DNA of 49,076 nt from Clostridia bacterium (GTDB lineage Bacteria; Bacillota; Clostridia; Christensenellales; Aristaeellaceae): the NCBI GenBank assembly GCA_017508975.1, contig JAFWQU010000009.1, positions 1 through 49,076 on the forward strand. The letters are read 5' to 3'. Position 1 is the first letter of the stretch. The number at the start of each line of letters is the position of its first letter. Position numbers and translations under genes: made by a program. A model generated the notes under the pieces. The model searched no databases. It was not told the DNA's origin and saw only the letters and a list, made by a program, of their open reading frames with translations. Below, piece after piece: positions 1-49,076 of this stretch.

Positions 1-1
1 C

Positions 2-3000
2 GACGTGAAGCTGATGGCCGGCAACGAGTTTGTGAAGACGATCCGCCTGGAGGGCGAGGCCTGGAGCTACAGCGAGAGCGGGCTGCCGAAGTACGCGAAC
101 GGCGAGGAGATCGAGTACCTGTTCGAGGAGTATGCGATCGAAGGCTACAGCCAGGTCGAACTGGCCGAGGGCGAGGAGCCTGCGGAAGGCAAGCAGTACA
201 GCGGTGTGGCCAAGAGCGGCAACAAGTGGACGGTCACCCTGGTCAACGCGCACGAGCCGGAGACCGTGGAAATCACGGTGAAGAAGGTCTGGGACGACAA
301 CAACGACCAGGACGGCAAGCGACCGCGGAGCATCACTGTGACGCTGATGGCGGACGGCGAGGAAGTCGGTACGAAGGAGCTGTCCGAGGGCGAAGACGGC
401 AGCTGGACGTACACCTGGAACGGCCTGGACAAGTACGCGAAGGGCCGGGAGATCGTCTACACGCTGGATGAGCTGACAGTCGAGTACTACGAGACGGAGA
501 TCGGCGAACTGACCAGAACCGGCGAGAACACCTATCAGTTCACCGTCACCAACTCCCATGAGCCCGACACGACCGAGCGGAGCGTCCGGAAAGTCTGGGA
601 TGACAGCCAGAACAAGCACGGCAAGCAGCCGGAGAGCATCACGGTGCTTCTGCTGGCCGACGGCGAGACCGTGAAGGCCGTCGTCCTGAACAAGGACAAC
701 AACTGGACCGCGAAGGCCGACGGCCTGCCCGTGTACAGGAAGGGCCAGACCAGCGCCATCGCCTACGAATGGCAGGAGGCCTCCGTCCCGGAGGGCTACA
801 CGATCAGCGGACAGGAGACCGACGAGAACGGCCTGACCACCATCACCAACACCTACGAGACCGCGGCCCTCACGCTGAAGAAGATCTTTGTGGGCGTGCC
901 GGAGGACGCGGAACTGGGCGGCCTCGAATTCACCGTGACCGGACCTGAGGACTACACGAAGACGGTCCGTTACAGCGAGTTTGACAAGAACGGCGAGTAC
1001 GTGATTCCGGATCTGGTGCCCGGCCGCTACACCGTGGTCGAGGAGAACGCCTTCGGGCTGATCGACAACTACACGCTGGACGTGACGGCGAGCACGATCA
1101 GCGGCAGCGCCTACACCACGAAGAACGATGAGGGTGCGTACAGCGCGGCCATTACCCTGACGAACACCTACACCGAGGACAAGGGCAGCCTGAAGATCCT
1201 GAAGGCCTTCTGCGGCGTGCCGAAGGAGAACACGCCGTGGGACGAGGAGAAGCTCGCCGAACTGAGCTTCCATGTCATCGGCGCGGCCACCGGCTACGAC
1301 CAGACCTTCCCCTACGCGGACTTCTCCGCGACTGTGGACCTCGACGGCAACCTGACGAAGATGCTGGTGATCGAGGACCTCGCGATTGACACCTACACCG
1401 TGACCGAGAGCGGCGCGGACGGCATCCTGAGCGGCTACACGCTGCAGCCCAGTTCTATCCGGTCGGGCGAGGCGGCGCTGGTCAAGGGCGCCGAGGTGAC
1501 CGTGGTCCTCAAGAACAACTACAAGAAGGATACCGCCAGCCTGATCCTGGAGAAGAGCTGGAGCTTCACCGACGCACAGGGCAATGCGGTGAGCGCGGAC
1601 GCGTTCGACCTGAGCGGCCTGGCCTTCAAGGTCACCGGCAGCAATCTCAACAACGGCGAGCACTACGAGGAGACCTTCTACTATGCGCAGTTCGAGGACG
1701 GCAGGCTGCTCCTCGAGAACCTCACGCCCGGCACCTACAGCGTGACGGAGACCAACGCGGATACCCTGGTCGCGAACTACACGCTGGACGCCACCACGAA
1801 CAATGGTCCGGCGACGATCAGCAAGGGCGACAAGGAGCCGAAGGTCATCCGGCTCAGCAACAGCTACGTGCAGGACAAGGGCAGCCTGAAGATCACCAAG
1901 ACGGTGACCGGTGCGCCTGAGACCGAGAGCGGGAAGGAATTCACCTTCACCGTGCGCAACGCAGCGGGCAAGTACATCACCGCCGAAGGCAGGGAGAGCG
2001 ACACCCTGGTCGAGCTCACGATCAAGGCGGGCAAGCCCGTGACCCTCCAGAATCTGACCGTGGGCCGCTATGTGGTCAGCGAGCAGATCAACAGCACCGC
2101 CATCCGCAGCTACACGCTCACCGAGCAGTCGGTGACCAGCGGCGAGGCTGAGGTTGCGGTCGGCACGGAGGCGGAGGTCACGATCTCCAACGTCTATGAG
2201 CAGGATAAGGGCAGCGTCGAGGTGACCAAGCTGGCTATCGGCGCGCCGGACAATGTCAGCTTCAGGATCGCGCTCACCGACGCGGACGGCAGGTACATGA
2301 GCCAGACGGGTGAGCCGAGCGCCATCAGCATCTGGGTTCCGCTCAAGAGCGGCGAGACCGCGGCATGGAACAATCTGCCCGTGGGCAGCTACACCGTGGT
2401 CGAGGACGACGCGAACCTGGACGGCCTTACGCTGACCGTGACCGGAACCGGCGCCGTGGAGGTCGCCAAGAACGCCGCCACCAGCGTGACGGTGGTTAAC
2501 AACTACACCGGCGATCTGGGCAAGCTGACGCTCGTCAAGACCTTCAGCGGCCTGCCGGACGACGCCGACACGGCGCACCTGGCCTTCGAGATCACCGGAC
2601 CGGACAGCTACAAGCAGACTGTCTACTACATCCAGTTCACCGACGGAAGCCTCACGATCGAGAACCTGCCGGTGGGCGAGTACACGGTGAAGGAGACCAA
2701 CGCGGACACCCTGATCGCGAACTACACGCTGCTGGCCGACAGCACGACGACGGGCAGCGGCAAGGTTGCCAAGGGCGGCGAAGCCAAGGTCGAACTCAAG
2801 AACAACTACGAACAGGATCTCGGCGAGCTGGAAATCCAAAAGACCTTTGCCGGTCAGCCGACGAACGCGGACCTGAGCGGCCTGAGCTTTGAGATCACCG
2901 GGCCGGACGGCTACAAGAAGACCGTGTCCTACAGTGCGTTCACGGACGGCAGCTGCAAGATCCAGAACCTGCCGGTCGGCACCTACAGCGTCAGCGAGAT

Positions 3001-4666
3001 TGGCGCGGAGGGCCTCATCGCCCACTACATCCTGTCGGCGGAGAGTGTCATCACCGGCAGCGCGGACGTGACGAAGAACGGCACCGCGACGGTGGAACTG
3101 ACCAACCGCTACGAGCCGAACCTGGGCAAGCTGGAGATTCGCAAGGTCTTCGGCGGACAGCCGGACGGTGCGGACCTAAGCGGCCTGACCTTCCGGGTCA
3201 CCGGGCCGGAGGGCTACGAGAAGACCGTGACCTACGGTGCATTCACGAACGGCCGCTATACCGTCGAGAACCTGCCCGAGGGCGTCTACACGGTTACCGA
3301 GACCAACGCCGGGAGCCTGATCGCCCAGTATAACCTGCTGGCGCTCAGCGTGACCGAGGGCGAGGGCCGCGTGATCCCGAACGAGACCGCGGTGGTGCGC
3401 CTTGTGAACCTCTACGAGGTCAAGAAGGGCAGCCTGACGATCCGAAAGACCTTCGAGGGCCAGCCCGACGACGGCATCCTGGACGGCCTGAACTTCAAGA
3501 TTACCGGACCCAATGGCTATCTGCTCAACGTAGGCTACGCGGCGTTCAGCGGCGGCGCCTATACCATCGGAAACCTGCCGGTGGGCGAGTACACGGTCAC
3601 CGAGACCAACGCGGACGGCCTGTTCGTCCACTACACGCTCACTTCGGACAGCGTGACGACGGCCTCCGGCGAGGTCCGGGAGAACAAGACCACCGAGGTC
3701 AGCCTGACGAACCGCTATGAGAAGAACCTCGGCGAGCTGAAGATCACCAAGGTCTTCGACGGCCTGAACACGGACGACAACGTGGACCATCTCGAGTTCC
3801 GCGTGATCGGCCCGGACGGCTTTGACAAGACCGTCACCTACGGTGAGTTCACCGACGGCAGCTACACCTTCACGGAGCTCGCGCCCGGCCAGTACCTGGT
3901 CTACGAGACGAACGCCTCGTTCCTGGCCTTCAACCTGATCCTGAAGGAGGGTAGCGTCACGGCGGCCAACGCCACCGTCGAGAAGGACAGGACGACCGAG
4001 GTCAAGCTCACCAACCGCTATGAGAACGCCAACACAGAGCTGTTCATCATGAAGCTGTGGAGCGACATGGACGACCTGGACGGCTCGCGGCCCGAGACAG
4101 TCGTGATGAACCTGAGCAATGGCAAGGAGATCGTAAAGACGCTGGTGCTCAATGAATCCAACGGCTGGATGGGCAGCGTCACGGTGCCCATCGGCGACGG
4201 AGACGGCAACGCGATCTCCTACAGCTGGAGCGAGGAGACGGTGACGGGTTATGTGATGACCAGCCAGAAGGTGCTGGGCAACACCACGATCATCACCAAC
4301 GCGCACACGCCGGAGCTGATCACCGTCACGGTGAGAAAGATCTGGAAGGACAACGACGACGCCGCTCACCGCCGCCCGACCACGCTGAAGGTGACGCTGA
4401 GCAACGGCAGCGAGTACATCCTGAGCAAGGACAACAACTGGAGCGTAACCGTGGAGGGCCTGCCCAAGTACTACAAGGGCGAGGAGATCGTCTATACCTG
4501 GAGCGAGCAGACCGTGCTCGGCTACTGGCAGAAGACGACCGTCAACGGCAATACCACGACGCTCACCAACAGCTACATCATCCCGCCGACACCGCCCAAG
4601 GAGCAGTTTGAGCCGCCGGTGCCGAATCCGGCGACCATCAACCACGTGGGCGACGCCATCGACTGA
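2..4666 (+). CDS. Giant Cna-B-type repeat surface protein (5' end outside window)
   Basis: The reading frame is open from the window edge, so the true start, signal peptide and N-terminal domain lie upstream. What is visible is a string of about 15 beta-sandwich modules. There are three Cna-B modules with a K-V-W strand and a closing TN(S/T)(Y/H) (about residues 1-288, the first partial), then ten SpaA/DUF5979-like modules (about 289-1342), then two Cna-B modules (about 1343-1553). Each module keeps the Lys, Glu (YTVTE) and Asn (TN) positions that form isopeptide bonds in this fold. Five modules starting at about residues 838, 939, 1040, 1141 and 1242 are exactly 101 residues apart. The C-terminus, PPVPNPATINHVGDAID, has no LPXTG motif, membrane anchor or basic tail, so sortase anchoring is not supported. 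A cell-surface stalk or adhesin role is inferred from the family. Confidence 0.88.
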   Translation, partial: DVKLMAGNEFVKTIRLEGEAWSYSESGLPKYANGEEIEYLFEEYAIEGYSQVELAEGEEPAEGKQYSGVAKSGNKWTVTLVNAHEPETVEITVKKVWDDNNDQDGKRPRSITVTLMADGEEVGTKELSEGEDGSWTYTWNGLDKYAKGREIVYTLDELTVEYYETEIGELTRTGENTYQFTVTNSHEPDTTERSVRKVWDDSQNKHGKQPESITVLLLADGETVKAVVLNKDNNWTAKADGLPVYRKGQTSAIAYEWQEASVPEGYTISGQETDENGLTTITNTYETAALTLKKIFVGVPEDAELGGLEFTVTGPEDYTKTVRYSEFDKNGEYVIPDLVPGRYTVVEENAFGLIDNYTLDVTASTISGSAYTTKNDEGAYSAAITLTNTYTEDKGSLKILKAFCGVPKENTPWDEEKLAELSFHVIGAATGYDQTFPYADFSATVDLDGNLTKMLVIEDLAIDTYTVTESGADGILSGYTLQPSSIRSGEAALVKGAEVTVVLKNNYKKDTASLILEKSWSFTDAQGNAVSADAFDLSGLAFKVTGSNLNNGEHYEETFYYAQFEDGRLLLENLTPGTYSVTETNADTLVANYTLDATTNNGPATISKGDKEPKVIRLSNSYVQDKGSLKITKTVTGAPETESGKEFTFTVRNAAGKYITAEGRESDTLVELTIKAGKPVTLQNLTVGRYVVSEQINSTAIRSYTLTEQSVTSGEAEVAVGTEAEVTISNVYEQDKGSVEVTKLAIGAPDNVSFRIALTDADGRYMSQTGEPSAISIWVPLKSGETAAWNNLPVGSYTVVEDDANLDGLTLTVTGTGAVEVAKNAATSVTVVNNYTGDLGKLTLVKTFSGLPDDADTAHLAFEITGPDSYKQTVYYIQFTDGSLTIENLPVGEYTVKETNADTLIANYTLLADSTTTGSGKVAKGGEAKVELKNNYEQDLGELEIQKTFAGQPTNADLSGLSFEITGPDGYKKTVSYSAFTDGSCKIQNLPVGTYSVSEIGAEGLIAHYILSAESVITGSADVTKNGTATVELTNRYEPNLGKLEIRKVFGGQPDGADLSGLTFRVTGPEGYEKTVTYGAFTNGRYTVENLPEGVYTVTETNAGSLIAQYNLLALSVTEGEGRVIPNETAVVRLVNLYEVKKGSLTIRKTFEGQPDDGILDGLNFKITGPNGYLLNVGYAAFSGGAYTIGNLPVGEYTVTETNADGLFVHYTLTSDSVTTASGEVRENKTTEVSLTNRYEKNLGELKITKVFDGLNTDDNVDHLEFRVIGPDGFDKTVTYGEFTDGSYTFTELAPGQYLVYETNASFLAFNLILKEGSVTAANATVEKDRTTEVKLTNRYENANTELFIMKLWSDMDDLDGSRPETVVMNLSNGKEIVKTLVLNESNGWMGSVTVPIGDGDGNAISYSWSEETVTGYVMTSQKVLGNTTIITNAHTPELITVTVRKIWKDNDDAAHRRPTTLKVTLSNGSEYILSKDNNWSVTVEGLPKYYKGEEIVYTWSEQTVLGYWQKTTVNGNTTTLTNSYIIPPTPPKEQFEPPVPNPATINHVGDAID

Positions 4667-4688
4667 CGGCACCAGTGTTTTCCCGGAT

Positions 4689-4716
4689 CCCCTCCCCGGC
4701 AGCGTCCGGGGAGGGG
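4689..4716. terminator. Perfect 11-bp GC hairpin between genes
   Basis: CCCCTCCCCGG (4689-4699) pairs perfectly with CCGGGGAGGGG (4706-4716) across a 6-nt loop. It starts 22 nt after the Cna-B stop codon. No T-run follows on either strand, so it may be a weak terminator or an mRNA 3'-end stabiliser rather than a classical intrinsic terminator. Confidence 0.5.
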
Positions 4717-4745
4717 CGGGAAAAGAGGAAAGGAGATAGTGTATT

Positions 4746-7016
4746 ATGACAAGAATCCATGCTGTGAAGTACCTGTCCCTTCTGCTGGCGCTGGTACTGC
4801 TGACGGGTGCGCTGAGCCTGCCGGGCCTGGCGGAGGAGAACCTGCCCGCGGAGGAGACCGTCTATGACGAGGCGGGCAATCCCATCGAATTCCCCGAGGA
4901 ACTGCGCGTCGGCCATCCGACCGAGACCAGGGGCGATTTCTTCACCGAGATGTTCGGCAACAACACGGCCGACATCGACGTCCGGGCGCTGATCCACGGC
5001 TACAACCTGGTCAGCTGGGACCAGAACCAGGGCGTGTACCTGATCGACGAGTCCGTGGTGGAGCAGTACATGGTCGTCGAGAACGAACTGGGCGACCGGA
5101 CCTATTTCCTGGGCCTGTATGACGACCTGTATTACAGCGACGGCACGCCCATCACCGCCTGGGACTACGCGTTCAGCCTGCTCCTGATGATGTCCCCTGA
5201 GATCGAGGCCATCGGCGGCAAGATCTACCGCGCCGAGCACATTCAGGGCAGTGCCGCGTATCTCTCCGGCCAGGTTCCGTACCTCTCGGGCGTGGGTGTG
5301 ATCGACGACCACCAGCTGGCGATCACCCTGGACCATGAGTTCCTGCCCTATTTCTTCGAGACCGGCCTGCTGCTGTGCGTGCCCTATCCGATCTCAGTGA
5401 TCGCGCCCGGCTGCAGGGTGTACGCGGACGGCCAGACGGACCTGGGGAACGGCTACGGCTTCGGCGCCTACATCGGCAACGAGGATGCCTCCGTGAGCGA
5501 TCCGGTCTATACGGCCGCGCTGCTGGAGAAGACCATCCTCGACCCGGAGACCGGCTACAACAGCCATCCCTCCGTCTGCTCCGGCCCCTATGTGCTGACC
5601 GATTACGACGGCGTGACCGCGCATTTCGAGCTCAACGACTGGTACAAGGGCGCATGGATCGTCAACGACCTGCCAGCGGACTTCCGCTTCGACGTCCAGA
5701 CGCTCTCGGGTGTGGGCAGTGGGCGCGCCGTCCATAACTCGCACACCGGCCCCAACATCTTCAGGATGGAGCGTGAGGACAAGGATCCCCTGTACCTGGT
5801 CAAGTCGACGATCGAGAAGATTTCCTTCAGCGTTGCGGATTATGACACGATGGCGGAGGACCTGGCCAACGGCACATTCCACCTGGTCAACAAGGCGGTC
5901 TACGAGCCTGCGATCCGCGAGTGCCTGGCGCTCGGGACCGATGAGAACGGGACGGCCATCCGGAACCAGAACTATCCGCGCGTCGGCCTGGCGTTCCTGA
6001 CCTTCACCTGCGACTGGCCCGCCGTGCATGAGAAGGAAGTGCGGCAGGCGATCGCCTGGTGCATGGACCGCGAGGCGCTCACCAGAGCCTACTGCGGAGA
6101 CTACGGCCAGGTCGTCAACGGCTACTACGGCATTGAGCAGTGGGAGTACCTGATCTGCACCCAGCAGATGGCGTATCCGATCAACCTGATCAGGGACCGG
6201 ACCCACCGCGATCGCGACATCGAGGAGTGGACGCAGTTCAAGTACGTCTACGTCAACGACAAGAGCGAGTACGAGGAGGCCGTCCGAGCCTGGAAGCTGC
6301 TCACGCTGGAGAATCTGGTCAACTACAATGTCTATGATCTGCGGAGTGATCCGGACAGAACGAAAAAAACCGGCGTCGAGAAGGCTAATGCCCTGCTGGA
6401 CGCCGCCGGATGGACGCTCAACCGCAGCGGCGAGCCCTATCAGGCGGGCACCGACGACGTGCGCTGCAAGCAGATCGACGGGGAGCTCGTCGCGCTGGAT
6501 CTGACAATGATGGTCCCCGCGGAGAACCACATTCTCGACACGATGCAGGAGAACTTCTTCGACCACCTGGCCGAGGCCGGCATCCGGATTACGCCTGTGC
6601 CCACGGAGGCGGATGAGCTGTTCAGAAGCTATTACCGCGAGACCGAACGCACCACGGACATGATCTACCTCGCGACCAACTTCCACGCGGTCGTGGATCC
6701 CTCGATCACCTACTCCACGGACAAGACCGCCAACCATCAGCTCTGGAACAACACCTACTCGGACGACGAGGATCTGTACTGGCGCGCGGTCAACATGCGC
6801 AAGACCGATCCCCGGGATGTGTACGACTACATCGCCCGGTGGATCGCCTTCCAGGAGCGCTACAACGAGGTGCTGCCCGCGATCCCGCTCTACTCGAACA
6901 TCTACTACGACTTCTACTCGGATCAGCTGCAGAACTACTGGATCACGGCCCACGTGACCTGGACCCAGGCCATCCTGGAGGCCTACTTCGGCGTGACACC
7001 CAGCACGGCGGAATGA
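4746..7016 (+). CDS. Exported ABC-type oligopeptide substrate-binding protein (SBP family 5)
   Basis: This 756-residue protein has an N-terminal signal peptide (about residues 1-29: basic start, a Leu-rich core, then LPGLA/EE). There is no lipobox cysteine, so it is probably secreted or held non-covalently rather than being a lipoprotein. The body resembles family 5 extracellular solute-binding proteins (DppA/OppA type), including a stretch near LYYSDGTPITAWDYAFSLLL and the later AIAWCMDREALTRAY region. Its length exceeds the usual 520-600 residues. A ribosome site (AGGAGAT) lies 4731-4737. No permease or ATPase genes adjoin it, so the transporter partner is not in view. It follows the Cna-B gene by 79 bp across a hairpin and has its own terminator. 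The ligand cannot be predicted. Confidence 0.82.
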   Translation: MTRIHAVKYLSLLLALVLLTGALSLPGLAEENLPAEETVYDEAGNPIEFPEELRVGHPTETRGDFFTEMFGNNTADIDVRALIHGYNLVSWDQNQGVYLIDESVVEQYMVVENELGDRTYFLGLYDDLYYSDGTPITAWDYAFSLLLMMSPEIEAIGGKIYRAEHIQGSAAYLSGQVPYLSGVGVIDDHQLAITLDHEFLPYFFETGLLLCVPYPISVIAPGCRVYADGQTDLGNGYGFGAYIGNEDASVSDPVYTAALLEKTILDPETGYNSHPSVCSGPYVLTDYDGVTAHFELNDWYKGAWIVNDLPADFRFDVQTLSGVGSGRAVHNSHTGPNIFRMEREDKDPLYLVKSTIEKISFSVADYDTMAEDLANGTFHLVNKAVYEPAIRECLALGTDENGTAIRNQNYPRVGLAFLTFTCDWPAVHEKEVRQAIAWCMDREALTRAYCGDYGQVVNGYYGIEQWEYLICTQQMAYPINLIRDRTHRDRDIEEWTQFKYVYVNDKSEYEEAVRAWKLLTLENLVNYNVYDLRSDPDRTKKTGVEKANALLDAAGWTLNRSGEPYQAGTDDVRCKQIDGELVALDLTMMVPAENHILDTMQENFFDHLAEAGIRITPVPTEADELFRSYYRETERTTDMIYLATNFHAVVDPSITYSTDKTANHQLWNNTYSDDEDLYWRAVNMRKTDPRDVYDYIARWIAFQERYNEVLPAIPLYSNIYYDFYSDQLQNYWITAHVTWTQAILEAYFGVTPSTAE

Positions 7017-7028
7017 GTCCCGCCTTCC

Positions 7029-7064
7029 CCCTGCCTCCACGCGAGGCAGGGAGTTTTCGTTTTC
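7029..7064 (+). terminator. Intrinsic terminator after the binding-protein gene
   Basis: The 9-bp stem CCCTGCCTC (7029-7037) / GAGGCAGGG (7043-7051) is followed by a T-rich tail (7052-7064). It begins 13 bp after the stop codon. Confidence 0.85.
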
Positions 7065-7082
7065 GGACCGGAATGTATTCGC

Positions 7083-7150
7083 AGATCCAGGGCGATCGGA
7101 AAGCCGCCAGTCCGGCTGCGGACCTGGTCGCGGCCCGCAGACCGCGAAAT
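7083..7150 (+). repeat. Dispersed palindromic element, copy a (long core, ends lost)
   Basis: This is the core of the dispersed element: CCAGGGCGATCGGAAAGCC, the 18-bp insertion (GCCAGTCC...GCGGAC), then CTGGTCGCG and a GC-rich hairpin ending CGCGAAAT. The terminal inverted repeats are not recognisable. It sits between the 3' ends of two converging genes, in the orientation of the binding-protein gene. Confidence 0.85.
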
Positions 7151-7159
7151 CCTTTGATG

Positions 7160-7190
7160 AGAAAAATCCAGGACCGATGGCTCCTGGATT
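7160..7190 (-). terminator. Intrinsic terminator of the thioredoxin-like gene
   Basis: On the minus strand AATCCAGGA / TCCTGGATT (7182-7190 with 7165-7173) forms a 9-bp stem with an 8-nt loop. It runs straight into TTTTTCTC, downstream of the stop at 7268. Confidence 0.7.
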
Positions 7191-7267
7191 CATGCTGTAC
7201 TTGTCTTTGCAGCTTTTTAAACTCCTATGAGAACAGAACCGGGCTTGTCGTTTCGGCCTTGCTTATC

Positions 7268-7876
7268 TCACTGCGCCGAAACCCGCTCCGCGCCGTTCAG
7301 CAGCGGCGTGTTCAGGCCTTCACCCGCCACAAGCGCTTCCAGCAGCTGCGGAACGACCTCTGTCCGGGTAAACAGATAGCGGTCGCCGATCACCAGTGCC
7401 GGCACATACTGCCTCTCCTCCGGGATCGCGTGCTCCTCATAGTATCGGGCGATGACCGCCGCCGGATCCTTCTCCGGATCCGCCACTTCCCCCTCCGCCG
7501 TGTTCTTCTTCAGGCAGACCAGCTTTACGGCGCTTTGCCTGCCGTCCGGCAGGGTGATGGCCTTGGGCAGACCGGCCGTCAGCGGCTCCAGCTCCCGGCA
7601 ATAGGGGCAGTAATCCTTGTAGAAGTAATAGATCAGGCTGTCGGTTTCCGAAATGGGGTCCTCAAACACCGCTGTGGCAGCGGGCACATACAGCTCCGGC
7701 TTGGCCGGCTCCTCCACCTTGGGCTGACCGAACAGCGCAGTCTTGATCCCCGGCCAGACCTTGGGCATCACCCGCCAGCCCAGTCCAAAGGCCAGCGCCA
7801 GCGCCACCAGCGCAATCAGGATTTTCAGCGGCTTCCTCAAACCTTTTTTCTCAGGCATAACAGGTGCTTCACTCAT
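7268..7876 (-). CDS. Membrane-anchored thioredoxin/DsbA-fold protein with CPYC site
   Basis: The 202-residue protein has a cytoplasmic basic N-terminus, one membrane helix (about residues 17-36) and an extracellular thioredoxin-fold domain. Its redox motif is CPYC (Cys90, Cys93, in FYKDYCPYCRELE), and a likely cis-proline lies in YVPALVIGD. The fold and CxxC motif imply disulfide formation, reduction or isomerisation outside the membrane. A GGAGGAATT ribosome site precedes the ATG. It is the last gene of the minus-strand cluster that encodes two small cysteine-containing peptides, separated from the nearer one by a hairpin. I infer, without proof, that it acts on their cysteines. It could equally be a general secretion thiol oxidoreductase. 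Confidence 0.82.
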   Translation of the reverse strand: MSEAPVMPEKKGLRKPLKILIALVALALAFGLGWRVMPKVWPGIKTALFGQPKVEEPAKPELYVPAATAVFEDPISETDSLIYYFYKDYCPYCRELEPLTAGLPKAITLPDGRQSAVKLVCLKKNTAEGEVADPEKDPAAVIARYYEEHAIPEERQYVPALVIGDRYLFTRTEVVPQLLEALVAGEGLNTPLLNGAERVSAQ

Positions 7877-7896
7877 CGCAATTCCTCCGAACGGAA

Positions 7897-7931
7897 CAGG
7901 AGCCTGACAGGCCGAACCCGTCAGGCTCCTG
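7897..7931 (-). terminator. Hairpin between the GG-leader peptide and thioredoxin genes
   Basis: The perfect 12-bp stem CAGGAGCCTGAC (7897-7908) / GTCAGGCTCCTG (7920-7931) lies 13 bp after the stop of the small peptide gene. On the minus strand only a short, interrupted T stretch follows. It may therefore set a high peptide to low enzyme ratio by partial termination. Confidence 0.65.
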
Positions 7932-7944
7932 AAAGCCCGTCAAA

Positions 7945-8193
7945 TTACTTGTAGGGGTTGCCCGGGCACTTGGTCATGTGCTTGGGACCATCCTGGAACT
8001 GGTAGATCATAATGGTTGCACCACAGCCCGGGCAGACCCAGGGAGTGCCCTGTTTCTTTCCTTTGCCCTTGACGTCATCATTTCCGCCAACTACGGTATC
8101 CAGATCGGCATCAGAAATCTCCGCACGGGCAGCCATCTTCTTCAGTTCATCCATTTCCGCCTGAGAGGTCGGGAACTTGAAATCATAATCCAT
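7945..8193 (-). CDS. Small peptide with GG-type leader and CPGC core (candidate RiPP precursor 2)
   Basis: This 82-residue protein starts MDYDFKFP. I chose the ATG at 8193 because AAAAAGGAGGAT stands at ideal spacing before it. Longer in-frame starts run into the decayed kinase gene. Residues 1-37 look like a Nif11/GG-type leader: an acidic helical segment, then ISDADLDTVVGG with Gly36-Gly37. The C-terminal part holds Cys54, Cys57 (CPGC) and Cys76, with a Lys/Gly-rich linker between (KGKGKKQG). The CPGC...C pattern could bind metal, be disulfide-bonded, or be modified by the neighbouring radical SAM enzyme. The leader type is established family knowledge; its being a substrate of this cluster is inference. 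Confidence 0.72.
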   Translation of the reverse strand: MDYDFKFPTSQAEMDELKKMAARAEISDADLDTVVGGNDDVKGKGKKQGTPWVCPGCGATIMIYQFQDGPKHMTKCPGNPYK

Positions 8194-8210
8194 TTGTGTT
8201 ATCCTCCTTT

Positions 8211-8983
8211 TTATTCCTTGATTGTTTCTTCCTGTTGCTGATTCTTGAGAAATACTACTGCCGCTTCCTTCGTTGGCGAAAACGCAAATGTTGTCGCATT
8301 TATTAATGAAACGATACGCATGAGATTGTCTCGAATGGGCTGTAGCAACCAACTGTTCCACACTTGGACAAATGCATTGTTCAAGCATCGGATCATGGCT
8401 TGCCTGCCCGTTAGCGACTGCCACTTGTTATCCTCTGCCTGACCAAGAAACACAATGCTCTGCCGTTGATGCCACAGAAGGGCGTCGGTTCAAAGACGAT
8501 ACCTTTTTTGTAGGCCTCAGCAAAGCAAATCCCCATTAATTGTCACAGCGTCGCTATTCTGTTCTAACAGATGAGACCGGGTTGTCTTTCCAGTACCGCT
8601 CGAAGTAGCTAGAATGATTGACCCGTGACCACATAGCATCATGACGCCGTGCAGCCCGACACATTCACAATACAGCGTAATCATTAAGCCAAATTGTATG
8701 CCCTGAAAATCGGTATCCCTCGCTGAAATAGAGACTTGCATACCAGTGGACTAAACTGCAAGCAGAATACTGTTCTGGTTCCCTCTAAATAGAGTGCATA
8801 CCTTCTTTAGTCATCTATAGCGTATTCGTCTCTAAAAGCGAGCAATGATCATCAAAGTGCAAAATGATATCGTAATCCTCTGGCCTCAGAGCGCTTCTGT
8901 ATGAATGTCGGGAATTTAATAAGGCCGTACATGTAATCAGGAAACCCATCAAGAGAAACAGAATACCCACCAAAGGAGAACAC
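8211..8983 (-). pseudogene. Decayed HPr-kinase-like (HprK-fold) gene in the RiPP cluster
   Basis: Three separated minus-strand segments line up in order with the intact HprK-like protein at 15955-16665. The N-terminus FSFGGYSVSLDG (near 8983-8855) matches YRFADVNVRI. The P-loop segment TSSGTGKTTR, followed by DAVTINGD (8741-8517), matches AASGTGKSTH and the AVMVNDD stretch. The C-terminal segment CFLGQAEDN (8460-8211) matches ALCILERSAEN. They are joined through stops (a TGA after GDLLC) and frame changes. The stretch is visibly more AT-rich than its surroundings. In lasso-peptide clusters HprK-like enzymes phosphorylate precursors; here the local copy is broken. Confidence 0.75.
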
Positions 8984-8991
8984 TTGAAAAA

Positions 8992-9186
8992 TTAGCAGCC
9001 CGGATAGCCTGCGCCTAAGCAAGCGTTTTCGCCATCTTCCACCTTTGCGTAGACCATGTTGCAAGCCCAACAATTCTGGTTGTTACCAGCATTGTCGTTC
9101 TTGGGGCCGCCTTTAGGGTTGGAAGCAATCACGGTATCCGCCACAAAAATGTCTACAAACAGTCTGGGAGCTTCGTACTTTTTCAT
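8992..9186 (-). CDS. Small Cys-rich peptide next to the radical SAM gene (candidate RiPP precursor 1)
   Basis: The 64-residue peptide starts MKKYEAPRLF, with an AAAGGAGA ribosome site 8 nt upstream, and lies 41 nt downstream of the radical SAM gene on the same strand. The N-terminal half (MKKYEAPRLFVDIFVADTVI) has the leader-like look common in small Clostridia peptides beside SPASM enzymes. It is followed by a Gly/Asn-rich linker with GG at 26-27 and a C-terminal core with Cys39, Cys42 (NCWAC), Cys56 and Cys64 as the last residue. The first peptide gene after a PqqD/radical SAM pair is usually the substrate, so this is the best precursor candidate. The modification type cannot be told from sequence. 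Confidence 0.75.
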   Translation of the reverse strand: MKKYEAPRLFVDIFVADTVIASNPKGGPKNDNAGNNQNCWACNMVYAKVEDGENACLGAGYPGC

Positions 9187-9227
9187 CGGAATCGTCTCCT
9201 TTCTTCATGCCGGGAAAGGGAATGGGC

Positions 9228-10379
9228 TCAGACACAGGATGGTGCCTGAGGAGTCTCAGTACCGCCTTGCCGCGCCCGGTAAATTCGCAGCAGGTAGGTA
9301 TACTGACAGGTGTATGGGTCAGGCTCGTGGGGGGAGCCTGTTCCTTCAAACCGCCGGGCGGCACAGTTGTGCAGACAGTCGGGCGCCATGCTGCACGCCT
9401 GGCAGGCCGCGGGGCGGCGAAAGGTCTCGTCCTGTTCGGCTTTGATCTGCGCCCACGCAGCCTCGAAGCCGATGTCGAAAGGATTCACGTTGTGCCGGCC
9501 GTTCATGGAGATGCAGGTTCCCATCTCGCCGTTCCAGTAGATGGCACAGCCGGTATGGGATCCGATGCAGGAATCCGGTTCAGGTTCCAGCGCTTCCTCC
9601 GGTGCCGTGGGCATCCGGAAGTGTGCCAGTTTCTTCTCCAGCTCCTTTGCGTTCTCCATTGCCAGGGCAACTTCCTCCGGCGGATGGCAGGCTACACAGG
9701 CTCGTTCCGCGGGGGACAGCCTGCTCTGCAATGCGTCTGAGAAGGACAGATCCCGCTGATGCCCTGTTATGTCAGTGATCAGAGTATAAGATAATCCTAA
9801 CTCTTGACACAACCTTCCGACCTTCGGATAATCCAGCACATTCTGCCGGATCATGGTGAAGTTGAGTCCGACAGGTGCGCCGATGGATTGGAAGAAACGA
9901 ATGTTCTCCAATACCTTGTCCAGACCCTTCGGATCTCCGGTGACAGCCGCGTACGTCTCGCTGCTGCCGCCATAGAGCGTGATGCCAACGGTGCGAGGCG
10001 GATACCGCCGGAATGTCTCCCGGATAGTCTCCGTGTACGCACCGGCATTGCTCATGACTGTGATGAGAAAGCCCATTTGATTGAGCTCCTCATACAACTC
10101 CGTGAAGCGCGGATATTGCGTACACTCTCCGCCGGTGAGCGTGAGATAGAGCACGCCGGCCTCACGCATCTGTCTGGCCATATCCAGCCACTCTTCCACC
10201 GTGCGCAGTCTTCCGTAGGGCTTTGCCTGGGCATCGCTCATGCGGACATAGCACATTCGGCAGTGGAAATTGCAGCGGTAGGTCAGCTCCATCGTGCAGC
10301 TCAGCGGCCGACGCTGCTGAATGGCCCGCAGCTGAATCCTGTCAGATATCCTGCTCAGGTCCCATTGCTTCTCGATCAT
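9228..10379 (-). CDS. Radical SAM/SPASM peptide-modifying enzyme
   Basis: The 383-residue protein has the radical SAM cluster motif CNFHCRMC (Cys36, Cys40, Cys43) and a GGE-type SAM-binding strand (LTLTGGECTQYP). A C-terminal SPASM/twitch domain carries many cysteines (CIGSHTGC, GTC, CQAC, DCLHNC, YTC) for auxiliary iron-sulfur clusters. This architecture is typical of enzymes that modify ribosomal peptides (thioether, epimer, carbon-carbon or carbon-oxygen links). Its ATG overlaps the stop of the PqqD-like gene by 4 nt, and a candidate precursor follows. The specific reaction is unknown, and I do not assign it to a named subfamily. Confidence 0.88.
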   Translation of the reverse strand: MIEKQWDLSRISDRIQLRAIQQRRPLSCTMELTYRCNFHCRMCYVRMSDAQAKPYGRLRTVEEWLDMARQMREAGVLYLTLTGGECTQYPRFTELYEELNQMGFLITVMSNAGAYTETIRETFRRYPPRTVGITLYGGSSETYAAVTGDPKGLDKVLENIRFFQSIGAPVGLNFTMIRQNVLDYPKVGRLCQELGLSYTLITDITGHQRDLSFSDALQSRLSPAERACVACHPPEEVALAMENAKELEKKLAHFRMPTAPEEALEPEPDSCIGSHTGCAIYWNGEMGTCISMNGRHNVNPFDIGFEAAWAQIKAEQDETFRRPAACQACSMAPDCLHNCAARRFEGTGSPHEPDPYTCQYTYLLRIYRARQGGTETPQAPSCV

Positions 10380-10642
10380 TCAGCGATCAGCGCCTTTTCG
10401 CGGAGGCTGGACAGGAACGCGTCCACGTCTGCTTCGGCCGTGTGAGTATCGACGTCGTACTCACTCACCAGGCGCTCCACAAGCTGATCGCGCTCCGCTC
10501 CGTCTTCCAGGATGCGCCACAGGAACGCACCTGTCTCGTTCAGACTCATGATCTGGTTGGGCGCGTAGTTCTCGTCACCGATTCCGATTATGACGTGAAT
10601 GTCCACGACCTTCCGGAGCATGTAACCGGGCTTAATCTTCAT
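10376..10642 (-). CDS. PqqD-like RiPP recognition element protein
   Basis: The 88-residue protein starts MKIKPGYMLRKVV and contains the typical PqqD-family stretch (DENYAPNQIMSLNETGAFLWRIL with a later LVSEYDVD). This is the winged-helix fold that binds leader peptides and presents them to radical SAM enzymes. It overlaps the upstream peptidase gene (ATGA) and the downstream radical SAM gene (ATGA) by 4 nt each, so the three are translationally coupled. Membership in the family is clear; which of the two nearby peptides it binds is inferred from adjacency only. Confidence 0.88.
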   Translation of the reverse strand: MKIKPGYMLRKVVDIHVIIGIGDENYAPNQIMSLNETGAFLWRILEDGAERDQLVERLVSEYDVDTHTAEADVDAFLSSLREKALIAE

Positions 10643-11157
10643 CCGCGCTCTCCTTTCCTGTGATCAGATCCCGCGCGGCGGAAGGGCTTCACCAGCCACC
10701 CCACTGCCCTTCGTATATTGATACGAGGGACAGACAGAGCTGTCACCACCCGGGCGTACATTTTCATGAAAAATTTTTCGCAGGAGATTTTCCGACCTCC
10801 CCGGTCCACCCAGCGGACTACTCCGACCACCTGGTTCAGCGGCAAATCCCGGTCCAGGTACCACTGATTGTCCCCTGCCATGGTGAACCGGTCTCCCTGA
10901 ATCCGGATGACCCGGTGCAGGGCGTAGCGGCCGTTCCGCCGGTCGAAGAGTACGATGTCCCCGGGACGGATTCTGCCGGGAGGCTCAATGATCACCCCGT
11001 CCCGCAGATGACGCAGCAGCGGCTGCATGCTGGTGCCCGTCACCCGGACATAGGCCTGACCATTCTCCGCGAGTTTCTCCCGCACCAAGGCAAAGTAGGT
11101 CTCCGTCGGGAGAACCTGGAGCGGTCCTTTCCGGCCGGAACTAGAAAGTTTTTCCAC
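10639..11157 (-). CDS. SipW-like S24/S26 family peptidase
   Basis: The protein has about 172 residues from the GTG at 11157. Longer in-frame starts (TTG 11199, ATG 11172) coincide with the -35 and -10 boxes of a strong promoter and so are unlikely; the start remains uncertain. The S26 signature GTSMQPLLRHLRDGV carries the nucleophilic Ser. It is followed by GDIVLFDRRNGRYALHRVI, where His replaces the usual Lys (a Ser/His arrangement as in SipW and ER-type signal peptidases), and by the AGDN box. The C-terminal hydrophobic stretch (ARVVTALSVP) is short. Such a peptidase at the head of a PqqD/radical SAM operon suggests leader removal, which is inference. It might alternatively be a truncated, non-membrane regulator-type S24 protein. 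Confidence 0.8.
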   Translation of the reverse strand: MEKLSSSGRKGPLQVLPTETYFALVREKLAENGQAYVRVTGTSMQPLLRHLRDGVIIEPPGRIRPGDIVLFDRRNGRYALHRVIRIQGDRFTMAGDNQWYLDRDLPLNQVVGVVRWVDRGGRKISCEKFFMKMYARVVTALSVPRINIRRAVGWLVKPFRRAGSDHRKGERG

Positions 11158-11170
11158 TTTCTCATTCTTC

Positions 11171-11199
11171 ATTATATTCGCAACCCATCTGTTCGTCAA
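11171..11199 (-). promoter_or_regulatory. Sigma-A promoter of the peptidase-PqqD-radical SAM operon
   Basis: The -35 TTGACG (11199-11194) and -10 TATAAT (11176-11171) are separated by 17 bp on the minus strand. This near-consensus promoter overlaps the longest possible start of the peptidase ORF and argues for a downstream start. Confidence 0.8.
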
Positions 11200-11261
11200 G
11201 ACTTATCCGATTTGAATTTCTACAAATTTACATAAGGCTGAAAATTGGAAATCCGGCTTCT

Positions 11262-11738
11262 CTACGCCTCATGCACCAGTTTCCCGGTCATGTGCTCCGG
11301 TGTCAATGCGAACATCCGGGTCACGGGGCCGGAGCGGTCGATCTCCCGGCGGATATAGTCCTCGTCCGAAGTGAACTTGCGGCTGAGCTCCGCGGCGATC
11401 CGGAAGATGGTCTCGCGGTCCTCGATGAACGCGACTCTGCCGAACACGATCACGGATTTGATATACAGCGCCCAGTCCCCCTCGCGGCGGAAGCCCTGGT
11501 CGCAGACACAGAAGGAGGCTTTGTCGTGGCGTTCCAGGGCGTCGAGCTTGTGGCCTGCTTTTCCGCTGTGGAAATAGAGCTTGCCGTCCGCCTCACAGTA
11601 ATAGTGGTTGAGGGGCATCCCGTAGGGATAGCCGTCGTCCCCCAGAACGGACAGAACGCCGCGGGGTTCCTCCTTCAGAATGCGGATGCACTCGTCGGGG
11701 GAGAGCTGCTGTTTCTGCCGGAGCATTTCTCGGAACAT
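11262..11738 (-). CDS. Pyridoxamine 5'-phosphate oxidase-like flavin-binding protein (NimA type)
   Basis: The 158-residue protein has the FMN-binding split-barrel pattern of the PPOX/NimA group: RGVLSVLGDDGYPYGMPLNHYY near the N-terminus, LYFHSGKAGHKLDAL in the middle, and VIVFGRVAFIEDRE further on. Related proteins bind FMN or heme and include 5-nitroimidazole reductases, but many have no assigned substrate. An AAGGAGG site lies 8 nt before the ATG. It stands alone on the minus strand, separated from the next upstream gene by a dispersed repeat. Confidence 0.85.
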   Translation of the reverse strand: MFREMLRQKQQLSPDECIRILKEEPRGVLSVLGDDGYPYGMPLNHYYCEADGKLYFHSGKAGHKLDALERHDKASFCVCDQGFRREGDWALYIKSVIVFGRVAFIEDRETIFRIAAELSRKFTSDEDYIRREIDRSGPVTRMFALTPEHMTGKLVHEA

Positions 11739-11790
11739 GGATGGTCCTCCTTGGATGGGTCTATTTGGGAATGCGGGACTTTGGATGAGG

Positions 11791-11866
11791 GAATTTCGCG
11801 CCTGCGGGCGCGACCAGGGCTTTCCGATCGCCCTGGACCTTCGGGATGCGAATTGTTCTTACTTGA
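11791..11866 (-). repeat. Dispersed palindromic element, copy b (short core)
   Basis: Minus-orientation copy of the short core (CCAGGGCGATCGGAAAGCCCTGG, CGCGCC-GGCGCG hairpin) with one recognisable end (TCTTACTTGA, reversed). It lies just 3' of the GNAT gene and in the same orientation. Confidence 0.85.
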
Positions 11867-11878
11867 CGTTTTGATGGA

Positions 11879-12331
11879 TTAAGAGTTGGATGATTGCGTA
11901 ATGGATTTCTCCATCCGGATACAGCGGAAGGTGACGCCGTCGACGGGGGTTCCGCAGATTGTGTAACCCTGTTGGAGATAGAAATCGACCTTGTTGTCGC
12001 GGCTTTCTACGACGGTGCTGGAAAAACCCTGCTCGGCGGCCCACTGCTCGCATGCGCGGACGACGCGGGTGCCGATGCCCTGATGGCGGTACTCGGGGAG
12101 GACGACCACCCGGCCGATCATCACGGATTTGCCGTCCAGCGGGTACATCCGCGCCGTGGCGACGGGAAAACCGTCGTCGGTCATCACGATGTACTGCGTC
12201 TCCGGCGTGTCATGCTCGTCGAATTCCTCCCGGAGCGGGATGTGGTGCTTTTTGGCCATCGCCTGAATGCGGACGTAATAAGCCCCGGCCTGCTGCCAGG
12301 TCTCTGTGGCGCGGAGCAGCTGCAGGCTCAC
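11879..12331 (-). CDS. GNAT-family N-acetyltransferase
   Basis: The 150-residue protein has the acetyl-CoA-binding signature VVVLPEYRHQGIGTRVVRACEQWA and the C-terminal strand FYLQQGYTICG. I chose the GTG at 12331 because it overlaps the stop of the upstream Gfo/Idh gene (GTGA), a usual sign of translational coupling; longer in-frame starts fall inside that gene. The substrate is unknown. It is the last gene of the dehydrogenase-MFS-Gfo/Idh run. Confidence 0.85.
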   Translation of the reverse strand: MSLQLLRATETWQQAGAYYVRIQAMAKKHHIPLREEFDEHDTPETQYIVMTDDGFPVATARMYPLDGKSVMIGRVVVLPEYRHQGIGTRVVRACEQWAAEQGFSSTVVESRDNKVDFYLQQGYTICGTPVDGVTFRCIRMEKSITQSSNS

Positions 12332-13311
12332 GGATTGCGCTCCCAGTAACCGATCGCGTTCATGATCCGGTCCATGACGCGCGCGTTCCTCAGGGAGAAA
12401 TCCCTGCTCACGTGAGTCATCTCGAACCCCAGAATGCAGCGGCTCAGCTGCTCGACCTCCAGCATGTAGTTGTTGGGAACGGTGACGGTCTTCTGCAGCC
12501 GGACGCCATCCCGGACCAGATAATACGGGATCTCCCCGCACTGGTTGAACTCCACCGGGGAGACGATCTCGCCCTCCGTTCCGAAAATATGGAAGCGGTC
12601 CAGCCGGCCGTGGGGGAGAAGCATGCCGCAGTTCAGGTTCGCCACGGCGCCGCTGTCGTACAGGAGCAGCGCGGAGGTGTACAGGTCGATCTGTTTCTCG
12701 GAGAACTGCGCGTTCGCCAGCACGGTGTCCGGCTCCTTCTCCAACAGCCACAGCGCGGTGCTCACGTCATAGCAGCCGAGGTCGAACAGCGCGCCGCCGC
12801 AGGTCTCCCGCCGGAGGCGGATGTCCGTGTCCGGGCGCCGGCCGGTGATGAACGCGGACTCCAGATAGCGGACCTCACCGATTGAGCCGAAGCGCAGCTC
12901 GTCCTTGATGGCCTGCATGAAGGGGCTGTGGAGGTAGGCGAAGGCCTCCATCAGGAGCATGCTGTTCTCGCCGGCGACCCGGAACATTTCCGCCGCCTGT
13001 GCCTCGGAGATGGCCAGCGGTTTCTCGCAGAGTACATGCTTCTTGGCTTTCAGGGCCTTGATCGTCCACTCGCAGTGGAGGTGGTTCGGCAGGGGAATAT
13101 AGACCGCCTCGACCTCCGGGTCGGCCAGCAGCTCGTCGTAGCTGCCGTACGCTTTCCGGAATCCAAAGGTCTCCTGATAGGCCCTGGCTTTCTCGATGCT
13201 CCGCCCCGCGATGGCGGTCAGCTCACAGTGCACCGCCTGCTGCATGCCCGGGATTGTCTGCCCGCGAGCGATATCCGCCGTGCCCAGCACGCCCCAATGA
13301 ATTTTTCTCAT
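12328..13311 (-). CDS. Gfo/Idh/MocA-family NAD(P)-dependent oxidoreductase
   Basis: The 327-residue protein begins with a Rossmann fold (WGVLGTADIARGQTIPGM). It has the family's EKP motif (KKHVLCEKPLAISEAQAAEM), whose Lys is catalytic, and a C-terminal alpha/beta sheet domain. The family oxidises or reduces sugars, cyclitols or trans-dihydrodiols with NAD(P); the substrate here is unknown. The ATG follows AGGAGGCTT. It lies 75 bp after the frameshifted MFS gene, and both may serve uptake and oxidation of the same sugar-like compound (inference). Confidence 0.9.
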   Translation of the reverse strand: MRKIHWGVLGTADIARGQTIPGMQQAVHCELTAIAGRSIEKARAYQETFGFRKAYGSYDELLADPEVEAVYIPLPNHLHCEWTIKALKAKKHVLCEKPLAISEAQAAEMFRVAGENSMLLMEAFAYLHSPFMQAIKDELRFGSIGEVRYLESAFITGRRPDTDIRLRRETCGGALFDLGCYDVSTALWLLEKEPDTVLANAQFSEKQIDLYTSALLLYDSGAVANLNCGMLLPHGRLDRFHIFGTEGEIVSPVEFNQCGEIPYYLVRDGVRLQKTVTVPNNYMLEVEQLSRCILGFEMTHVSRDFSLRNARVMDRIMNAIGYWERNP

Positions 13312-13386
13312 GGTTGAAGCCTCCTTCCTTCAGTTCCGCCGGACTTTTCAGGGCCATTCCCTTGCCTGAGTGGCATCAGGGATGAA

Positions 13387-14587
13387 TCATGTCTTTTGCT
13401 TTCCGGGTACTTTGATCGTCGCGGCGTAGGCGCTGTTGCACAGGCCGAGAACGGCCGAGAGGACGAAAAGCGTCTCGATGCCCAGCGTTTTCCAGATCCA
13501 TCCGCCGAAGAGCGCGATGAAGATCGTGATCAGATGGTTGACGGACACGCCGGTGGAGATCGTGGCCCGCACCTCGTCCGGCGTGTCCGAGATGTCCTGC
13601 ACGTAGACGTTCGACGCCATGGACGCCAGGGAGATGATCGAGTCCAGAATATAGTTCAGACAGCAGACGATGAAAGCGATGTGCATCGGGAAGATGTGGT
13701 GCGCGAACCCGTAGAAGAAGCACACGACGACCAGAATCAGCGTGTCCGCGATCATCACGGTCTTGTAGCCGATGCGGTCGATGATCTTTCCCACGAAGGG
13801 CGAGGAGAAGAAACCGCAAATGGAGGAGACGGCGAACAGCGTGCTGATCACCATGGCGTCCGCTCCGTAGAACAGAACCAGCACATAGGGGCCGAAGGTG
13901 AAGAACACCTGCTTGCGGGCGCCGTAGAAGACCTCCAGCATATAGTACTTCGTGTATTTCTTCCGGAAGTAGAAGCGGCGCTTGTGCTCGTCCGGCGCGC
14001 TGGAGCCCCTGATCCGCAGGCTGGAGAGAAAGCCCAGGCCGATGATGGCCGCGCTGACGGCGAACACGATGCGGTACACCTCCGGCGAGGCCTTGACCAG
14101 GAAAAACGTGCCGATGATGATCAGATAGCCCGCCAGCGTGCCGATCTGCTGGGCGGCGTTCTGGAACCCCAGCGCCTCGCCGTTGCGCCCCTCACGGGCA
14201 TACTGGAGGGACAGCGTGTTCCGCATGCCGAGCTGCATGTGGTCCCCCAGGGAGTAGACGAAGATGCAGAGGATGACCAGCACACGGCTGGCAGGCACTA
14301 GCGCCTGCGCCGCCATGCCGGAGAGCATGAACAGCGCGCCCAGCTTGTAGATGCGCTCCGCGGAGAACATGTACAGCACCGCCAGAATGAAGATCAGCAG
14401 CAGTCCGGGCAGCTCCCGGAAAAACTCGGAGACCCCCCTTGTCAAACCCGGACATGCCCACGATCTCCGCCAGGTAGTTGTCGATGACGCCCTTGTACAG
14501 GCCGTAGGCGAGGCCGAAGGTGATGATCGACAGAAAGAACGCCCGGTACTTCGATTCCGGTTTGAAAGCCGCCTCTAATCGTTTCAT
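13387..14587 (-). pseudogene. MFS transporter gene with a single-base frameshift
   Basis: The frame starting at ATG 14587 (MKRLEAAFKPESKYRAFF, then ITFGLAYGLYKGVIDNYLAE) is that of an MFS first helix. It breaks at a run of six C/G (14433-14438). The protein continues in the next frame as VSEFFRELPGLLLIFILAV through about 11 further helices to 13387. One base fewer in the run would give a single protein of about 400 residues. It may be a true inactivation, a phase-variable tract or an assembly error. The gene lies 15 bp after the alcohol dehydrogenase gene and ahead of Gfo/Idh. The cargo is unknown; the family is the sugar/drug MFS type. Confidence 0.78.
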
Positions 14588-14602
14588 GCGGATGACCGTC
14601 CT

Positions 14603-15781
14603 TTAGCGGCTGGCCCGGAAGATGGCCAGCATATCCTCCTCGCGGAGCAGTTTCGCGGAACCCTTGGCGCCGTTCACGCCGACGGCGCACTTGTGGGCCA
14701 TTGTGGCCAGATCCTCCTCCGTCGCGTTGACGCCGAGCTCCCGCAGGTTGGTGGGCATGTGGATCCTCCGGAAGAAATCCTCCAGGGCTTCGATGCCCTT
14801 CAGCGCGATCTCCTCGTCCGTGCCCTCGGGGGCGATCCCCATGACGTTGACCGCGAACTGCCGGAACCGCGGCAGGCAGTCTCCGCAGACATACCGCGCC
14901 CAGCTGCCCCAGAGGGCGGCGAGGCCGGCGCCGTGCGCCACGTCGTAGAGGCCGCCCAGCTCGTGCTCCAGCTTGTGGGTCATCCAGTCGCCGCCGTCGT
15001 TCCCGCAGCCCGTGAGGCCGTTGTGCGACAGGCTTCCCGCCCACATGACCTCCGCCCGGGCGTCGTAATTCTGCGGATCCCGGGCCAGAATCTCGGCGTT
15101 CTTCATGACGGTGCGGAGCAGGCCCTCCGCCAGCGCGTCGGTGATCTCCATGTTCCCACCGTTGGTGAAATAGCGCTCCAGGGTGTGCATCAGGATATCG
15201 GTGCAGCCGCAGGCGGTCTGGTAGTCCGGCAGCGTCATGGTCAGCTCCGGGTTCATGATCGCGAACTTCGGCCGGCCGTAGTCGCTGCTGTAGCCGCGCT
15301 TGACCAGCCCCTCCTCCTTGGTGATGACGGAGGAGTCGCTCATCTCGCTGCCCGTGGCGGCGATGGTCAGGATCACGCCCAGCGGGAGACAGCCGGTTGC
15401 CTTGCGCTTGTAGTCGTAGAAATCCCAGACATCGCCCTCGTTGGCCATGCCGTACCCGATCGCTTTCGCGGAGTCGATGGCGCTGCCGCCGCCGACCGCC
15501 AGCAGGAAATCGACGCCCTCTTTTCTGCAGAGCTCGATGCCCTGATAGACCAGCCCCAGGCGCGGATTCGGGACCGCGCCGCCGAGGGTGACATAGGCGA
15601 TCCCTGCCGCGTCCAGCGTGTCTGTCACCTTTTTGAGGAGTCCGGAGCGGACCACACTGCCGCCGCCGTAGTGGATCAGCACCTTCGTGCCGCCATAGGT
15701 GCGGATCAGCTCGGCGACCTTCGATTCCGTGCCCTTGCCAAAGACCACCTGGGTGGGTGTATAATACTGAAAACCAAACAT
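14603..15781 (-). CDS. Iron-containing alcohol dehydrogenase (butanol dehydrogenase/YqhD type)
   Basis: The 392-residue group III dehydrogenase starts MFGFQYYTPTQVVFGKG. I took the ATG at 15781 because GGAGG sits just upstream; the longer in-frame start lies in the promoter region. The nucleotide-binding loop is VGGGSAIDSAKAI. The metal ligands are expected at the Asp in CTDILMHTLER, the His in that stretch, the His in HKLEHELGGLYDVAHGAGLAAL and the later His. The sequence is closest in type to BdhA/YqhD enzymes that reduce aldehydes with NAD(P)H. It heads a minus-strand run with its own promoter. Confidence 0.9.
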   Translation of the reverse strand: MFGFQYYTPTQVVFGKGTESKVAELIRTYGGTKVLIHYGGGSVVRSGLLKKVTDTLDAAGIAYVTLGGAVPNPRLGLVYQGIELCRKEGVDFLLAVGGGSAIDSAKAIGYGMANEGDVWDFYDYKRKATGCLPLGVILTIAATGSEMSDSSVITKEEGLVKRGYSSDYGRPKFAIMNPELTMTLPDYQTACGCTDILMHTLERYFTNGGNMEITDALAEGLLRTVMKNAEILARDPQNYDARAEVMWAGSLSHNGLTGCGNDGGDWMTHKLEHELGGLYDVAHGAGLAALWGSWARYVCGDCLPRFRQFAVNVMGIAPEGTDEEIALKGIEALEDFFRRIHMPTNLRELGVNATEEDLATMAHKCAVGVNGAKGSAKLLREEDMLAIFRASR

Positions 15782-15818
15782 TTCGAAACCTCCTGTCCTG
15801 ATGGTACATACTGCTCCC

Positions 15819-15848
15819 ATATTAGAGCGCAGGGGAAGGATCCGTCAA
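15819..15848 (-). promoter_or_regulatory. Promoter of the alcohol dehydrogenase run
   Basis: On the minus strand -35 TTGACG (15848-15843) and -10 TAATAT (15824-15819) are separated by 18 bp, 38 bp upstream of the chosen ATG. Confidence 0.6.
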
Positions 15849-15874
15849 GACTTTTTGCTGTTCAATTCGGCGGA

Positions 15875-15913
15875 AAAACAGCAAAAAACAGCAAAAAACA
15901 GCGCAGGGCGCTG
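15875..15913 (-). terminator. Intrinsic terminator of the HprK-like gene
   Basis: On the minus strand CAGCGC-CCT-GCGCTG (15913-15899) is followed at once by TTTTTT, GC and a second TTTTTT in tandem 8-bp units. It lies 41 bp beyond the HprK-like stop codon. Confidence 0.8.
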
Positions 15914-15954
15914 TCCTGGCCCTACGCCGCGGGACGTGAAATCCATCTGCGGTT

Positions 15955-16665
15955 TCACGTCTGGTCTTCCTTCATCGCGTTGTAGCTGAGCTCCGCCGCG
16001 CTCGGGTCCATGTTGCAGCCCAGGCGGTAGAAGCGCAGCTCCAGCCGGTCGAGCAGAACCAGCGTCCGGTCCAGCGCGGCCGGGCTGGCGGGACGGTAGG
16101 TCTGCTGCAGAAGCATCGGCAGCGCTTCCGACTTTGTGATCAGCCGGATCCGGTTCTCCGCGGAGCGCTCAAGGATGCAGAGGGCCTGCAGCGGTACGGC
16201 GATATTGGTGCTCAGGCGGTGCTTGCCGTCCCAGGGCGTGCCGTAGACGGTCGCCTTTCCGTCCGGATGCACCCGGATCAGCGGCTTGTCATCGTTGACC
16301 ATGACGGCCCTGTCGCCCAGCATCCGCCGCCAGAGCCGCGTGTGGGTGCTTTTGCCGGTGCCGCTGGCGGCCGTGAAGAGATATGCCGTCCCGTCCACGG
16401 CGATGGTGGAGCCGTGGAACAGAAAGACATTGTACTCCGGCATCCTCTCGGCGATCCTGCGATAGACGGCCAGGGTTTCCAGGTAGGCGTCCGCGAACCC
16501 GGGGCGCTCGGCGAGAGCGCGCTCGCGGTCGAGATCCGCCTGTACGGTCTCCACCGCAAAACCCGGCGCCGCGTCCGTCCTGTAATCGGCGCAGAGGGCA
16601 TGAACGGATGGATGCAGGGAGGTGATCCGGACGTTGACATCCGCGAAACGATAGGTGTCTGTCAT
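15955..16665 (-). CDS. Intact HPr-kinase-like (HprK-fold) protein
   Basis: The 236-residue protein starts MTDTYRFADV; I took the ATG at 16665 because GGAGCG precedes it. Residues 95-107 hold a P-loop (LFTAASGTGKST, Lys105) followed by VMVNDDKPLI, the acidic pair typical of HprK-like kinases, and YGTPWDGK. Family members of this size occur beside PqqD proteins and in lasso-peptide clusters, where some phosphorylate precursor peptides. It has its own promoter and terminator and no peptide gene beside it. A decayed homologue sits in the RiPP cluster at 8211-8983, so this copy may serve that cluster in trans (inference). Its substrate is unknown. Confidence 0.85.
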   Translation of the reverse strand: MTDTYRFADVNVRITSLHPSVHALCADYRTDAAPGFAVETVQADLDRERALAERPGFADAYLETLAVYRRIAERMPEYNVFLFHGSTIAVDGTAYLFTAASGTGKSTHTRLWRRMLGDRAVMVNDDKPLIRVHPDGKATVYGTPWDGKHRLSTNIAVPLQALCILERSAENRIRLITKSEALPMLLQQTYRPASPAALDRTLVLLDRLELRFYRLGCNMDPSAAELSYNAMKEDQT

Positions 16666-16705
16666 TTTGCGCTCCGTTGAAAAGCAGTTATTTGAAACCG
16701 CTTCC

Positions 16706-16734
16706 AGTATAGCATGTTCGGGGCGGGATGACAA
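16706..16734 (-). promoter_or_regulatory. Promoter of the HprK-like gene
   Basis: The minus-strand -35 TTGTCA (16734-16729) and -10 TATACT (16711-16706) have a 17-bp spacer, 40 bp upstream of the ATG. Confidence 0.7.
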
Positions 16735-16775
16735 GGAACAGGGATGCCCCTCTTTCAGAATCAGCAGATCCGCGC

Positions 16776-16805
16776 TTGACAGATCAACAGGTCGCTTGTT
16801 ATAAT
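16776..16805 (+). promoter_or_regulatory. Promoter of the TetR gene
   Basis: A perfect -35 TTGACA (16776-16781) and -10 TATAAT (16800-16805) lie 18 bp apart, 60 bp before the TetR start codon. Confidence 0.8.
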
Positions 16806-16814
16806 TACACATGG

Positions 16815-16836
16815 TGCGCAACAGATGATGCGCAAC
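16815..16836 (+). promoter_or_regulatory. Possible TetR operator (paired TGCGCAAC)
   Basis: TGCGCAAC occurs at 16815-16822 and 16829-16836, just downstream of the TetR promoter near the start of transcription. Each contains the palindrome TGCGCA. Autoregulation by the TetR protein is inferred from position only. Confidence 0.4.
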
Positions 16837-16865
16837 GGCCTGCTACGGAGAAAGGATGGAGCCGC

Positions 16866-17504
16866 ATGCCGCCCAAAGTCAAGTTTCAGAAGGAGGAGAT
16901 CGTCTGCGCGGCGCTGCGGATCGCCAGCGCCGGGGGAATCGACGCGGTGACGTCGCGGGAGGTCGCCCGGGAGCTGGGGGTCTCCACCCGCCCGATCTTC
17001 ACCTACTATGACACGATGGATCAGCTCCGGCACGATGTCTGTGAGCTGGCGAAGGAGCGCTACCGGGCGTATATCGAGCGGGGACTCTCCGGCCCGGTGC
17101 CGTTTCAGGGAGTCTGGCGGCAGTATCTGCGCTTTGCCCGGGAGGAGCCGGAGTTGTTCCGGCTGCTGTTCCTGACGCGGCAGGAGGGCACGGACGGCGC
17201 GGCGGCGGCCCTGAGGTTCTCGCAGGAGCTGGCGCGGGACTCGATCATGCGCGTGTACCACATGGACGCGCACATGGCGGACTGCTATTTCCGGGATATC
17301 TGGCTGGCGGCGTTCGGCTGCGCGACACTGATCGTGACGGGCAACTGCCCCTACACGGACGAGGAGATGCTCGCCATCGGCGCCGAGATCAGCCTGTCTG
17401 TCTTCAAGGCCTATAAGGAAATCCCCGGTTTGCCGGACGGAAACTATGACAAGGACGCGGCCTTCCGGGAGCTGGTCGGAAAACAGGGAGGAGAAGAAAC
17501 GTGA
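16866..17504 (+). CDS. TetR-family transcriptional regulator
   Basis: The 212-residue protein has an N-terminal helix-turn-helix (residues about 10-55: IVCAALRIASAGG...VTSREVARELGVSTRPIFTYYDTMDQL) and an all-helical ligand domain. The ATG at 16866 was chosen because GAAAGGATGGAG precedes it and the longer frame runs back through the promoter. The C-terminal half resembles the TetR_C domain found in many Clostridia regulators (EEPELFRLLFL). Its stop overlaps the start of the TIGR04076-like gene, so the two are co-expressed. The ligand is unknown; self-regulation through the TGCGCAAC pair is likely. Confidence 0.88.
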   Translation: MPPKVKFQKEEIVCAALRIASAGGIDAVTSREVARELGVSTRPIFTYYDTMDQLRHDVCELAKERYRAYIERGLSGPVPFQGVWRQYLRFAREEPELFRLLFLTRQEGTDGAAAALRFSQELARDSIMRVYHMDAHMADCYFRDIWLAAFGCATLIVTGNCPYTDEEMLAIGAEISLSVFKAYKEIPGLPDGNYDKDAAFRELVGKQGGEET

Positions 17505-17884
17505 AGAAATGGTATGACGAGGAGTATGAGTTTCAGGTGGAGGTTACCGGCTTCCTCCGGGGCGACCGCACGGAGCGCTACTGCCGCAACGGCGAGGAGA
17601 TCGGCGACTGCTACCGCTGCACCTACGGCTGCCCGGTCAACCGGGAGGGGTACGGCATCTGCTCCAAGACGATGATGATGCTCTTCCCGCTGATGGAGGC
17701 GGTGCGCAGCGGCGGTGACCTGGAGAAGGTGGGCGGCGACGGAAAGTACAGCAAGACCATCGTCTGCCCGGACGGCTGCGTGATCTTCCGCCTGACCGCC
17801 ACACCGCTGGGAAATGAAAACTTTCACACGGGCGGCTTCTGGAAGGAGCCGGCCGGCGGGGCCGACAGCCCGAACGAAGGCTGA
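17501..17884 (+). CDS. TIGR04076-like Cys-containing small protein
   Basis: This 127-residue protein starts at a GTG that overlaps the TetR stop (GTGA). It has the pattern of the TIGR04076 family: YEFQVEVTGFLRG at the start, CYRCTYGCPVN, then a central GICSKTMMMLFPLMEAVRSGGDL, and later VCPDGCVIFRLTA. The conserved cysteines suggest metal or redox function, but the role of the family is not established. The stable pairing with a regulator gene suggests the regulator controls it. Confidence 0.82.
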   Translation: MKKWYDEEYEFQVEVTGFLRGDRTERYCRNGEEIGDCYRCTYGCPVNREGYGICSKTMMMLFPLMEAVRSGGDLEKVGGDGKYSKTIVCPDGCVIFRLTATPLGNENFHTGGFWKEPAGGADSPNEG

Positions 17885-17905
17885 CAAGAGAGATGAGGGG
17901 TCTGC

Positions 17906-18766
17906 TTGATTCTCAGATCGTTTACCTTTCCGGACGCGGAGACGGAGTCGGACTTTCTCTTCAACCTGAAGACGACCTACGACCAGTCGGTCTATCCCTA
18001 CGGCGTCCTGCCGAAGGCCGGCCTGCGGGAGATTCTGTTCAAGCCGGTCACGATCCTCTACGGCGGCAACGGCAGCGGAAAGAGCACCGCGCTCAACGTC
18101 ATCGCCGAGAAGCTCCGCCTGCTGCGGAACAGCGCGTATAACCGCACCCGCTTCTTCCAGGACTATGTGGACCGCTGCGGGGTGACGCTGGAGGACGCCG
18201 TTCCCCCGGAGAGCCGGATCCTCACCAGCGACGACGTGTTCGACATGATGCTGGACATCCGCTCCGTCAACGAGGGGATCGACCGGCGGCGCGAGCATCT
18301 GGCGGAGGAGTATTTTGACCTGAAGCGGGAGAAATTCCAGCTCCGCTCGCTGGAGGATCTGGAACACCTGCACCGGATCAACCAGGCCCGGAGCAAGACC
18401 ATGAGCCGGTTCATCGCGGGCGAGACGGGCAAGAGCGTCCGGGAGCGCTCCAACGGGGAGAGCGCGCTCCTGTATTTCCAGAGCAAGATCGAGATGGACA
18501 CGCTCTGCCTGCTGGACGAACCGGAGAACAGCCTGAGCCCGGAGAACCAGCTGGTGCTCGCGGACTTCCTGACGGAGTCGGTCCGCTACTGCGGCAACCA
18601 GCTGGTGATCAGCACCCACTCGCCCTTCCTGCTGGCGCTCCCCGGCGCGAAGATCATCAACCTGGATGACCAGTCCCGGGTGGTGGAGCGCTGGACACAG
18701 CTGAAGAATCCGAGGGTCTACTACGAGTTTTTCAAGAAGCACGCGAAGGCGTTCGAGGACGAGTGA
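17906..18766 (+). CDS. AAA-family ATPase (RecF/ABC-like, AAA_21 type)
   Basis: The 286-residue protein starts at a TTG with a GAGGGG ribosome site. Residues about 50-61 hold the Walker A (ILYGGNGSGKSTAL). Walker B is LCLLDEPENSLSPENQL (about 201-217), followed by VISTHSPFLLALPGAKIINL. This is the compact ATPase type related to RecF/SMC heads, with a short middle insert in place of a long coiled coil. It is a single gene with no nuclease partner, so a defence role (OLD/Gabija type) is not supported. Function is otherwise unknown. It is followed at 15 bp by a small gene of unknown function. Confidence 0.85.
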   Translation: MILRSFTFPDAETESDFLFNLKTTYDQSVYPYGVLPKAGLREILFKPVTILYGGNGSGKSTALNVIAEKLRLLRNSAYNRTRFFQDYVDRCGVTLEDAVPPESRILTSDDVFDMMLDIRSVNEGIDRRREHLAEEYFDLKREKFQLRSLEDLEHLHRINQARSKTMSRFIAGETGKSVRERSNGESALLYFQSKIEMDTLCLLDEPENSLSPENQLVLADFLTESVRYCGNQLVISTHSPFLLALPGAKIINLDDQSRVVERWTQLKNPRVYYEFFKKHAKAFEDE

Positions 18767-18781
18767 CACGGGAGAGAGCCT

Positions 18782-19096
18782 ATGACACTGCATCAGAGAA
18801 TCTGGGCGCGGTCCCGGGATGCGCTGGCGGCGGCGGTCGCGTCGCTGGGCTATCCGGAGGAGTTCGCCGACCTGCTGGCCCGGCAGCTCGGGAGCCCCAA
18901 GGCGATCGACCGGATGACCTCCTACCTTTACCAGGCACATCCCCAGAGCGTGGAGATGATCGTGGACGAGATGCTCGCGATCTGCGCGGAGATCGAAGCC
19001 TGGCGCGAGAAGAAGGAGGGCCAGGAGGCGCAGGCGGCCTACAACGCCTGGCTCAGCAGCGACAGCCGCTGGCGGAACCGGGAGGATCCCGACTGA
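18782..19096 (+). CDS. Conserved-looking small protein of unknown function
   Basis: The 104-residue soluble protein is mostly helical (MTLHQRIWARSRDAL, LARQLGSPKAIDRMTSYLYQ, EMLAICAEIEAW). It has a charged C-terminal tail and no cysteine. It begins 15 bp after the ATPase gene with GGGAGAG as ribosome site and is followed 14 bp later by the flavodoxin-like gene, so the three are probably one transcript. I do not recognise the family; the helical pattern with MTSYL recurs in short Clostridia proteins next to unrelated enzymes. Confidence 0.7.
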   Translation: MTLHQRIWARSRDALAAAVASLGYPEEFADLLARQLGSPKAIDRMTSYLYQAHPQSVEMIVDEMLAICAEIEAWREKKEGQEAQAAYNAWLSSDSRWRNREDPD

Positions 19097-19110
19097 GAGA
19101 AGGGTGTGAA

Positions 19111-19827
19111 ATGAAAATCACAGTCATCAACGGCACAGAGAAACACGGCGTGACCTGGCGGCTCAAGGAAAGCTTTCTGGAGCCCTTCCGGGGCACGGCG
19201 GAGATCACGGAGTTTGTGCTGCCGCGGGACTGCCCGAACCCCTGTTCCGGCTGCGCGGCCTGCTGCACCGTGGGCGAGGCCCGCTGCAAGGACGCGGCAT
19301 ACGTGCAGCCCATCGAACAGGCTCTGCTGGCGGCGGACCTGCTGGTGTTCACCTCGCCGGCGTATGTGTTTCACGCCACCGGCGCCATGAAGACGCTGCT
19401 GGACCATTTTGCCTACCGCTGGATGCCCCACCGCCCGGCCGGGGAGATGTTCGGCAAGCGCGCGGTGATCCTCACACAGTGCCTCGGTGCGGGCGCGAAG
19501 TCCGCCGCGAAGGACATCGCGGACAGCCTGTCCTGGTGGGGCGTCAGCGACATCCGGATCCGCAGTTTCCGGCTGTTGGCCGATATCCTTTGGGACAAGC
19601 TCCCGGAGAAAAAACGCGCCGCTATGACGCGGAGCATGCGACGCCTGGGAGAGCGCATGCTCCGGATCGACTACGGCAGGCCCGCCCGCACCCGCCTTGC
19701 CGCGAAGGCCAGATTCCTGGCGGTCCGGATGCTGCACAAGCGCATCGGAAAGGACCATCCGGATTCCCGGGACGAACAGTACTGGCAGGAGAGCGGCTGG
19801 CTCGGCACCGCCCGTCCGTGGAAGTAA
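19111..19827 (+). CDS. Flavodoxin-like NAD(P)H-dependent FMN reductase with Cys motif
   Basis: The 238-residue protein has a flavodoxin fold start (MKITVINGTEKHGVTWRL). A cysteine-rich loop follows at about residues 44-58 (CPNPCSGCAACCTVGEARC), as seen in iron-sulfur flavoproteins and related NADPH:FMN reductases, then VFTSPAYVFHATGAMKTLLDHFAY for flavin binding. The C-terminal part (about 150-238) is basic and helical. It probably transfers electrons via FMN. AGGGTGTGAA precedes the ATG. A copy of the dispersed repeat sits 3' of it. Confidence 0.85.
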   Translation: MKITVINGTEKHGVTWRLKESFLEPFRGTAEITEFVLPRDCPNPCSGCAACCTVGEARCKDAAYVQPIEQALLAADLLVFTSPAYVFHATGAMKTLLDHFAYRWMPHRPAGEMFGKRAVILTQCLGAGAKSAAKDIADSLSWWGVSDIRIRSFRLLADILWDKLPEKKRAAMTRSMRRLGERMLRIDYGRPARTRLAAKARFLAVRMLHKRIGKDHPDSRDEQYWQESGWLGTARPWK

Positions 19828-19883
19828 TGAACGCATATCAGACTTTTTCCATCAAGCATCAATCACTTCAAAAGGTGAACCCG

Positions 19884-19951
19884 GAGGTCCAGGGCGACCG
19901 GAAAGCCGCCAGTCCGGCTGCGGACCTGGTCGCGCCCGCAGGTGCGAAATT
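19884..19951 (+). repeat. Dispersed palindromic element, copy c (long core)
   Basis: Plus-orientation core with the 18-bp insertion (CCGCCAGTCCGGCTGCGGAC), 57 bp downstream of the flavodoxin-like gene and in its direction. The ends are degenerate. Confidence 0.85.
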
Positions 19952-19993
19952 CCTCTACAATAATCCCGTATTTCAATAAAAGGAGAAACAATA

Positions 19994-20404
19994 ATGAGAC
20001 TGGACGGCTTTGGACTGCTTGTCAACGACATGGGCGTGATGATCCGCTTTTACCGGGATGTCCTCGGCTTCGAGATCAAGGAGGCGGAGGACACCAGCAA
20101 CGTGTATCTCGTGAAGGACGGGACGCTGTTTCTGCTCTACGGGCGGAAGGACTTTGAGCAGATAACCCGTCACCGCTATGCGTATGTCCAGGGCTTGAAC
20201 GGGCATGCCGAGATTGCGCTGTATGTCGACACCTTTGAGGAGGTGGACGCCGCCTTCGCTAAGGCCGTGGAGAGCGGCGCCACGCCGGTGCTGGAGCCCA
20301 CCACGGAGACCTGGGGACAGCGGACCTGCTACATCGCGGATCCCGAGGGCAACCTGATCGAGATCGGTTCCTGGAACAAACCGTATGAGGAGAAGGATCT
20401 CTGA
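19994..20404 (+). CDS. VOC-superfamily (glyoxalase/bleomycin-resistance fold) protein
   Basis: The 136-residue protein starts MRLDGFGLLVNDMGVMIRFYRDVLGFEI, the first beta-alpha-beta-beta-beta unit of the VOC fold. It ends with the second unit (CYIADPEGNLIEIGSWNKP), where the Glu of LIEIG is a usual metal ligand. An AAAGGAGAA site precedes the ATG. Members bind a divalent metal and catalyse isomerisation, ring opening or thiol addition, or simply sequester compounds. No substrate can be inferred, and it appears to be transcribed alone. Confidence 0.87.
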   Translation: MRLDGFGLLVNDMGVMIRFYRDVLGFEIKEAEDTSNVYLVKDGTLFLLYGRKDFEQITRHRYAYVQGLNGHAEIALYVDTFEEVDAAFAKAVESGATPVLEPTTETWGQRTCYIADPEGNLIEIGSWNKPYEEKDL

Positions 20405-20414
20405 TACGGGACTG

Positions 20415-20551
20415 ATACTGATCTCAGCTTAGAATGCTTATTGTCAACAGGGAGATTTCGCGCCTGCGGGCGTGACCAGGGCTTTCCGATCGCCCTGGAC
20501 CTTCGGATGCATGCTGCTGCTGGATTTGCAATTCTTACTTGAGATTGGTAT
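20415..20551 (-). repeat. Dispersed palindromic element, copy d (complete 137-bp short form)
   Basis: Complete copy on the minus strand, bounded by ATACTGATCTCAG at 20415 and CTTGAGATTGGTAT at 20551 (imperfect terminal inverted repeats). The core hairpins CCAGGGC/GCCCTGG and CGCxCC/GGCGCG are present. It lies downstream of the serine-protease gene, in the same direction. Confidence 0.9.
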
Positions 20552-20653
20552 AAGATTTCGCGGCCTGCGGGCCGCGACCAGGGCTTTCCGATCGCCCTGG
20601 ACCTTCGGGCCACATGCTGTTGCTGTATTTGCAGTTCTTACTTGAGATTGTAT
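20552..20653 (-). repeat. Dispersed palindromic element, copy e (one end missing), in tandem with d
   Basis: Same orientation as copy d and directly abutting it. It carries core and one terminus (CTTGAGATTGTAT) but lacks the other about 35 bp. Confidence 0.88.
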
Positions 20654-20689
20654 AAAACCGGCCATTCCGTTGCGGGATGGCCGGTTTTT
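20654..20689 (-). terminator. Bidirectional intrinsic terminator of the HXS operon
   Basis: The 12-bp stem AAAACCGGCCAT (20654-20665) / ATGGCCGGTTTT (20677-20688) has A and T runs on both sides. It lies 14 bp beyond the stop of the serine-protease gene, the last gene of the operon. Confidence 0.85.
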
Positions 20690-20702
20690 CTGATGAATCG
20701 AG

Positions 20703-21569
20703 TTATTTGAAACATTTTCCGCAGGGCTCGTAGCCGTTGGCGATGGCCTCGACGAGGCTGATTTCGACGGGGGAGCGCATGTGCGAGCAGGTGGGGGTGC
20801 TGTGATACTTTTTCCCGGAACGGGTAATCCATACGACGCCCGCGTCCTGCTGTTCGCTGACCGGCAGGGACGACATGACGGCGACTGTGCCGCTGGAATC
20901 CAGCCGGGCGGTGGTGCGGCCGTCCCAGCGCTTGTAGAGCGCCTCGAGATCCTGGATCCGCACGGCCATGTTGACGTTCTGCGCCGAGGCGTAGGTCGCG
21001 GTCACGACGCCGATCACCTCGCCGCGGTCGTTGAGCAGGGCGCCGCCGCTGCTGCCGGAGGAGATCGGGGCGGTGAACTGGATCCAGTGCTTGTTTTCCC
21101 GGTTGTAGAACGCGCTGATGTTCCCGAGGGAGACCGTGTTCATGAGCCCGGCCGGGCTGCTGATCACGACGACGGGCTGCGCGCGCTTCAGGGGATCCCG
21201 GGCGTTGAGCGGCAGGGGAGAGACCCCCGGCTTCTGCTCAAACTGCAGGATCGCCAGGTCTTTGACCTCGTCCAGCGCGCAGACGCGGTAGACCGGGTAA
21301 CTCTTGTTGTTCTCGCTGACGGCGACGACGTACGCCGCGTCCTGGATGACGTGGTAGTTCGTGACCAGCAGCGAGGCGTCGAAGGCGACGAAGCCGCTGC
21401 CGACCGCGATCTTCTCCCGGCGGGCAGAGTAGACCTCCAGCATGAAAACGGAGTCCGCGGCGAGATCGATGCCGTCCACATCCTCCGAGAAGCGGTATTC
21501 CGCGAGCGCGGGCGCCCAGACGAACAGGAGCGCCAGCAGCAAAGCCCAGAAACGGATTCCTCTGCGCAT
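20703..21569 (-). CDS. Secreted trypsin-like serine protease (S1C) with Cys/His tail
   Basis: The 288-residue protein has a signal peptide (MRRGIRFWALLLALLFVWAPALA). The chymotrypsin-fold domain carries His73 (TNYHVIQDA), Asp104 (VKDLAIL) and Ser174 (SSGSSGGALLN), the complete DegP/HtrA-type triad, but no PDZ domain follows. The last 40 residues (KYHSTPTCSHM...GYEPCGKC) resemble the Ada-like metal-binding tails found on secreted Firmicute proteins. It is the last gene of the His-Xaa-Ser operon, 23 bp after hxsA. Cleavage of HxsA or of another operon product is an attractive but unproven role. Confidence 0.87.
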   Translation of the reverse strand: MRRGIRFWALLLALLFVWAPALAEYRFSEDVDGIDLAADSVFMLEVYSARREKIAVGSGFVAFDASLLVTNYHVIQDAAYVVAVSENNKSYPVYRVCALDEVKDLAILQFEQKPGVSPLPLNARDPLKRAQPVVVISSPAGLMNTVSLGNISAFYNRENKHWIQFTAPISSGSSGGALLNDRGEVIGVVTATYASAQNVNMAVRIQDLEALYKRWDGRTTARLDSSGTVAVMSSLPVSEQQDAGVVWITRSGKKYHSTPTCSHMRSPVEISLVEAIANGYEPCGKCFK

Positions 21570-21592
21570 CCTCAGCCGCCCCCCTCTCCGGA

Positions 21593-22267
21593 TTATTTCA
21601 CCAGCTTGCCGCCGCCCTTGGGCTGCGCGCCCGTGTTGAGCGCGTTGGATCCCGCCGGGGCGGGATTCGTCTGCGCGGGATCGGGCACGGAGGGCTCGAA
21701 GCTGTTGGCCTGGGTCTGCATGTTAAAGCCCAGCGACTCCGGCGCGGGCACCAGGAAACCCTTGGAGACCGGCACGGAGCCGACCTCAAGCGCTGTCGGC
21801 GTCTTGCCGACCGCGCTGACCGCGATCCGGGAGCCGGCCGCCACCGCGGAGGAGGTCAGCTCGGAGGAGGGCGGCGGGGTGGCCGCGCTCATCCGGGTCA
21901 GCACGATGTTCGGGTCGCTGCCCGCGGGACTGGCGGAGAGTCCTGTCTGCGAGGTGTTGGTAAAGCCGGCGCCGGAGGAGGTATTCACCTGCACCTCCGC
22001 CGGGGCGGAGACGTTCCGCGGAATCGGCACCGGGGTCGCGCTGCTGTGGCTGCCGTGGCGGCTGCTCGTGTGCGAGCGGTGGCTGCTGTGCGAGCGGTGC
22101 GAGGAGTGGGAACTGTGCTTCGCCAGCGCGGAATCCGCGAAGAAAACACTCATCAGCAGCACAATCGTGCCCACCGTGATGATCTTGCTGCGCGGGATCG
22201 AGCCCTCCTCGTCATAAAGAAAGTCGCTCAGGTGCTTTTCAAAGCGGGGAAATAACACGTTGCTCAT
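21593..22267 (-). CDS. hxsA: HxsA-like His-Xaa-Ser repeat protein (target of the HXS system)
   Basis: The 224-residue protein (from the ATG at 22267; an in-frame GTG lies 9 nt upstream) has three parts. Residues 1-22 are a hydrophilic N-terminus ending FLYDEEG. Residues about 28-48 are a hydrophobic helix (IITVGTIVLLMSVFFADSALA). Residues 51-76 contain eight His-Xaa-Ser units (HSSHSSHRSHSSHRSH and on). The remaining about 150 residues are Ser/Thr/Ala/Pro-rich, low-complexity and free of cysteine. This matches HxsA of the bioinformatically defined His-Xaa-Ser system, whose repeats are the presumed substrate of the paired radical SAM enzymes encoded just upstream. The segment DEEG before the helix also resembles a prepilin leader (see findings). 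Confidence 0.85.
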   Translation of the reverse strand: MSNVLFPRFEKHLSDFLYDEEGSIPRSKIITVGTIVLLMSVFFADSALAKHSSHSSHRSHSSHRSHTSSRHGSHSSATPVPIPRNVSAPAEVQVNTSSGAGFTNTSQTGLSASPAGSDPNIVLTRMSAATPPPSSELTSSAVAAGSRIAVSAVGKTPTALEVGSVPVSKGFLVPAPESLGFNMQTQANSFEPSVPDPAQTNPAPAGSNALNTGAQPKGGGKLVK

Positions 22268-22285
22268 GACCGTCACCGCCTGTCC

Positions 22286-23326
22286 TTACTTGTAGGTGAT
22301 CGACGTGCATTTTCCGTTCGACCAGACCGAGGTGTAGCGCAGTTTGTTGTCCCCGACATAGACCAGGGTGCCGTTCGGGCTGCCGTTCTTGAAGGTGCCC
22401 TTGAGGTAGAGCTTCGTCTCGTCCTTGGAGTAGTAGTAGGTGCCGGTGCCGTTCATCTTGTCGTTGCTCCAGGCGCCGACATAGTGCGCGCCGGACCGCC
22501 AGATGTAGGTGCCTTTGCCGTCCTTCTTGCCGTTCTTGAGGGTGCCCTCGTACTTGTCGCCGTTGGAATAGCGGATGGTCACGTTGCCGCTGAACTCGTT
22601 CTTGTTCAGCTTGCCCACGAGGGTCGTGCCGTTCTGGTACTTGATGGTCACGTCCGGCTTGACCTTGCCGCCCTGCACGTCGCGGGTGGCCTCGCCGCCG
22701 GGAACGTCGTAGGTCACGGTGCCCTTGTTCAGGACGCCGTTGGCGAAGGTGCCCTCCAGCACCGTGCCGTCCGCGAGCGTCAGCTTGCCGGTGCCGTTGA
22801 TGGCGTCGCTCTTCCACTCACCGGTGTACTTGTCGCCGTTGAGCCAGGTGAAGGTGCCGCGCCCTTCGCGCTTCTGCTTGGCGAAGGCGCCCTCGTAGGT
22901 GCCGATGCCCTGGAGGACCAGCGTGCCCTTGGCGCCGATCTTGTCGTCCGCCCACTGGCCGGAGAAGGAGACCGGCTGGCCCTGCTCGGCCTTTTTCGCG
23001 TAGCTCCAGGTGAAGACGCCCTGGCCGTGCCGCAGGCCGTCCTTGAAATCACCGACGTAGGTGCCGAGACCCGGCCAGGTCATCTCGCCCTTGCCGGTGA
23101 TCACGTCGTTTTTCCACTGGCCGCTGTAGCTCTCGCCGGTGCTCCAGCGGTAGGAGCCGGTGCCGTTGCGGATGCCGCCCGGGAGCGTCTCGCCCTCATA
23201 GACGGAGCCGTCGCTGTAGTTCAGTGTCTCCGGCTGATCCGCGGCCGCGGGCACGCAGAACAAGACCATCCAGCACAGCATGACTGCCAGCAGCGCCGAA
23301 CCGGTCCGCAAAATCTTCTTTCTCAC
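22286..23326 (-). CDS. Secreted MORN-repeat protein in the HXS operon
   Basis: The 346-residue protein has a signal peptide (about 1-29, ending VPAAA) followed by some nine MORN-type repeats (pattern YxGxWxxDxxxGxGxxxxxxGxxYxG, for example YSGQWKNDVITGKG, YTGEWKSDAINGTG, YEGTLKNGKKDGKG). These span almost the whole mature chain as a beta-hairpin rod. Its GTG start overlaps the hxsB stop by 4 nt, so it is translationally coupled to the maturase. MORN rods bind lipids or proteins in known cases. Here it could scaffold the modified HxsA at the surface, which is inference; MORN proteins are not among the core Hxs families I know. Confidence 0.87.
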   Translation of the reverse strand: MRKKILRTGSALLAVMLCWMVLFCVPAAADQPETLNYSDGSVYEGETLPGGIRNGTGSYRWSTGESYSGQWKNDVITGKGEMTWPGLGTYVGDFKDGLRHGQGVFTWSYAKKAEQGQPVSFSGQWADDKIGAKGTLVLQGIGTYEGAFAKQKREGRGTFTWLNGDKYTGEWKSDAINGTGKLTLADGTVLEGTFANGVLNKGTVTYDVPGGEATRDVQGGKVKPDVTIKYQNGTTLVGKLNKNEFSGNVTIRYSNGDKYEGTLKNGKKDGKGTYIWRSGAHYVGAWSNDKMNGTGTYYYSKDETKLYLKGTFKNGSPNGTLVYVGDNKLRYTSVWSNGKCTSITYK

Positions 23327-24708
23327 ACCTGGTCACTCCATTCCTGCAGCATCTCAAGCACGTCGGGATCCTGATCATATAAATAATTAAACAGCAGGTC
23401 CAAAATTCCTTTATGGATCTGACATTTTTCGCGGGAGAGATGGGTCATGCTCCCGTGCAGCGCGTAGTTCACCACCGGGCAGACGCCGCAGTAGGGCTTG
23501 TACACGCAGTCGCAGCAGCCCGGCAGCGTCTCCAGCACCGAGGAGGAGCAGACCGCCCGGCAGACCGGGGACTCCATCCACTCGTCGTAGCCGTCGCGGA
23601 ACACGTTCCCCAGCCGGAAGGCGTGGTCCCCGGTCTCCGCCAGCATGCGCCCCTCGTCGCAGGTGTAGACGCTGCCGTCGGCGGTGATGGCGATCTGTCC
23701 GATCCCCGCGCCGCAGGGGGAGCGGAGCTCCATATAGTTCAGCGCCCGGCCGCGCAGGATCTTGGTGAGAAACAGCGAGGCGTACATCTCCGAGAAGGGA
23801 ATGCCCTCCCGGCGGAGCGCCAGAATCCTTTCGAAGGCGCGGCGGTAGAAGGCGAGATACGCCTCCGCGCTGTAGCCGACCGTGTCCCAGGCCCGCGCGG
23901 CGGCGCCCAGCCGGGTCAGCGGGCGCAGGAAGATCTGCCGGAACCCGTTCTCCACATAGGCGTCGACGATGGCCTCCGGCTGGGCCAGGGAGGCCGCGGT
24001 GGTGGTCTGGATCGCACTGACGGAGATCCCGGCTTCCTCGAGCATTGCCTTGCCCCTGCGCATCAGCGCGTAGGCGCTCTGCCCGCCGCGCATGGGGCGG
24101 TTGCGGTCGTGCAGCGCCTGCGGACCGTCCAGGGAGGTGGAGACCGACACGCCGTGCTCCTTCAGAAATGCCGCGATCTCGGGCGTCATCAGCGAGAGGT
24201 TGGAGACGAGGCTGAAGGATACCCGCTTGTCCGGCATCAGCTCCGGGGCGCGGGTGACCAGAAAGCGGATGACCGGGAAGTTGACCAGGGGCTCGCCGCC
24301 CTGTAACTCGATCGTGATCTCCCGGGCCGGGGTGGCCGCGATGCGCCGGAGAGCCTGTTCGGCGACGGTCTCCGTCATGCGGCAGGGTGTGTTCTCCCCG
24401 TTGGCCTGGCAGTAGACGCAGGCGTGGTTGCACTCGTTGGTGACGGCGAAGATGAACAGGCTCGTCGCGTCGAAGAGATACCGGCTCCCGTCGCGGTACT
24501 GCTCGCCGTACTCCCGGATGTACTGCTCGAAGGAACCCTGATACCAGAAGCCCTTCTCCAGGAGCTCCCGGCCCTTGCCGGAGTCCGGATCCAGCTGCCC
24601 GGAGGTGAACTGCGCGAACTCCGCGTCCGTGAGAAAGGCATACCGGCCCATGTCGTTGGTCAATAGCTTTCCGCCCCGGAAGCCGGAAAAGTAAAAGTGT
24701 GCCAGCAT
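23323..24708 (-). CDS. hxsB: HxsB-like radical SAM/SPASM maturase
   Basis: The 461-residue protein starts MLAHFYFSGFRGGKLLTNDMGRYAFLT, the N-terminal signature I associate with HxsB. The radical SAM motif is CNHACVYC (Cys93, Cys97, Cys100), the SAM-binding strand is ELQGGEPLVNF, and there is a C-terminal SPASM domain (CGAGIGQIAITADG, TCDEG, CCDCVYKPYCGVCP). HxsB and HxsC always occur as a pair in the His-Xaa-Ser system and are predicted to modify HxsA; the reaction is not known to me. The gene lies 4 bp after hxsC and overlaps the MORN gene. Confidence 0.9.
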   Translation of the reverse strand: MLAHFYFSGFRGGKLLTNDMGRYAFLTDAEFAQFTSGQLDPDSGKGRELLEKGFWYQGSFEQYIREYGEQYRDGSRYLFDATSLFIFAVTNECNHACVYCQANGENTPCRMTETVAEQALRRIAATPAREITIELQGGEPLVNFPVIRFLVTRAPELMPDKRVSFSLVSNLSLMTPEIAAFLKEHGVSVSTSLDGPQALHDRNRPMRGGQSAYALMRRGKAMLEEAGISVSAIQTTTAASLAQPEAIVDAYVENGFRQIFLRPLTRLGAAARAWDTVGYSAEAYLAFYRRAFERILALRREGIPFSEMYASLFLTKILRGRALNYMELRSPCGAGIGQIAITADGSVYTCDEGRMLAETGDHAFRLGNVFRDGYDEWMESPVCRAVCSSSVLETLPGCCDCVYKPYCGVCPVVNYALHGSMTHLSREKCQIHKGILDLLFNYLYDQDPDVLEMLQEWSDQV

Positions 24709-24712
24709 CTGT

Positions 24713-25594
24713 TCACCGCCTCGCTTCGATCGGTTCGACCCGGAACAGGCCGAGCTCCCGGGTGGAGTAGAACATCCCGCCGCAGGCCTCGCGCTCCGCG
24801 CAGTTTTCGCAGGCGTCGTCGTAGCGGATCTTCCGGGGCGAGATGCTGTTCTTCACGATCGGCCACAGCTCCCGCGGCACCGAGCAGAGGGGGAAGTTGT
24901 ACAGCCCCACGTCGATGCCGTGCCGGACGGTATACAGGATCCCCTCCCGCGCCTCCCGGACGGCCTCGCGGTAATCTACCCAGAGCTCCCCGCGCCGGGC
25001 GGCGGCACAGCCGGTCATCTCCATGGCGATCAGGTTGACGACGGTGATCCGGGTCTGCAGATCCGTAAGCATCCGGAAGGTCGGGCTGAGCTGCTCCAGG
25101 TTCCACCGGTGGGCGACGACGCGGGCCTCGATCCTGGCCGGGGAAGGGGCGAGGGCACGGATCCCCCGGATAGCCTGGGCAAAGCTGTGCGGCGTCTGCG
25201 TGATCCGGTCGTGCAGCTCCGCCGACGGCGCGTGGATCGGGATCGCGAGGCAGACGCGCTCGGTCAGGAGCGGCAGCAGCACCGAGGCGATCTCCGGCAC
25301 GGCCAGCGCGCGGCCGTTGGTGAGAATTAACACCTCCGCCTCCGGAAAGCGCTCCCGGATGAGCGCGAGGGCCGCCAGGGTGTTCCGCGCGTCGAGAAAG
25401 GGCTCGCCGCCCGTGATCGTGATATGGAAAACGGCCTGCGGGTCGATCTCCTTCAGCGCGGACCACTGCTCCGGGGCCATCGTCAGCCCGCGGCGGCGGG
25501 AGGCCAGGCTCATCGGACACATCACGCAGTTGGAGTTGCACGCCTCCGTCACGTAGACGCACAGGTCGTCGGGCTCCAGAAAAATACCGGGCAT
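24713..25594 (-). CDS. hxsC: HxsC-like radical SAM enzyme (partner of HxsB)
   Basis: The 293-residue protein has the radical SAM motif CNSNCVMC (Cys19, Cys23, Cys26) very near its N-terminus (EPDDLCVYVTEACN) and the SAM-binding strand HITITGGEPFL. Its C-terminal region has a shorter Cys cluster (CENCAEREACGG) rather than a full SPASM domain. Size, position next to the HxsB-like protein and the two HxsD-like genes upstream identify it as the HxsC partner. The substrate is presumably the His-Xaa-Ser stretch of HxsA. It ends 4 bp before hxsB and starts 7 bp after the membrane peptidase gene. Confidence 0.88.
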   Translation of the reverse strand: MPGIFLEPDDLCVYVTEACNSNCVMCPMSLASRRRGLTMAPEQWSALKEIDPQAVFHITITGGEPFLDARNTLAALALIRERFPEAEVLILTNGRALAVPEIASVLLPLLTERVCLAIPIHAPSAELHDRITQTPHSFAQAIRGIRALAPSPARIEARVVAHRWNLEQLSPTFRMLTDLQTRITVVNLIAMEMTGCAAARRGELWVDYREAVREAREGILYTVRHGIDVGLYNFPLCSVPRELWPIVKNSISPRKIRYDDACENCAEREACGGMFYSTRELGLFRVEPIEARR

Positions 25595-25601
25595 CGGCGG
25601 T

Positions 25602-26612
25602 TCACCTCAGCATTCGGAACAGCATCCAGAGTGTAAAGCCCAGGGTGATCATCATCGCGAAGGGGACCTTGCGGACGATCCAGATGGTCTCGCTCCCGCG
25701 GGCGGACTTTCCCCAGCGGCGCACCGACTCGGCCTCGGTCTCCGAGATCCGGGCGGTGATCTCCTCCGAGGGGTCGACAGGGAGGTTCCGGACCCGCGAA
25801 GCCTGGAAGCGGAAAACCGCCTCCGCCGAGAGGATCATGCCGCGCTTTACGCTGGCCGTGGGGATCAGCTGATAATCGTACAGCGACGCGAAGCGCTGCA
25901 GCAGGAGCGCGCCCAGGATCAGCGCCGCGTTCTGCCAGGTGGGCGGGCTCGGGCGCCAGACACCGAGGGCAAAGGTCAGGACGATCGCCAGCCCGTGCAG
26001 TGCCACGACGACCCACTTCCCCGTCCAGCCCAGCCGGCTGCACAGGAAGGCGTAAGCGACCATGACGACCGAGAAAAGCAGCTCATGCCCCCGGACGAAG
26101 GCCGGCAGGAGGGCCGCAAAGAGGCAGTACAGGGCGGTGGTCTCGACCAGGATCGCGCCGTAGCCTTTGGCGAAGGCCGCCGGGCTGAAGGAGCGGCGCT
26201 TCCGGGGCTCCTTCCGGAGCAGCCGCCAGAGGGAGTCGAGCAGCGTCCAGGCGAAGGCCGGCAGGAAGATGAACAGATAGGGCACCACGGCCATGGCCAG
26301 CGAATCCCCCTCGATCAGCCGCGGCGGCACCAGAAAATAGAGCACGGCAAACAGCTTCGCATCCCCGGCGGCCCAGAGCTTCGAGGCGTACATGGCGACC
26401 GCCAGCACCGCCGCGATCGACAGGTTGGCCAGCCAGACGGGGTAGAAGGGGAGGCTGCCGGCGAGCATTCCGCCGATGTGGCAGACCGCGCCGGCGGCCA
26501 GACCGATCAGCAGATAGCGGTTGGGGACCGTGCTGTCCCGGAAATCGCGGACGGAGCACACGACGCCCAGCCCCAGCAGGAGCGCCAGCAGCGCGGCGTC
26601 AAAGATCATCAT
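25602..26612 (-). CDS. A24 prepilin-peptidase-like membrane protein in the HXS operon
   Basis: The 336-residue protein has about seven membrane helices. It shows both aspartate motifs of the A24 (type IV prepilin/preflagellin) peptidases: DFRDSTVPN with Asp23 in the first cytoplasmic loop and WAAGDAKL (a GxGD variant with Ala, Asp84). The N-terminal methylation domain of PilD is absent. The last about 60 residues form a hydrophilic region followed by one helix (PFAMMITLGFTLWMLF). The protein is longer than usual single-domain A24 enzymes (about 150-250 residues). Its ATG overlaps the end of the HxsD-like gene. I infer that it processes a class III-type leader, possibly that of HxsA. Confidence 0.78.
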   Translation of the reverse strand: MMIFDAALLALLLGLGVVCSVRDFRDSTVPNRYLLIGLAAGAVCHIGGMLAGSLPFYPVWLANLSIAAVLAVAMYASKLWAAGDAKLFAVLYFLVPPRLIEGDSLAMAVVPYLFIFLPAFAWTLLDSLWRLLRKEPRKRRSFSPAAFAKGYGAILVETTALYCLFAALLPAFVRGHELLFSVVMVAYAFLCSRLGWTGKWVVVALHGLAIVLTFALGVWRPSPPTWQNAALILGALLLQRFASLYDYQLIPTASVKRGMILSAEAVFRFQASRVRNLPVDPSEEITARISETEAESVRRWGKSARGSETIWIVRKVPFAMMITLGFTLWMLFRMLR

Positions 26613-26820
26613 GGGCGGCTCCGCGCATCGATACGGTCAGATTCAGGACATAGTTGGCGAACTCCAGCTGTGTCAGCCGGAGGGGATAGCGGCAGCGGGA
26701 AAAACGGCAGCGGCAGACGCCGCCCTCCTCCTCGAGGGTGATCCGGGCCAGCCCGCTGTAATCCTGGATGGCCTTCCGGACGGCCTCCGGGGCGTAAAGG
26801 CTCGTGTCAAACTCAATCAT
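26599..26820 (-). CDS. HxsD-like small protein 1
   Basis: The 73-residue protein (ATG at 26820) begins MIEFDTSLYAPEAVRKAIQDYSG and continues with LARITLEEEGGVCRCRFSR. This is the pattern of the N-terminal half of HxsD (FDTSLYxxxAxxxAxxxYS). It ends LEFANYVLNLTVSMRG, comparable to the LLNDYxLRE end of that family. It overlaps the downstream peptidase gene by 14 nt and its ATG lies in the last 8 nt of the other HxsD-like gene. HxsD is a conserved, small, non-enzymatic component of the system; a leader-binding or adaptor role is a guess. Confidence 0.72.
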   Translation of the reverse strand: MIEFDTSLYAPEAVRKAIQDYSGLARITLEEEGGVCRCRFSRCRYPLRLTQLEFANYVLNLTVSMRGAAHDDL

Positions 26821-27181
26821 GGCCGTCAAACCAGCCTTTCAGGATGTCCTGCGGGTCGTCGGGAGCCTCCGCCGGCGCGGCCGCCTCCGGGGCCCCGGCG
26901 GTGTCGACCACGGTGGAGGCGAAGGCGCGCGCGAGGATCAGCTTGCGGACCTCCGCCGTCTTTTCCAGGAGGCCGCTGCGGAGCTCCTGCGCGATCAGCT
27001 CGTTCTCGAAGGCCTCCGGCCGCAGTTCACAGCCCTCCTTGCAGGTCCAGGAGACCAGCCAGCGGCCGTTCCCGTCCTGGACCAGATGGAGATACACCCG
27101 ATCCGTAAAGCTGTACGCGGTCTTCAGCAGCACCTCTTTGGAATACAGCTGCTGATCGAGCTGAAGGGTCACCGTGTCCAT
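26813..27181 (-). CDS. HxsD-like small protein 2 (first gene of the HXS operon)
   Basis: The 122-residue protein begins MDTVTLQLDQQLYSKEVLLKTAYSF. It contains FENELIAQELRSGLLEKTAEVRKLILARAFAS, which matches the HxsD-type (LLNDYxLRE) ending with NEL-xxQ-LR. It adds an Ala/Pro-rich acidic tail (EAAAPAEAPDDPQ). A GGAGG ribosome site precedes the ATG. It is the first gene after the GNAT-HD gene (38 bp away), so the operon may be read from that gene or from a promoter-like block at its 3' end. Two tandem HxsD-like genes instead of one is noteworthy. Confidence 0.75.
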   Translation of the reverse strand: MDTVTLQLDQQLYSKEVLLKTAYSFTDRVYLHLVQDGNGRWLVSWTCKEGCELRPEAFENELIAQELRSGLLEKTAEVRKLILARAFASTVVDTAGAPEAAAPAEAPDDPQDILKGWFDGHD

Positions 27182-27207
27182 GCGTCTGTCACCTCCGTCG
27201 GGAATAG

Positions 27208-27236
27208 GATACCATGAAATCAGCGGTTTGACCAGC
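27208..27236 (-). promoter_or_regulatory. Promoter-like block before the HXS operon (shared with 30161)
   Basis: The minus-strand block reads TTTCATGGTATC with a TTCAAA-like upstream element. A closely similar block stands at 30161-30189 upstream of the membrane-protein/fusion operon. Its overlap with the stop codon of the GNAT-HD gene shows it is not just a coding remnant. Promoter function is inferred. Confidence 0.4.
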
Positions 27237-28335
27237 CGGCCGGGTGGAAGCGGTCCTTCTCCACGGCCTCGTAGAGATCCATCTGCATCCGCTCCTCAAA
27301 CAGCGCCTTCAGGGCGAGATTCCGCTCCCATTTCGCCGGGTCGTAGGCGCCGTAGCGGCGCTTGACGTCGGACATGCGCTCGAGAATGTCCATCACGCCC
27401 TCCGCGCCGGAGATGGCGTCGCACAGCTGGATCAGCAGATCGTAGTCGTCCGGCGTGACCTCCCGGAGCTTTTCGCGGATCAGTTCGGTCTCCTCCGGGG
27501 TGGTGTCGAAGTTTCCGACATAGCCCTCGAGCTTCATCTCGTTGAAGGAGTGGGTGAGGCAGATCCGCGCGGCGTCCGGGTAGCCCAGCGCCATCATGTA
27601 GGCGTAGCCGTCGGACACATGTCCCAGATGCCGCTTGCCGAACCTCCGGCCGATGTCGTGCAAAAGGCCCAGCACATAAGCCTTCTCCGGACAGAGACCG
27701 GAGCGGAGCGCGATCCGCTCCGCGCAGTGGGCGGCGGTACGGCTGTGGTCTCCCCAGGGGCCGGGGTTGCGGGGCTCCGCCTCCGCCAGGATCCGCTCCG
27801 CCTCCGCGCGGGACGGATAGCGGCCCCTGCCGGGGTTCGCGATCCGGACGTAGAACTTCTCCGCGTCCTGCGCGGCGATCCGGCCGCCGTTTTTCAGCAT
27901 GACCCGCAGGGAGGCGGGATTGTCCCGGTTGACGCGCAGATAGAGTTCCTCCTCGGGCACGATATCATGGGCGGCGGCGACCGTCAGCCGGAGGCCTTCC
28001 GTGCCGTACCCCTTTCCCCGGAAGGGCTTCGCGACGAAATACCCGATATGCCCGGCGCCGGTGCGCAGGGACTCGCAGAGCCAGTGCCGGATGCGGAACT
28101 GCCCGACGATCGTGTCCCCGTCCCAGAGAAAACAGGAGGTTTCCGGCACATAGCCCTCGGGCAGGTTTCTCCCCGCGGCGAAATCCAGCATCTGCGGGAG
28201 CGCCCGGGCGAGAAAGTCCTCCCGGGAGACGCCGGGCCAGGCGTTGGTCAGGCCGTTCTCATCCTCTGGCATTTCCCGGACAAACCGCCACTCCGCCTCC
28301 GCGTCGGCAAGGTTTGCCTCTCTGAGCTCCAACAT
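27220..28335 (-). CDS. GNAT acetyltransferase - HD phosphohydrolase fusion
   Basis: The 371-residue protein starts at the ATG at 28335 (GGAG site). Residues 1-175 are a GNAT domain (acetyl-CoA loop FRGKGYGTEGLRLTVAA, then LKNGGRIAAQDAEKFYV). Residues about 185-371 are an HD/HDIG-type metal phosphohydrolase (WGDHSRTAAHCAERI, LGLLHDIGRRF, and DAISGAEGV with a late Asp). HD proteins hydrolyse phosphate esters or nucleotides; the acetylation target is unknown. Both domains are complete and in one frame, so it is a true fusion rather than a missed stop. It overlaps no neighbour and lies 13 bp after the triple-fusion gene. Confidence 0.85.
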   Translation of the reverse strand: MLELREANLADAEAEWRFVREMPEDENGLTNAWPGVSREDFLARALPQMLDFAAGRNLPEGYVPETSCFLWDGDTIVGQFRIRHWLCESLRTGAGHIGYFVAKPFRGKGYGTEGLRLTVAAAHDIVPEEELYLRVNRDNPASLRVMLKNGGRIAAQDAEKFYVRIANPGRGRYPSRAEAERILAEAEPRNPGPWGDHSRTAAHCAERIALRSGLCPEKAYVLGLLHDIGRRFGKRHLGHVSDGYAYMMALGYPDAARICLTHSFNEMKLEGYVGNFDTTPEETELIREKLREVTPDDYDLLIQLCDAISGAEGVMDILERMSDVKRRYGAYDPAKWERNLALKALFEERMQMDLYEAVEKDRFHPAGWSNR

Positions 28336-28348
28336 GCGACCGTGCTCC

Positions 28349-29806
28349 TTATTCTTTCTGAAAACCGTTGAACCAGGCCCGCTCCGCGAACGGCTTCTTT
28401 TTTGGCATGGCCGGCTCCGAAACCGCGATGCCCACCGGCAGCATGCAGACCAGCTCATAGTCCTCCGGAACGCCGAGAATCCGCGCCATCCGGTCGCAGA
28501 TCCGGTCCGTGTCGGTGATGTGCCCCTCGTACCAGCAGCTCTGATAGCCCAGCGCCGTGACGGCGAGCAGCATGTTCTCGATGGCCGCGGCATAGTCCTG
28601 GATGGCGAAGCAGCGGTCCCGGTAGGCGTTGATCCGCCGGGTCAGGACGCAGATCAGCGCGGGCGCGGTCTCGGCGACGGGCGGGTCGATCACCACGCGG
28701 AGCGCCGCCAGGGTCTCCGGGTCGTCCACCGCGATCAGACTGGCGGTCTGCTTGTTGCAGCCGGAGGGAGCCGCAAGCCCGGCCTCCAGAATCGCCGTCA
28801 GATCCTCCCGGGGAACCGGATCCGGCTTGAACTTCCCGCGGTAGCTGCGCCGGCGGAGCAGCACGTCCAGCGGGGAGTTCAATTGCATCACGTAGACCTG
28901 GCAGGGATTCTCCGCGTCCCACAGGGTGGGGAACACCTCAAGCTCCCGGAACCCCAGACTCTGATAAAAGCGGTTCGTGCGGTCGTAGTCCTCGTAGCAG
29001 CCCATCCGGACGGTCTTGACCTGCATGAACTCATACCCGGCGGCGACGGCGAAGCGTTTGGCGTCCGCGAACAGCGCCTTGCCGATCCCCTGGCGGTGGC
29101 ACGATTTCCGGACGCCCATCACCGCGAGCTCCACCGTGGCGGCGCCGGTCTCCTTCAGGCACAGAAAGCCGACCGCCCGGCCGTCCTGCTCCGCCGCGAA
29201 GAAGGGCTGCTCCCCGCTGGCGCGGATATAGCCCTCCCGGGATTCCTCCACCGCAAACCAGTCCGGGAGCGCCTCGAGAATCTCCCGCGCGATCCGCCGC
29301 TTCTCCCCGGGATCGGCGACCTGCCGGACGGACAGGGGCGTCCGGAATTTCTCCAGCCGGTACAGGCGCTCCTCGTCCATCTCGGCGCGGCCGTTCTTGA
29401 AATCATAGCCCATCTTCCGATAGAAGGGGAGTCCGGTGATGGAGGCGGGGATCTCGATCCGCTTCGCGCACAGGGCGAACTCGTCCTGCTCCAGCGTCCG
29501 GACGATCCGCGCGCCGATGCCCCGCCCCTGGCATTCCGGGTGGACGAAGACGGTGAACAGGCTGCTCTCCTCCGTGCTGCCCCAGTAGGGCCCGATGGCG
29601 CCGCAGCCGAGGATCCGCCCATCCTCCTCCGCCACGTAAAAATGCGTCCAGCCGGCGCGTTCGAGAATGTGCTCCGGCGTCTCGGACCGGGCGAGCGCCT
29701 CCAGCGTCTCCGCCGGATAGTCCTTTGTGTTGGAGACGCGGAGGGTGGTGACGATCAGGTCCGAGACGGCCTGCGCGTCGGCTTCCGTGAAACGGCGGAT
29801 GATCAT
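28349..29806 (-). CDS. GNAT-GNAT-nitroreductase triple fusion
   Basis: The 485-residue protein starts at the ATG at 29806 (GAGGTGA site). Domain 1 (about 1-152) is a GNAT with CQGRGIGARIV. Domain 2 (about 160-305) is a second GNAT with CHRQGIGKALF and FYQSLGFREL. Domain 3 (about 311-485) is a nitroreductase-fold flavoprotein (RRRSYRGKFKPDPVPREDL, APSGCNKQTASLIAV, then AIENMLLAVTALGYQSCWYEG). The three pieces are joined without a break. GNAT pairs occur, but with a nitroreductase in one chain this is unusual. A coupled acetylation and reduction of one small molecule is possible; the substrate is unknown. Neighbours on the strand are a small membrane protein and the GNAT-HD fusion. Confidence 0.85.
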   Translation of the reverse strand: MIIRRFTEADAQAVSDLIVTTLRVSNTKDYPAETLEALARSETPEHILERAGWTHFYVAEEDGRILGCGAIGPYWGSTEESSLFTVFVHPECQGRGIGARIVRTLEQDEFALCAKRIEIPASITGLPFYRKMGYDFKNGRAEMDEERLYRLEKFRTPLSVRQVADPGEKRRIAREILEALPDWFAVEESREGYIRASGEQPFFAAEQDGRAVGFLCLKETGAATVELAVMGVRKSCHRQGIGKALFADAKRFAVAAGYEFMQVKTVRMGCYEDYDRTNRFYQSLGFRELEVFPTLWDAENPCQVYVMQLNSPLDVLLRRRSYRGKFKPDPVPREDLTAILEAGLAAPSGCNKQTASLIAVDDPETLAALRVVIDPPVAETAPALICVLTRRINAYRDRCFAIQDYAAAIENMLLAVTALGYQSCWYEGHITDTDRICDRMARILGVPEDYELVCMLPVGIAVSEPAMPKKKPFAERAWFNGFQKE

Positions 29807-29811
29807 GGGGC

Positions 29812-30132
29812 TCACCTCTTCTGATAGCGTTGGAGTATGAAATGGTATCCGATCAGCAGCCCGAAGGAGGCGGCAACCGTCCCGAGAATGGGCAGAATCA
29901 GCCAGGCTTTGTTCCGGACCTCCAGCAGGAAGGGGAGCCCGAGCAGCACGAACAGGGCGGCGTACGCAAACCACAGTACCGCCACGGCGCGGTTGTAGCC
30001 CCGGACATCGCGGACCTCCGGCGGCTTGACGCCGGTATAGAACCCGGCCGGTTTCTCGGAGCGCCAGGCGGAAATACCGATGCCGCACAGCACAAGCCCG
30101 ATTCCGCCCCAGATGACAAACGCGATCCACAT
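29812..30132 (-). CDS. Small three-helix membrane protein
   Basis: The 106-residue protein starts at the ATG at 30132 (GGAGG site). It has three hydrophobic helices (MWIAFVIWGGIGLVLCGIGI, AVAVLWFAYAALFVLLGLPFL, ILPILGTVAASFGLLIGY). Between helices 1 and 2 is a conserved-looking loop (WRSEKPAGFYTGVKPPEVRDVRGYN), like the small DUF3784-type membrane proteins of Firmicutes. Function is unknown. It heads the minus-strand run with the two fusion genes and, 5 bp later, the triple fusion begins. Confidence 0.75.
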   Translation of the reverse strand: MWIAFVIWGGIGLVLCGIGISAWRSEKPAGFYTGVKPPEVRDVRGYNRAVAVLWFAYAALFVLLGLPFLLEVRNKAWLILPILGTVAASFGLLIGYHFILQRYQKR

Positions 30133-30160
30133 GCGTCCCGCCTCCTCTGCCTGCGACCAT

Positions 30161-30189
30161 GATACCATGAAAATCCCGTTTTGAACAGC
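30161..30189 (-). promoter_or_regulatory. Promoter-like block before the membrane-protein/fusion run
   Basis: The minus-strand block TTTCATGGTATCAT with an upstream TTCAAA is closely similar to 27208-27236 upstream of the HXS operon. It lies 29 bp before the ATG at 30132. Confidence 0.4.
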
Positions 30190-30221
30190 ACGGCGAACTG
30201 GCAATTTCCGGAAAACCCCGG

Positions 30222-30250
30222 TTGACCGCGGTCTGCCTGCGGGATATAAT
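30222..30250 (+). promoter_or_regulatory. Promoter of the beta-helix gene
   Basis: -35 TTGACC (30222-30227), 17-bp spacer, perfect -10 TATAAT (30245-30250), 60 bp upstream of the ATG. Confidence 0.8.
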
Positions 30251-30309
30251 GGGCAGGAACAGAGAACCGTTTTTCAATTACAATCGACATCCGAGAAGGA
30301 GGCAGGGGC

Positions 30310-32244
30310 ATGGCGCAGCGGGACCTTTCGGCGATTCTGCCGGACGGAAACAGCTATCATTTCTGGGAGACGAAACCGGTATGGGAACAGGAGCTTTTTG
30401 TCAGCCCGGAGGGATCCGACGACGGCGACGGCAGCGAGGCCGCGCCCTTCCGGACTATCAATCGCGCAGCGGCAGTGGCGGGACCGGGCACCCGGGTCCG
30501 AATTCACGCCGGGCTGTACCGGGAGTGCGTCAAACCCGCCTGCGGCGGCACAGATCCCGCGCACCTGGTCTCCTACGAGGCCTACGGCGACGGGGATGTC
30601 GTGGTCCGCGCCTCGGAGGAGGTCCGGCAGTTCATCCCCAGCGAGGGCTGGATGCTCCGCGGGGTCGACCCCGGGAGCGTGCGCATCTGGGAGTACGACC
30701 TGGACCCGGATCTGTTCCGGGGCTACAACCCGTTCTGCGCGGTGAACATTCTGCATGACCGGCTGTTCATCGAGTACGACAAGACGGACATGACCACCTA
30801 CCTGAACCGGCGCGGCTGCGTATTCTGCGACGGGCGCCCGCTGACGCAGGTGCCGCTGTACTACCTGATGGGCCGGCAGGACAACACCTACTGGGTGGAG
30901 GCCAACGGACAGAAGGTGCATTTCCGCCTGGCGGGGGACGCAGACCCGCGGGAGCACCGGATCGAGGTGACGGTGCGGGAGCAGTGCTTCGCGCCGGACA
31001 AGCCTTTTCTGAATTACATCCGGGTTAAGGGCCTGATCTTCGAGCACGCGGCGACCGGGGCGCCGGTGCCGCAGCGCGGCGCGGTCTCCGCCTGCCGCGG
31101 GCACCACTGGATCATTGAGGACTGCGAGGTCAACTGGTCCAACGGCGTCGCGATCGACGTCGGCAACGAGTGTTGGCACCACACCCACCGGGAGGACGAG
31201 ATGATCGGATACAGCGTCATCCGGAACTGCCGGATCCGCGACGCCGGCGTCTGCGGCATCGCCGGCATGTTCGCGGAGGAGCTGCTGATCGAGGACAACC
31301 TGATCGAGGGCACCGGCTGGCAGAAGATGGAGCTGTCCTGGGAGGCCGGCGCGATCAAGCTGCACAACAGCGTGAACGCGCTGATTCGCCGCAATGTGTT
31401 CCGCAACACCCTGCGCGCAGACCATCTGTGGCTGGACTGCGGGAACGAGAACAACCGGATCACGGGCAATCTCTTCCTGAACGGGATCGAGCAGCGGGAA
31501 GCGATCTTCATCGAGTGCACCCGGGACGGGGTGAATCTGATCGACAACAACATCATCTGGAACGTTGAGGGCCGCTTTGACCCCGCGAAGGTCCCGCAGG
31601 AGCCCGGCTCCTCCGGCTGGTACAAACTGCGGGAGACGGAGGCGGTCAACGGCTACGCGGTCTACGGCGAGGGCACGGACCGGCTGGTGATCGCGCACAA
31701 CCTGATCGGCCGCTGCCGCCACAGCGGATATTACGCCAAGCCGGTGGGTTTCCGGATGCACGGGATGGAGCGCGGCGGCACCTCCCGGGAGGCGAAGGTT
31801 TACAACAACATCTTCTACGCCTGCGGCGAGGCGGCCATCGACTTCCCGACCCGGGACAACCAGGCGGACGGCAACCTGTACGTCCGGATGCAGGGCGGCT
31901 ACCTGCGGGTCATGTATCCCGAACCCGAGGCCTGCCTGAACCTGCCTGCCTGGCGGGAATTCTACGGCTTTGATGCCAACGGGCAGAACGCCTGGTTCGA
32001 CATCGAGCTGGACGAGCAGCAGGGGACCGTCGCCTTCCGGGCCAGCAAAGACGCTCCCTTCGGCCTCGCCGCCCAGCAGCGCAGGCTGCAGCTGCTCCGC
32101 GATCCGGCGGAGGTGAAGCCGGTCCCGGCCGCGGACGGCGTCCTCTGCGATCTCGCAGGGGAGGAGCGGGCGCCGGACCGCGTGATGCCCGGCCCCTTCG
32201 CAATCTGGAACCCCGAACGGGTATTCCCGATTCTGGAAAAATAA
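30310..32244 (+). CDS. Right-handed parallel beta-helix protein (glycoside-active type)
   Basis: The 644-residue protein begins with a DUF1565-like cap (LFVSPEGSDDGDGSEAAPFRTINRA, AGLYREC). It continues as parallel beta-helix coils rich in N-x-I/L turns (IIEDCEVNWSNGVAIDVGNE, IEDNLIEGTGWQ, ITGNLFLNGIEQREAI, IDNNIIWNVEGRF). There is no signal peptide, so it acts inside the cell or is exported otherwise. The architecture fits polysaccharide lyases and GH141-like glycosidases; no catalytic set can be fixed by eye. A GGAGGCAGGGGC site precedes the ATG. Transcribed alone, with a terminator and two copies of the dispersed repeat 3' of it. Confidence 0.8.
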   Translation: MAQRDLSAILPDGNSYHFWETKPVWEQELFVSPEGSDDGDGSEAAPFRTINRAAAVAGPGTRVRIHAGLYRECVKPACGGTDPAHLVSYEAYGDGDVVVRASEEVRQFIPSEGWMLRGVDPGSVRIWEYDLDPDLFRGYNPFCAVNILHDRLFIEYDKTDMTTYLNRRGCVFCDGRPLTQVPLYYLMGRQDNTYWVEANGQKVHFRLAGDADPREHRIEVTVREQCFAPDKPFLNYIRVKGLIFEHAATGAPVPQRGAVSACRGHHWIIEDCEVNWSNGVAIDVGNECWHHTHREDEMIGYSVIRNCRIRDAGVCGIAGMFAEELLIEDNLIEGTGWQKMELSWEAGAIKLHNSVNALIRRNVFRNTLRADHLWLDCGNENNRITGNLFLNGIEQREAIFIECTRDGVNLIDNNIIWNVEGRFDPAKVPQEPGSSGWYKLRETEAVNGYAVYGEGTDRLVIAHNLIGRCRHSGYYAKPVGFRMHGMERGGTSREAKVYNNIFYACGEAAIDFPTRDNQADGNLYVRMQGGYLRVMYPEPEACLNLPAWREFYGFDANGQNAWFDIELDEQQGTVAFRASKDAPFGLAAQQRRLQLLRDPAEVKPVPAADGVLCDLAGEERAPDRVMPGPFAIWNPERVFPILEK

Positions 32245-32252
32245 ACCAACCG

Positions 32253-32290
32253 AAAAGCAGGCGGTGCAAGTTCCGCCTGCCTTTTCAATT
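32253..32290 (+). terminator. Intrinsic terminator of the beta-helix gene
   Basis: The stem GCAGGCGG (32257-32264) / CCGCCTGC (32273-32280), flanked by AAAA and CTTTTC, stands 12 bp after the stop. Confidence 0.8.
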
Positions 32291-32426
32291 TCAAGAAAAC
32301 TGCAAATCCAGCACCGGCATGTGCCCGAAGGTTCAGGGCGATCGGAAAGCCGCCAGTCCGGCTGCGGACCTGGTCGCGGCCCGCAGGCCGCGAAATCTCC
32401 CTGCTGACATTCAGTTCACGATACTG
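32291..32426 (+). repeat. Dispersed palindromic element, copy f (long core)
   Basis: Plus-orientation copy with the 18-bp insertion. Its left end is degenerate (TCAAGAAAACTGCAAATCC) and its right end runs into copy g through a shared ATAC. Confidence 0.88.
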
Positions 32427-32581
32427 ATACCAATCTCAAGTAAGAACCGTAAATTCAGCAACAGCATGTGGCCGAAGGTCCAGGGCGATCGGAAAGCCGC
32501 CAGTCCGGCTGCGGACCTGGTCGCGCCCGCAGGCGCGAAATCTTGCTGTTGACAATGAGCATTCTAAACTGAGATCAGTAT
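32427..32581 (+). repeat. Dispersed palindromic element, copy g (complete 155-bp long form)
   Basis: Complete long copy from ATACCAATCTCAAG (32427) to CTGAGATCAGTAT (32581), differing from the 137-bp form by exactly the 18-bp insertion. Confidence 0.92.
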
Positions 32582-32591
32582 GAGATCGGTA

Positions 32592-33389
32592 TTACGGTTT
32601 CTGGGCCAGCTGCAGATCCAGGGTGTCGAAGAGGGTGACGGATCCGCCGTGCCGGTCGATGGCTTTTTCAATCTCCGAGAAGAAGGGCTCGCGGACGTGC
32701 TCCTCCATGGCGATATGGTCGGAGTAGGTGCCGAGCAGCGCCCGGTACTCGGCGGCGGAGAAGGTGCGCACCCGGGTGAACAGAGCCCAGCGGACATCCG
32801 TGAAACCGTAGCGCTCCGCGACCGCCGCCCGTGCGGCGGCCTGCTCCCGGGTGTACTCCCGGATGGGCTCCGGCTTTTTGCCGTAATGCGGGTAGTAGTA
32901 TTCCGCGTAGACGCGGTCCAGCGCGTCGAAGAGCACAGGGTTGTCCTTCGAGCGGAAGGGATGGTTCGCAAAGCGCGCGAACGCCCCACCCGGCTTCAGC
33001 AGGCGGAACACCTTCGTGTAGCCGATCGCCTCGGGAATCCAGTGGAAGGCGGAGGCGGAATAGACCAGGTCGAAAGTGTTCTCGGGGAGAGAAGCCTCCT
33101 CAAATCGGCCGGTGACGACCGAAAAGCCGGGCCAGGCGCTGAACTTCTCCCGGCACAGCTGCGCCAGCCGGTCGCCGTACTCCACGGCGGTCAGTGCGCA
33201 GCCGGTTTTCAGCACGGGCAGCGTCGCCTGGCCGCCGCCGATGCCGATCTCCAGCGCCCGGCTTTCAGCGCCCAGGGGCTGGTAGGCGAAAACTGCGTGA
33301 TACAGCTCCTCCGGATACCCGGGGCGGAATTTCGCGTAGGCGTCGGCCGCGGTGTTGAACGTCCATTCCTGGCCTTGCATCACGGACAT
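32592..33389 (-). CDS. Class I SAM-dependent methyltransferase
   Basis: The 265-residue protein starts at the ATG at 33389 (GGAGG site 11 nt upstream). It begins FNTAADAYAKFRPGYPEELY, a pattern common in small-molecule methyltransferases. Then come motif I (ALEIGIGGGQATLPVLKTG), motif II region (FDLVYSASAFHWIPEA) and LLKPGGAFARFAN. The substrate is unknown. It is a single gene converging on the repeats 3' of the beta-helix gene, and the secreted nucleotidase gene is transcribed in the same direction 79 bp upstream. Confidence 0.87.
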   Translation of the reverse strand: MSVMQGQEWTFNTAADAYAKFRPGYPEELYHAVFAYQPLGAESRALEIGIGGGQATLPVLKTGCALTAVEYGDRLAQLCREKFSAWPGFSVVTGRFEEASLPENTFDLVYSASAFHWIPEAIGYTKVFRLLKPGGAFARFANHPFRSKDNPVLFDALDRVYAEYYYPHYGKKPEPIREYTREQAAARAAVAERYGFTDVRWALFTRVRTFSAAEYRALLGTYSDHIAMEEHVREPFFSEIEKAIDRHGGSVTLFDTLDLQLAQKP

Positions 33390-33467
33390 CGGAAGAAACA
33401 CCTCCTGATCGGTTTGTGCTTTTCTGGAATTGGTGCAGAGGCTTTCGTATATGAGAACAGCGAAATG

Positions 33468-35693
33468 TCACCGATCCCCGCCGCTGTAAGCGTGGCTGAT
33501 GAAATGGGGATCGGGATCGATGGCCAGAAGGCCGCCGCTGGCTTCCGCCTCCGCGGTGAGCACGTCGATTGCGCTGACATTGTCGATTTTGCTGAACTCG
33601 ATCAGCCGCGGTGTCCCGGTCCACGCCACAAAGGGGTTGGACAGGCCGCTGTCCGGACGGTCGGTGCTGGCCACGTATTCGCTGACCGCTACCCGGACCG
33701 TCCGCTCGCACCAGCCCTCCTCCCACACGCCGCCGGAATAGATCACCTGACCGGAGGCGGTGACGAGGGTGTCAACGGTCTGATCCGTGTAGTAGACGTC
33801 AATGCCCACGATCTGGGAGAGCAGCGTCCGGCCGTTTTCGGTCAGCGCGTATTCCAGCGCCGTCAGCAGCTCTCCGAAGGTCAGCTCATAGAGGTAGACG
33901 GCATTGCCGAAGGGGAACATCGTATACACATCCGAGCGGGTGACAGGCCGCCGGTCCTTCCCGGGCTCAAGGCGCAGATCCACCCGGAGGCCGCCGTTGT
34001 TGGCAAAAGCCACGTCGGCGCCGACGATCCGCGCGAGGATGGAGGCGGTCCAGTTGCCGGCGGTAGTGGCCCGGCCGCCGCTGCCCGGAAGAGAATCATG
34101 GCGCGTGGCGGACACGGTGATGCAGCCGACCTCAATGCTCAGCAGATCCGCGATCAGACTGACCGCCTCGTCGGTCAGCGCCGCCAGGGCCTGGTCCAGC
34201 TGCGGGGCGTTTTCCTCGTTGTTGGGGAGCGGATTCACCGGGATCACCTTCGCGTTCTCCACCCCGCGGAAGACCGGCCTGCCCTGATCGGCGGAGAAGA
34301 CCAGCTTCGCGCGGACAAAGGCCCGTCCGTTGCTGGCGGGCTCCAGAAAGGGGAGCCCCCAGTCCGTTCTCTGACGGGTGCTCTGGTGCGTGTGCCCGCC
34401 GAGCACCAGGTCGATCGCCGTGTCCGGCCCCAGGCTCTCAGCGGCAAGGGCTGCGTCTTCGTGGGTCAGCAGGAGGGTCGCGTCGCAGCGGCCGCTTGCC
34501 TCCAGTTCCGCCGCCAGCGCGTTGATCCGGCCGTAGTCCGGCACAATCCGGTAGCCGATCGCGGAAAAACGCTCCGGCAGAATGCTGGTGCTGTATTCGC
34601 CCGCCATGCCGATCACCGCGACCTTCACGGGCAGCTCACGGCCCTCCCCGTCCACGGCGGTCTTCTCCAGGATGATATAATCCCGGACGAAGGGCACCTT
34701 CACGCCGCTGCGGCACAGGTTGGCGCAGAGCACCGGGACCGTGTTCACCCCGGCGGTCTCCTCCAGCTCGTAGTCCATCAGGGTGCCGTCGGGGTCCACG
34801 ACGCTCTCGATGCCCCAGTCGAACTCGTGGTTGCCGAGGGCCACCGCGTCATAGCCCATCATCGCGTAGGCAGCGGACAGGGGGTGGCCGTGGAGCAGGT
34901 TCGACACCGTGTGTCCGCAGAAAATGTCACCGCCGTCCAGAAGGATCACGCGGTCCCTCCGGCCGCCGCGGGCCCGGTTCACCTGCTCGGAGACGGCCGC
35001 CAGCAGATATCCCGTCCGGCCGCCGGAGGTCTCCGCCAGGTAGCCGTGTACATCGGAGGTCTCGAACACCGTCAGTGCGTAGCCCGTGTTCCGGACGAGC
35101 GCCTCGCCGGGCCGGCTGTCGCCCAGCCGATAGAAATGCATGATGTAGGGCGTGTTATCCGCGCCCCGTTTTCCGTAGGTGGAAAAGCAGTTTCCTCCGG
35201 CATAGTATTCCAGAAAGTAATCCCGGTAGACCGTCGTGTCCTTCTGATAGACCACATACGGATTATAGAGATACTGCTCCTCCCAAAACTGCCAGCGGGA
35301 GCAGTCCGACGGCTGTGCGGTGAAGAAGAGCTGATTCCCCGTCTCCCCGGAGGTCAGGTACCCGGCGCCGCATCTCAGGAAGATTTCGCCATCTCCGGCG
35401 TCCAGCACCTGAAAGACAGCGGTGTTCTCCGGCAGGACTGTGAGCACCTGCCGGGTGGCTGTCCGCGCCAGGGTCACCTCCGCCGGGGCCAGCCGGGTGC
35501 CGGTAGCGTCCAGGGAGACAGCCTCCTCGCCCGGACCGTGGACGATCACGATCCGGTCTCCGGCCGCCAACTCCGACGGGGCCACTTTTTCCGCTAGGAT
35601 GACCGTGTCCTCCGCCCGGCCCGGCAGCGCCGCGGTCAGCAGCAGGATCCATGCGAGCAAGACCGCGATCCCTCTCTGTGTGCTCTGCGCCAT
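33468..35693 (-). CDS. Secreted bifunctional 5'-nucleotidase/2',3'-cyclic phosphodiesterase
   Basis: The 741-residue protein has a signal peptide (MAQSTQRG...LLTAALPGRA) and about 180 residues of a separate N-terminal beta-rich region. The metallophosphatase domain carries its full set of metal ligands (TSDVHGY, DGGDIFCGH, LGNHEFDWG, LTHEDAA, LGGHTHQ). The C-terminal 5'-nucleotidase substrate domain has FANNGGLRVDL and an FPFGNAVYLYEL stretch. It probably releases phosphate and nucleosides from extracellular nucleotides. The ATG at 35693 is preferred over the one at 35702 because the AAAGG site would be too close to the latter. No C-terminal anchor is visible. Confidence 0.9.
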   Translation of the reverse strand: MAQSTQRGIAVLLAWILLLTAALPGRAEDTVILAEKVAPSELAAGDRIVIVHGPGEEAVSLDATGTRLAPAEVTLARTATRQVLTVLPENTAVFQVLDAGDGEIFLRCGAGYLTSGETGNQLFFTAQPSDCSRWQFWEEQYLYNPYVVYQKDTTVYRDYFLEYYAGGNCFSTYGKRGADNTPYIMHFYRLGDSRPGEALVRNTGYALTVFETSDVHGYLAETSGGRTGYLLAAVSEQVNRARGGRRDRVILLDGGDIFCGHTVSNLLHGHPLSAAYAMMGYDAVALGNHEFDWGIESVVDPDGTLMDYELEETAGVNTVPVLCANLCRSGVKVPFVRDYIILEKTAVDGEGRELPVKVAVIGMAGEYSTSILPERFSAIGYRIVPDYGRINALAAELEASGRCDATLLLTHEDAALAAESLGPDTAIDLVLGGHTHQSTRQRTDWGLPFLEPASNGRAFVRAKLVFSADQGRPVFRGVENAKVIPVNPLPNNEENAPQLDQALAALTDEAVSLIADLLSIEVGCITVSATRHDSLPGSGGRATTAGNWTASILARIVGADVAFANNGGLRVDLRLEPGKDRRPVTRSDVYTMFPFGNAVYLYELTFGELLTALEYALTENGRTLLSQIVGIDVYYTDQTVDTLVTASGQVIYSGGVWEEGWCERTVRVAVSEYVASTDRPDSGLSNPFVAWTGTPRLIEFSKIDNVSAIDVLTAEAEASGGLLAIDPDPHFISHAYSGGDR

Positions 35694-35726
35694 CGCACTC
35701 ATCCTTTCTGCGGTTCCGATGAATGA

Positions 35727-36278
35727 TTACTCTGCCGGCCCGGTCTCGATTCTCGTCAGATACCGGATGGGAACCTGCTTTGTCAGCCAGACCTGGTTGA
35801 CGGACAGAAAGAAATCAAAACCGTCCTCCCGCATCTTCCGGGCGTCCACACGGAAGACGACCGGCCTGCCGTGGCGCTTTCCCACATTCACGGCGGTGGC
35901 GCTGTCCGCGGAGAGATGCACGTACAGCCGCGACTTCGGAAGCAGACCCTCCCGCAGGATGGAGGACACATACTTCTCGCCGGTGCCGTGGTAGAGGACA
36001 GCCGGCGGGTCCGTCTTCTCCAGCTCTACATCCACCGTGATCGAGTGGCCCTGATTGGCCCGGATCAGCGTGTGATCCTCGTTGAAGGAATAGCGCTGCT
36101 TGCTGTCTGTGCGGACGATCTCCTCGAGCTGCGGCAGGGTCAGCGGATGCGTTTTGCTGACGCCGGCGATCAGCTGTTCCACATCGGCCCAGCCGTGCTC
36201 GTCCAGGGTGATGCCGATGACCTCCGGCTTGTGCCGGAGGATCAGCGCGATAAACTTGCTGGTCTCCTGATCGGACAT
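35727..36278 (-). CDS. kptA: RNA 2'-phosphotransferase (KptA/Tpt1 family)
   Basis: The 183-residue protein starts MSDQETSKFIALILRHKPEVIGI and has the KptA signature blocks: YSFNEDHTLIRANQGHSI, PAVLYHGTGEKYVSSILREGLLP, then LYVHLSADSATAVNVGKRHGRP. The enzyme moves an internal 2'-phosphate from RNA to NAD+. Bacteria lack the tRNA splicing pathway that uses it in eukaryotes, so the physiological substrate is unsettled. Transcribed alone from its own promoter. Confidence 0.92.
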   Translation of the reverse strand: MSDQETSKFIALILRHKPEVIGITLDEHGWADVEQLIAGVSKTHPLTLPQLEEIVRTDSKQRYSFNEDHTLIRANQGHSITVDVELEKTDPPAVLYHGTGEKYVSSILREGLLPKSRLYVHLSADSATAVNVGKRHGRPVVFRVDARKMREDGFDFFLSVNQVWLTKQVPIRYLTRIETGPAE

Positions 36279-36310
36279 AGTCGTTCAACTCCCGTTTTCT
36301 GATTGGATTC

Positions 36311-36339
36311 AGTATAGCAGAATCGCCGCAAAGAGACAA
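36311..36339 (-). promoter_or_regulatory. Promoter of kptA
   Basis: Minus-strand -35 TTGTCT (36339-36334) and -10 TATACT (36316-36311) with a 17-bp spacer, 32 bp upstream of the ATG. Confidence 0.7.
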
Positions 36340-36371
36340 CCGGCGGGGAAGGCCTGCGCAGAAAATAGCGC

Positions 36372-36399
36372 TTGACAAACGGATCCGGGAACGGATAAT
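36372..36399 (+). promoter_or_regulatory. Promoter of the YjcQ-like gene
   Basis: -35 TTGACA (36372-36377) and -10 GATAAT (36394-36399), 16-bp spacer. Confidence 0.65.
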
Positions 36400-36471
36400 A
36401 CTTTTTTGAAGAGAACGCGCACAGACTGTGCTTTCGGACGGGAGCACGGGGGAGCGGGAGGAGCGGACGGC

Positions 36472-36807
36472 ATGGCGAAAGACGATTACCACGTGATCGT
36501 ATACAAGGTTCTGGGCTATTTGTACCGGCAGCTGAAAAAAGGGGAGCCCGTGGACCCCGAGATGATCAGACCCGGCAGCAAGATTTGCCCGATCAATGAA
36601 ACCTACTGGAAATACATCCTGACCACCATGCAGGAGGAGAAACTGATCCGCGGGCTGGACATCGAGGAAGGGCAGGAGGACTTTGATCCGGACGACGAAC
36701 AGCTGAAGCGCCTGATTATCACCGTCAAGGGCATTGAGCTGCTGAGCGACAACCAGCTGGGCGATCGGGTCGACAAGCTGATCAAGGGAATCCTGAATAT
36801 CGGGTGA
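36472..36807 (+). CDS. YjcQ-like winged-helix protein
   Basis: The 111-residue protein (ATG 36472, GGGAGGAG site; the longer frame starts upstream of the ribosome site) reads MAKDDYHVIVYKVLGYLYRQLKKGEPVD, then INETYWKYILTTMQEEKLIRGLDI and LIITVKGIELLSDN. This is the winged-helix layout of the YjcQ family of Firmicutes. These are short proteins of phage or chromosomal origin with unknown role, possibly DNA binding. It lies 35 bp before the PAP2 gene and may be co-transcribed with it. Confidence 0.8.
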   Translation: MAKDDYHVIVYKVLGYLYRQLKKGEPVDPEMIRPGSKICPINETYWKYILTTMQEEKLIRGLDIEEGQEDFDPDDEQLKRLIITVKGIELLSDNQLGDRVDKLIKGILNIG

Positions 36808-36842
36808 GACCGGGAACAAGATTTAGATAAGGTGCGGTATCT

Positions 36843-37831
36843 ATGGATATTGACATTCTGCTTAGCCTGCAGACGTTCCGGAACGGAAGCGGAGCGTTCC
36901 TGGCCGATTTCCTGTCGAAGATGACCTTCCTGGGCGAACTGAACAGCGCCATCGTCATCATGGCGATCCTCTACTGGGGTGTCAGCAAGGAGCTGGACAC
37001 CTGCCTGCTGATGGGCTGGAGCGGCAACCGGCTGTGAACGGCGCCCTGAAGGTGACCGTCTGCGCCTACCGGCCCTGGATCCGGGACGCGCGGATTGTCC
37101 CGTACGGCAACAGCATCACCACGGCGACCGGCTACTCCTTCCCCAGCGGCCACACCATGAACGCGGCCTCGGTGTTCGGCGGCGGCATGGTGCGGAAGGA
37201 TCTGCCAGCGGCGCTGCGCGTGACCCTGGGGATCCTGGTGGCGCTTGTGGCCTTCAGCCGGATCTTCCTCGGCGTCCATACGCCGCAGGACGTGCTGGTC
37301 GGCGCGGCTGCCGGCTGTCTGGTGATGGTCCTGACCGCCCGGCTGATGCGCTGGGTCGCCGCGCATCCGGAGAAGGACTGGATCGTCGTCTGCGCGGGGC
37401 TCGTTCTCGCCGCCGCCCTGGCCGTGTATGCGGCCGTCAAGCCCTATCCGGCCGACTATGACGCGGAAGGCAAGCTGATCGTGGACGGCGCGAAGATGGC
37501 GAACGACACCTTCAAGGGCATCGGGTGGTGCGTGGCCTTCCTGATCGGATGGATTCTGGAGCGGCGCTTTGTCGGATTCTCGACGGACATTCCGCTGCCC
37601 CGGAAGCTGACGCGGATTGTGATCTGCCTTCTCGGCTACTATGCCGTCAGTCTGGTCCTCGTACCGCTGCTCAAGGGCTGGATCCCCGGCCCCGCCGGCA
37701 CGATGATCTCCTGCTTCTTCCAGCTGTTCAGCGTCGTCTTCCTCTTTCCCTGGTGCTTCAAGAAGCTGGAGAGAGGGGCGGATAAGCGGGAACAGACCGA
37801 AAAACTGGCCACGGAGAAGCTGAGCGCCTGA
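36843..37831 (+). pseudogene. PAP2-family phosphatase gene split by an apparent 1-bp deletion
   Basis: The first frame (36843-37037, 64 residues) encodes the N-terminal helices and ends GWSGNRL before TGA. The second (37034-37831, starting at a GTG that overlaps that TGA) encodes NGALKVTVCAYRPW and the rest. One extra G near 37033 would make one protein of about 330 residues. All three PAP2 catalytic motifs (K-x-RP in KVTVCAYRPW, PSGH in FPSGHTMN, SRIFLGVHTPQDV) are in the second part, so a functional product might come by coupled translation at the GTGA. The family dephosphorylates lipid phosphates such as undecaprenyl-PP. A true frameshift, an assembly error or a genuine gene pair remain possible. 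Confidence 0.75.
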
Positions 37832-37841
37832 CTGTAAGCAA

Positions 37842-37883
37842 AAGCCCGGAAACCCGCAGCATGTGCAGGCGTTCCGGGTTTTA
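37842..37883 (+). terminator. Intrinsic terminator after the PAP2 gene
   Basis: The stem CCCGGAA (37845-37851) / TTCCGGG (37872-37878) with a TTTT tail stands 13 bp after the stop. Confidence 0.6.
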
Positions 37884-37902
37884 TTGATAGAAGAATCGTC
37901 TT

Positions 37903-38039
37903 ATACTAATCTCAAGTAAGAATTACAAATCCAGCAACAGCATGTGACCGAAGGTCCAGGGCGATCGGAAAGCCCTGGTCGCGCCCGCAGGCGCGAAATC
38001 TCCCTGTTGACATTTAGCACACGATACTGAGATCAGTAT
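37903..38039 (+). repeat. Dispersed palindromic element, copy h (complete 137-bp short form)
   Basis: Runs from ATACTAATCTCAAG (37903) to CTGAGATCAGTAT (38039). It sits in the PAP2 direction between converging genes, after the terminator. Confidence 0.92.
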
Positions 38040-38058
38040 GATATCGAGAGAAACTGTT

Positions 38059-39063
38059 TTATCTGCCGATCACCGAAAGCGTGTGCAGCATATTGCGGAA
38101 GCGCGCGCCGATGCCCTCGGCGGCCTCGATGGAGCAGTACATCCTGGCGACAACGGTGCCATTGGCTGTGGGAATGATATAGACCTCCTGCAGCATATCC
38201 AGTGCTTCGCGGCTGCCTTTGACCCCGATCGTGCTGATGTGCGTGCAGCCCCCGGCACTGTTGAGGGTGACCGAATCCCCGATGAGATCATAATCTTTTG
38301 AGAGTTCCTCGCTGATGGACATGAAGACAGGGGTGGCGCCCGCCGGGCTGAAGCTCACCTCGAGATAGTTCTCGGGATGGCCGGGATCGTCATAGCGGGA
38401 GACAAAGCGCTCGCGGTCCGCCTCGCTGTATCGCTCGAAGGATTCGTATTCGTAGTCCATCTCGATCCCGATCGAGGCATTCCGGATGTGTTCGTAGCGG
38501 ACGGTCTCCTCCATGCCCTCGAGCATGATGACCGCCTCGGTCCGCTGGCTGGACGCTCTGCCGGCGCCGGCATAGATCCATCCGGTCGCGCCGCGCAGGC
38601 TGACGATGAGCCATTCGCCCTCATCCTTCAGGATGGGCAGGAAGGTGTCCCGGTCCAGGAAGACGGTGTTTTTGTCCAGCAGGGCGATCTTGGGGGCGGA
38701 GGTGCTGTTCCAGGCGTAGACCGGCGTGGCCGCGTCTGTCCGGTACCAGGCGGGGTCGATGGCGATGTAGTCCGCGTTTACCCAGCCGGAGGGGGAGTCC
38801 TCAGAGTCGCCCAGGACGCAGCGGGCCCAGCCGCCGGACTGCTCGGTCACAATGATCAGGTCCCGGTACTGCAGCGTCTGCACGGATTTGGAGGAGGCGC
38901 TGGGGCTCTGGCGAAGGGTCAGGCTCTCGCAGAGCACCACGGCCTGCCGGCCGATCTGTCCCTCGCCGAAGGGCGGGAGGATTTCCGCGGAGGCGCATCC
39001 GACGGTCCAGCAGACCAGCAGGATCAGGGCCAGCAGACTCATGGTTTTTTTCAGGTTGTTCAT
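38059..39063 (-). CDS. Exported SH3-type protein, possible lipoprotein
   Basis: The 334-residue protein starts MNNLKKTMSLLALILLVCWTVGCASAE. The ATG at 39063 has an AAAGGAG site; the long upstream extension is only an open frame through repeat DNA. The leader can be read as a lipoprotein signal with Cys23 (a weak TVGC box) or as a cleavage at ASA/E. Residues about 38-100 are an SH3b-like domain (VLCESLTLRQSPSASSKSVQTLQYRD, GWARCVLGDSEDSPSGWVNADYI), usual for cell-wall contact. A second beta-rich region follows. The role is unknown. The 3' end converges on repeat h. Confidence 0.78.
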   Translation of the reverse strand: MNNLKKTMSLLALILLVCWTVGCASAEILPPFGEGQIGRQAVVLCESLTLRQSPSASSKSVQTLQYRDLIIVTEQSGGWARCVLGDSEDSPSGWVNADYIAIDPAWYRTDAATPVYAWNSTSAPKIALLDKNTVFLDRDTFLPILKDEGEWLIVSLRGATGWIYAGAGRASSQRTEAVIMLEGMEETVRYEHIRNASIGIEMDYEYESFERYSEADRERFVSRYDDPGHPENYLEVSFSPAGATPVFMSISEELSKDYDLIGDSVTLNSAGGCTHISTIGVKGSREALDMLQEVYIIPTANGTVVARMYCSIEAAEGIGARFRNMLHTLSVIGR

Positions 39064-39096
39064 GGTGATAACTCCTTTCTGTTTGGAAGCAAGGAC

Positions 39097-39141
39097 GGCC
39101 CCTCTGCCGCTGGCGCGGCATCTCCCCAGCAAGCTGGGGCG
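39097..39141 (-). repeat. Second dispersed hairpin type, minus copy
   Basis: GCCCCAGCTTGCTGGGGAGAT, then GCC...GGC and AGAGGGGCC on the minus strand. It is the inverted counterpart of the copy at 39273-39313. The element resembles GGGGAG/CTCCCC hairpins seen in many gut Firmicutes. Confidence 0.75.
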
Positions 39142-39153
39142 ACTGAAGAGAGG

Positions 39154-39216
39154 TTCCGCGCCTGCAGGCACGGCCAGAGGGCTTTCCGATCGCCCTCTGG
39201 ACTCCTTCGGGGATGC
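39154..39216 (-). repeat. Dispersed palindromic element, copy i (divergent)
   Basis: Minus-orientation variant: stem arm CCAGAGGGC in place of CCAGGGC, and the loop retains GATCGGAAA. It lies between the two copies of the second hairpin type. Confidence 0.75.
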
Positions 39217-39272
39217 ACCTTTTTGGAGTGTTCGGGTCAGCGGTGTTAAGTCCATTGTCCAGTAACCTGTGC

Positions 39273-39313
39273 TGCCCCAGCTTGCTGGGGAGGTGCCCGA
39301 AGGGCGGAGGGGC
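39273..39313 (+). repeat. Second dispersed hairpin type, plus copy
   Basis: GCCCCAGCTTGCTGGGGAGGT followed by GCCCGAAGGGC and GGAGGGGCC. It is the inverted partner of 39097-39141; the two enclose about 130 bp including copy i. Confidence 0.75.
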
Positions 39314-39355
39314 CGTTTATTCCGCGCTGTCTCCGAACCTCCAAAGGAGGATGCT

Positions 39356-39411
39356 GCCGAAGGTCCAGGGCGATCGGAAAGCCCTGGTCGCGGCCCGCAG
39401 GCCGCGAAACG
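39356..39411 (+). repeat. Dispersed palindromic element, copy j (short core)
   Basis: Core only, plus orientation (GGTCCAGGGCGATCGG, GCCCTGG, CGCGGCC-CGCA-GGCCGCG). The 39064-39421 stretch has no gene and consists almost wholly of copies i, j and the second hairpin pair. Confidence 0.85.
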
Positions 39412-39421
39412 TTTTCCACCT

Positions 39422-39997
39422 TTACGGTTTGCACAGCAGTTCCTTCTGCCGGAGCAGCAGCTCCCGGATCTGGCGGAACTCGCTTGCGCCGGTGGGCTCG
39501 GCCTCGCGGGCGGGCCGGACGGACCGGCGCTCGTCAATGGCTGCGGTGTACTTCGCGAGGGCTTTCCGGATTTCGGAGACGGATGCCCTGTCCGGGAGGG
39601 TCAGCTTTCCGGCCTCGTCGTAGGCCTGCATCTCCTCCAGCGTGGCGATCAGCTCGTCGAGGGCTTCCCCGTCGACCATGCCCTTCTCGGCGGACTGGAT
39701 GTATTCCAGCAGCATCTCGTCCAGCGCGTCGCAGCTGCGGTTGATGTCCGCGGCCTCCTTCTCCGCCGCGAAATCCTCCCGGGTCTTCCCGCGATTGCGG
39801 AACTTCTTCCGGATCCACATCGCCGCGGCGGTGAGAATCCCGAGGCAGGTGTCGGTGGCGGCGGCATCCAGGACGGCGTCCGCGTCAACCCGGTTCGCCG
39901 AGCCGTCCTCGTGGGCGGCCTGCCAGAGCTTCCGCCCGGCGCTGAGTTTGGCGGTCAAATCCGGATGCATCTCCAGATTCAAGCCGGTTTGGATCAT
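39422..39997 (-). CDS. Helical protein of unknown function
   Basis: The 191-residue protein starts MIQTGLNLEMHPDLT; the ATG at 39997 is preferred over 40006 because AGGAAGGA would abut the latter. The chain is almost all helix with high Glu/Arg/Ala content (REDFAAEKEAADINRSCDALDEMLLEYI, LDELIATLEEMQAYDEAG). One hydrophobic patch (TCLGILTAAAMWIRKKF) is a possible short membrane segment. I do not recognise the family, and no conserved catalytic motif is visible. It lies alone, divergent from the membrane protein gene at 40319. Confidence 0.6.
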   Translation of the reverse strand: MIQTGLNLEMHPDLTAKLSAGRKLWQAAHEDGSANRVDADAVLDAAATDTCLGILTAAAMWIRKKFRNRGKTREDFAAEKEAADINRSCDALDEMLLEYIQSAEKGMVDGEALDELIATLEEMQAYDEAGKLTLPDRASVSEIRKALAKYTAAIDERRSVRPAREAEPTGASEFRQIRELLLRQKELLCKP

Positions 39998-40233
39998 ATT
40001 CGTCATTCCTTCCTGAGATCATTGGTGCGGCCGGCTGGCCCGTTCACCAGTATACCACACAGGACAACAGGCCGCCAGGGGAAGGAGCAGCTTCACGCAG
40101 CCCCTCCAACGTTTATACGCTCTGAATCGCCGACGGGAATCCTTCCGGGACAGAAAAGTTCCGTCCAGAGAACGATCCGGCGCGGCGTTTTATTGCACCG
40201 GAAGCTGTTTGAGCGGAAAATTTTCTGAAACGG

Positions 40234-40261
40234 TTGCAAGTTTCGTTTATTTGTTCATAAT
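40234..40261 (+). promoter_or_regulatory. Likely promoter of the six-helix membrane protein
   Basis: -35 TTGCAA (40234-40239), 16-bp spacer, -10 CATAAT (40256-40261). The 40007-40318 spacer between the divergent genes otherwise shows only a TATACT-like box for the minus gene; no small gene was found. Confidence 0.5.
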
Positions 40262-40318
40262 AAGAATGGAATGCTTCTCTGTGTGTGATTCTATGGATTC
40301 ATAAGGGAGGATTGTACC

Positions 40319-40978
40319 ATGAGATATCCGAACGCCGCGAAGGGCATCAAGAAAATCTATCTCGCCGAGATCCTGGGCATTGTGGCCGCCGTCTTCGGGA
40401 TCGGCATCCTGGTGCTGACCGCTGTCAGGAATGTCGATCTCAGCGCCGGCGGCGATGCGCTCCGGACGAACATGGAGTCCGCCGGCATCGTGACCCAGTT
40501 CGTGATCTACGGGATCGCGGCTATCCTGCTGGTCCTGGTGAGCTATTTCCTGGGCATCGCCGGTATTCTCCAGGCTTCGAAGGACGAGGAGAGCTTCAAG
40601 CGCGCCCTGTGGGTGGAGCTGCTGGGCCTTGCCCTGACGATTGTCATCGCCTATCTGCAGAACAGCAGTCCCCGGATCGCCAGCTGGCTGAACATCGCGG
40701 TCACGGTCTGTGCCATGACGGTGACGCTTCTGGTGCTGGAGGGAATCTGCAGGCTTGCCGAAAGCCTCGGCCGGAAGGACATCACCGCGCTGGCGGAGCA
40801 GAGCCGCAAGTATCTGCTGATCGCGTACCTTCTCTCCGCGGTCGGCGAGCTGTTCGTCGCGCTCAACCCCGGCGATCCCTTCTACGTCTCCGCCAGCGGC
40901 GTCGCCGCCTTCCTGATGGACATTGCCGCCTATGTGCTCTACCTGCGGGTGCTCTCCAGGGCAAAGACCATGCAGTGA
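40319..40978 (+). CDS. Six-helix membrane protein of unknown function
   Basis: The 219-residue protein has an amphipathic N-terminus (MRYPNAAKGIKKIYLAE) and about six membrane helices (AEILGIVAAVFGIGILVLT, FVIYGIAAILLVLVSYFLGIAGIL, LWVELLGLALTIVIAYL, LNIAVTVCAMTVTLLVLEG, YLLIAYLLSAVGELFVAL, AAFLMDIAAYVLYL). The short loops carry few charged residues and no known transport motif. A GGGAGGATTG site precedes the ATG. I do not recognise the family. It may share a transcript with the secreted HEXXH protease 79 bp downstream. Confidence 0.72.
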   Translation: MRYPNAAKGIKKIYLAEILGIVAAVFGIGILVLTAVRNVDLSAGGDALRTNMESAGIVTQFVIYGIAAILLVLVSYFLGIAGILQASKDEESFKRALWVELLGLALTIVIAYLQNSSPRIASWLNIAVTVCAMTVTLLVLEGICRLAESLGRKDITALAEQSRKYLLIAYLLSAVGELFVALNPGDPFYVSASGVAAFLMDIAAYVLYLRVLSRAKTMQ

Positions 40979-41057
40979 TCGGCAGGACCGAACATTTCCA
41001 TGATTTGCAGGCGTCCGTCCCAACCCGGCCGGACGCCTTTGCCGAAAGGAGAAAATT

Positions 41058-42041
41058 ATGAAGAGAAGTGCGATCTGCCTGGTTTTGCTGCTGTTGCTCG
41101 GCCTGTTCCTCTGCGCGGGAGGCGCGGCTGAATCCGGGAAAAAGATCTTCCAATACCGTTTCGCCGGAGCGGCGGAGGGGGCCGAAATCCTCCTGGCCAA
41201 CCGGGACTACTATGAGAATATGACCCAGAACGACCTGAATTACCGGATGCAGAAGACCGGCGCGACGCTGGCGGAGCTGGAGGCGTTCATCCCGGGTCAG
41301 GTGCTCGACTTCACGGACGCGGAGATCGCCGCCATCGACGCGGCCATGGCTGAGATGGAGGCGGTCTGCACCGGGCGCGGCTACCGGCTCCCGGCGACGG
41401 ACAGCATCGTCTTCATCAAAACCACCATGGCGGAGGAGTGTGGCGCCGGCGCGTACACCCACGGCACGGAGATCTATCTGGGAGAGTCGGTGCTGTCCTA
41501 TGCCTCCCGGGAGGATTCCGACGCTGTCCGGTTCTTCAAGCAGGTCCTGGCCCACGAGCTGTTCCACTGCCTGACCCGCAAGCATCCGGACTTCCGCGCG
41601 GCGATGTACGGAATCCTGGGCTTCACGGTGGTGGAGAAGGACTTCGCGTTCCCGCCGGAGATCCGGAATCTGATCATCAGCAACCCGGACGTGGAACACC
41701 ACAACTCCTACGCCGCCTTTGAGATCAAAGGTGAGATGAAAAACTGCACCGTGATCTTCACGACGGAGCCCTTCCGGAAGCCTGGCGACATGTTCTTCGA
41801 CCATATGGTGACCGGTCTTGTGCCGATCGACGATCTGGGCACCCTCTACACGAAGGAGGACGCGGCCAATTTCTGGGATGTGTTCGGCCGGAACACGAAC
41901 TACGTCATCGACCCGGAGGAAACCCTGGCGGACAACTTCAGAATGACGATCTTCGACGGCCCGGGCAGCATGGAGTTCCAGAGCCCGGAGATCATCGAGG
42001 CGATCGATAGACTGCTGAAGGACTGGAAGCCGGAACAATAG
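41058..42041 (+). CDS. Secreted HEXXH putative metalloprotease
   Basis: The 327-residue protein has a signal peptide (MKRSAICLVLLLLLGLFLCAGGAA/ES) and the zinc-protease motif HELFH at about residue 165 (FKQVLAHELFHCLTRKHPDF), typical of gluzincin-like or minor metalloprotease families. Downstream, EIYLGES precedes the motif and EHHNSYAAFEIKG follows it; the third zinc ligand could be in this part. It could act on peptides or cell-wall material outside the cell. I do not recognise a named family. An AAAGGAGAA site stands 6 nt before the ATG. Confidence 0.75.
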   Translation: MKRSAICLVLLLLLGLFLCAGGAAESGKKIFQYRFAGAAEGAEILLANRDYYENMTQNDLNYRMQKTGATLAELEAFIPGQVLDFTDAEIAAIDAAMAEMEAVCTGRGYRLPATDSIVFIKTTMAEECGAGAYTHGTEIYLGESVLSYASREDSDAVRFFKQVLAHELFHCLTRKHPDFRAAMYGILGFTVVEKDFAFPPEIRNLIISNPDVEHHNSYAAFEIKGEMKNCTVIFTTEPFRKPGDMFFDHMVTGLVPIDDLGTLYTKEDAANFWDVFGRNTNYVIDPEETLADNFRMTIFDGPGSMEFQSPEIIEAIDRLLKDWKPEQ

Positions 42042-42097
42042 GACGATTCCGTCTCTCCGGCGACACCGTGCGGCATGGACCGGCGCATTCTGCTGAC

Positions 42098-42126
42098 TGG
42101 ACGAAACCCGTGAAATATGCTATGAT
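42098..42126 (+). promoter_or_regulatory. Probable promoter of the fucO-like gene
   Basis: -35 TGGACG (42098-42103), 17-bp spacer, -10 TATGAT (42121-42126). An AAGGAGGT site precedes the ATG at 42158. Confidence 0.5.
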
Positions 42127-42157
42127 GTCAGTACCATAAAAAAGGAGGTACAGCCCC

Positions 42158-43303
42158 ATGTCTGTCAATCGCTTTGTACTCAACGGGATGTCTTTCCACG
42201 GCCACGGCGCGATCAACGAGATCCCCGGCATCATCGCCTCCAAGGGATTCAAGAAGGCCTTCGTGGCGTCTGACCCGGACCTGGTGAAGTTCGGCGTGAC
42301 GGCCAAGGTCACCGATCTGCTGGAGAAGAACGGCATCGCCTTCGAACTCTACACCGACATCAAGCCGAATCCCACCATCGAGAACGTGCAGCACGGCGTG
42401 GACGCCTACCGCGCGTCCGGCGCGGACTTCATGATCACCATCGGCGGCGGCTCCTCCATGGATACAGGCAAGGGCATCGGCATCATCGTCAACAATCCCG
42501 AGTACTACGACGTCCGCTCCCTGGAGGGCGTTGCCCCGACCAGGAACCGCACCGTCTTCACGATCGCGGTTCCGACCACGGGCGGCACCGGTGCGGAATC
42601 CACCATCAACTACGTCATCACCGACGTGGAGAAGAAGCGCAAGTTCGTCTGCGTGGACCCCAACGACATCCCTGACGTGGCCGTGGTTGATCCGGACATG
42701 ATGTCCAGCATGCCCAAGGGCCTGACCGCCTCCACCGGCATGGACGCCCTGACCCACGCCATCGAGGGCTACACCACGAAGGCTGCCTGGGCGCTGGCCG
42801 ACTGCCTGGACCTGGAGGCGATCAAGCTGATCGCGAAAAACCTGCGCAAGGCCGTGCAGAATGATCCGGACGGCCGCGAGGGCATGGCGCTGGCGCAGTA
42901 TGTGACCGCCATGGCCTACTCCAACGTGGGACTGGGCATCGCGCACTCCATGGCGCATACGCTGGGCGCCGTGTACGACACGCCCCACGGCGTGGCCTGC
43001 GCGATGATGCTGCCCATCGTGATGGAGTACAACCAGGAGTACACCGGCGAGAAGTTCAGGGACATCGCCGAGGCCTTCGGAGTGGATACGAAGGGCATGA
43101 GCGCGGACGAGTACCGCAAGGCTGCCATCGACGCGGTGCGGCAGCTCTCCGTGGACGTGGGCATCCCCACCAAGCTGGAGAAGCTGAAGGAGGAGGACCT
43201 GCCGTTCCTGTGCGAGTCCGCCGCCGCGGACGCCTGCGCCCCGGGCAACCCGAGAGCGGCTTCCCTGGCCGACTTCGAAGCCATGTTCCGCAAACTGATG
43301 TAA
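42158..43303 (+). CDS. fucO: FucO-like lactaldehyde reductase (iron-containing alcohol dehydrogenase)
   Basis: The 381-residue group III dehydrogenase starts MSVNRFVLNGMSFHGHGAINEIPG, near the FucO start. The nucleotide-binding loop is TIGGGSSMDTGKGIGI. The iron site is spread over MDALTHAIEGY (Asp and His), GIAHSMAHTLGAVYDTPHGVA (His pairs). FucO reduces L-lactaldehyde to 1,2-propanediol with NADH, or the reverse. No fucose or rhamnose genes adjoin it, so a broader 1,2-diol role is possible. Transcribed alone, with copy k of the dispersed repeat and a terminator 3' of it. Confidence 0.85.
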   Translation: MSVNRFVLNGMSFHGHGAINEIPGIIASKGFKKAFVASDPDLVKFGVTAKVTDLLEKNGIAFELYTDIKPNPTIENVQHGVDAYRASGADFMITIGGGSSMDTGKGIGIIVNNPEYYDVRSLEGVAPTRNRTVFTIAVPTTGGTGAESTINYVITDVEKKRKFVCVDPNDIPDVAVVDPDMMSSMPKGLTASTGMDALTHAIEGYTTKAAWALADCLDLEAIKLIAKNLRKAVQNDPDGREGMALAQYVTAMAYSNVGLGIAHSMAHTLGAVYDTPHGVACAMMLPIVMEYNQEYTGEKFRDIAEAFGVDTKGMSADEYRKAAIDAVRQLSVDVGIPTKLEKLKEEDLPFLCESAAADACAPGNPRAASLADFEAMFRKLM

Positions 43304-43319
43304 TACTCATTCTGAACGG

Positions 43320-43456
43320 ATACCAATCTCAAGCAAAAAATGCAAATCAAGAAAGGGCATGTATCCGAAGGTCCAGGGCGATCGGAAAGCCCTGGTCGCG
43401 CCCGCAGGCGCGAAATCTCACTGTTGACGATAAGCATATTAAACTGAGAACGGTAT
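43320..43456 (+). repeat. Dispersed palindromic element, copy k (complete 137-bp short form)
   Basis: From ATACCAATCTCAAG (43320) to TGAGAACGGTAT (43456), 16 bp after the fucO-like stop and in the same orientation. Confidence 0.92.
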
Positions 43457-43462
43457 CAAAAG

Positions 43463-43497
43463 TCCCTGGCCGGCACTGTGGCTGGCCAGGGATTTTT
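43463..43497 (+). terminator. Bidirectional terminator between fucO-like and flavin reductase genes
   Basis: The stem TCCCTGGCC (43463-43471) / GGCCAGGGA (43484-43492) is followed by TTTTT on the plus strand and by CTTTT on the minus strand. Confidence 0.82.
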
Positions 43498-43508
43498 GGG
43501 TTCAGAGT

Positions 43509-46040
43509 TTACTCAGCGGGGGTTTCCGCGCCGGTGTCGTCCGCCTGGATGGCGTTGGCGGCGGTGCGGCCGGAGACGAAGATCTCCACGATGGCGTTGC
43601 CGCCCAGGCGGTTGCCGCCGTGGATGCCGCCGGTGACCTCGCCCGCGGCGTAGAGGCCCGGGATGATCTCACCGTCGCGGTTGAGGACGTGACGCTGGGT
43701 GTCAACCTTCAGACCGCCCATGGTGTGGTGGGTCGAGGGGGCCATCAGGCGCACGATCAGGTCGGTGCCCTTGAGATCGTAGGTCTCGGGCAGATAGTTG
43801 CCGTTCTCATCCTGCTGCACGTTGCCGACGCAGCGGGAGGCGATGGCCTTGCCCACGTTCGGATACTCGCCCTGGCCCATCACGGCCATATCGTAGGCGC
43901 GGACAGTGTCCAGCACGTGCTGCGGATCGGCCTCGATGCCGCCGATCTTCTCGAACAGCGCGGTCAGCTCCTCCACGGTGCCCTTGATGTGGTAGTAACG
44001 GCCCGGGTAGTCCTCAGCCGCCAGCTGCGCGGAGGGCGGGCCGGGAATGCGCTCGGTGGCGTTGTAGATCTCCAGGAAAACGCCGGGCGTGCCGTTGACG
44101 ACCATGCCGTTGCGGAACTCCGCCAGGGACAGCACGTCGCGCTCGGAGCCCTCGTCCACGAAACGGTCGCCCGTCATCGGGTTGATCCAGCAGGCGTAGT
44201 TGCCGCCGCCGAAGGCCAGATTGCCGTTGTCCACCCAGGAGATGGGCATCAGCTGGGTGAAGCCCATGCCGGTGACGTCCGCGCCCACCTCGCGGGCCAT
44301 GGCGATGCCGCTGCCCATGAGAGAGGAGCGGTTGGTGGTCTTGGTCGAGGGGGTCAGATACTCGCTGGACCAGTAGACATTGTTCTCCAGCACCAGCGGG
44401 ATGTTCGCCGCGTAGCCGCCGGTGGCCAGCACGACGCCCTTGGCGGCGTGGACGGTGACCTGGGTGCCGTCGAATTTCTCCGCCAGCACGCCCGTCACGC
44501 GGCCGTCCTCGACGATCAGGGACTTCGCCTCGGTGCGGAGCATGATCTGGTTGGCCTCGTTGGCCTTGAGCACGGTGGTCATGGGGGCCATGAAGTAGGA
44601 GCCCCAGCGGTCGGCGTAGAACTCGGTCTCGCCGTCGCCGTCGGTGTCGACGTTCGCGCCCGCGTACTCGTTCTCACGATACCACAGCGCGCCGATCAGG
44701 GTGGGCTGGCTGTCCTCCTTGAACGCGGAGCCCTGCTCCTCCAGCCACTCCTTCAGGCCCTGGCCGCCCTGGATGAACTGGGAAACCAGATCCACGTCGC
44801 CGTACATCCACTCGCTGCCGTCGGCGCTGGGCCGCAGGCCGCCGTAGTAGGTCTGGAAGATGTGCAGGTTCAGCGTGGAGAACAGCGCCAGCTGGTTCTC
44901 GGCCACGCCGGCCTCCAGCTGCGGCTCCGCCCAGTCCAGGTAGGCGCGGATCTCCTCCTTCAGGGCCTTCAGCACGGGCAGATATTCCGCGTGCACGCCG
45001 TGCTTGGACAGCTCCGCCGCGTCGCCGGCGACGAACTCATGGTCCTTGTAGTACTCGGTGTCGAAGGGCTCCTCGCTCCAGTTCAGGATCATCCGGAGCT
45101 CGTTGATGCAGCCCTGCACGGACTTGACCTTGGGGTAGGCCGTGCCGGTGAACGCGTAGACGCCCTCAGCGGCGTCCGGATTCGCCGGATCCCACACCAG
45201 GTAGGGCATCACAGACTGATACTGGCCGCCGGAGACCAGCGTGTTGCCGCCGACTTCCGCGTTCTTCTCCAGAATCAGCACGGTGTAGCCGTTCTGGGCC
45301 GCCTGGGCTGCCGCCGCGATGCCGGCGCCGCCCGCGCCTACGATCACCACGTCATAGGTCAGCTCGATGGGCTCGCCCGCCGCGTGCTCCACCCGCGCCG
45401 CCTTGAAAGCGGCCATGTCGGTGCAGCCCGCCTGCTCCGCCGCGTCGTTGACCGCGGTGCGCAGCGCCCGCGCGGAGAAGGTCGCGCCGGAGACGCCGTC
45501 CACGCCGGAGCCGTTCGCCGCGATCATGTCCTCGATCATGGGCGCAAAGGCGATGTCGCCCACGTGCGCGGTCTCGGTGGACTTCTCCACCTCGATGGCC
45601 TTGATGGCCGTCTCGGAGAAAGTCACCTTGAAGGTGGACGCGCCGTTGTAGCCGGTGCCGGTGCCCACGTAGGTGCCGGGGGTGAAGGTCATGGCGGCCT
45701 TCTCCTCCGCGGCGGGTTCAGTGCTCGCCAGGGCCGCGGCAACCGCCTCGCGCACGGCATTCGAGGTCACGGTCGCGCCTGTGACGCCGTCGATCTCGGC
45801 GCCCTGCGCCGCGATCACCTGCTCCGCGAGGGAGCTCAGGTCATTTCCGATCGCCGGGGAGGACTCGTTGCTCTCGAAGTCCACCGCGGTGATCCTGCCG
45901 TCTGTCAGGGTGATGGTCACCTTCACCACGTCCGCGAAGCCCTGGGCCTGTCCGGTGACCACGGTCTCCTCCGCCGCAGCGAAGGACGCAGCCCCCAGCA
46001 CAAGAGTCAACGCCAAAAACAGGGATAGAAGTCTGCGCAT
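43509..46040 (-). CDS. Secreted FMN/FAD fumarate reductase-type flavoprotein with two FMN-binding domains
   Basis: The 843-residue protein has a signal peptide (MRRLLSLFLALTLVLGAASFAAA). Two N-terminal FMN_bind domains follow, each with its flavinylation box (DGVTGATVT near 80, DGVSGATFS near 185). An FAD-binding succinate dehydrogenase/fumarate reductase domain begins near residue 230 (YDVVIVGAGGAGIAAAAQAAQ). The active-site part holds GFTQLMPISWVD and a late THHTMGG. It has no heme motif (CxxCH), so FMN probably feeds electrons to the FAD site. This is the UrdA-like type of extracytoplasmic reductase; the acceptor is unknown. I chose the ATG at 46040 (AAGGAGGAG site) over an in-frame GTG six bases upstream. 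No ApbE flavin transferase is in view. Confidence 0.87.
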   Translation of the reverse strand: MRRLLSLFLALTLVLGAASFAAAEETVVTGQAQGFADVVKVTITLTDGRITAVDFESNESSPAIGNDLSSLAEQVIAAQGAEIDGVTGATVTSNAVREAVAAALASTEPAAEEKAAMTFTPGTYVGTGTGYNGASTFKVTFSETAIKAIEVEKSTETAHVGDIAFAPMIEDMIAANGSGVDGVSGATFSARALRTAVNDAAEQAGCTDMAAFKAARVEHAAGEPIELTYDVVIVGAGGAGIAAAAQAAQNGYTVLILEKNAEVGGNTLVSGGQYQSVMPYLVWDPANPDAAEGVYAFTGTAYPKVKSVQGCINELRMILNWSEEPFDTEYYKDHEFVAGDAAELSKHGVHAEYLPVLKALKEEIRAYLDWAEPQLEAGVAENQLALFSTLNLHIFQTYYGGLRPSADGSEWMYGDVDLVSQFIQGGQGLKEWLEEQGSAFKEDSQPTLIGALWYRENEYAGANVDTDGDGETEFYADRWGSYFMAPMTTVLKANEANQIMLRTEAKSLIVEDGRVTGVLAEKFDGTQVTVHAAKGVVLATGGYAANIPLVLENNVYWSSEYLTPSTKTTNRSSLMGSGIAMAREVGADVTGMGFTQLMPISWVDNGNLAFGGGNYACWINPMTGDRFVDEGSERDVLSLAEFRNGMVVNGTPGVFLEIYNATERIPGPPSAQLAAEDYPGRYYHIKGTVEELTALFEKIGGIEADPQHVLDTVRAYDMAVMGQGEYPNVGKAIASRCVGNVQQDENGNYLPETYDLKGTDLIVRLMAPSTHHTMGGLKVDTQRHVLNRDGEIIPGLYAAGEVTGGIHGGNRLGGNAIVEIFVSGRTAANAIQADDTGAETPAE

Positions 46041-46067
46041 CTGCACTCCTCCTTACAATGGGTCTTG

Positions 46068-46159
46068 TTTCCATATGTTGCCACAAGGAAACCAGTTGTA
46101 GTTTCCATATGTTTCCATATGGAAACCGGGTGAAATTTCCATATGTTACCATATGGAAT
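46068..46159 (-). promoter_or_regulatory. Three phased palindromic operator-like sites upstream of the flavin reductase
   Basis: Three 24-bp sites (46068-46091, 46102-46125, 46136-46159) start exactly 34 bp apart. Each has the arms TTTCCATATG and CCATATGGAAA around a 3-bp centre; the first has a partly decayed second arm and the third ends in T. They lie between the -10 box and the start codon, in the leader of the gene. Confidence 0.82.
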
Positions 46160-46168
46160 CTAAATGTC

Positions 46169-46198
46169 ATTATATAAATAAAAAACCTATGTTGTCAA
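46169..46198 (-). promoter_or_regulatory. Promoter of the flavin reductase gene
   Basis: Minus-strand -35 TTGACA (46198-46193), 18-bp spacer, -10 TATAAT (46174-46169), 129 bp before the ATG. Confidence 0.82.
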
Positions 46199-46207
46199 TA
46201 ATGATTG

Positions 46208-46335
46208 ATACGGATCTCAAGTATAATACTAATCTCAAGTAAAATTACTAATCAAGAAAAGGCATGTAACCGAAGGTCCAGGGCGATCGGAAAGCCCTGG
46301 TCGCGCCCGCAGGCGCGAAATCTCACTGCTGACAA
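46208..46335 (+). repeat. Dispersed palindromic element, copy l (right end lost, left end duplicated)
   Basis: Two left ends (ATACGGATCTCAAG at 46208 and ATACTAATCTCAAG at 46226) precede one core. The right end stops after CTGCTGAC. This is the only clear case in which the copy is not in the direction of the adjoining gene. Confidence 0.85.
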
Positions 46336-46370
46336 AAGTCCCCGGCAGGCTTTGGGACCGACCGGGGGCT
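46333..46370 (-). terminator. Intrinsic terminator of the XRE/DUF2975 pair
   Basis: On the minus strand CCCCGG (46367-46362 region) pairs with CCGGGG (46345-46340), with AGC/ACT extensions, followed by ACTTTTGT. It lies 57 bp after the XRE stop. Confidence 0.6.
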
Positions 46371-46426
46371 GTAGGATGTTCTGCTATTGTGGCTCTTCGG
46401 CGCGCGAATCGTACGCCGGCTCCTCT

Positions 46427-46657
46427 TTATTCCGTTTTCTTCCTGTACTCCAGCAGATCCCCCGGCTGGCAGTCCAGCGCTTCGCACAGGGCGGCCAGGG
46501 TGGTGATGCGGACGGCTTTGGCCTTGCCGGTCTTCAGGATGGACATGTTGGCCAGGGTGATGCCCACCCGCTGGGAGAGCTCGGTCACGCTCATTTTGCG
46601 CTTTGCCAGCATGACGTCGATGTTGAAGATGATCTCGCCCTGCGTCTCTCTTTCCAT
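46427..46657 (-). CDS. XRE-family small regulator (YozG/Cro type)
   Basis: The 76-residue protein is essentially one helix-turn-helix domain (IIFNIDVMLAKRKMSVTELSQRVGITLANMSILKTGKAKAVRITTLAALCEALDCQPGDLLEY). This is the short HTH_26/YozG type that accompanies DUF2975 membrane proteins in Firmicutes. It is encoded 13 bp after the DUF2975 gene on the same strand. DNA binding is likely; the target is unknown and probably includes its own promoter. Confidence 0.88.
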   Translation of the reverse strand: MERETQGEIIFNIDVMLAKRKMSVTELSQRVGITLANMSILKTGKAKAVRITTLAALCEALDCQPGDLLEYRKKTE

Positions 46658-46670
46658 ATCCGCACCCCCG

Positions 46671-47150
46671 TCAGATCGTCAGGTCGCTCTGTTCCTGCAG
46701 GTCCGCCGCCTTGTCCACCAGGTGGGACAGACACACCGCCGCCACCGTCACGGCCACCCCGGCGAAGCAGATCAGCAGGGAGATCAGGAGAATCCCCGGA
46801 TGGTTCATGCTCAGGAAGAACAGGACGACGTTCCCGAGAAAGAAGAAGGCCGTATCCCCGGCGGCCAGCCAGGCGATACCCTGCAGCAGCCGGGCGTTCT
46901 CGACGGAGAAGGAGCGGTCCCGCCCAATGTTTGCCGCAATCTTCCAGCCCAGGAACAACGCGATGAAGCAGGGGACGGACGTGCACCACAGGAAGATCAT
47001 CCACGGCCAGTGCCAGGCGCCGAACTCCGGGAAGCTCGCGTGCAGAGAATCTCCGTAGTCGGGCAGCATCACAAAGAAGACGATGAGTCCGCACAGGCCG
47101 ATACCGATGACAATGCCCTTCAGCCAGGCGGAGAGTTTGCGTTGATTCAT
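46671..47150 (-). CDS. DUF2975 membrane protein
   Basis: The 159-residue protein starts MNQRKLSAWLKGIVIGIGLCGLIVF (AAAGGAGG site). It has four membrane helices (around 10-28, 49-69, 96-116, 124-146), with the pattern ANIGRDRSFSVENARLLQGIAWLA between helices 2 and 3 that marks DUF2975. It is paired with the YozG-type regulator, as usual in this family. Function is unknown; a sensor-like or regulatory pairing is inferred from the conserved gene order. Confidence 0.88.
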   Translation of the reverse strand: MNQRKLSAWLKGIVIGIGLCGLIVFFVMLPDYGDSLHASFPEFGAWHWPWMIFLWCTSVPCFIALFLGWKIAANIGRDRSFSVENARLLQGIAWLAAGDTAFFFLGNVVLFFLSMNHPGILLISLLICFAGVAVTVAAVCLSHLVDKAADLQEQSDLTI

Positions 47151-47175
47151 GGGGATTCCTCCTTTCAGCATCGAC

Positions 47176-47204
47176 AGCATAGCATGAAAGATCTTCTTTG
47201 TCAA
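47176..47204 (-). promoter_or_regulatory. Promoter of the DUF2975-XRE pair
   Basis: Minus-strand -35 TTGACA (47204-47199), 17-bp spacer, -10 TATGCT (47181-47176), 26 bp before the ATG. Confidence 0.75.
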
Positions 47205-47300
47205 CAAGAATTTATCGAAAAACAGAAAATTATGACCAGACGACAGGATCATGTACGGCGGATATGCGTGCCACCGGCAGCAAAACACCGTTTCACCGGC

Positions 47301-47329
47301 TTGACCCGGGGAGAACGTTCCTGTATAAT
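47301..47329 (+). promoter_or_regulatory. Promoter of the [FeFe] hydrogenase gene
   Basis: -35 TTGACC (47301-47306), 17-bp spacer, perfect -10 TATAAT (47324-47329), 38 bp before the chosen ATG. Confidence 0.82.
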
Positions 47330-47366
47330 TCAATAAAGAACACCTGACAAAGAAAGGATGACTCCC

Positions 47367-48863
47367 ATGATCACCAACGACAAGGGCATCGTGGATTTGA
47401 AGCACTTTATCCTCCGGGAGGTCTGCCGCCTGGCCTGGGAGGACCGGCTGAACACGGAGGAGACCGAGAAGATCGTCTACCAGGTCAGCCCGGGCCCCAA
47501 GCCGCAGTACCGCTGCTGCGTGTATAAGGAGCGGGAGATCCTGCGCGGGCGGGTGCGCCTGGCCATGGGGCAGGTGCCGGAGCCCGGCCATGAATCGGAC
47601 AATGTGGTGCAGGTCATCCCCGCGGCCTGCGACGACTGCCCGATCCAGGACTATTTCGTGACCGATATCTGCCGCTTCTGCCTCGGCAAGGCCTGCCTGA
47701 ACGCCTGCAACTTCGGGGCAATCTCCCGCGGGGACAACAAGATGCGCATCGACCCCAACAAGTGCAAATCCTGCGGCCTGTGCGCGAAATCCTGTCCCTA
47801 CGGGGCGATCATCCACCAGGCGCGGCCCTGCAAGAAGGCCTGTCCGGTAGGCGCGATTTTCTACAACGACGCGGGCGTCTGCCAGATCGACGAGAGCAAG
47901 TGCATCCACTGCGGACACTGCATCCACAGCTGCCCCTTCGGCGCCATCGGCTCAAAGATCTACGCCGTGGACATCATCCGGGCCATCAAGGAAGGCAAGC
48001 GCGTGGTCGCGATGTGCGCCCCGGCCACCGAGGGACAGTTCGGCAACCGGGTCGGCATGGCCGCCATCCGCGCCGCGCTGAAGAAGTACGGCTTCGCGGA
48101 CATGGTGGAGGTGGGCCTCGGCGGGGACATGACCGCCGCCTATGAGGCGCTGGAGTGGATCGAGGCGCGAAAAGAGGGCCGGAAGATGACCACGTCCTGC
48201 TGCCCCGCGTTCATCTCCATGCTGCACCATCACTTCCCCAAGCTCTACGAGGAGAACAAGTCCGCCACGGTCTCGCCGATGGTGGCGGTGTCCCGGTACC
48301 TGAAGTCCGTCGACCCGGAGTGCGTGACCGTGTTCATCGGCCCCTGCATCGCCAAGAAGGGGGAGACCATGAATCCCCTGATCAAGGACAGCGCCGATTA
48401 CGCGCTGACCTACGGCGAGATGGTCGCCATGCTGGACGCGCGGGAGATTCCCATCGAGCCGGTGGAGGAGGAGTACCAGGAGTCCTCCCTGTACGGCAAG
48501 CGCTTCGCGGGCAGTGGCGGCGTGGCCGCGGCGGTGATCGAAGCCATGAAGGAGATGGGGGAGGACACCGACGGCATCCGGCTGATGACCTGCGCCGGAG
48601 GTGAGGAGTGCAAGAAGGCCATGATGCTGCTGAAGGCGGGCAAGCTGGACGCCGACTTTGTGGAGGGCATGATCTGCCCCGGCGGCTGCGTCGGCGGTCC
48701 CTCCAAGCACCAGGCGGAGGGACTGGTCATCAAAGCCCGCGGCGATCTGCTGGCGCAGGCCGACGACCGGAAGATCCTGGACAATCTGAAGAACTACCCC
48801 ATGGATCAGTTCTCCATGCAGCGGGACGGCAGCCCCAACCCGCATGATCCGCCGCTGCGGTGA
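47367..48863 (+). CDS. Monomeric [FeFe] hydrogenase (ferredoxin type, group B-like)
   Basis: The 498-residue protein begins MITNDKGIVDL; the ATG at 47367 is preferred over 47358, which abuts the AAAGG site. The N-terminal part has several Cys clusters for [4Fe-4S] centres (CDDCPIQDYFVTDICRFCLGKACLNAC, CKSCGLCAKSC, CIHCGHCIHSC). The H-cluster domain has three motifs: L1 TSCCPAF (near 275), L2 FIGPCIAKKGE (near 322) and L3 EGMICPGGCVGGP (near 435). Each carries the expected cysteines, so the active site looks complete. The overall organisation is the group B type found in anaerobic Firmicutes. It would make H2 from reduced ferredoxin or sense it. No maturation genes (HydE/F/G) are nearby. Confidence 0.92.
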   Translation: MITNDKGIVDLKHFILREVCRLAWEDRLNTEETEKIVYQVSPGPKPQYRCCVYKEREILRGRVRLAMGQVPEPGHESDNVVQVIPAACDDCPIQDYFVTDICRFCLGKACLNACNFGAISRGDNKMRIDPNKCKSCGLCAKSCPYGAIIHQARPCKKACPVGAIFYNDAGVCQIDESKCIHCGHCIHSCPFGAIGSKIYAVDIIRAIKEGKRVVAMCAPATEGQFGNRVGMAAIRAALKKYGFADMVEVGLGGDMTAAYEALEWIEARKEGRKMTTSCCPAFISMLHHHFPKLYEENKSATVSPMVAVSRYLKSVDPECVTVFIGPCIAKKGETMNPLIKDSADYALTYGEMVAMLDAREIPIEPVEEEYQESSLYGKRFAGSGGVAAAVIEAMKEMGEDTDGIRLMTCAGGEECKKAMMLLKAGKLDADFVEGMICPGGCVGGPSKHQAEGLVIKARGDLLAQADDRKILDNLKNYPMDQFSMQRDGSPNPHDPPLR

Positions 48864-48910
48864 AAAGAGCAGCACCATATCCGAATAACGATTACAAATA
48901 AGAATAAGTA

Positions 48911-48936
48911 ATACTAATCTCAGCTTAGAATGCTTA
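48911..48936 (-). repeat. Terminal fragment of the dispersed palindromic element (copy m)
   Basis: ATACTAATCTCAGCTTAGAATGCTTA matches the minus-orientation end of copy d (ATACTGATCTCAGCTTAGAAT...). The core and the other end are absent. Confidence 0.7.
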
Positions 48937-48954
48937 TCACATCTTTCCGGATTT

Positions 48955-49076
48955 TTAGGTGACAAGCGCATTGAGCGAAACCGTCAGAGGCGTATTAAGC
49001 TTCTTAAAGAGCTTCTGCTGGCGCGGGATACAATTGGCAACACACCACGAGCCATAGCGTTTGTCGGCTTTTACCA
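48955..49076 (-). CDS. Possible 3' end of a gene running off the window
   Basis: A minus-strand frame open from the edge ends at TAA (48957-48955) and reads VKADKRYGSWCVANCIPRQQ and so on to LNALVT. I do not recognise it. The opposite strand is also open (LGDKRIERNRQRRIKLL), so the coding strand is uncertain. Confidence 0.25.
   Translation of the reverse strand, partial: VKADKRYGSWCVANCIPRQQKLFKKLNTPLTVSLNALVT

Follow-up and report, generated by a model that had tools for sequence, protein, structure and literature searches.

Background

The closest described relative of the locus reported here is the HXS system, HxsABCD, in which HxsB, HxsC and HxsD accompany a target protein that carries HxS repeats. 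This system is called putative in work by Haft and Basu that PMC9062424 cites, and our search of open-licence papers found no report of HXS chemistry or of its role. A second point of comparison is provided by the triceptides, as described in PMC11002830, whose radical SAM/SPASM enzymes join a His or aromatic residue at position i to position i+2. The known i/i+2 links in that description involve His or lead to Ser, and include a Phe-to-Ser link.

A third comparison is to the A24 aspartyl membrane peptidases, which include the type IV prepilin peptidases and the preflagellin peptidase FlaK. According to PMC4985597, FlaK cuts after a conserved Gly ahead of a helix and has two Asp on the cytoplasmic side, and the leaders of FlaK and pilin substrates are described there as positively charged.

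The window, a 49,076-nucleotide stretch of DNA from a Clostridia bacterium, holds HxsB, HxsC, HxsD and an HxS-repeat target, and its proteins pass the named NCBIfam families HxsA3 and HxsD-like. The locus differs from the described HXS system by the addition of an A24 peptidase and a MORN-repeat protein, both conserved in close loci, and of an S1C protease confined to one clade. Its target also has a leader ending in EE(G/A), followed by a membrane helix. We lean slightly towards reading this locus as an HxsA3-type HXS modification operon with a dedicated leader peptidase.

Gene content of the locus

Eight minus-strand genes run from 27181 to 20703 in the order HxsD, HxsD-like, A24, HxsC, HxsB, MORN, HxsA and S1C, followed by a terminator-like hairpin (Table 1). 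The overlapping or closely spaced arrangement given in a preliminary description of this DNA is found in full, with overlaps of 8 nt (hxsD and hxsD-like), 14 nt (hxsD-like and A24) and 4 nt (hxsB and MORN), and gaps of 7 nt (A24 to hxsC), 4 nt (hxsC to hxsB), 9 nt (MORN to hxsA) and, the largest, 23 nt (hxsA to S1C). The 9 nt between MORN and hxsA are counted from the GTG at 22276, an alternative start; from the ATG at 22267 the gap is 18 nt.

Table 1. Features of the HXS locus in the window and the scores or observations that support them.
Feature	Position	Strand	Basis
hxsD	26813..27181	-	TIGR03976, 68.6 bits (cut-off 50)
hxsD-like gene	26599..26820	-	NF038315, 67.9 bits (cut-off 41)
A24 aspartyl membrane peptidase, HXS type	25602..26612	-	PF01478, 31.8 bits (cut-off 26.5)
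hxsC, radical SAM enzyme	24713..25594	-	TIGR03977, 242.9 bits (under cut-off 267.9)
hxsB, radical SAM/SPASM-type enzyme	23323..24708	-	TIGR03978, 483.8 bits (cut-off 370)
MORN-repeat protein, N-terminal hydrophobic stretch (signal or anchor)	22286..23326	-	PF02493, 129.9 bits, 6 stretches
hxsA (HxsA3 type), from ATG	21593..22267	-	NF038309, 98.6 bits (cut-off 65)
hxsA leader, ending FLYDEEG; putative A24 cut after Gly	22202..22267	-	motif conservation and A24 co-occurrence
HxsA transmembrane helix and AxA-like site (SALA)	22121..22201	-	AxA-like pattern in 47/52
HxsA eight HxS units, putative HxsB/HxsC target	22040..22117	-	translation
S1C serine protease, secreted, HtrA-like, Cys-rich tail	20703..21569	-	PF13365, 94.3 bits (cut-off 27.6)
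Terminator-like hairpin	20654..20688	-	-23.4 kcal/mol, z -5.8

Profile searches bear out the earlier naming of the HxsD and HxsD-like proteins, both above cut-off, and of the A24, MORN and S1C proteins. HxsA passes the HxsA3 model, scores 23.5 against a cut-off of 121.65 with the classic HxsA model TIGR03979, and has the eight HxS units previously ascribed to it, which read by eye as HSS HSS HRS HSS HRS HTS .. HGS HSS; a script count of nine includes one HLS within the leader. For the two radical SAM enzymes the proposed identities hold without qualification for HxsB only. HxsC, alone of the pair, falls under its curated cut-off, though the match spans positions 28-291 of 292. The CxxxCxxC motif is invariant in both enzymes, together with seven C-terminal Cys in HxsB (7/7 aligned rows) and four in HxsC (8/8). 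A search of the PDB with the HxsD profile returned nothing convincing (best E 0.014).

The terminator proposed for the end of the operon corresponds to the terminator-like hairpin. None of 200 shuffled sequences folds as well as this hairpin, whose 3' arm ends in UUUU; no long T run follows it and it is absent from the list of a consensus terminator scan. Upstream, an ORF on the same strand ends at 27220, 38 nt ahead of hxsD. A promoter scan returned one site, within hxsB, against 0.7 expected, and none that marks the start of the operon. Searches for Rfam families and tRNAs gave no match, and PADLOC gave matches at superfamily level only (radical SAM proteins to viperins, S1C to RT-protease fusions).

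Conservation among related loci

Relatives were collected with an alignment query of genome contigs, which retained the best 80 of at least 559; a single-protein scan of genome contigs gave no confirmed relative. In total 87 hxsB loci were compared, 54 of them close and 33 more distant. In 54/54 close loci A24 lies directly 5' of a close hxsC. A MORN gene is present in 46 of the 54, with hxsA next in line in 44 of these 46 as listed even though the block order varies, and the hxsD-like gene is present in 38. S1C occurs in six of the 54, all within one clade (support 100/98).

All three accessory genes thus recur beside other hxsBC pairs. The further suggestion, that they would serve the processing, display or release of modified HxsA, is partly supported, with A24 and MORN conserved in the close loci and S1C an addition confined to one clade.

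An A24 peptidase that may remove the HxsA leader

In the A24 protein Asp23 and Gly83-Asp84 form the presumed catalytic site. Both Asp are conserved in 58 of the 59 sequences aligned, and the remaining one is truncated by the end of its contig. The GxGD-like motif reads A-A-G-D in the window, such that only the second Gly is kept. Among 35 members of the HXS-type A24 family, 32 match PF01478 at E <= 0.01, and a long C-terminal part is common to the family. An apparent fusion of A24 to HxsC in one related locus proved to be one long ORF running across a scaffold gap (a run of N).

When the PDB was searched with the A24 profile, the sole sequence found was FlaK (E 3.2e-4). Because FlaK cuts after Gly before a helix, this match supports the idea that A24 cuts HxsA after EE(G/A). 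Also in favour of this reading, the HXS-type A24 is the sole PF01478 match at E <= 0.01 in five of six genomes searched. The window protein shares with FlaK and the type IV prepilin peptidases the PF01478 domain, the two conserved Asp and a putative Gly/Ala site before a helix. It differs from them in its own long C-terminal part and in lying beside radical SAM enzymes rather than pilus genes.

In HxsA, EE(G/A) ends the leader directly ahead of the transmembrane helix. This motif is kept in all 52 HxsA proteins found in close loci, where the residue at -1 is Gly in 50 and Ala in two, and its distance to the HxS array is nearly constant (28 residues in 42/52). HxsA thus has the Gly or Ala at -1 ahead of a hydrophobic helix that is expected of a pilin. 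Type IV pilins also carry Glu at +5. In the 52 HxsA proteins this position is Asn in 20, Ser in 17, Gly in 15 and never Glu. Acidic residues precede the Gly, in contrast to the positively charged leaders described for FlaK and pilin substrates. Both of these differences count against cleavage by A24.

We infer the following pathway. While still in the cytosol, HxsA would be bound by its leader and modified in its HxS array by HxsB and HxsC, aided by HxsD and the HxsD-like protein; the modification may consist of cross-links between His and Ser side chains (i to i+2). HxsA would then be inserted with its N terminus inside, and A24, in the manner of a prepilin or preflagellin peptidase, would cut after EE(G/A) at the cytoplasmic face, just ahead of the helix, and so take off the leader used for recognition. 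The HxS domain would probably be released by a second cut, of signal peptidase I type, downstream of the helix. The cross-links proposed here would resemble those of triceptides, with a His at i joined to i+2 by radical SAM/SPASM chemistry. The locus differs from triceptide systems in its pairing of HxsB with HxsC and in a target of surface type that bears a long tandem array. Moreover, HxsB reaches the cut-off of no cyclophane-maturase model (GrrM/OscB 76.5/310, YhhB 59/445, FxsB 54.3/370), which speaks against the proposed chemistry.

Co-occurrence of the peptidase with HxsB and the leader motif

Among 200 genomes of the window's family, the HXS-type A24 is found in the same six as HxsB, three of which are rows of the query alignment, and in none of the other 194. 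Among the 33 more distant loci, the leader motif and A24 are both present in 22 and both missing in 10, one (L073) has the motif alone and none has A24 alone. Motif and peptidase are therefore present or absent together in 32 of 33, a count drawn from incomplete MAGs and from related rows that are not independent. Nine of the ten MAGs with neither show no HxS protein and so provide a weak test, and TIGR03979, which also misses genomes where the leader search finds HxsA, cannot settle these cases.

At first many distant loci appeared to lack A24 in the fetched stretch, as if the motif were unspecific to the peptidase; whole-genome searches then found A24. In five cases the contig that carries the gene found in this way has the length of the hxsB contig; in others the gene lies on a different contig. 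A24 and hxsB share one contig and one strand in 10 loci. Plasmid HXS systems with other leaders carry no A24 on the plasmid, and the plasmid loci examined from Roseomonas, Aeromonas, Leptospira and Nostoc have no annotated A24 or MORN gene alongside.

These distributions bear most directly on an alternative that we regard as rather unlikely, in which EE(G/A) serves only as a docking site for HxsD, HxsB or HxsC, signal peptidase I frees HxsA at the AxA site, and A24 has some other role in the pathway, for instance disposing of the cleaved signal peptide or keeping HxsC at the membrane. The motif would also serve well as a mere docking site for the maturases, it persists without A24 in L073, and in the 54 close loci A24 adjoins hxsC rather than hxsA. 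In addition, given the AxA-like site that follows the helix, ordinary signal peptidase I could release the domain with no need for A24. Docking alone sits poorly, however, with the joint gain or absence of motif and A24, with the restriction of -1 to Gly or Ala, and with the lack of A24 on plasmids whose HXS systems have other leaders.

It is much less probable that HxsA is a pilin-like subunit that keeps its helix after the A24 cut and is assembled into a filament or pseudopilus. The leader, Gly/Ala site and hydrophobic helix do resemble class III signals, and a T2SSF gene occurs elsewhere in four of six genomes, but the +5 residues and the AxA-like site after the helix argue otherwise, as does the lack of any T2SSF match in G148 (91% complete) and G000 (66% complete).

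Slightly less probable still is that A24 is the general prepilin peptidase of the genome and lies in the operon by chance: the HXS-type A24 is the only PF01478 match in G026, G149 and G103, which all have T2SSF genes, but G705 has two further A24 genes, and the absence of the HXS type from family genomes without HxsB and its shared C-terminal part point to a dedicated enzyme.

MORN and S1C proteins

The MORN protein has a hydrophobic N terminus, and its position and topology suggest that it may be a partner of HxsA outside the membrane. S1C may work on the HxsA tail within the window's clade, as its position, topology and clade distribution would allow. Its His, Asp and SSGSSGG motif are kept, by eye, in 6/6 homologues. 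No PDZ domain was seen, and S1C falls short of the curated HtrA/DegP models, the best match (TIGR02037, 99.7 versus 416.2) covering the protease domain only. The median HxsA tail after the motif is 218 residues in loci with S1C, 202 in six loci without MORN and S1C, and 126 in 39 others; the long tails of those six loci rule out tail length as an S1C-specific trait.

Wider distribution and use as a marker

The leader peptidase reading may extend beyond the window. We propose, tentatively, that a widespread HXS branch could employ its own prepilin/preflagellin-type aspartyl peptidase to cut after EE(G/A), and so put cross-linked His-rich rods on the surface. This way of removing a leader did not appear in the papers searched, and the words prepilin, A24 and HtrA are absent from the main text of a review of RiPP leader proteases (PMC10885120) by word search. 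If the proposal is true, an A24 leader peptidase would widen the list of such proteases. The conserved leader, dedicated peptidase and partner protein together make a testable pathway, for which a cut site, step order and cell location are predicted.

The pairing of an EE(G/A)-leader HxsA with an HXS-type A24 also provides a marker for genome mining. Records with this HXS branch are named as Bacillota, Myxococcota, Elusimicrobiota, Omnitrophota, Synergistota, Spirochaetota and candidate phyla, and the pairing is carried by the named isolates Clostridium ljungdahlii, Eubacterium ramulus and Butyrivibrio.

An eight-gene HXS operon

The minus-strand operon proposed in the preliminary description is present at the coordinates it gave, and the tight junctions claimed for it are borne out, neighbouring genes overlapping or lying at most 23 nt apart. 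A same-strand upstream ORF stops 38 nt ahead of hxsD. Profile searches upheld most of the proposed gene identities, with HxsB, HxsD, the HxsD-like protein (HxsD2) and HxsA3 passing curated NCBIfam cut-offs and A24, MORN and the trypsin-like domain passing those of Pfam. However, HxsC stayed below its curated cut-off (242.9 versus 267.9), and the window's HxsA did not reach the classic HxsA model TIGR03979 (23.5 versus 121.65). The single terminator placed at the operon end corresponds to a hairpin after S1C (-23.4 kcal/mol, z -5.8) whose 3′ arm closes with UUUU, but a longer T run is lacking. The C terminus of S1C (KKYH-x4-C ... C-x2-C), kept in all six homologues, has no Pfam match and possibly binds metal.

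Features located in the window
Feature	Coordinates	Strand	Remark
Operon hxsD, hxsD-like, A24, hxsC, hxsB, MORN, hxsA, S1C	27181 to 20703	-	eight genes
Hairpin after operon	20688-20654		
S1C C-terminal tail	20703-20830	-	
28-base core copies	11812-11839, 20474-20501, 20576-20603	-	exact match
28-base core copies	37953-37980, 39362-39389, 43370-43397, 46275-46302	+	exact match

A24 and MORN as conserved partners

Neighbourhoods were compared for 87 hxsB loci (the window, six from sampled genomes and the best 80 of 559 candidates in named contigs), using profiles derived from the window and its relatives. Fifty-four close loci carry an A24 above 80 bits plus an HxsC scoring 200 bits or higher; they were drawn by A24 score, and the HxsC score selects the same 54. 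None of the 33 other loci has an HxsC of 200 bits or more, and five have an A24 of 50-80 bits. As to whether the three accessory genes accompany other hxsBC pairs, A24 does so in all 54 close loci and MORN in 46; S1C does so in six, all of one clade (support 100/98), and follows HxsA in each. HxsD is found in 53 close loci, HxsD2 in 38 and HxsA in 52, part of the missing genes being due to contig ends (L015, L016). Neither MORN nor S1C was detected by profile comparison in any of the 33 other loci.

The commonest order, HxsD-HxsD2-A24-HxsC-HxsB-MORN-HxsA, occurs in 19 close loci and a second, MORN-HxsA-HxsD-A24-HxsC-HxsB, in 11; the exact order of the window is found in four. MORN precedes HxsA in 44 of 46 loci as listed. 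Locus L050 is a 45th MORN-first case with both genes on the opposite strand, and L033 has the reversed order.

Pairing of A24 with the HxsA leader

Asp23 and Asp84 of A24 are conserved in 58 of 59 aligned rows, the remaining row being cut short, and the HXS-type protein has a long C-terminal part carrying conserved residues. At E <= 0.01, 32 of 35 family members match PF01478 and four match the archaeal C-terminal domain PF06847. Searched against PDB sequences up to E 10, the A24 profile matched FlaK alone (3s0x, E 3.2e-4). In FlaK two Asp at the cytoplasmic face are essential, and the enzyme cleaves its substrate behind a conserved Gly that precedes a transmembrane helix (PMC4985597).

The end of the HxsA leader looks like such an A24 site. 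The motif [DE][EQ][ED](G/A), here EE(G/A), precedes the helix in all 52 HxsA proteins of the close loci, a descriptive count because the expression was drawn from those rows. Gly occupies position -1 in 50 proteins and Ala in the other two, Glu never stands at +5, and the first HxS lies 28 residues past the motif in 42.

The 33 other loci served as the test set. On initial inspection the leader often occurred without an A24 inside the fetched stretch, which spoke against pairing. A24 was searched in 30 whole genomes (L069, L087 and L091 were judged at the locus), and the leader in loci and whole genomes. By these data 22 have both, one has the leader alone, ten have neither and none has A24 alone, although the related rows are not 33 independent cases, some A24 matches are fragments next to contig ends (in the L064 and L077 genomes), and the A24 of L069, L070, L072 and L087 and 12 of the leaders match by construction, being rows of the search alignments (A2, of 12 HXS-type A24, and A3, the leader profile). 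The sole leader-only case, L073, is a 0.8-Mb MAG. In nine of the ten genomes with neither, the locus and a TIGR03979 search both gave no HxS protein, though this model likewise fails to find known HxsA of this type. The tenth, L084, does encode an HxS protein, whose leader is diverged (leader profile E 0.003) and was counted as lacking EE(G/A).

The contrast between two sister clades of six helps the pairing: a Myxococcota clade (L062, L065, L079, L081, L084, L086) has neither leader nor A24 throughout, whereas in its sister five loci (L054, L064, L075, L078, L092) combine leader and A24 and the sixth, L090, lacks them. The HxS targets of three plasmid systems (L095-L097) carry no EE(G/A) leader, and no A24 was found in the plasmid sequences. 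In a plasmid collection, HxsB relatives occur on 409 records, 316 of them Klebsiella and 325 predicted conjugative.

A24 lies on the hxsB contig and strand in ten of the 22 loci with both, either inside the fetched locus (L069, L070, L072, L087, L091) or about 12 to 23 kb downstream (L063, L066, L067, L068, L071; contig taken as the hxsB contig from its matching length), and HxsC-like radical SAM genes usually adjoin it. In the remaining 12, contigs are short or different. Long same-strand arrays of HxsC-like radical SAM genes separate hxsB from A24 in the distant loci L063, L066, L067, L068, L070, L071, L087 and L108-L116.

Distribution across genomes

HxsB was found in six of 200 sampled family genomes, counting the window's own, in three of 396 in the order sample (all within the family sample) and in two of 398 in the phylum sample (the window's own and G705). 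It is patchy, since none of the ten same-genus genomes among those listed carries it. The A2 alignment matches the same six family genomes and none of the 194 without HxsB; the weight rests on these negatives because three positives (G000, G026, G103) are rows of A2. The HXS A24 is the sole PF01478 match at E <= 0.01 in five of six genomes searched, G705 having two more; since it falls under the PF01478 cut-off in G026 and G148, both among the five, and also in G705, a second divergent A24 could escape this search. G026, G149 and G103 carry pilus-type T2SSF genes, yet no PF01478 match besides the HXS A24 at that threshold.

A possible maturation pathway

Radical SAM chemistry takes place in the cytosol, and the HxS units should therefore be modified prior to export. 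The HxsA leader ahead of the helix would offer a natural docking site. After modification, HxsA would be inserted N-in, cut by A24 after EE(G/A) and finally cut by a signal peptidase I-like enzyme; an AxA-like pattern is present in 47 of 52 HxsA proteins. The His i/Ser i+2 spacing would be compatible with three-residue cyclophanes; known links of that class include C2(His)-Cbeta and Phe-Cbeta(Ser) (PMC11002830). HxsB reaches no cyclophane-maturase cut-off in profile searches, and the solved structures closest to it are 5wgg (a radical SAM domain protein) and those of anaerobic sulfatase maturases.

Near their N terminus, 44 of 46 MORN proteins have a segment of 17 residues with a mean hydropathy of 1.85 or more, which would put MORN on the same side as HxsA. 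Median HxsA tails after the motif measure 218 residues with S1C (six loci), 202 without MORN and S1C (six) and 126 in 39 others, leaving out L041, whose HxsA is cut by a contig end; long tails thus accompany S1C but also occur elsewhere. Lacking a MORN neighbour, HxsA has a longer tail, which ends in a repeat-like domain in L019, L021 and L023 and in a hydrophobic stretch plus Lys tail in L029 and L047, as though a different domain took the place of MORN. Outside these five loci tails are of low complexity; tail types vary by clade, which suits a surface protein.

The HXS families carry NCBIfam names. The system is termed putative in PMC9062424, and PMC8446631 only lists HXS genes. Open-licence papers yielded no report on HXS chemistry and none linking prepilin peptidase, MORN and radical SAM. 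Given the named families and these literature negatives, the HXS system itself is known; its conserved association with A24 and MORN, like the leader correlation, seems not to have been described before.

An interspersed repeat

Interspersed in the window is also a repeat unit, about 95 bp long and containing two GC-rich hairpins, which is perhaps REP-like and has no Rfam match. Seven exact copies of its 28-base core are present against none expected, and the 1.52-Mb assembly contains at least 61 matches (40 of 268 candidates scored). Two tandem copies lie downstream of the operon's hairpin.
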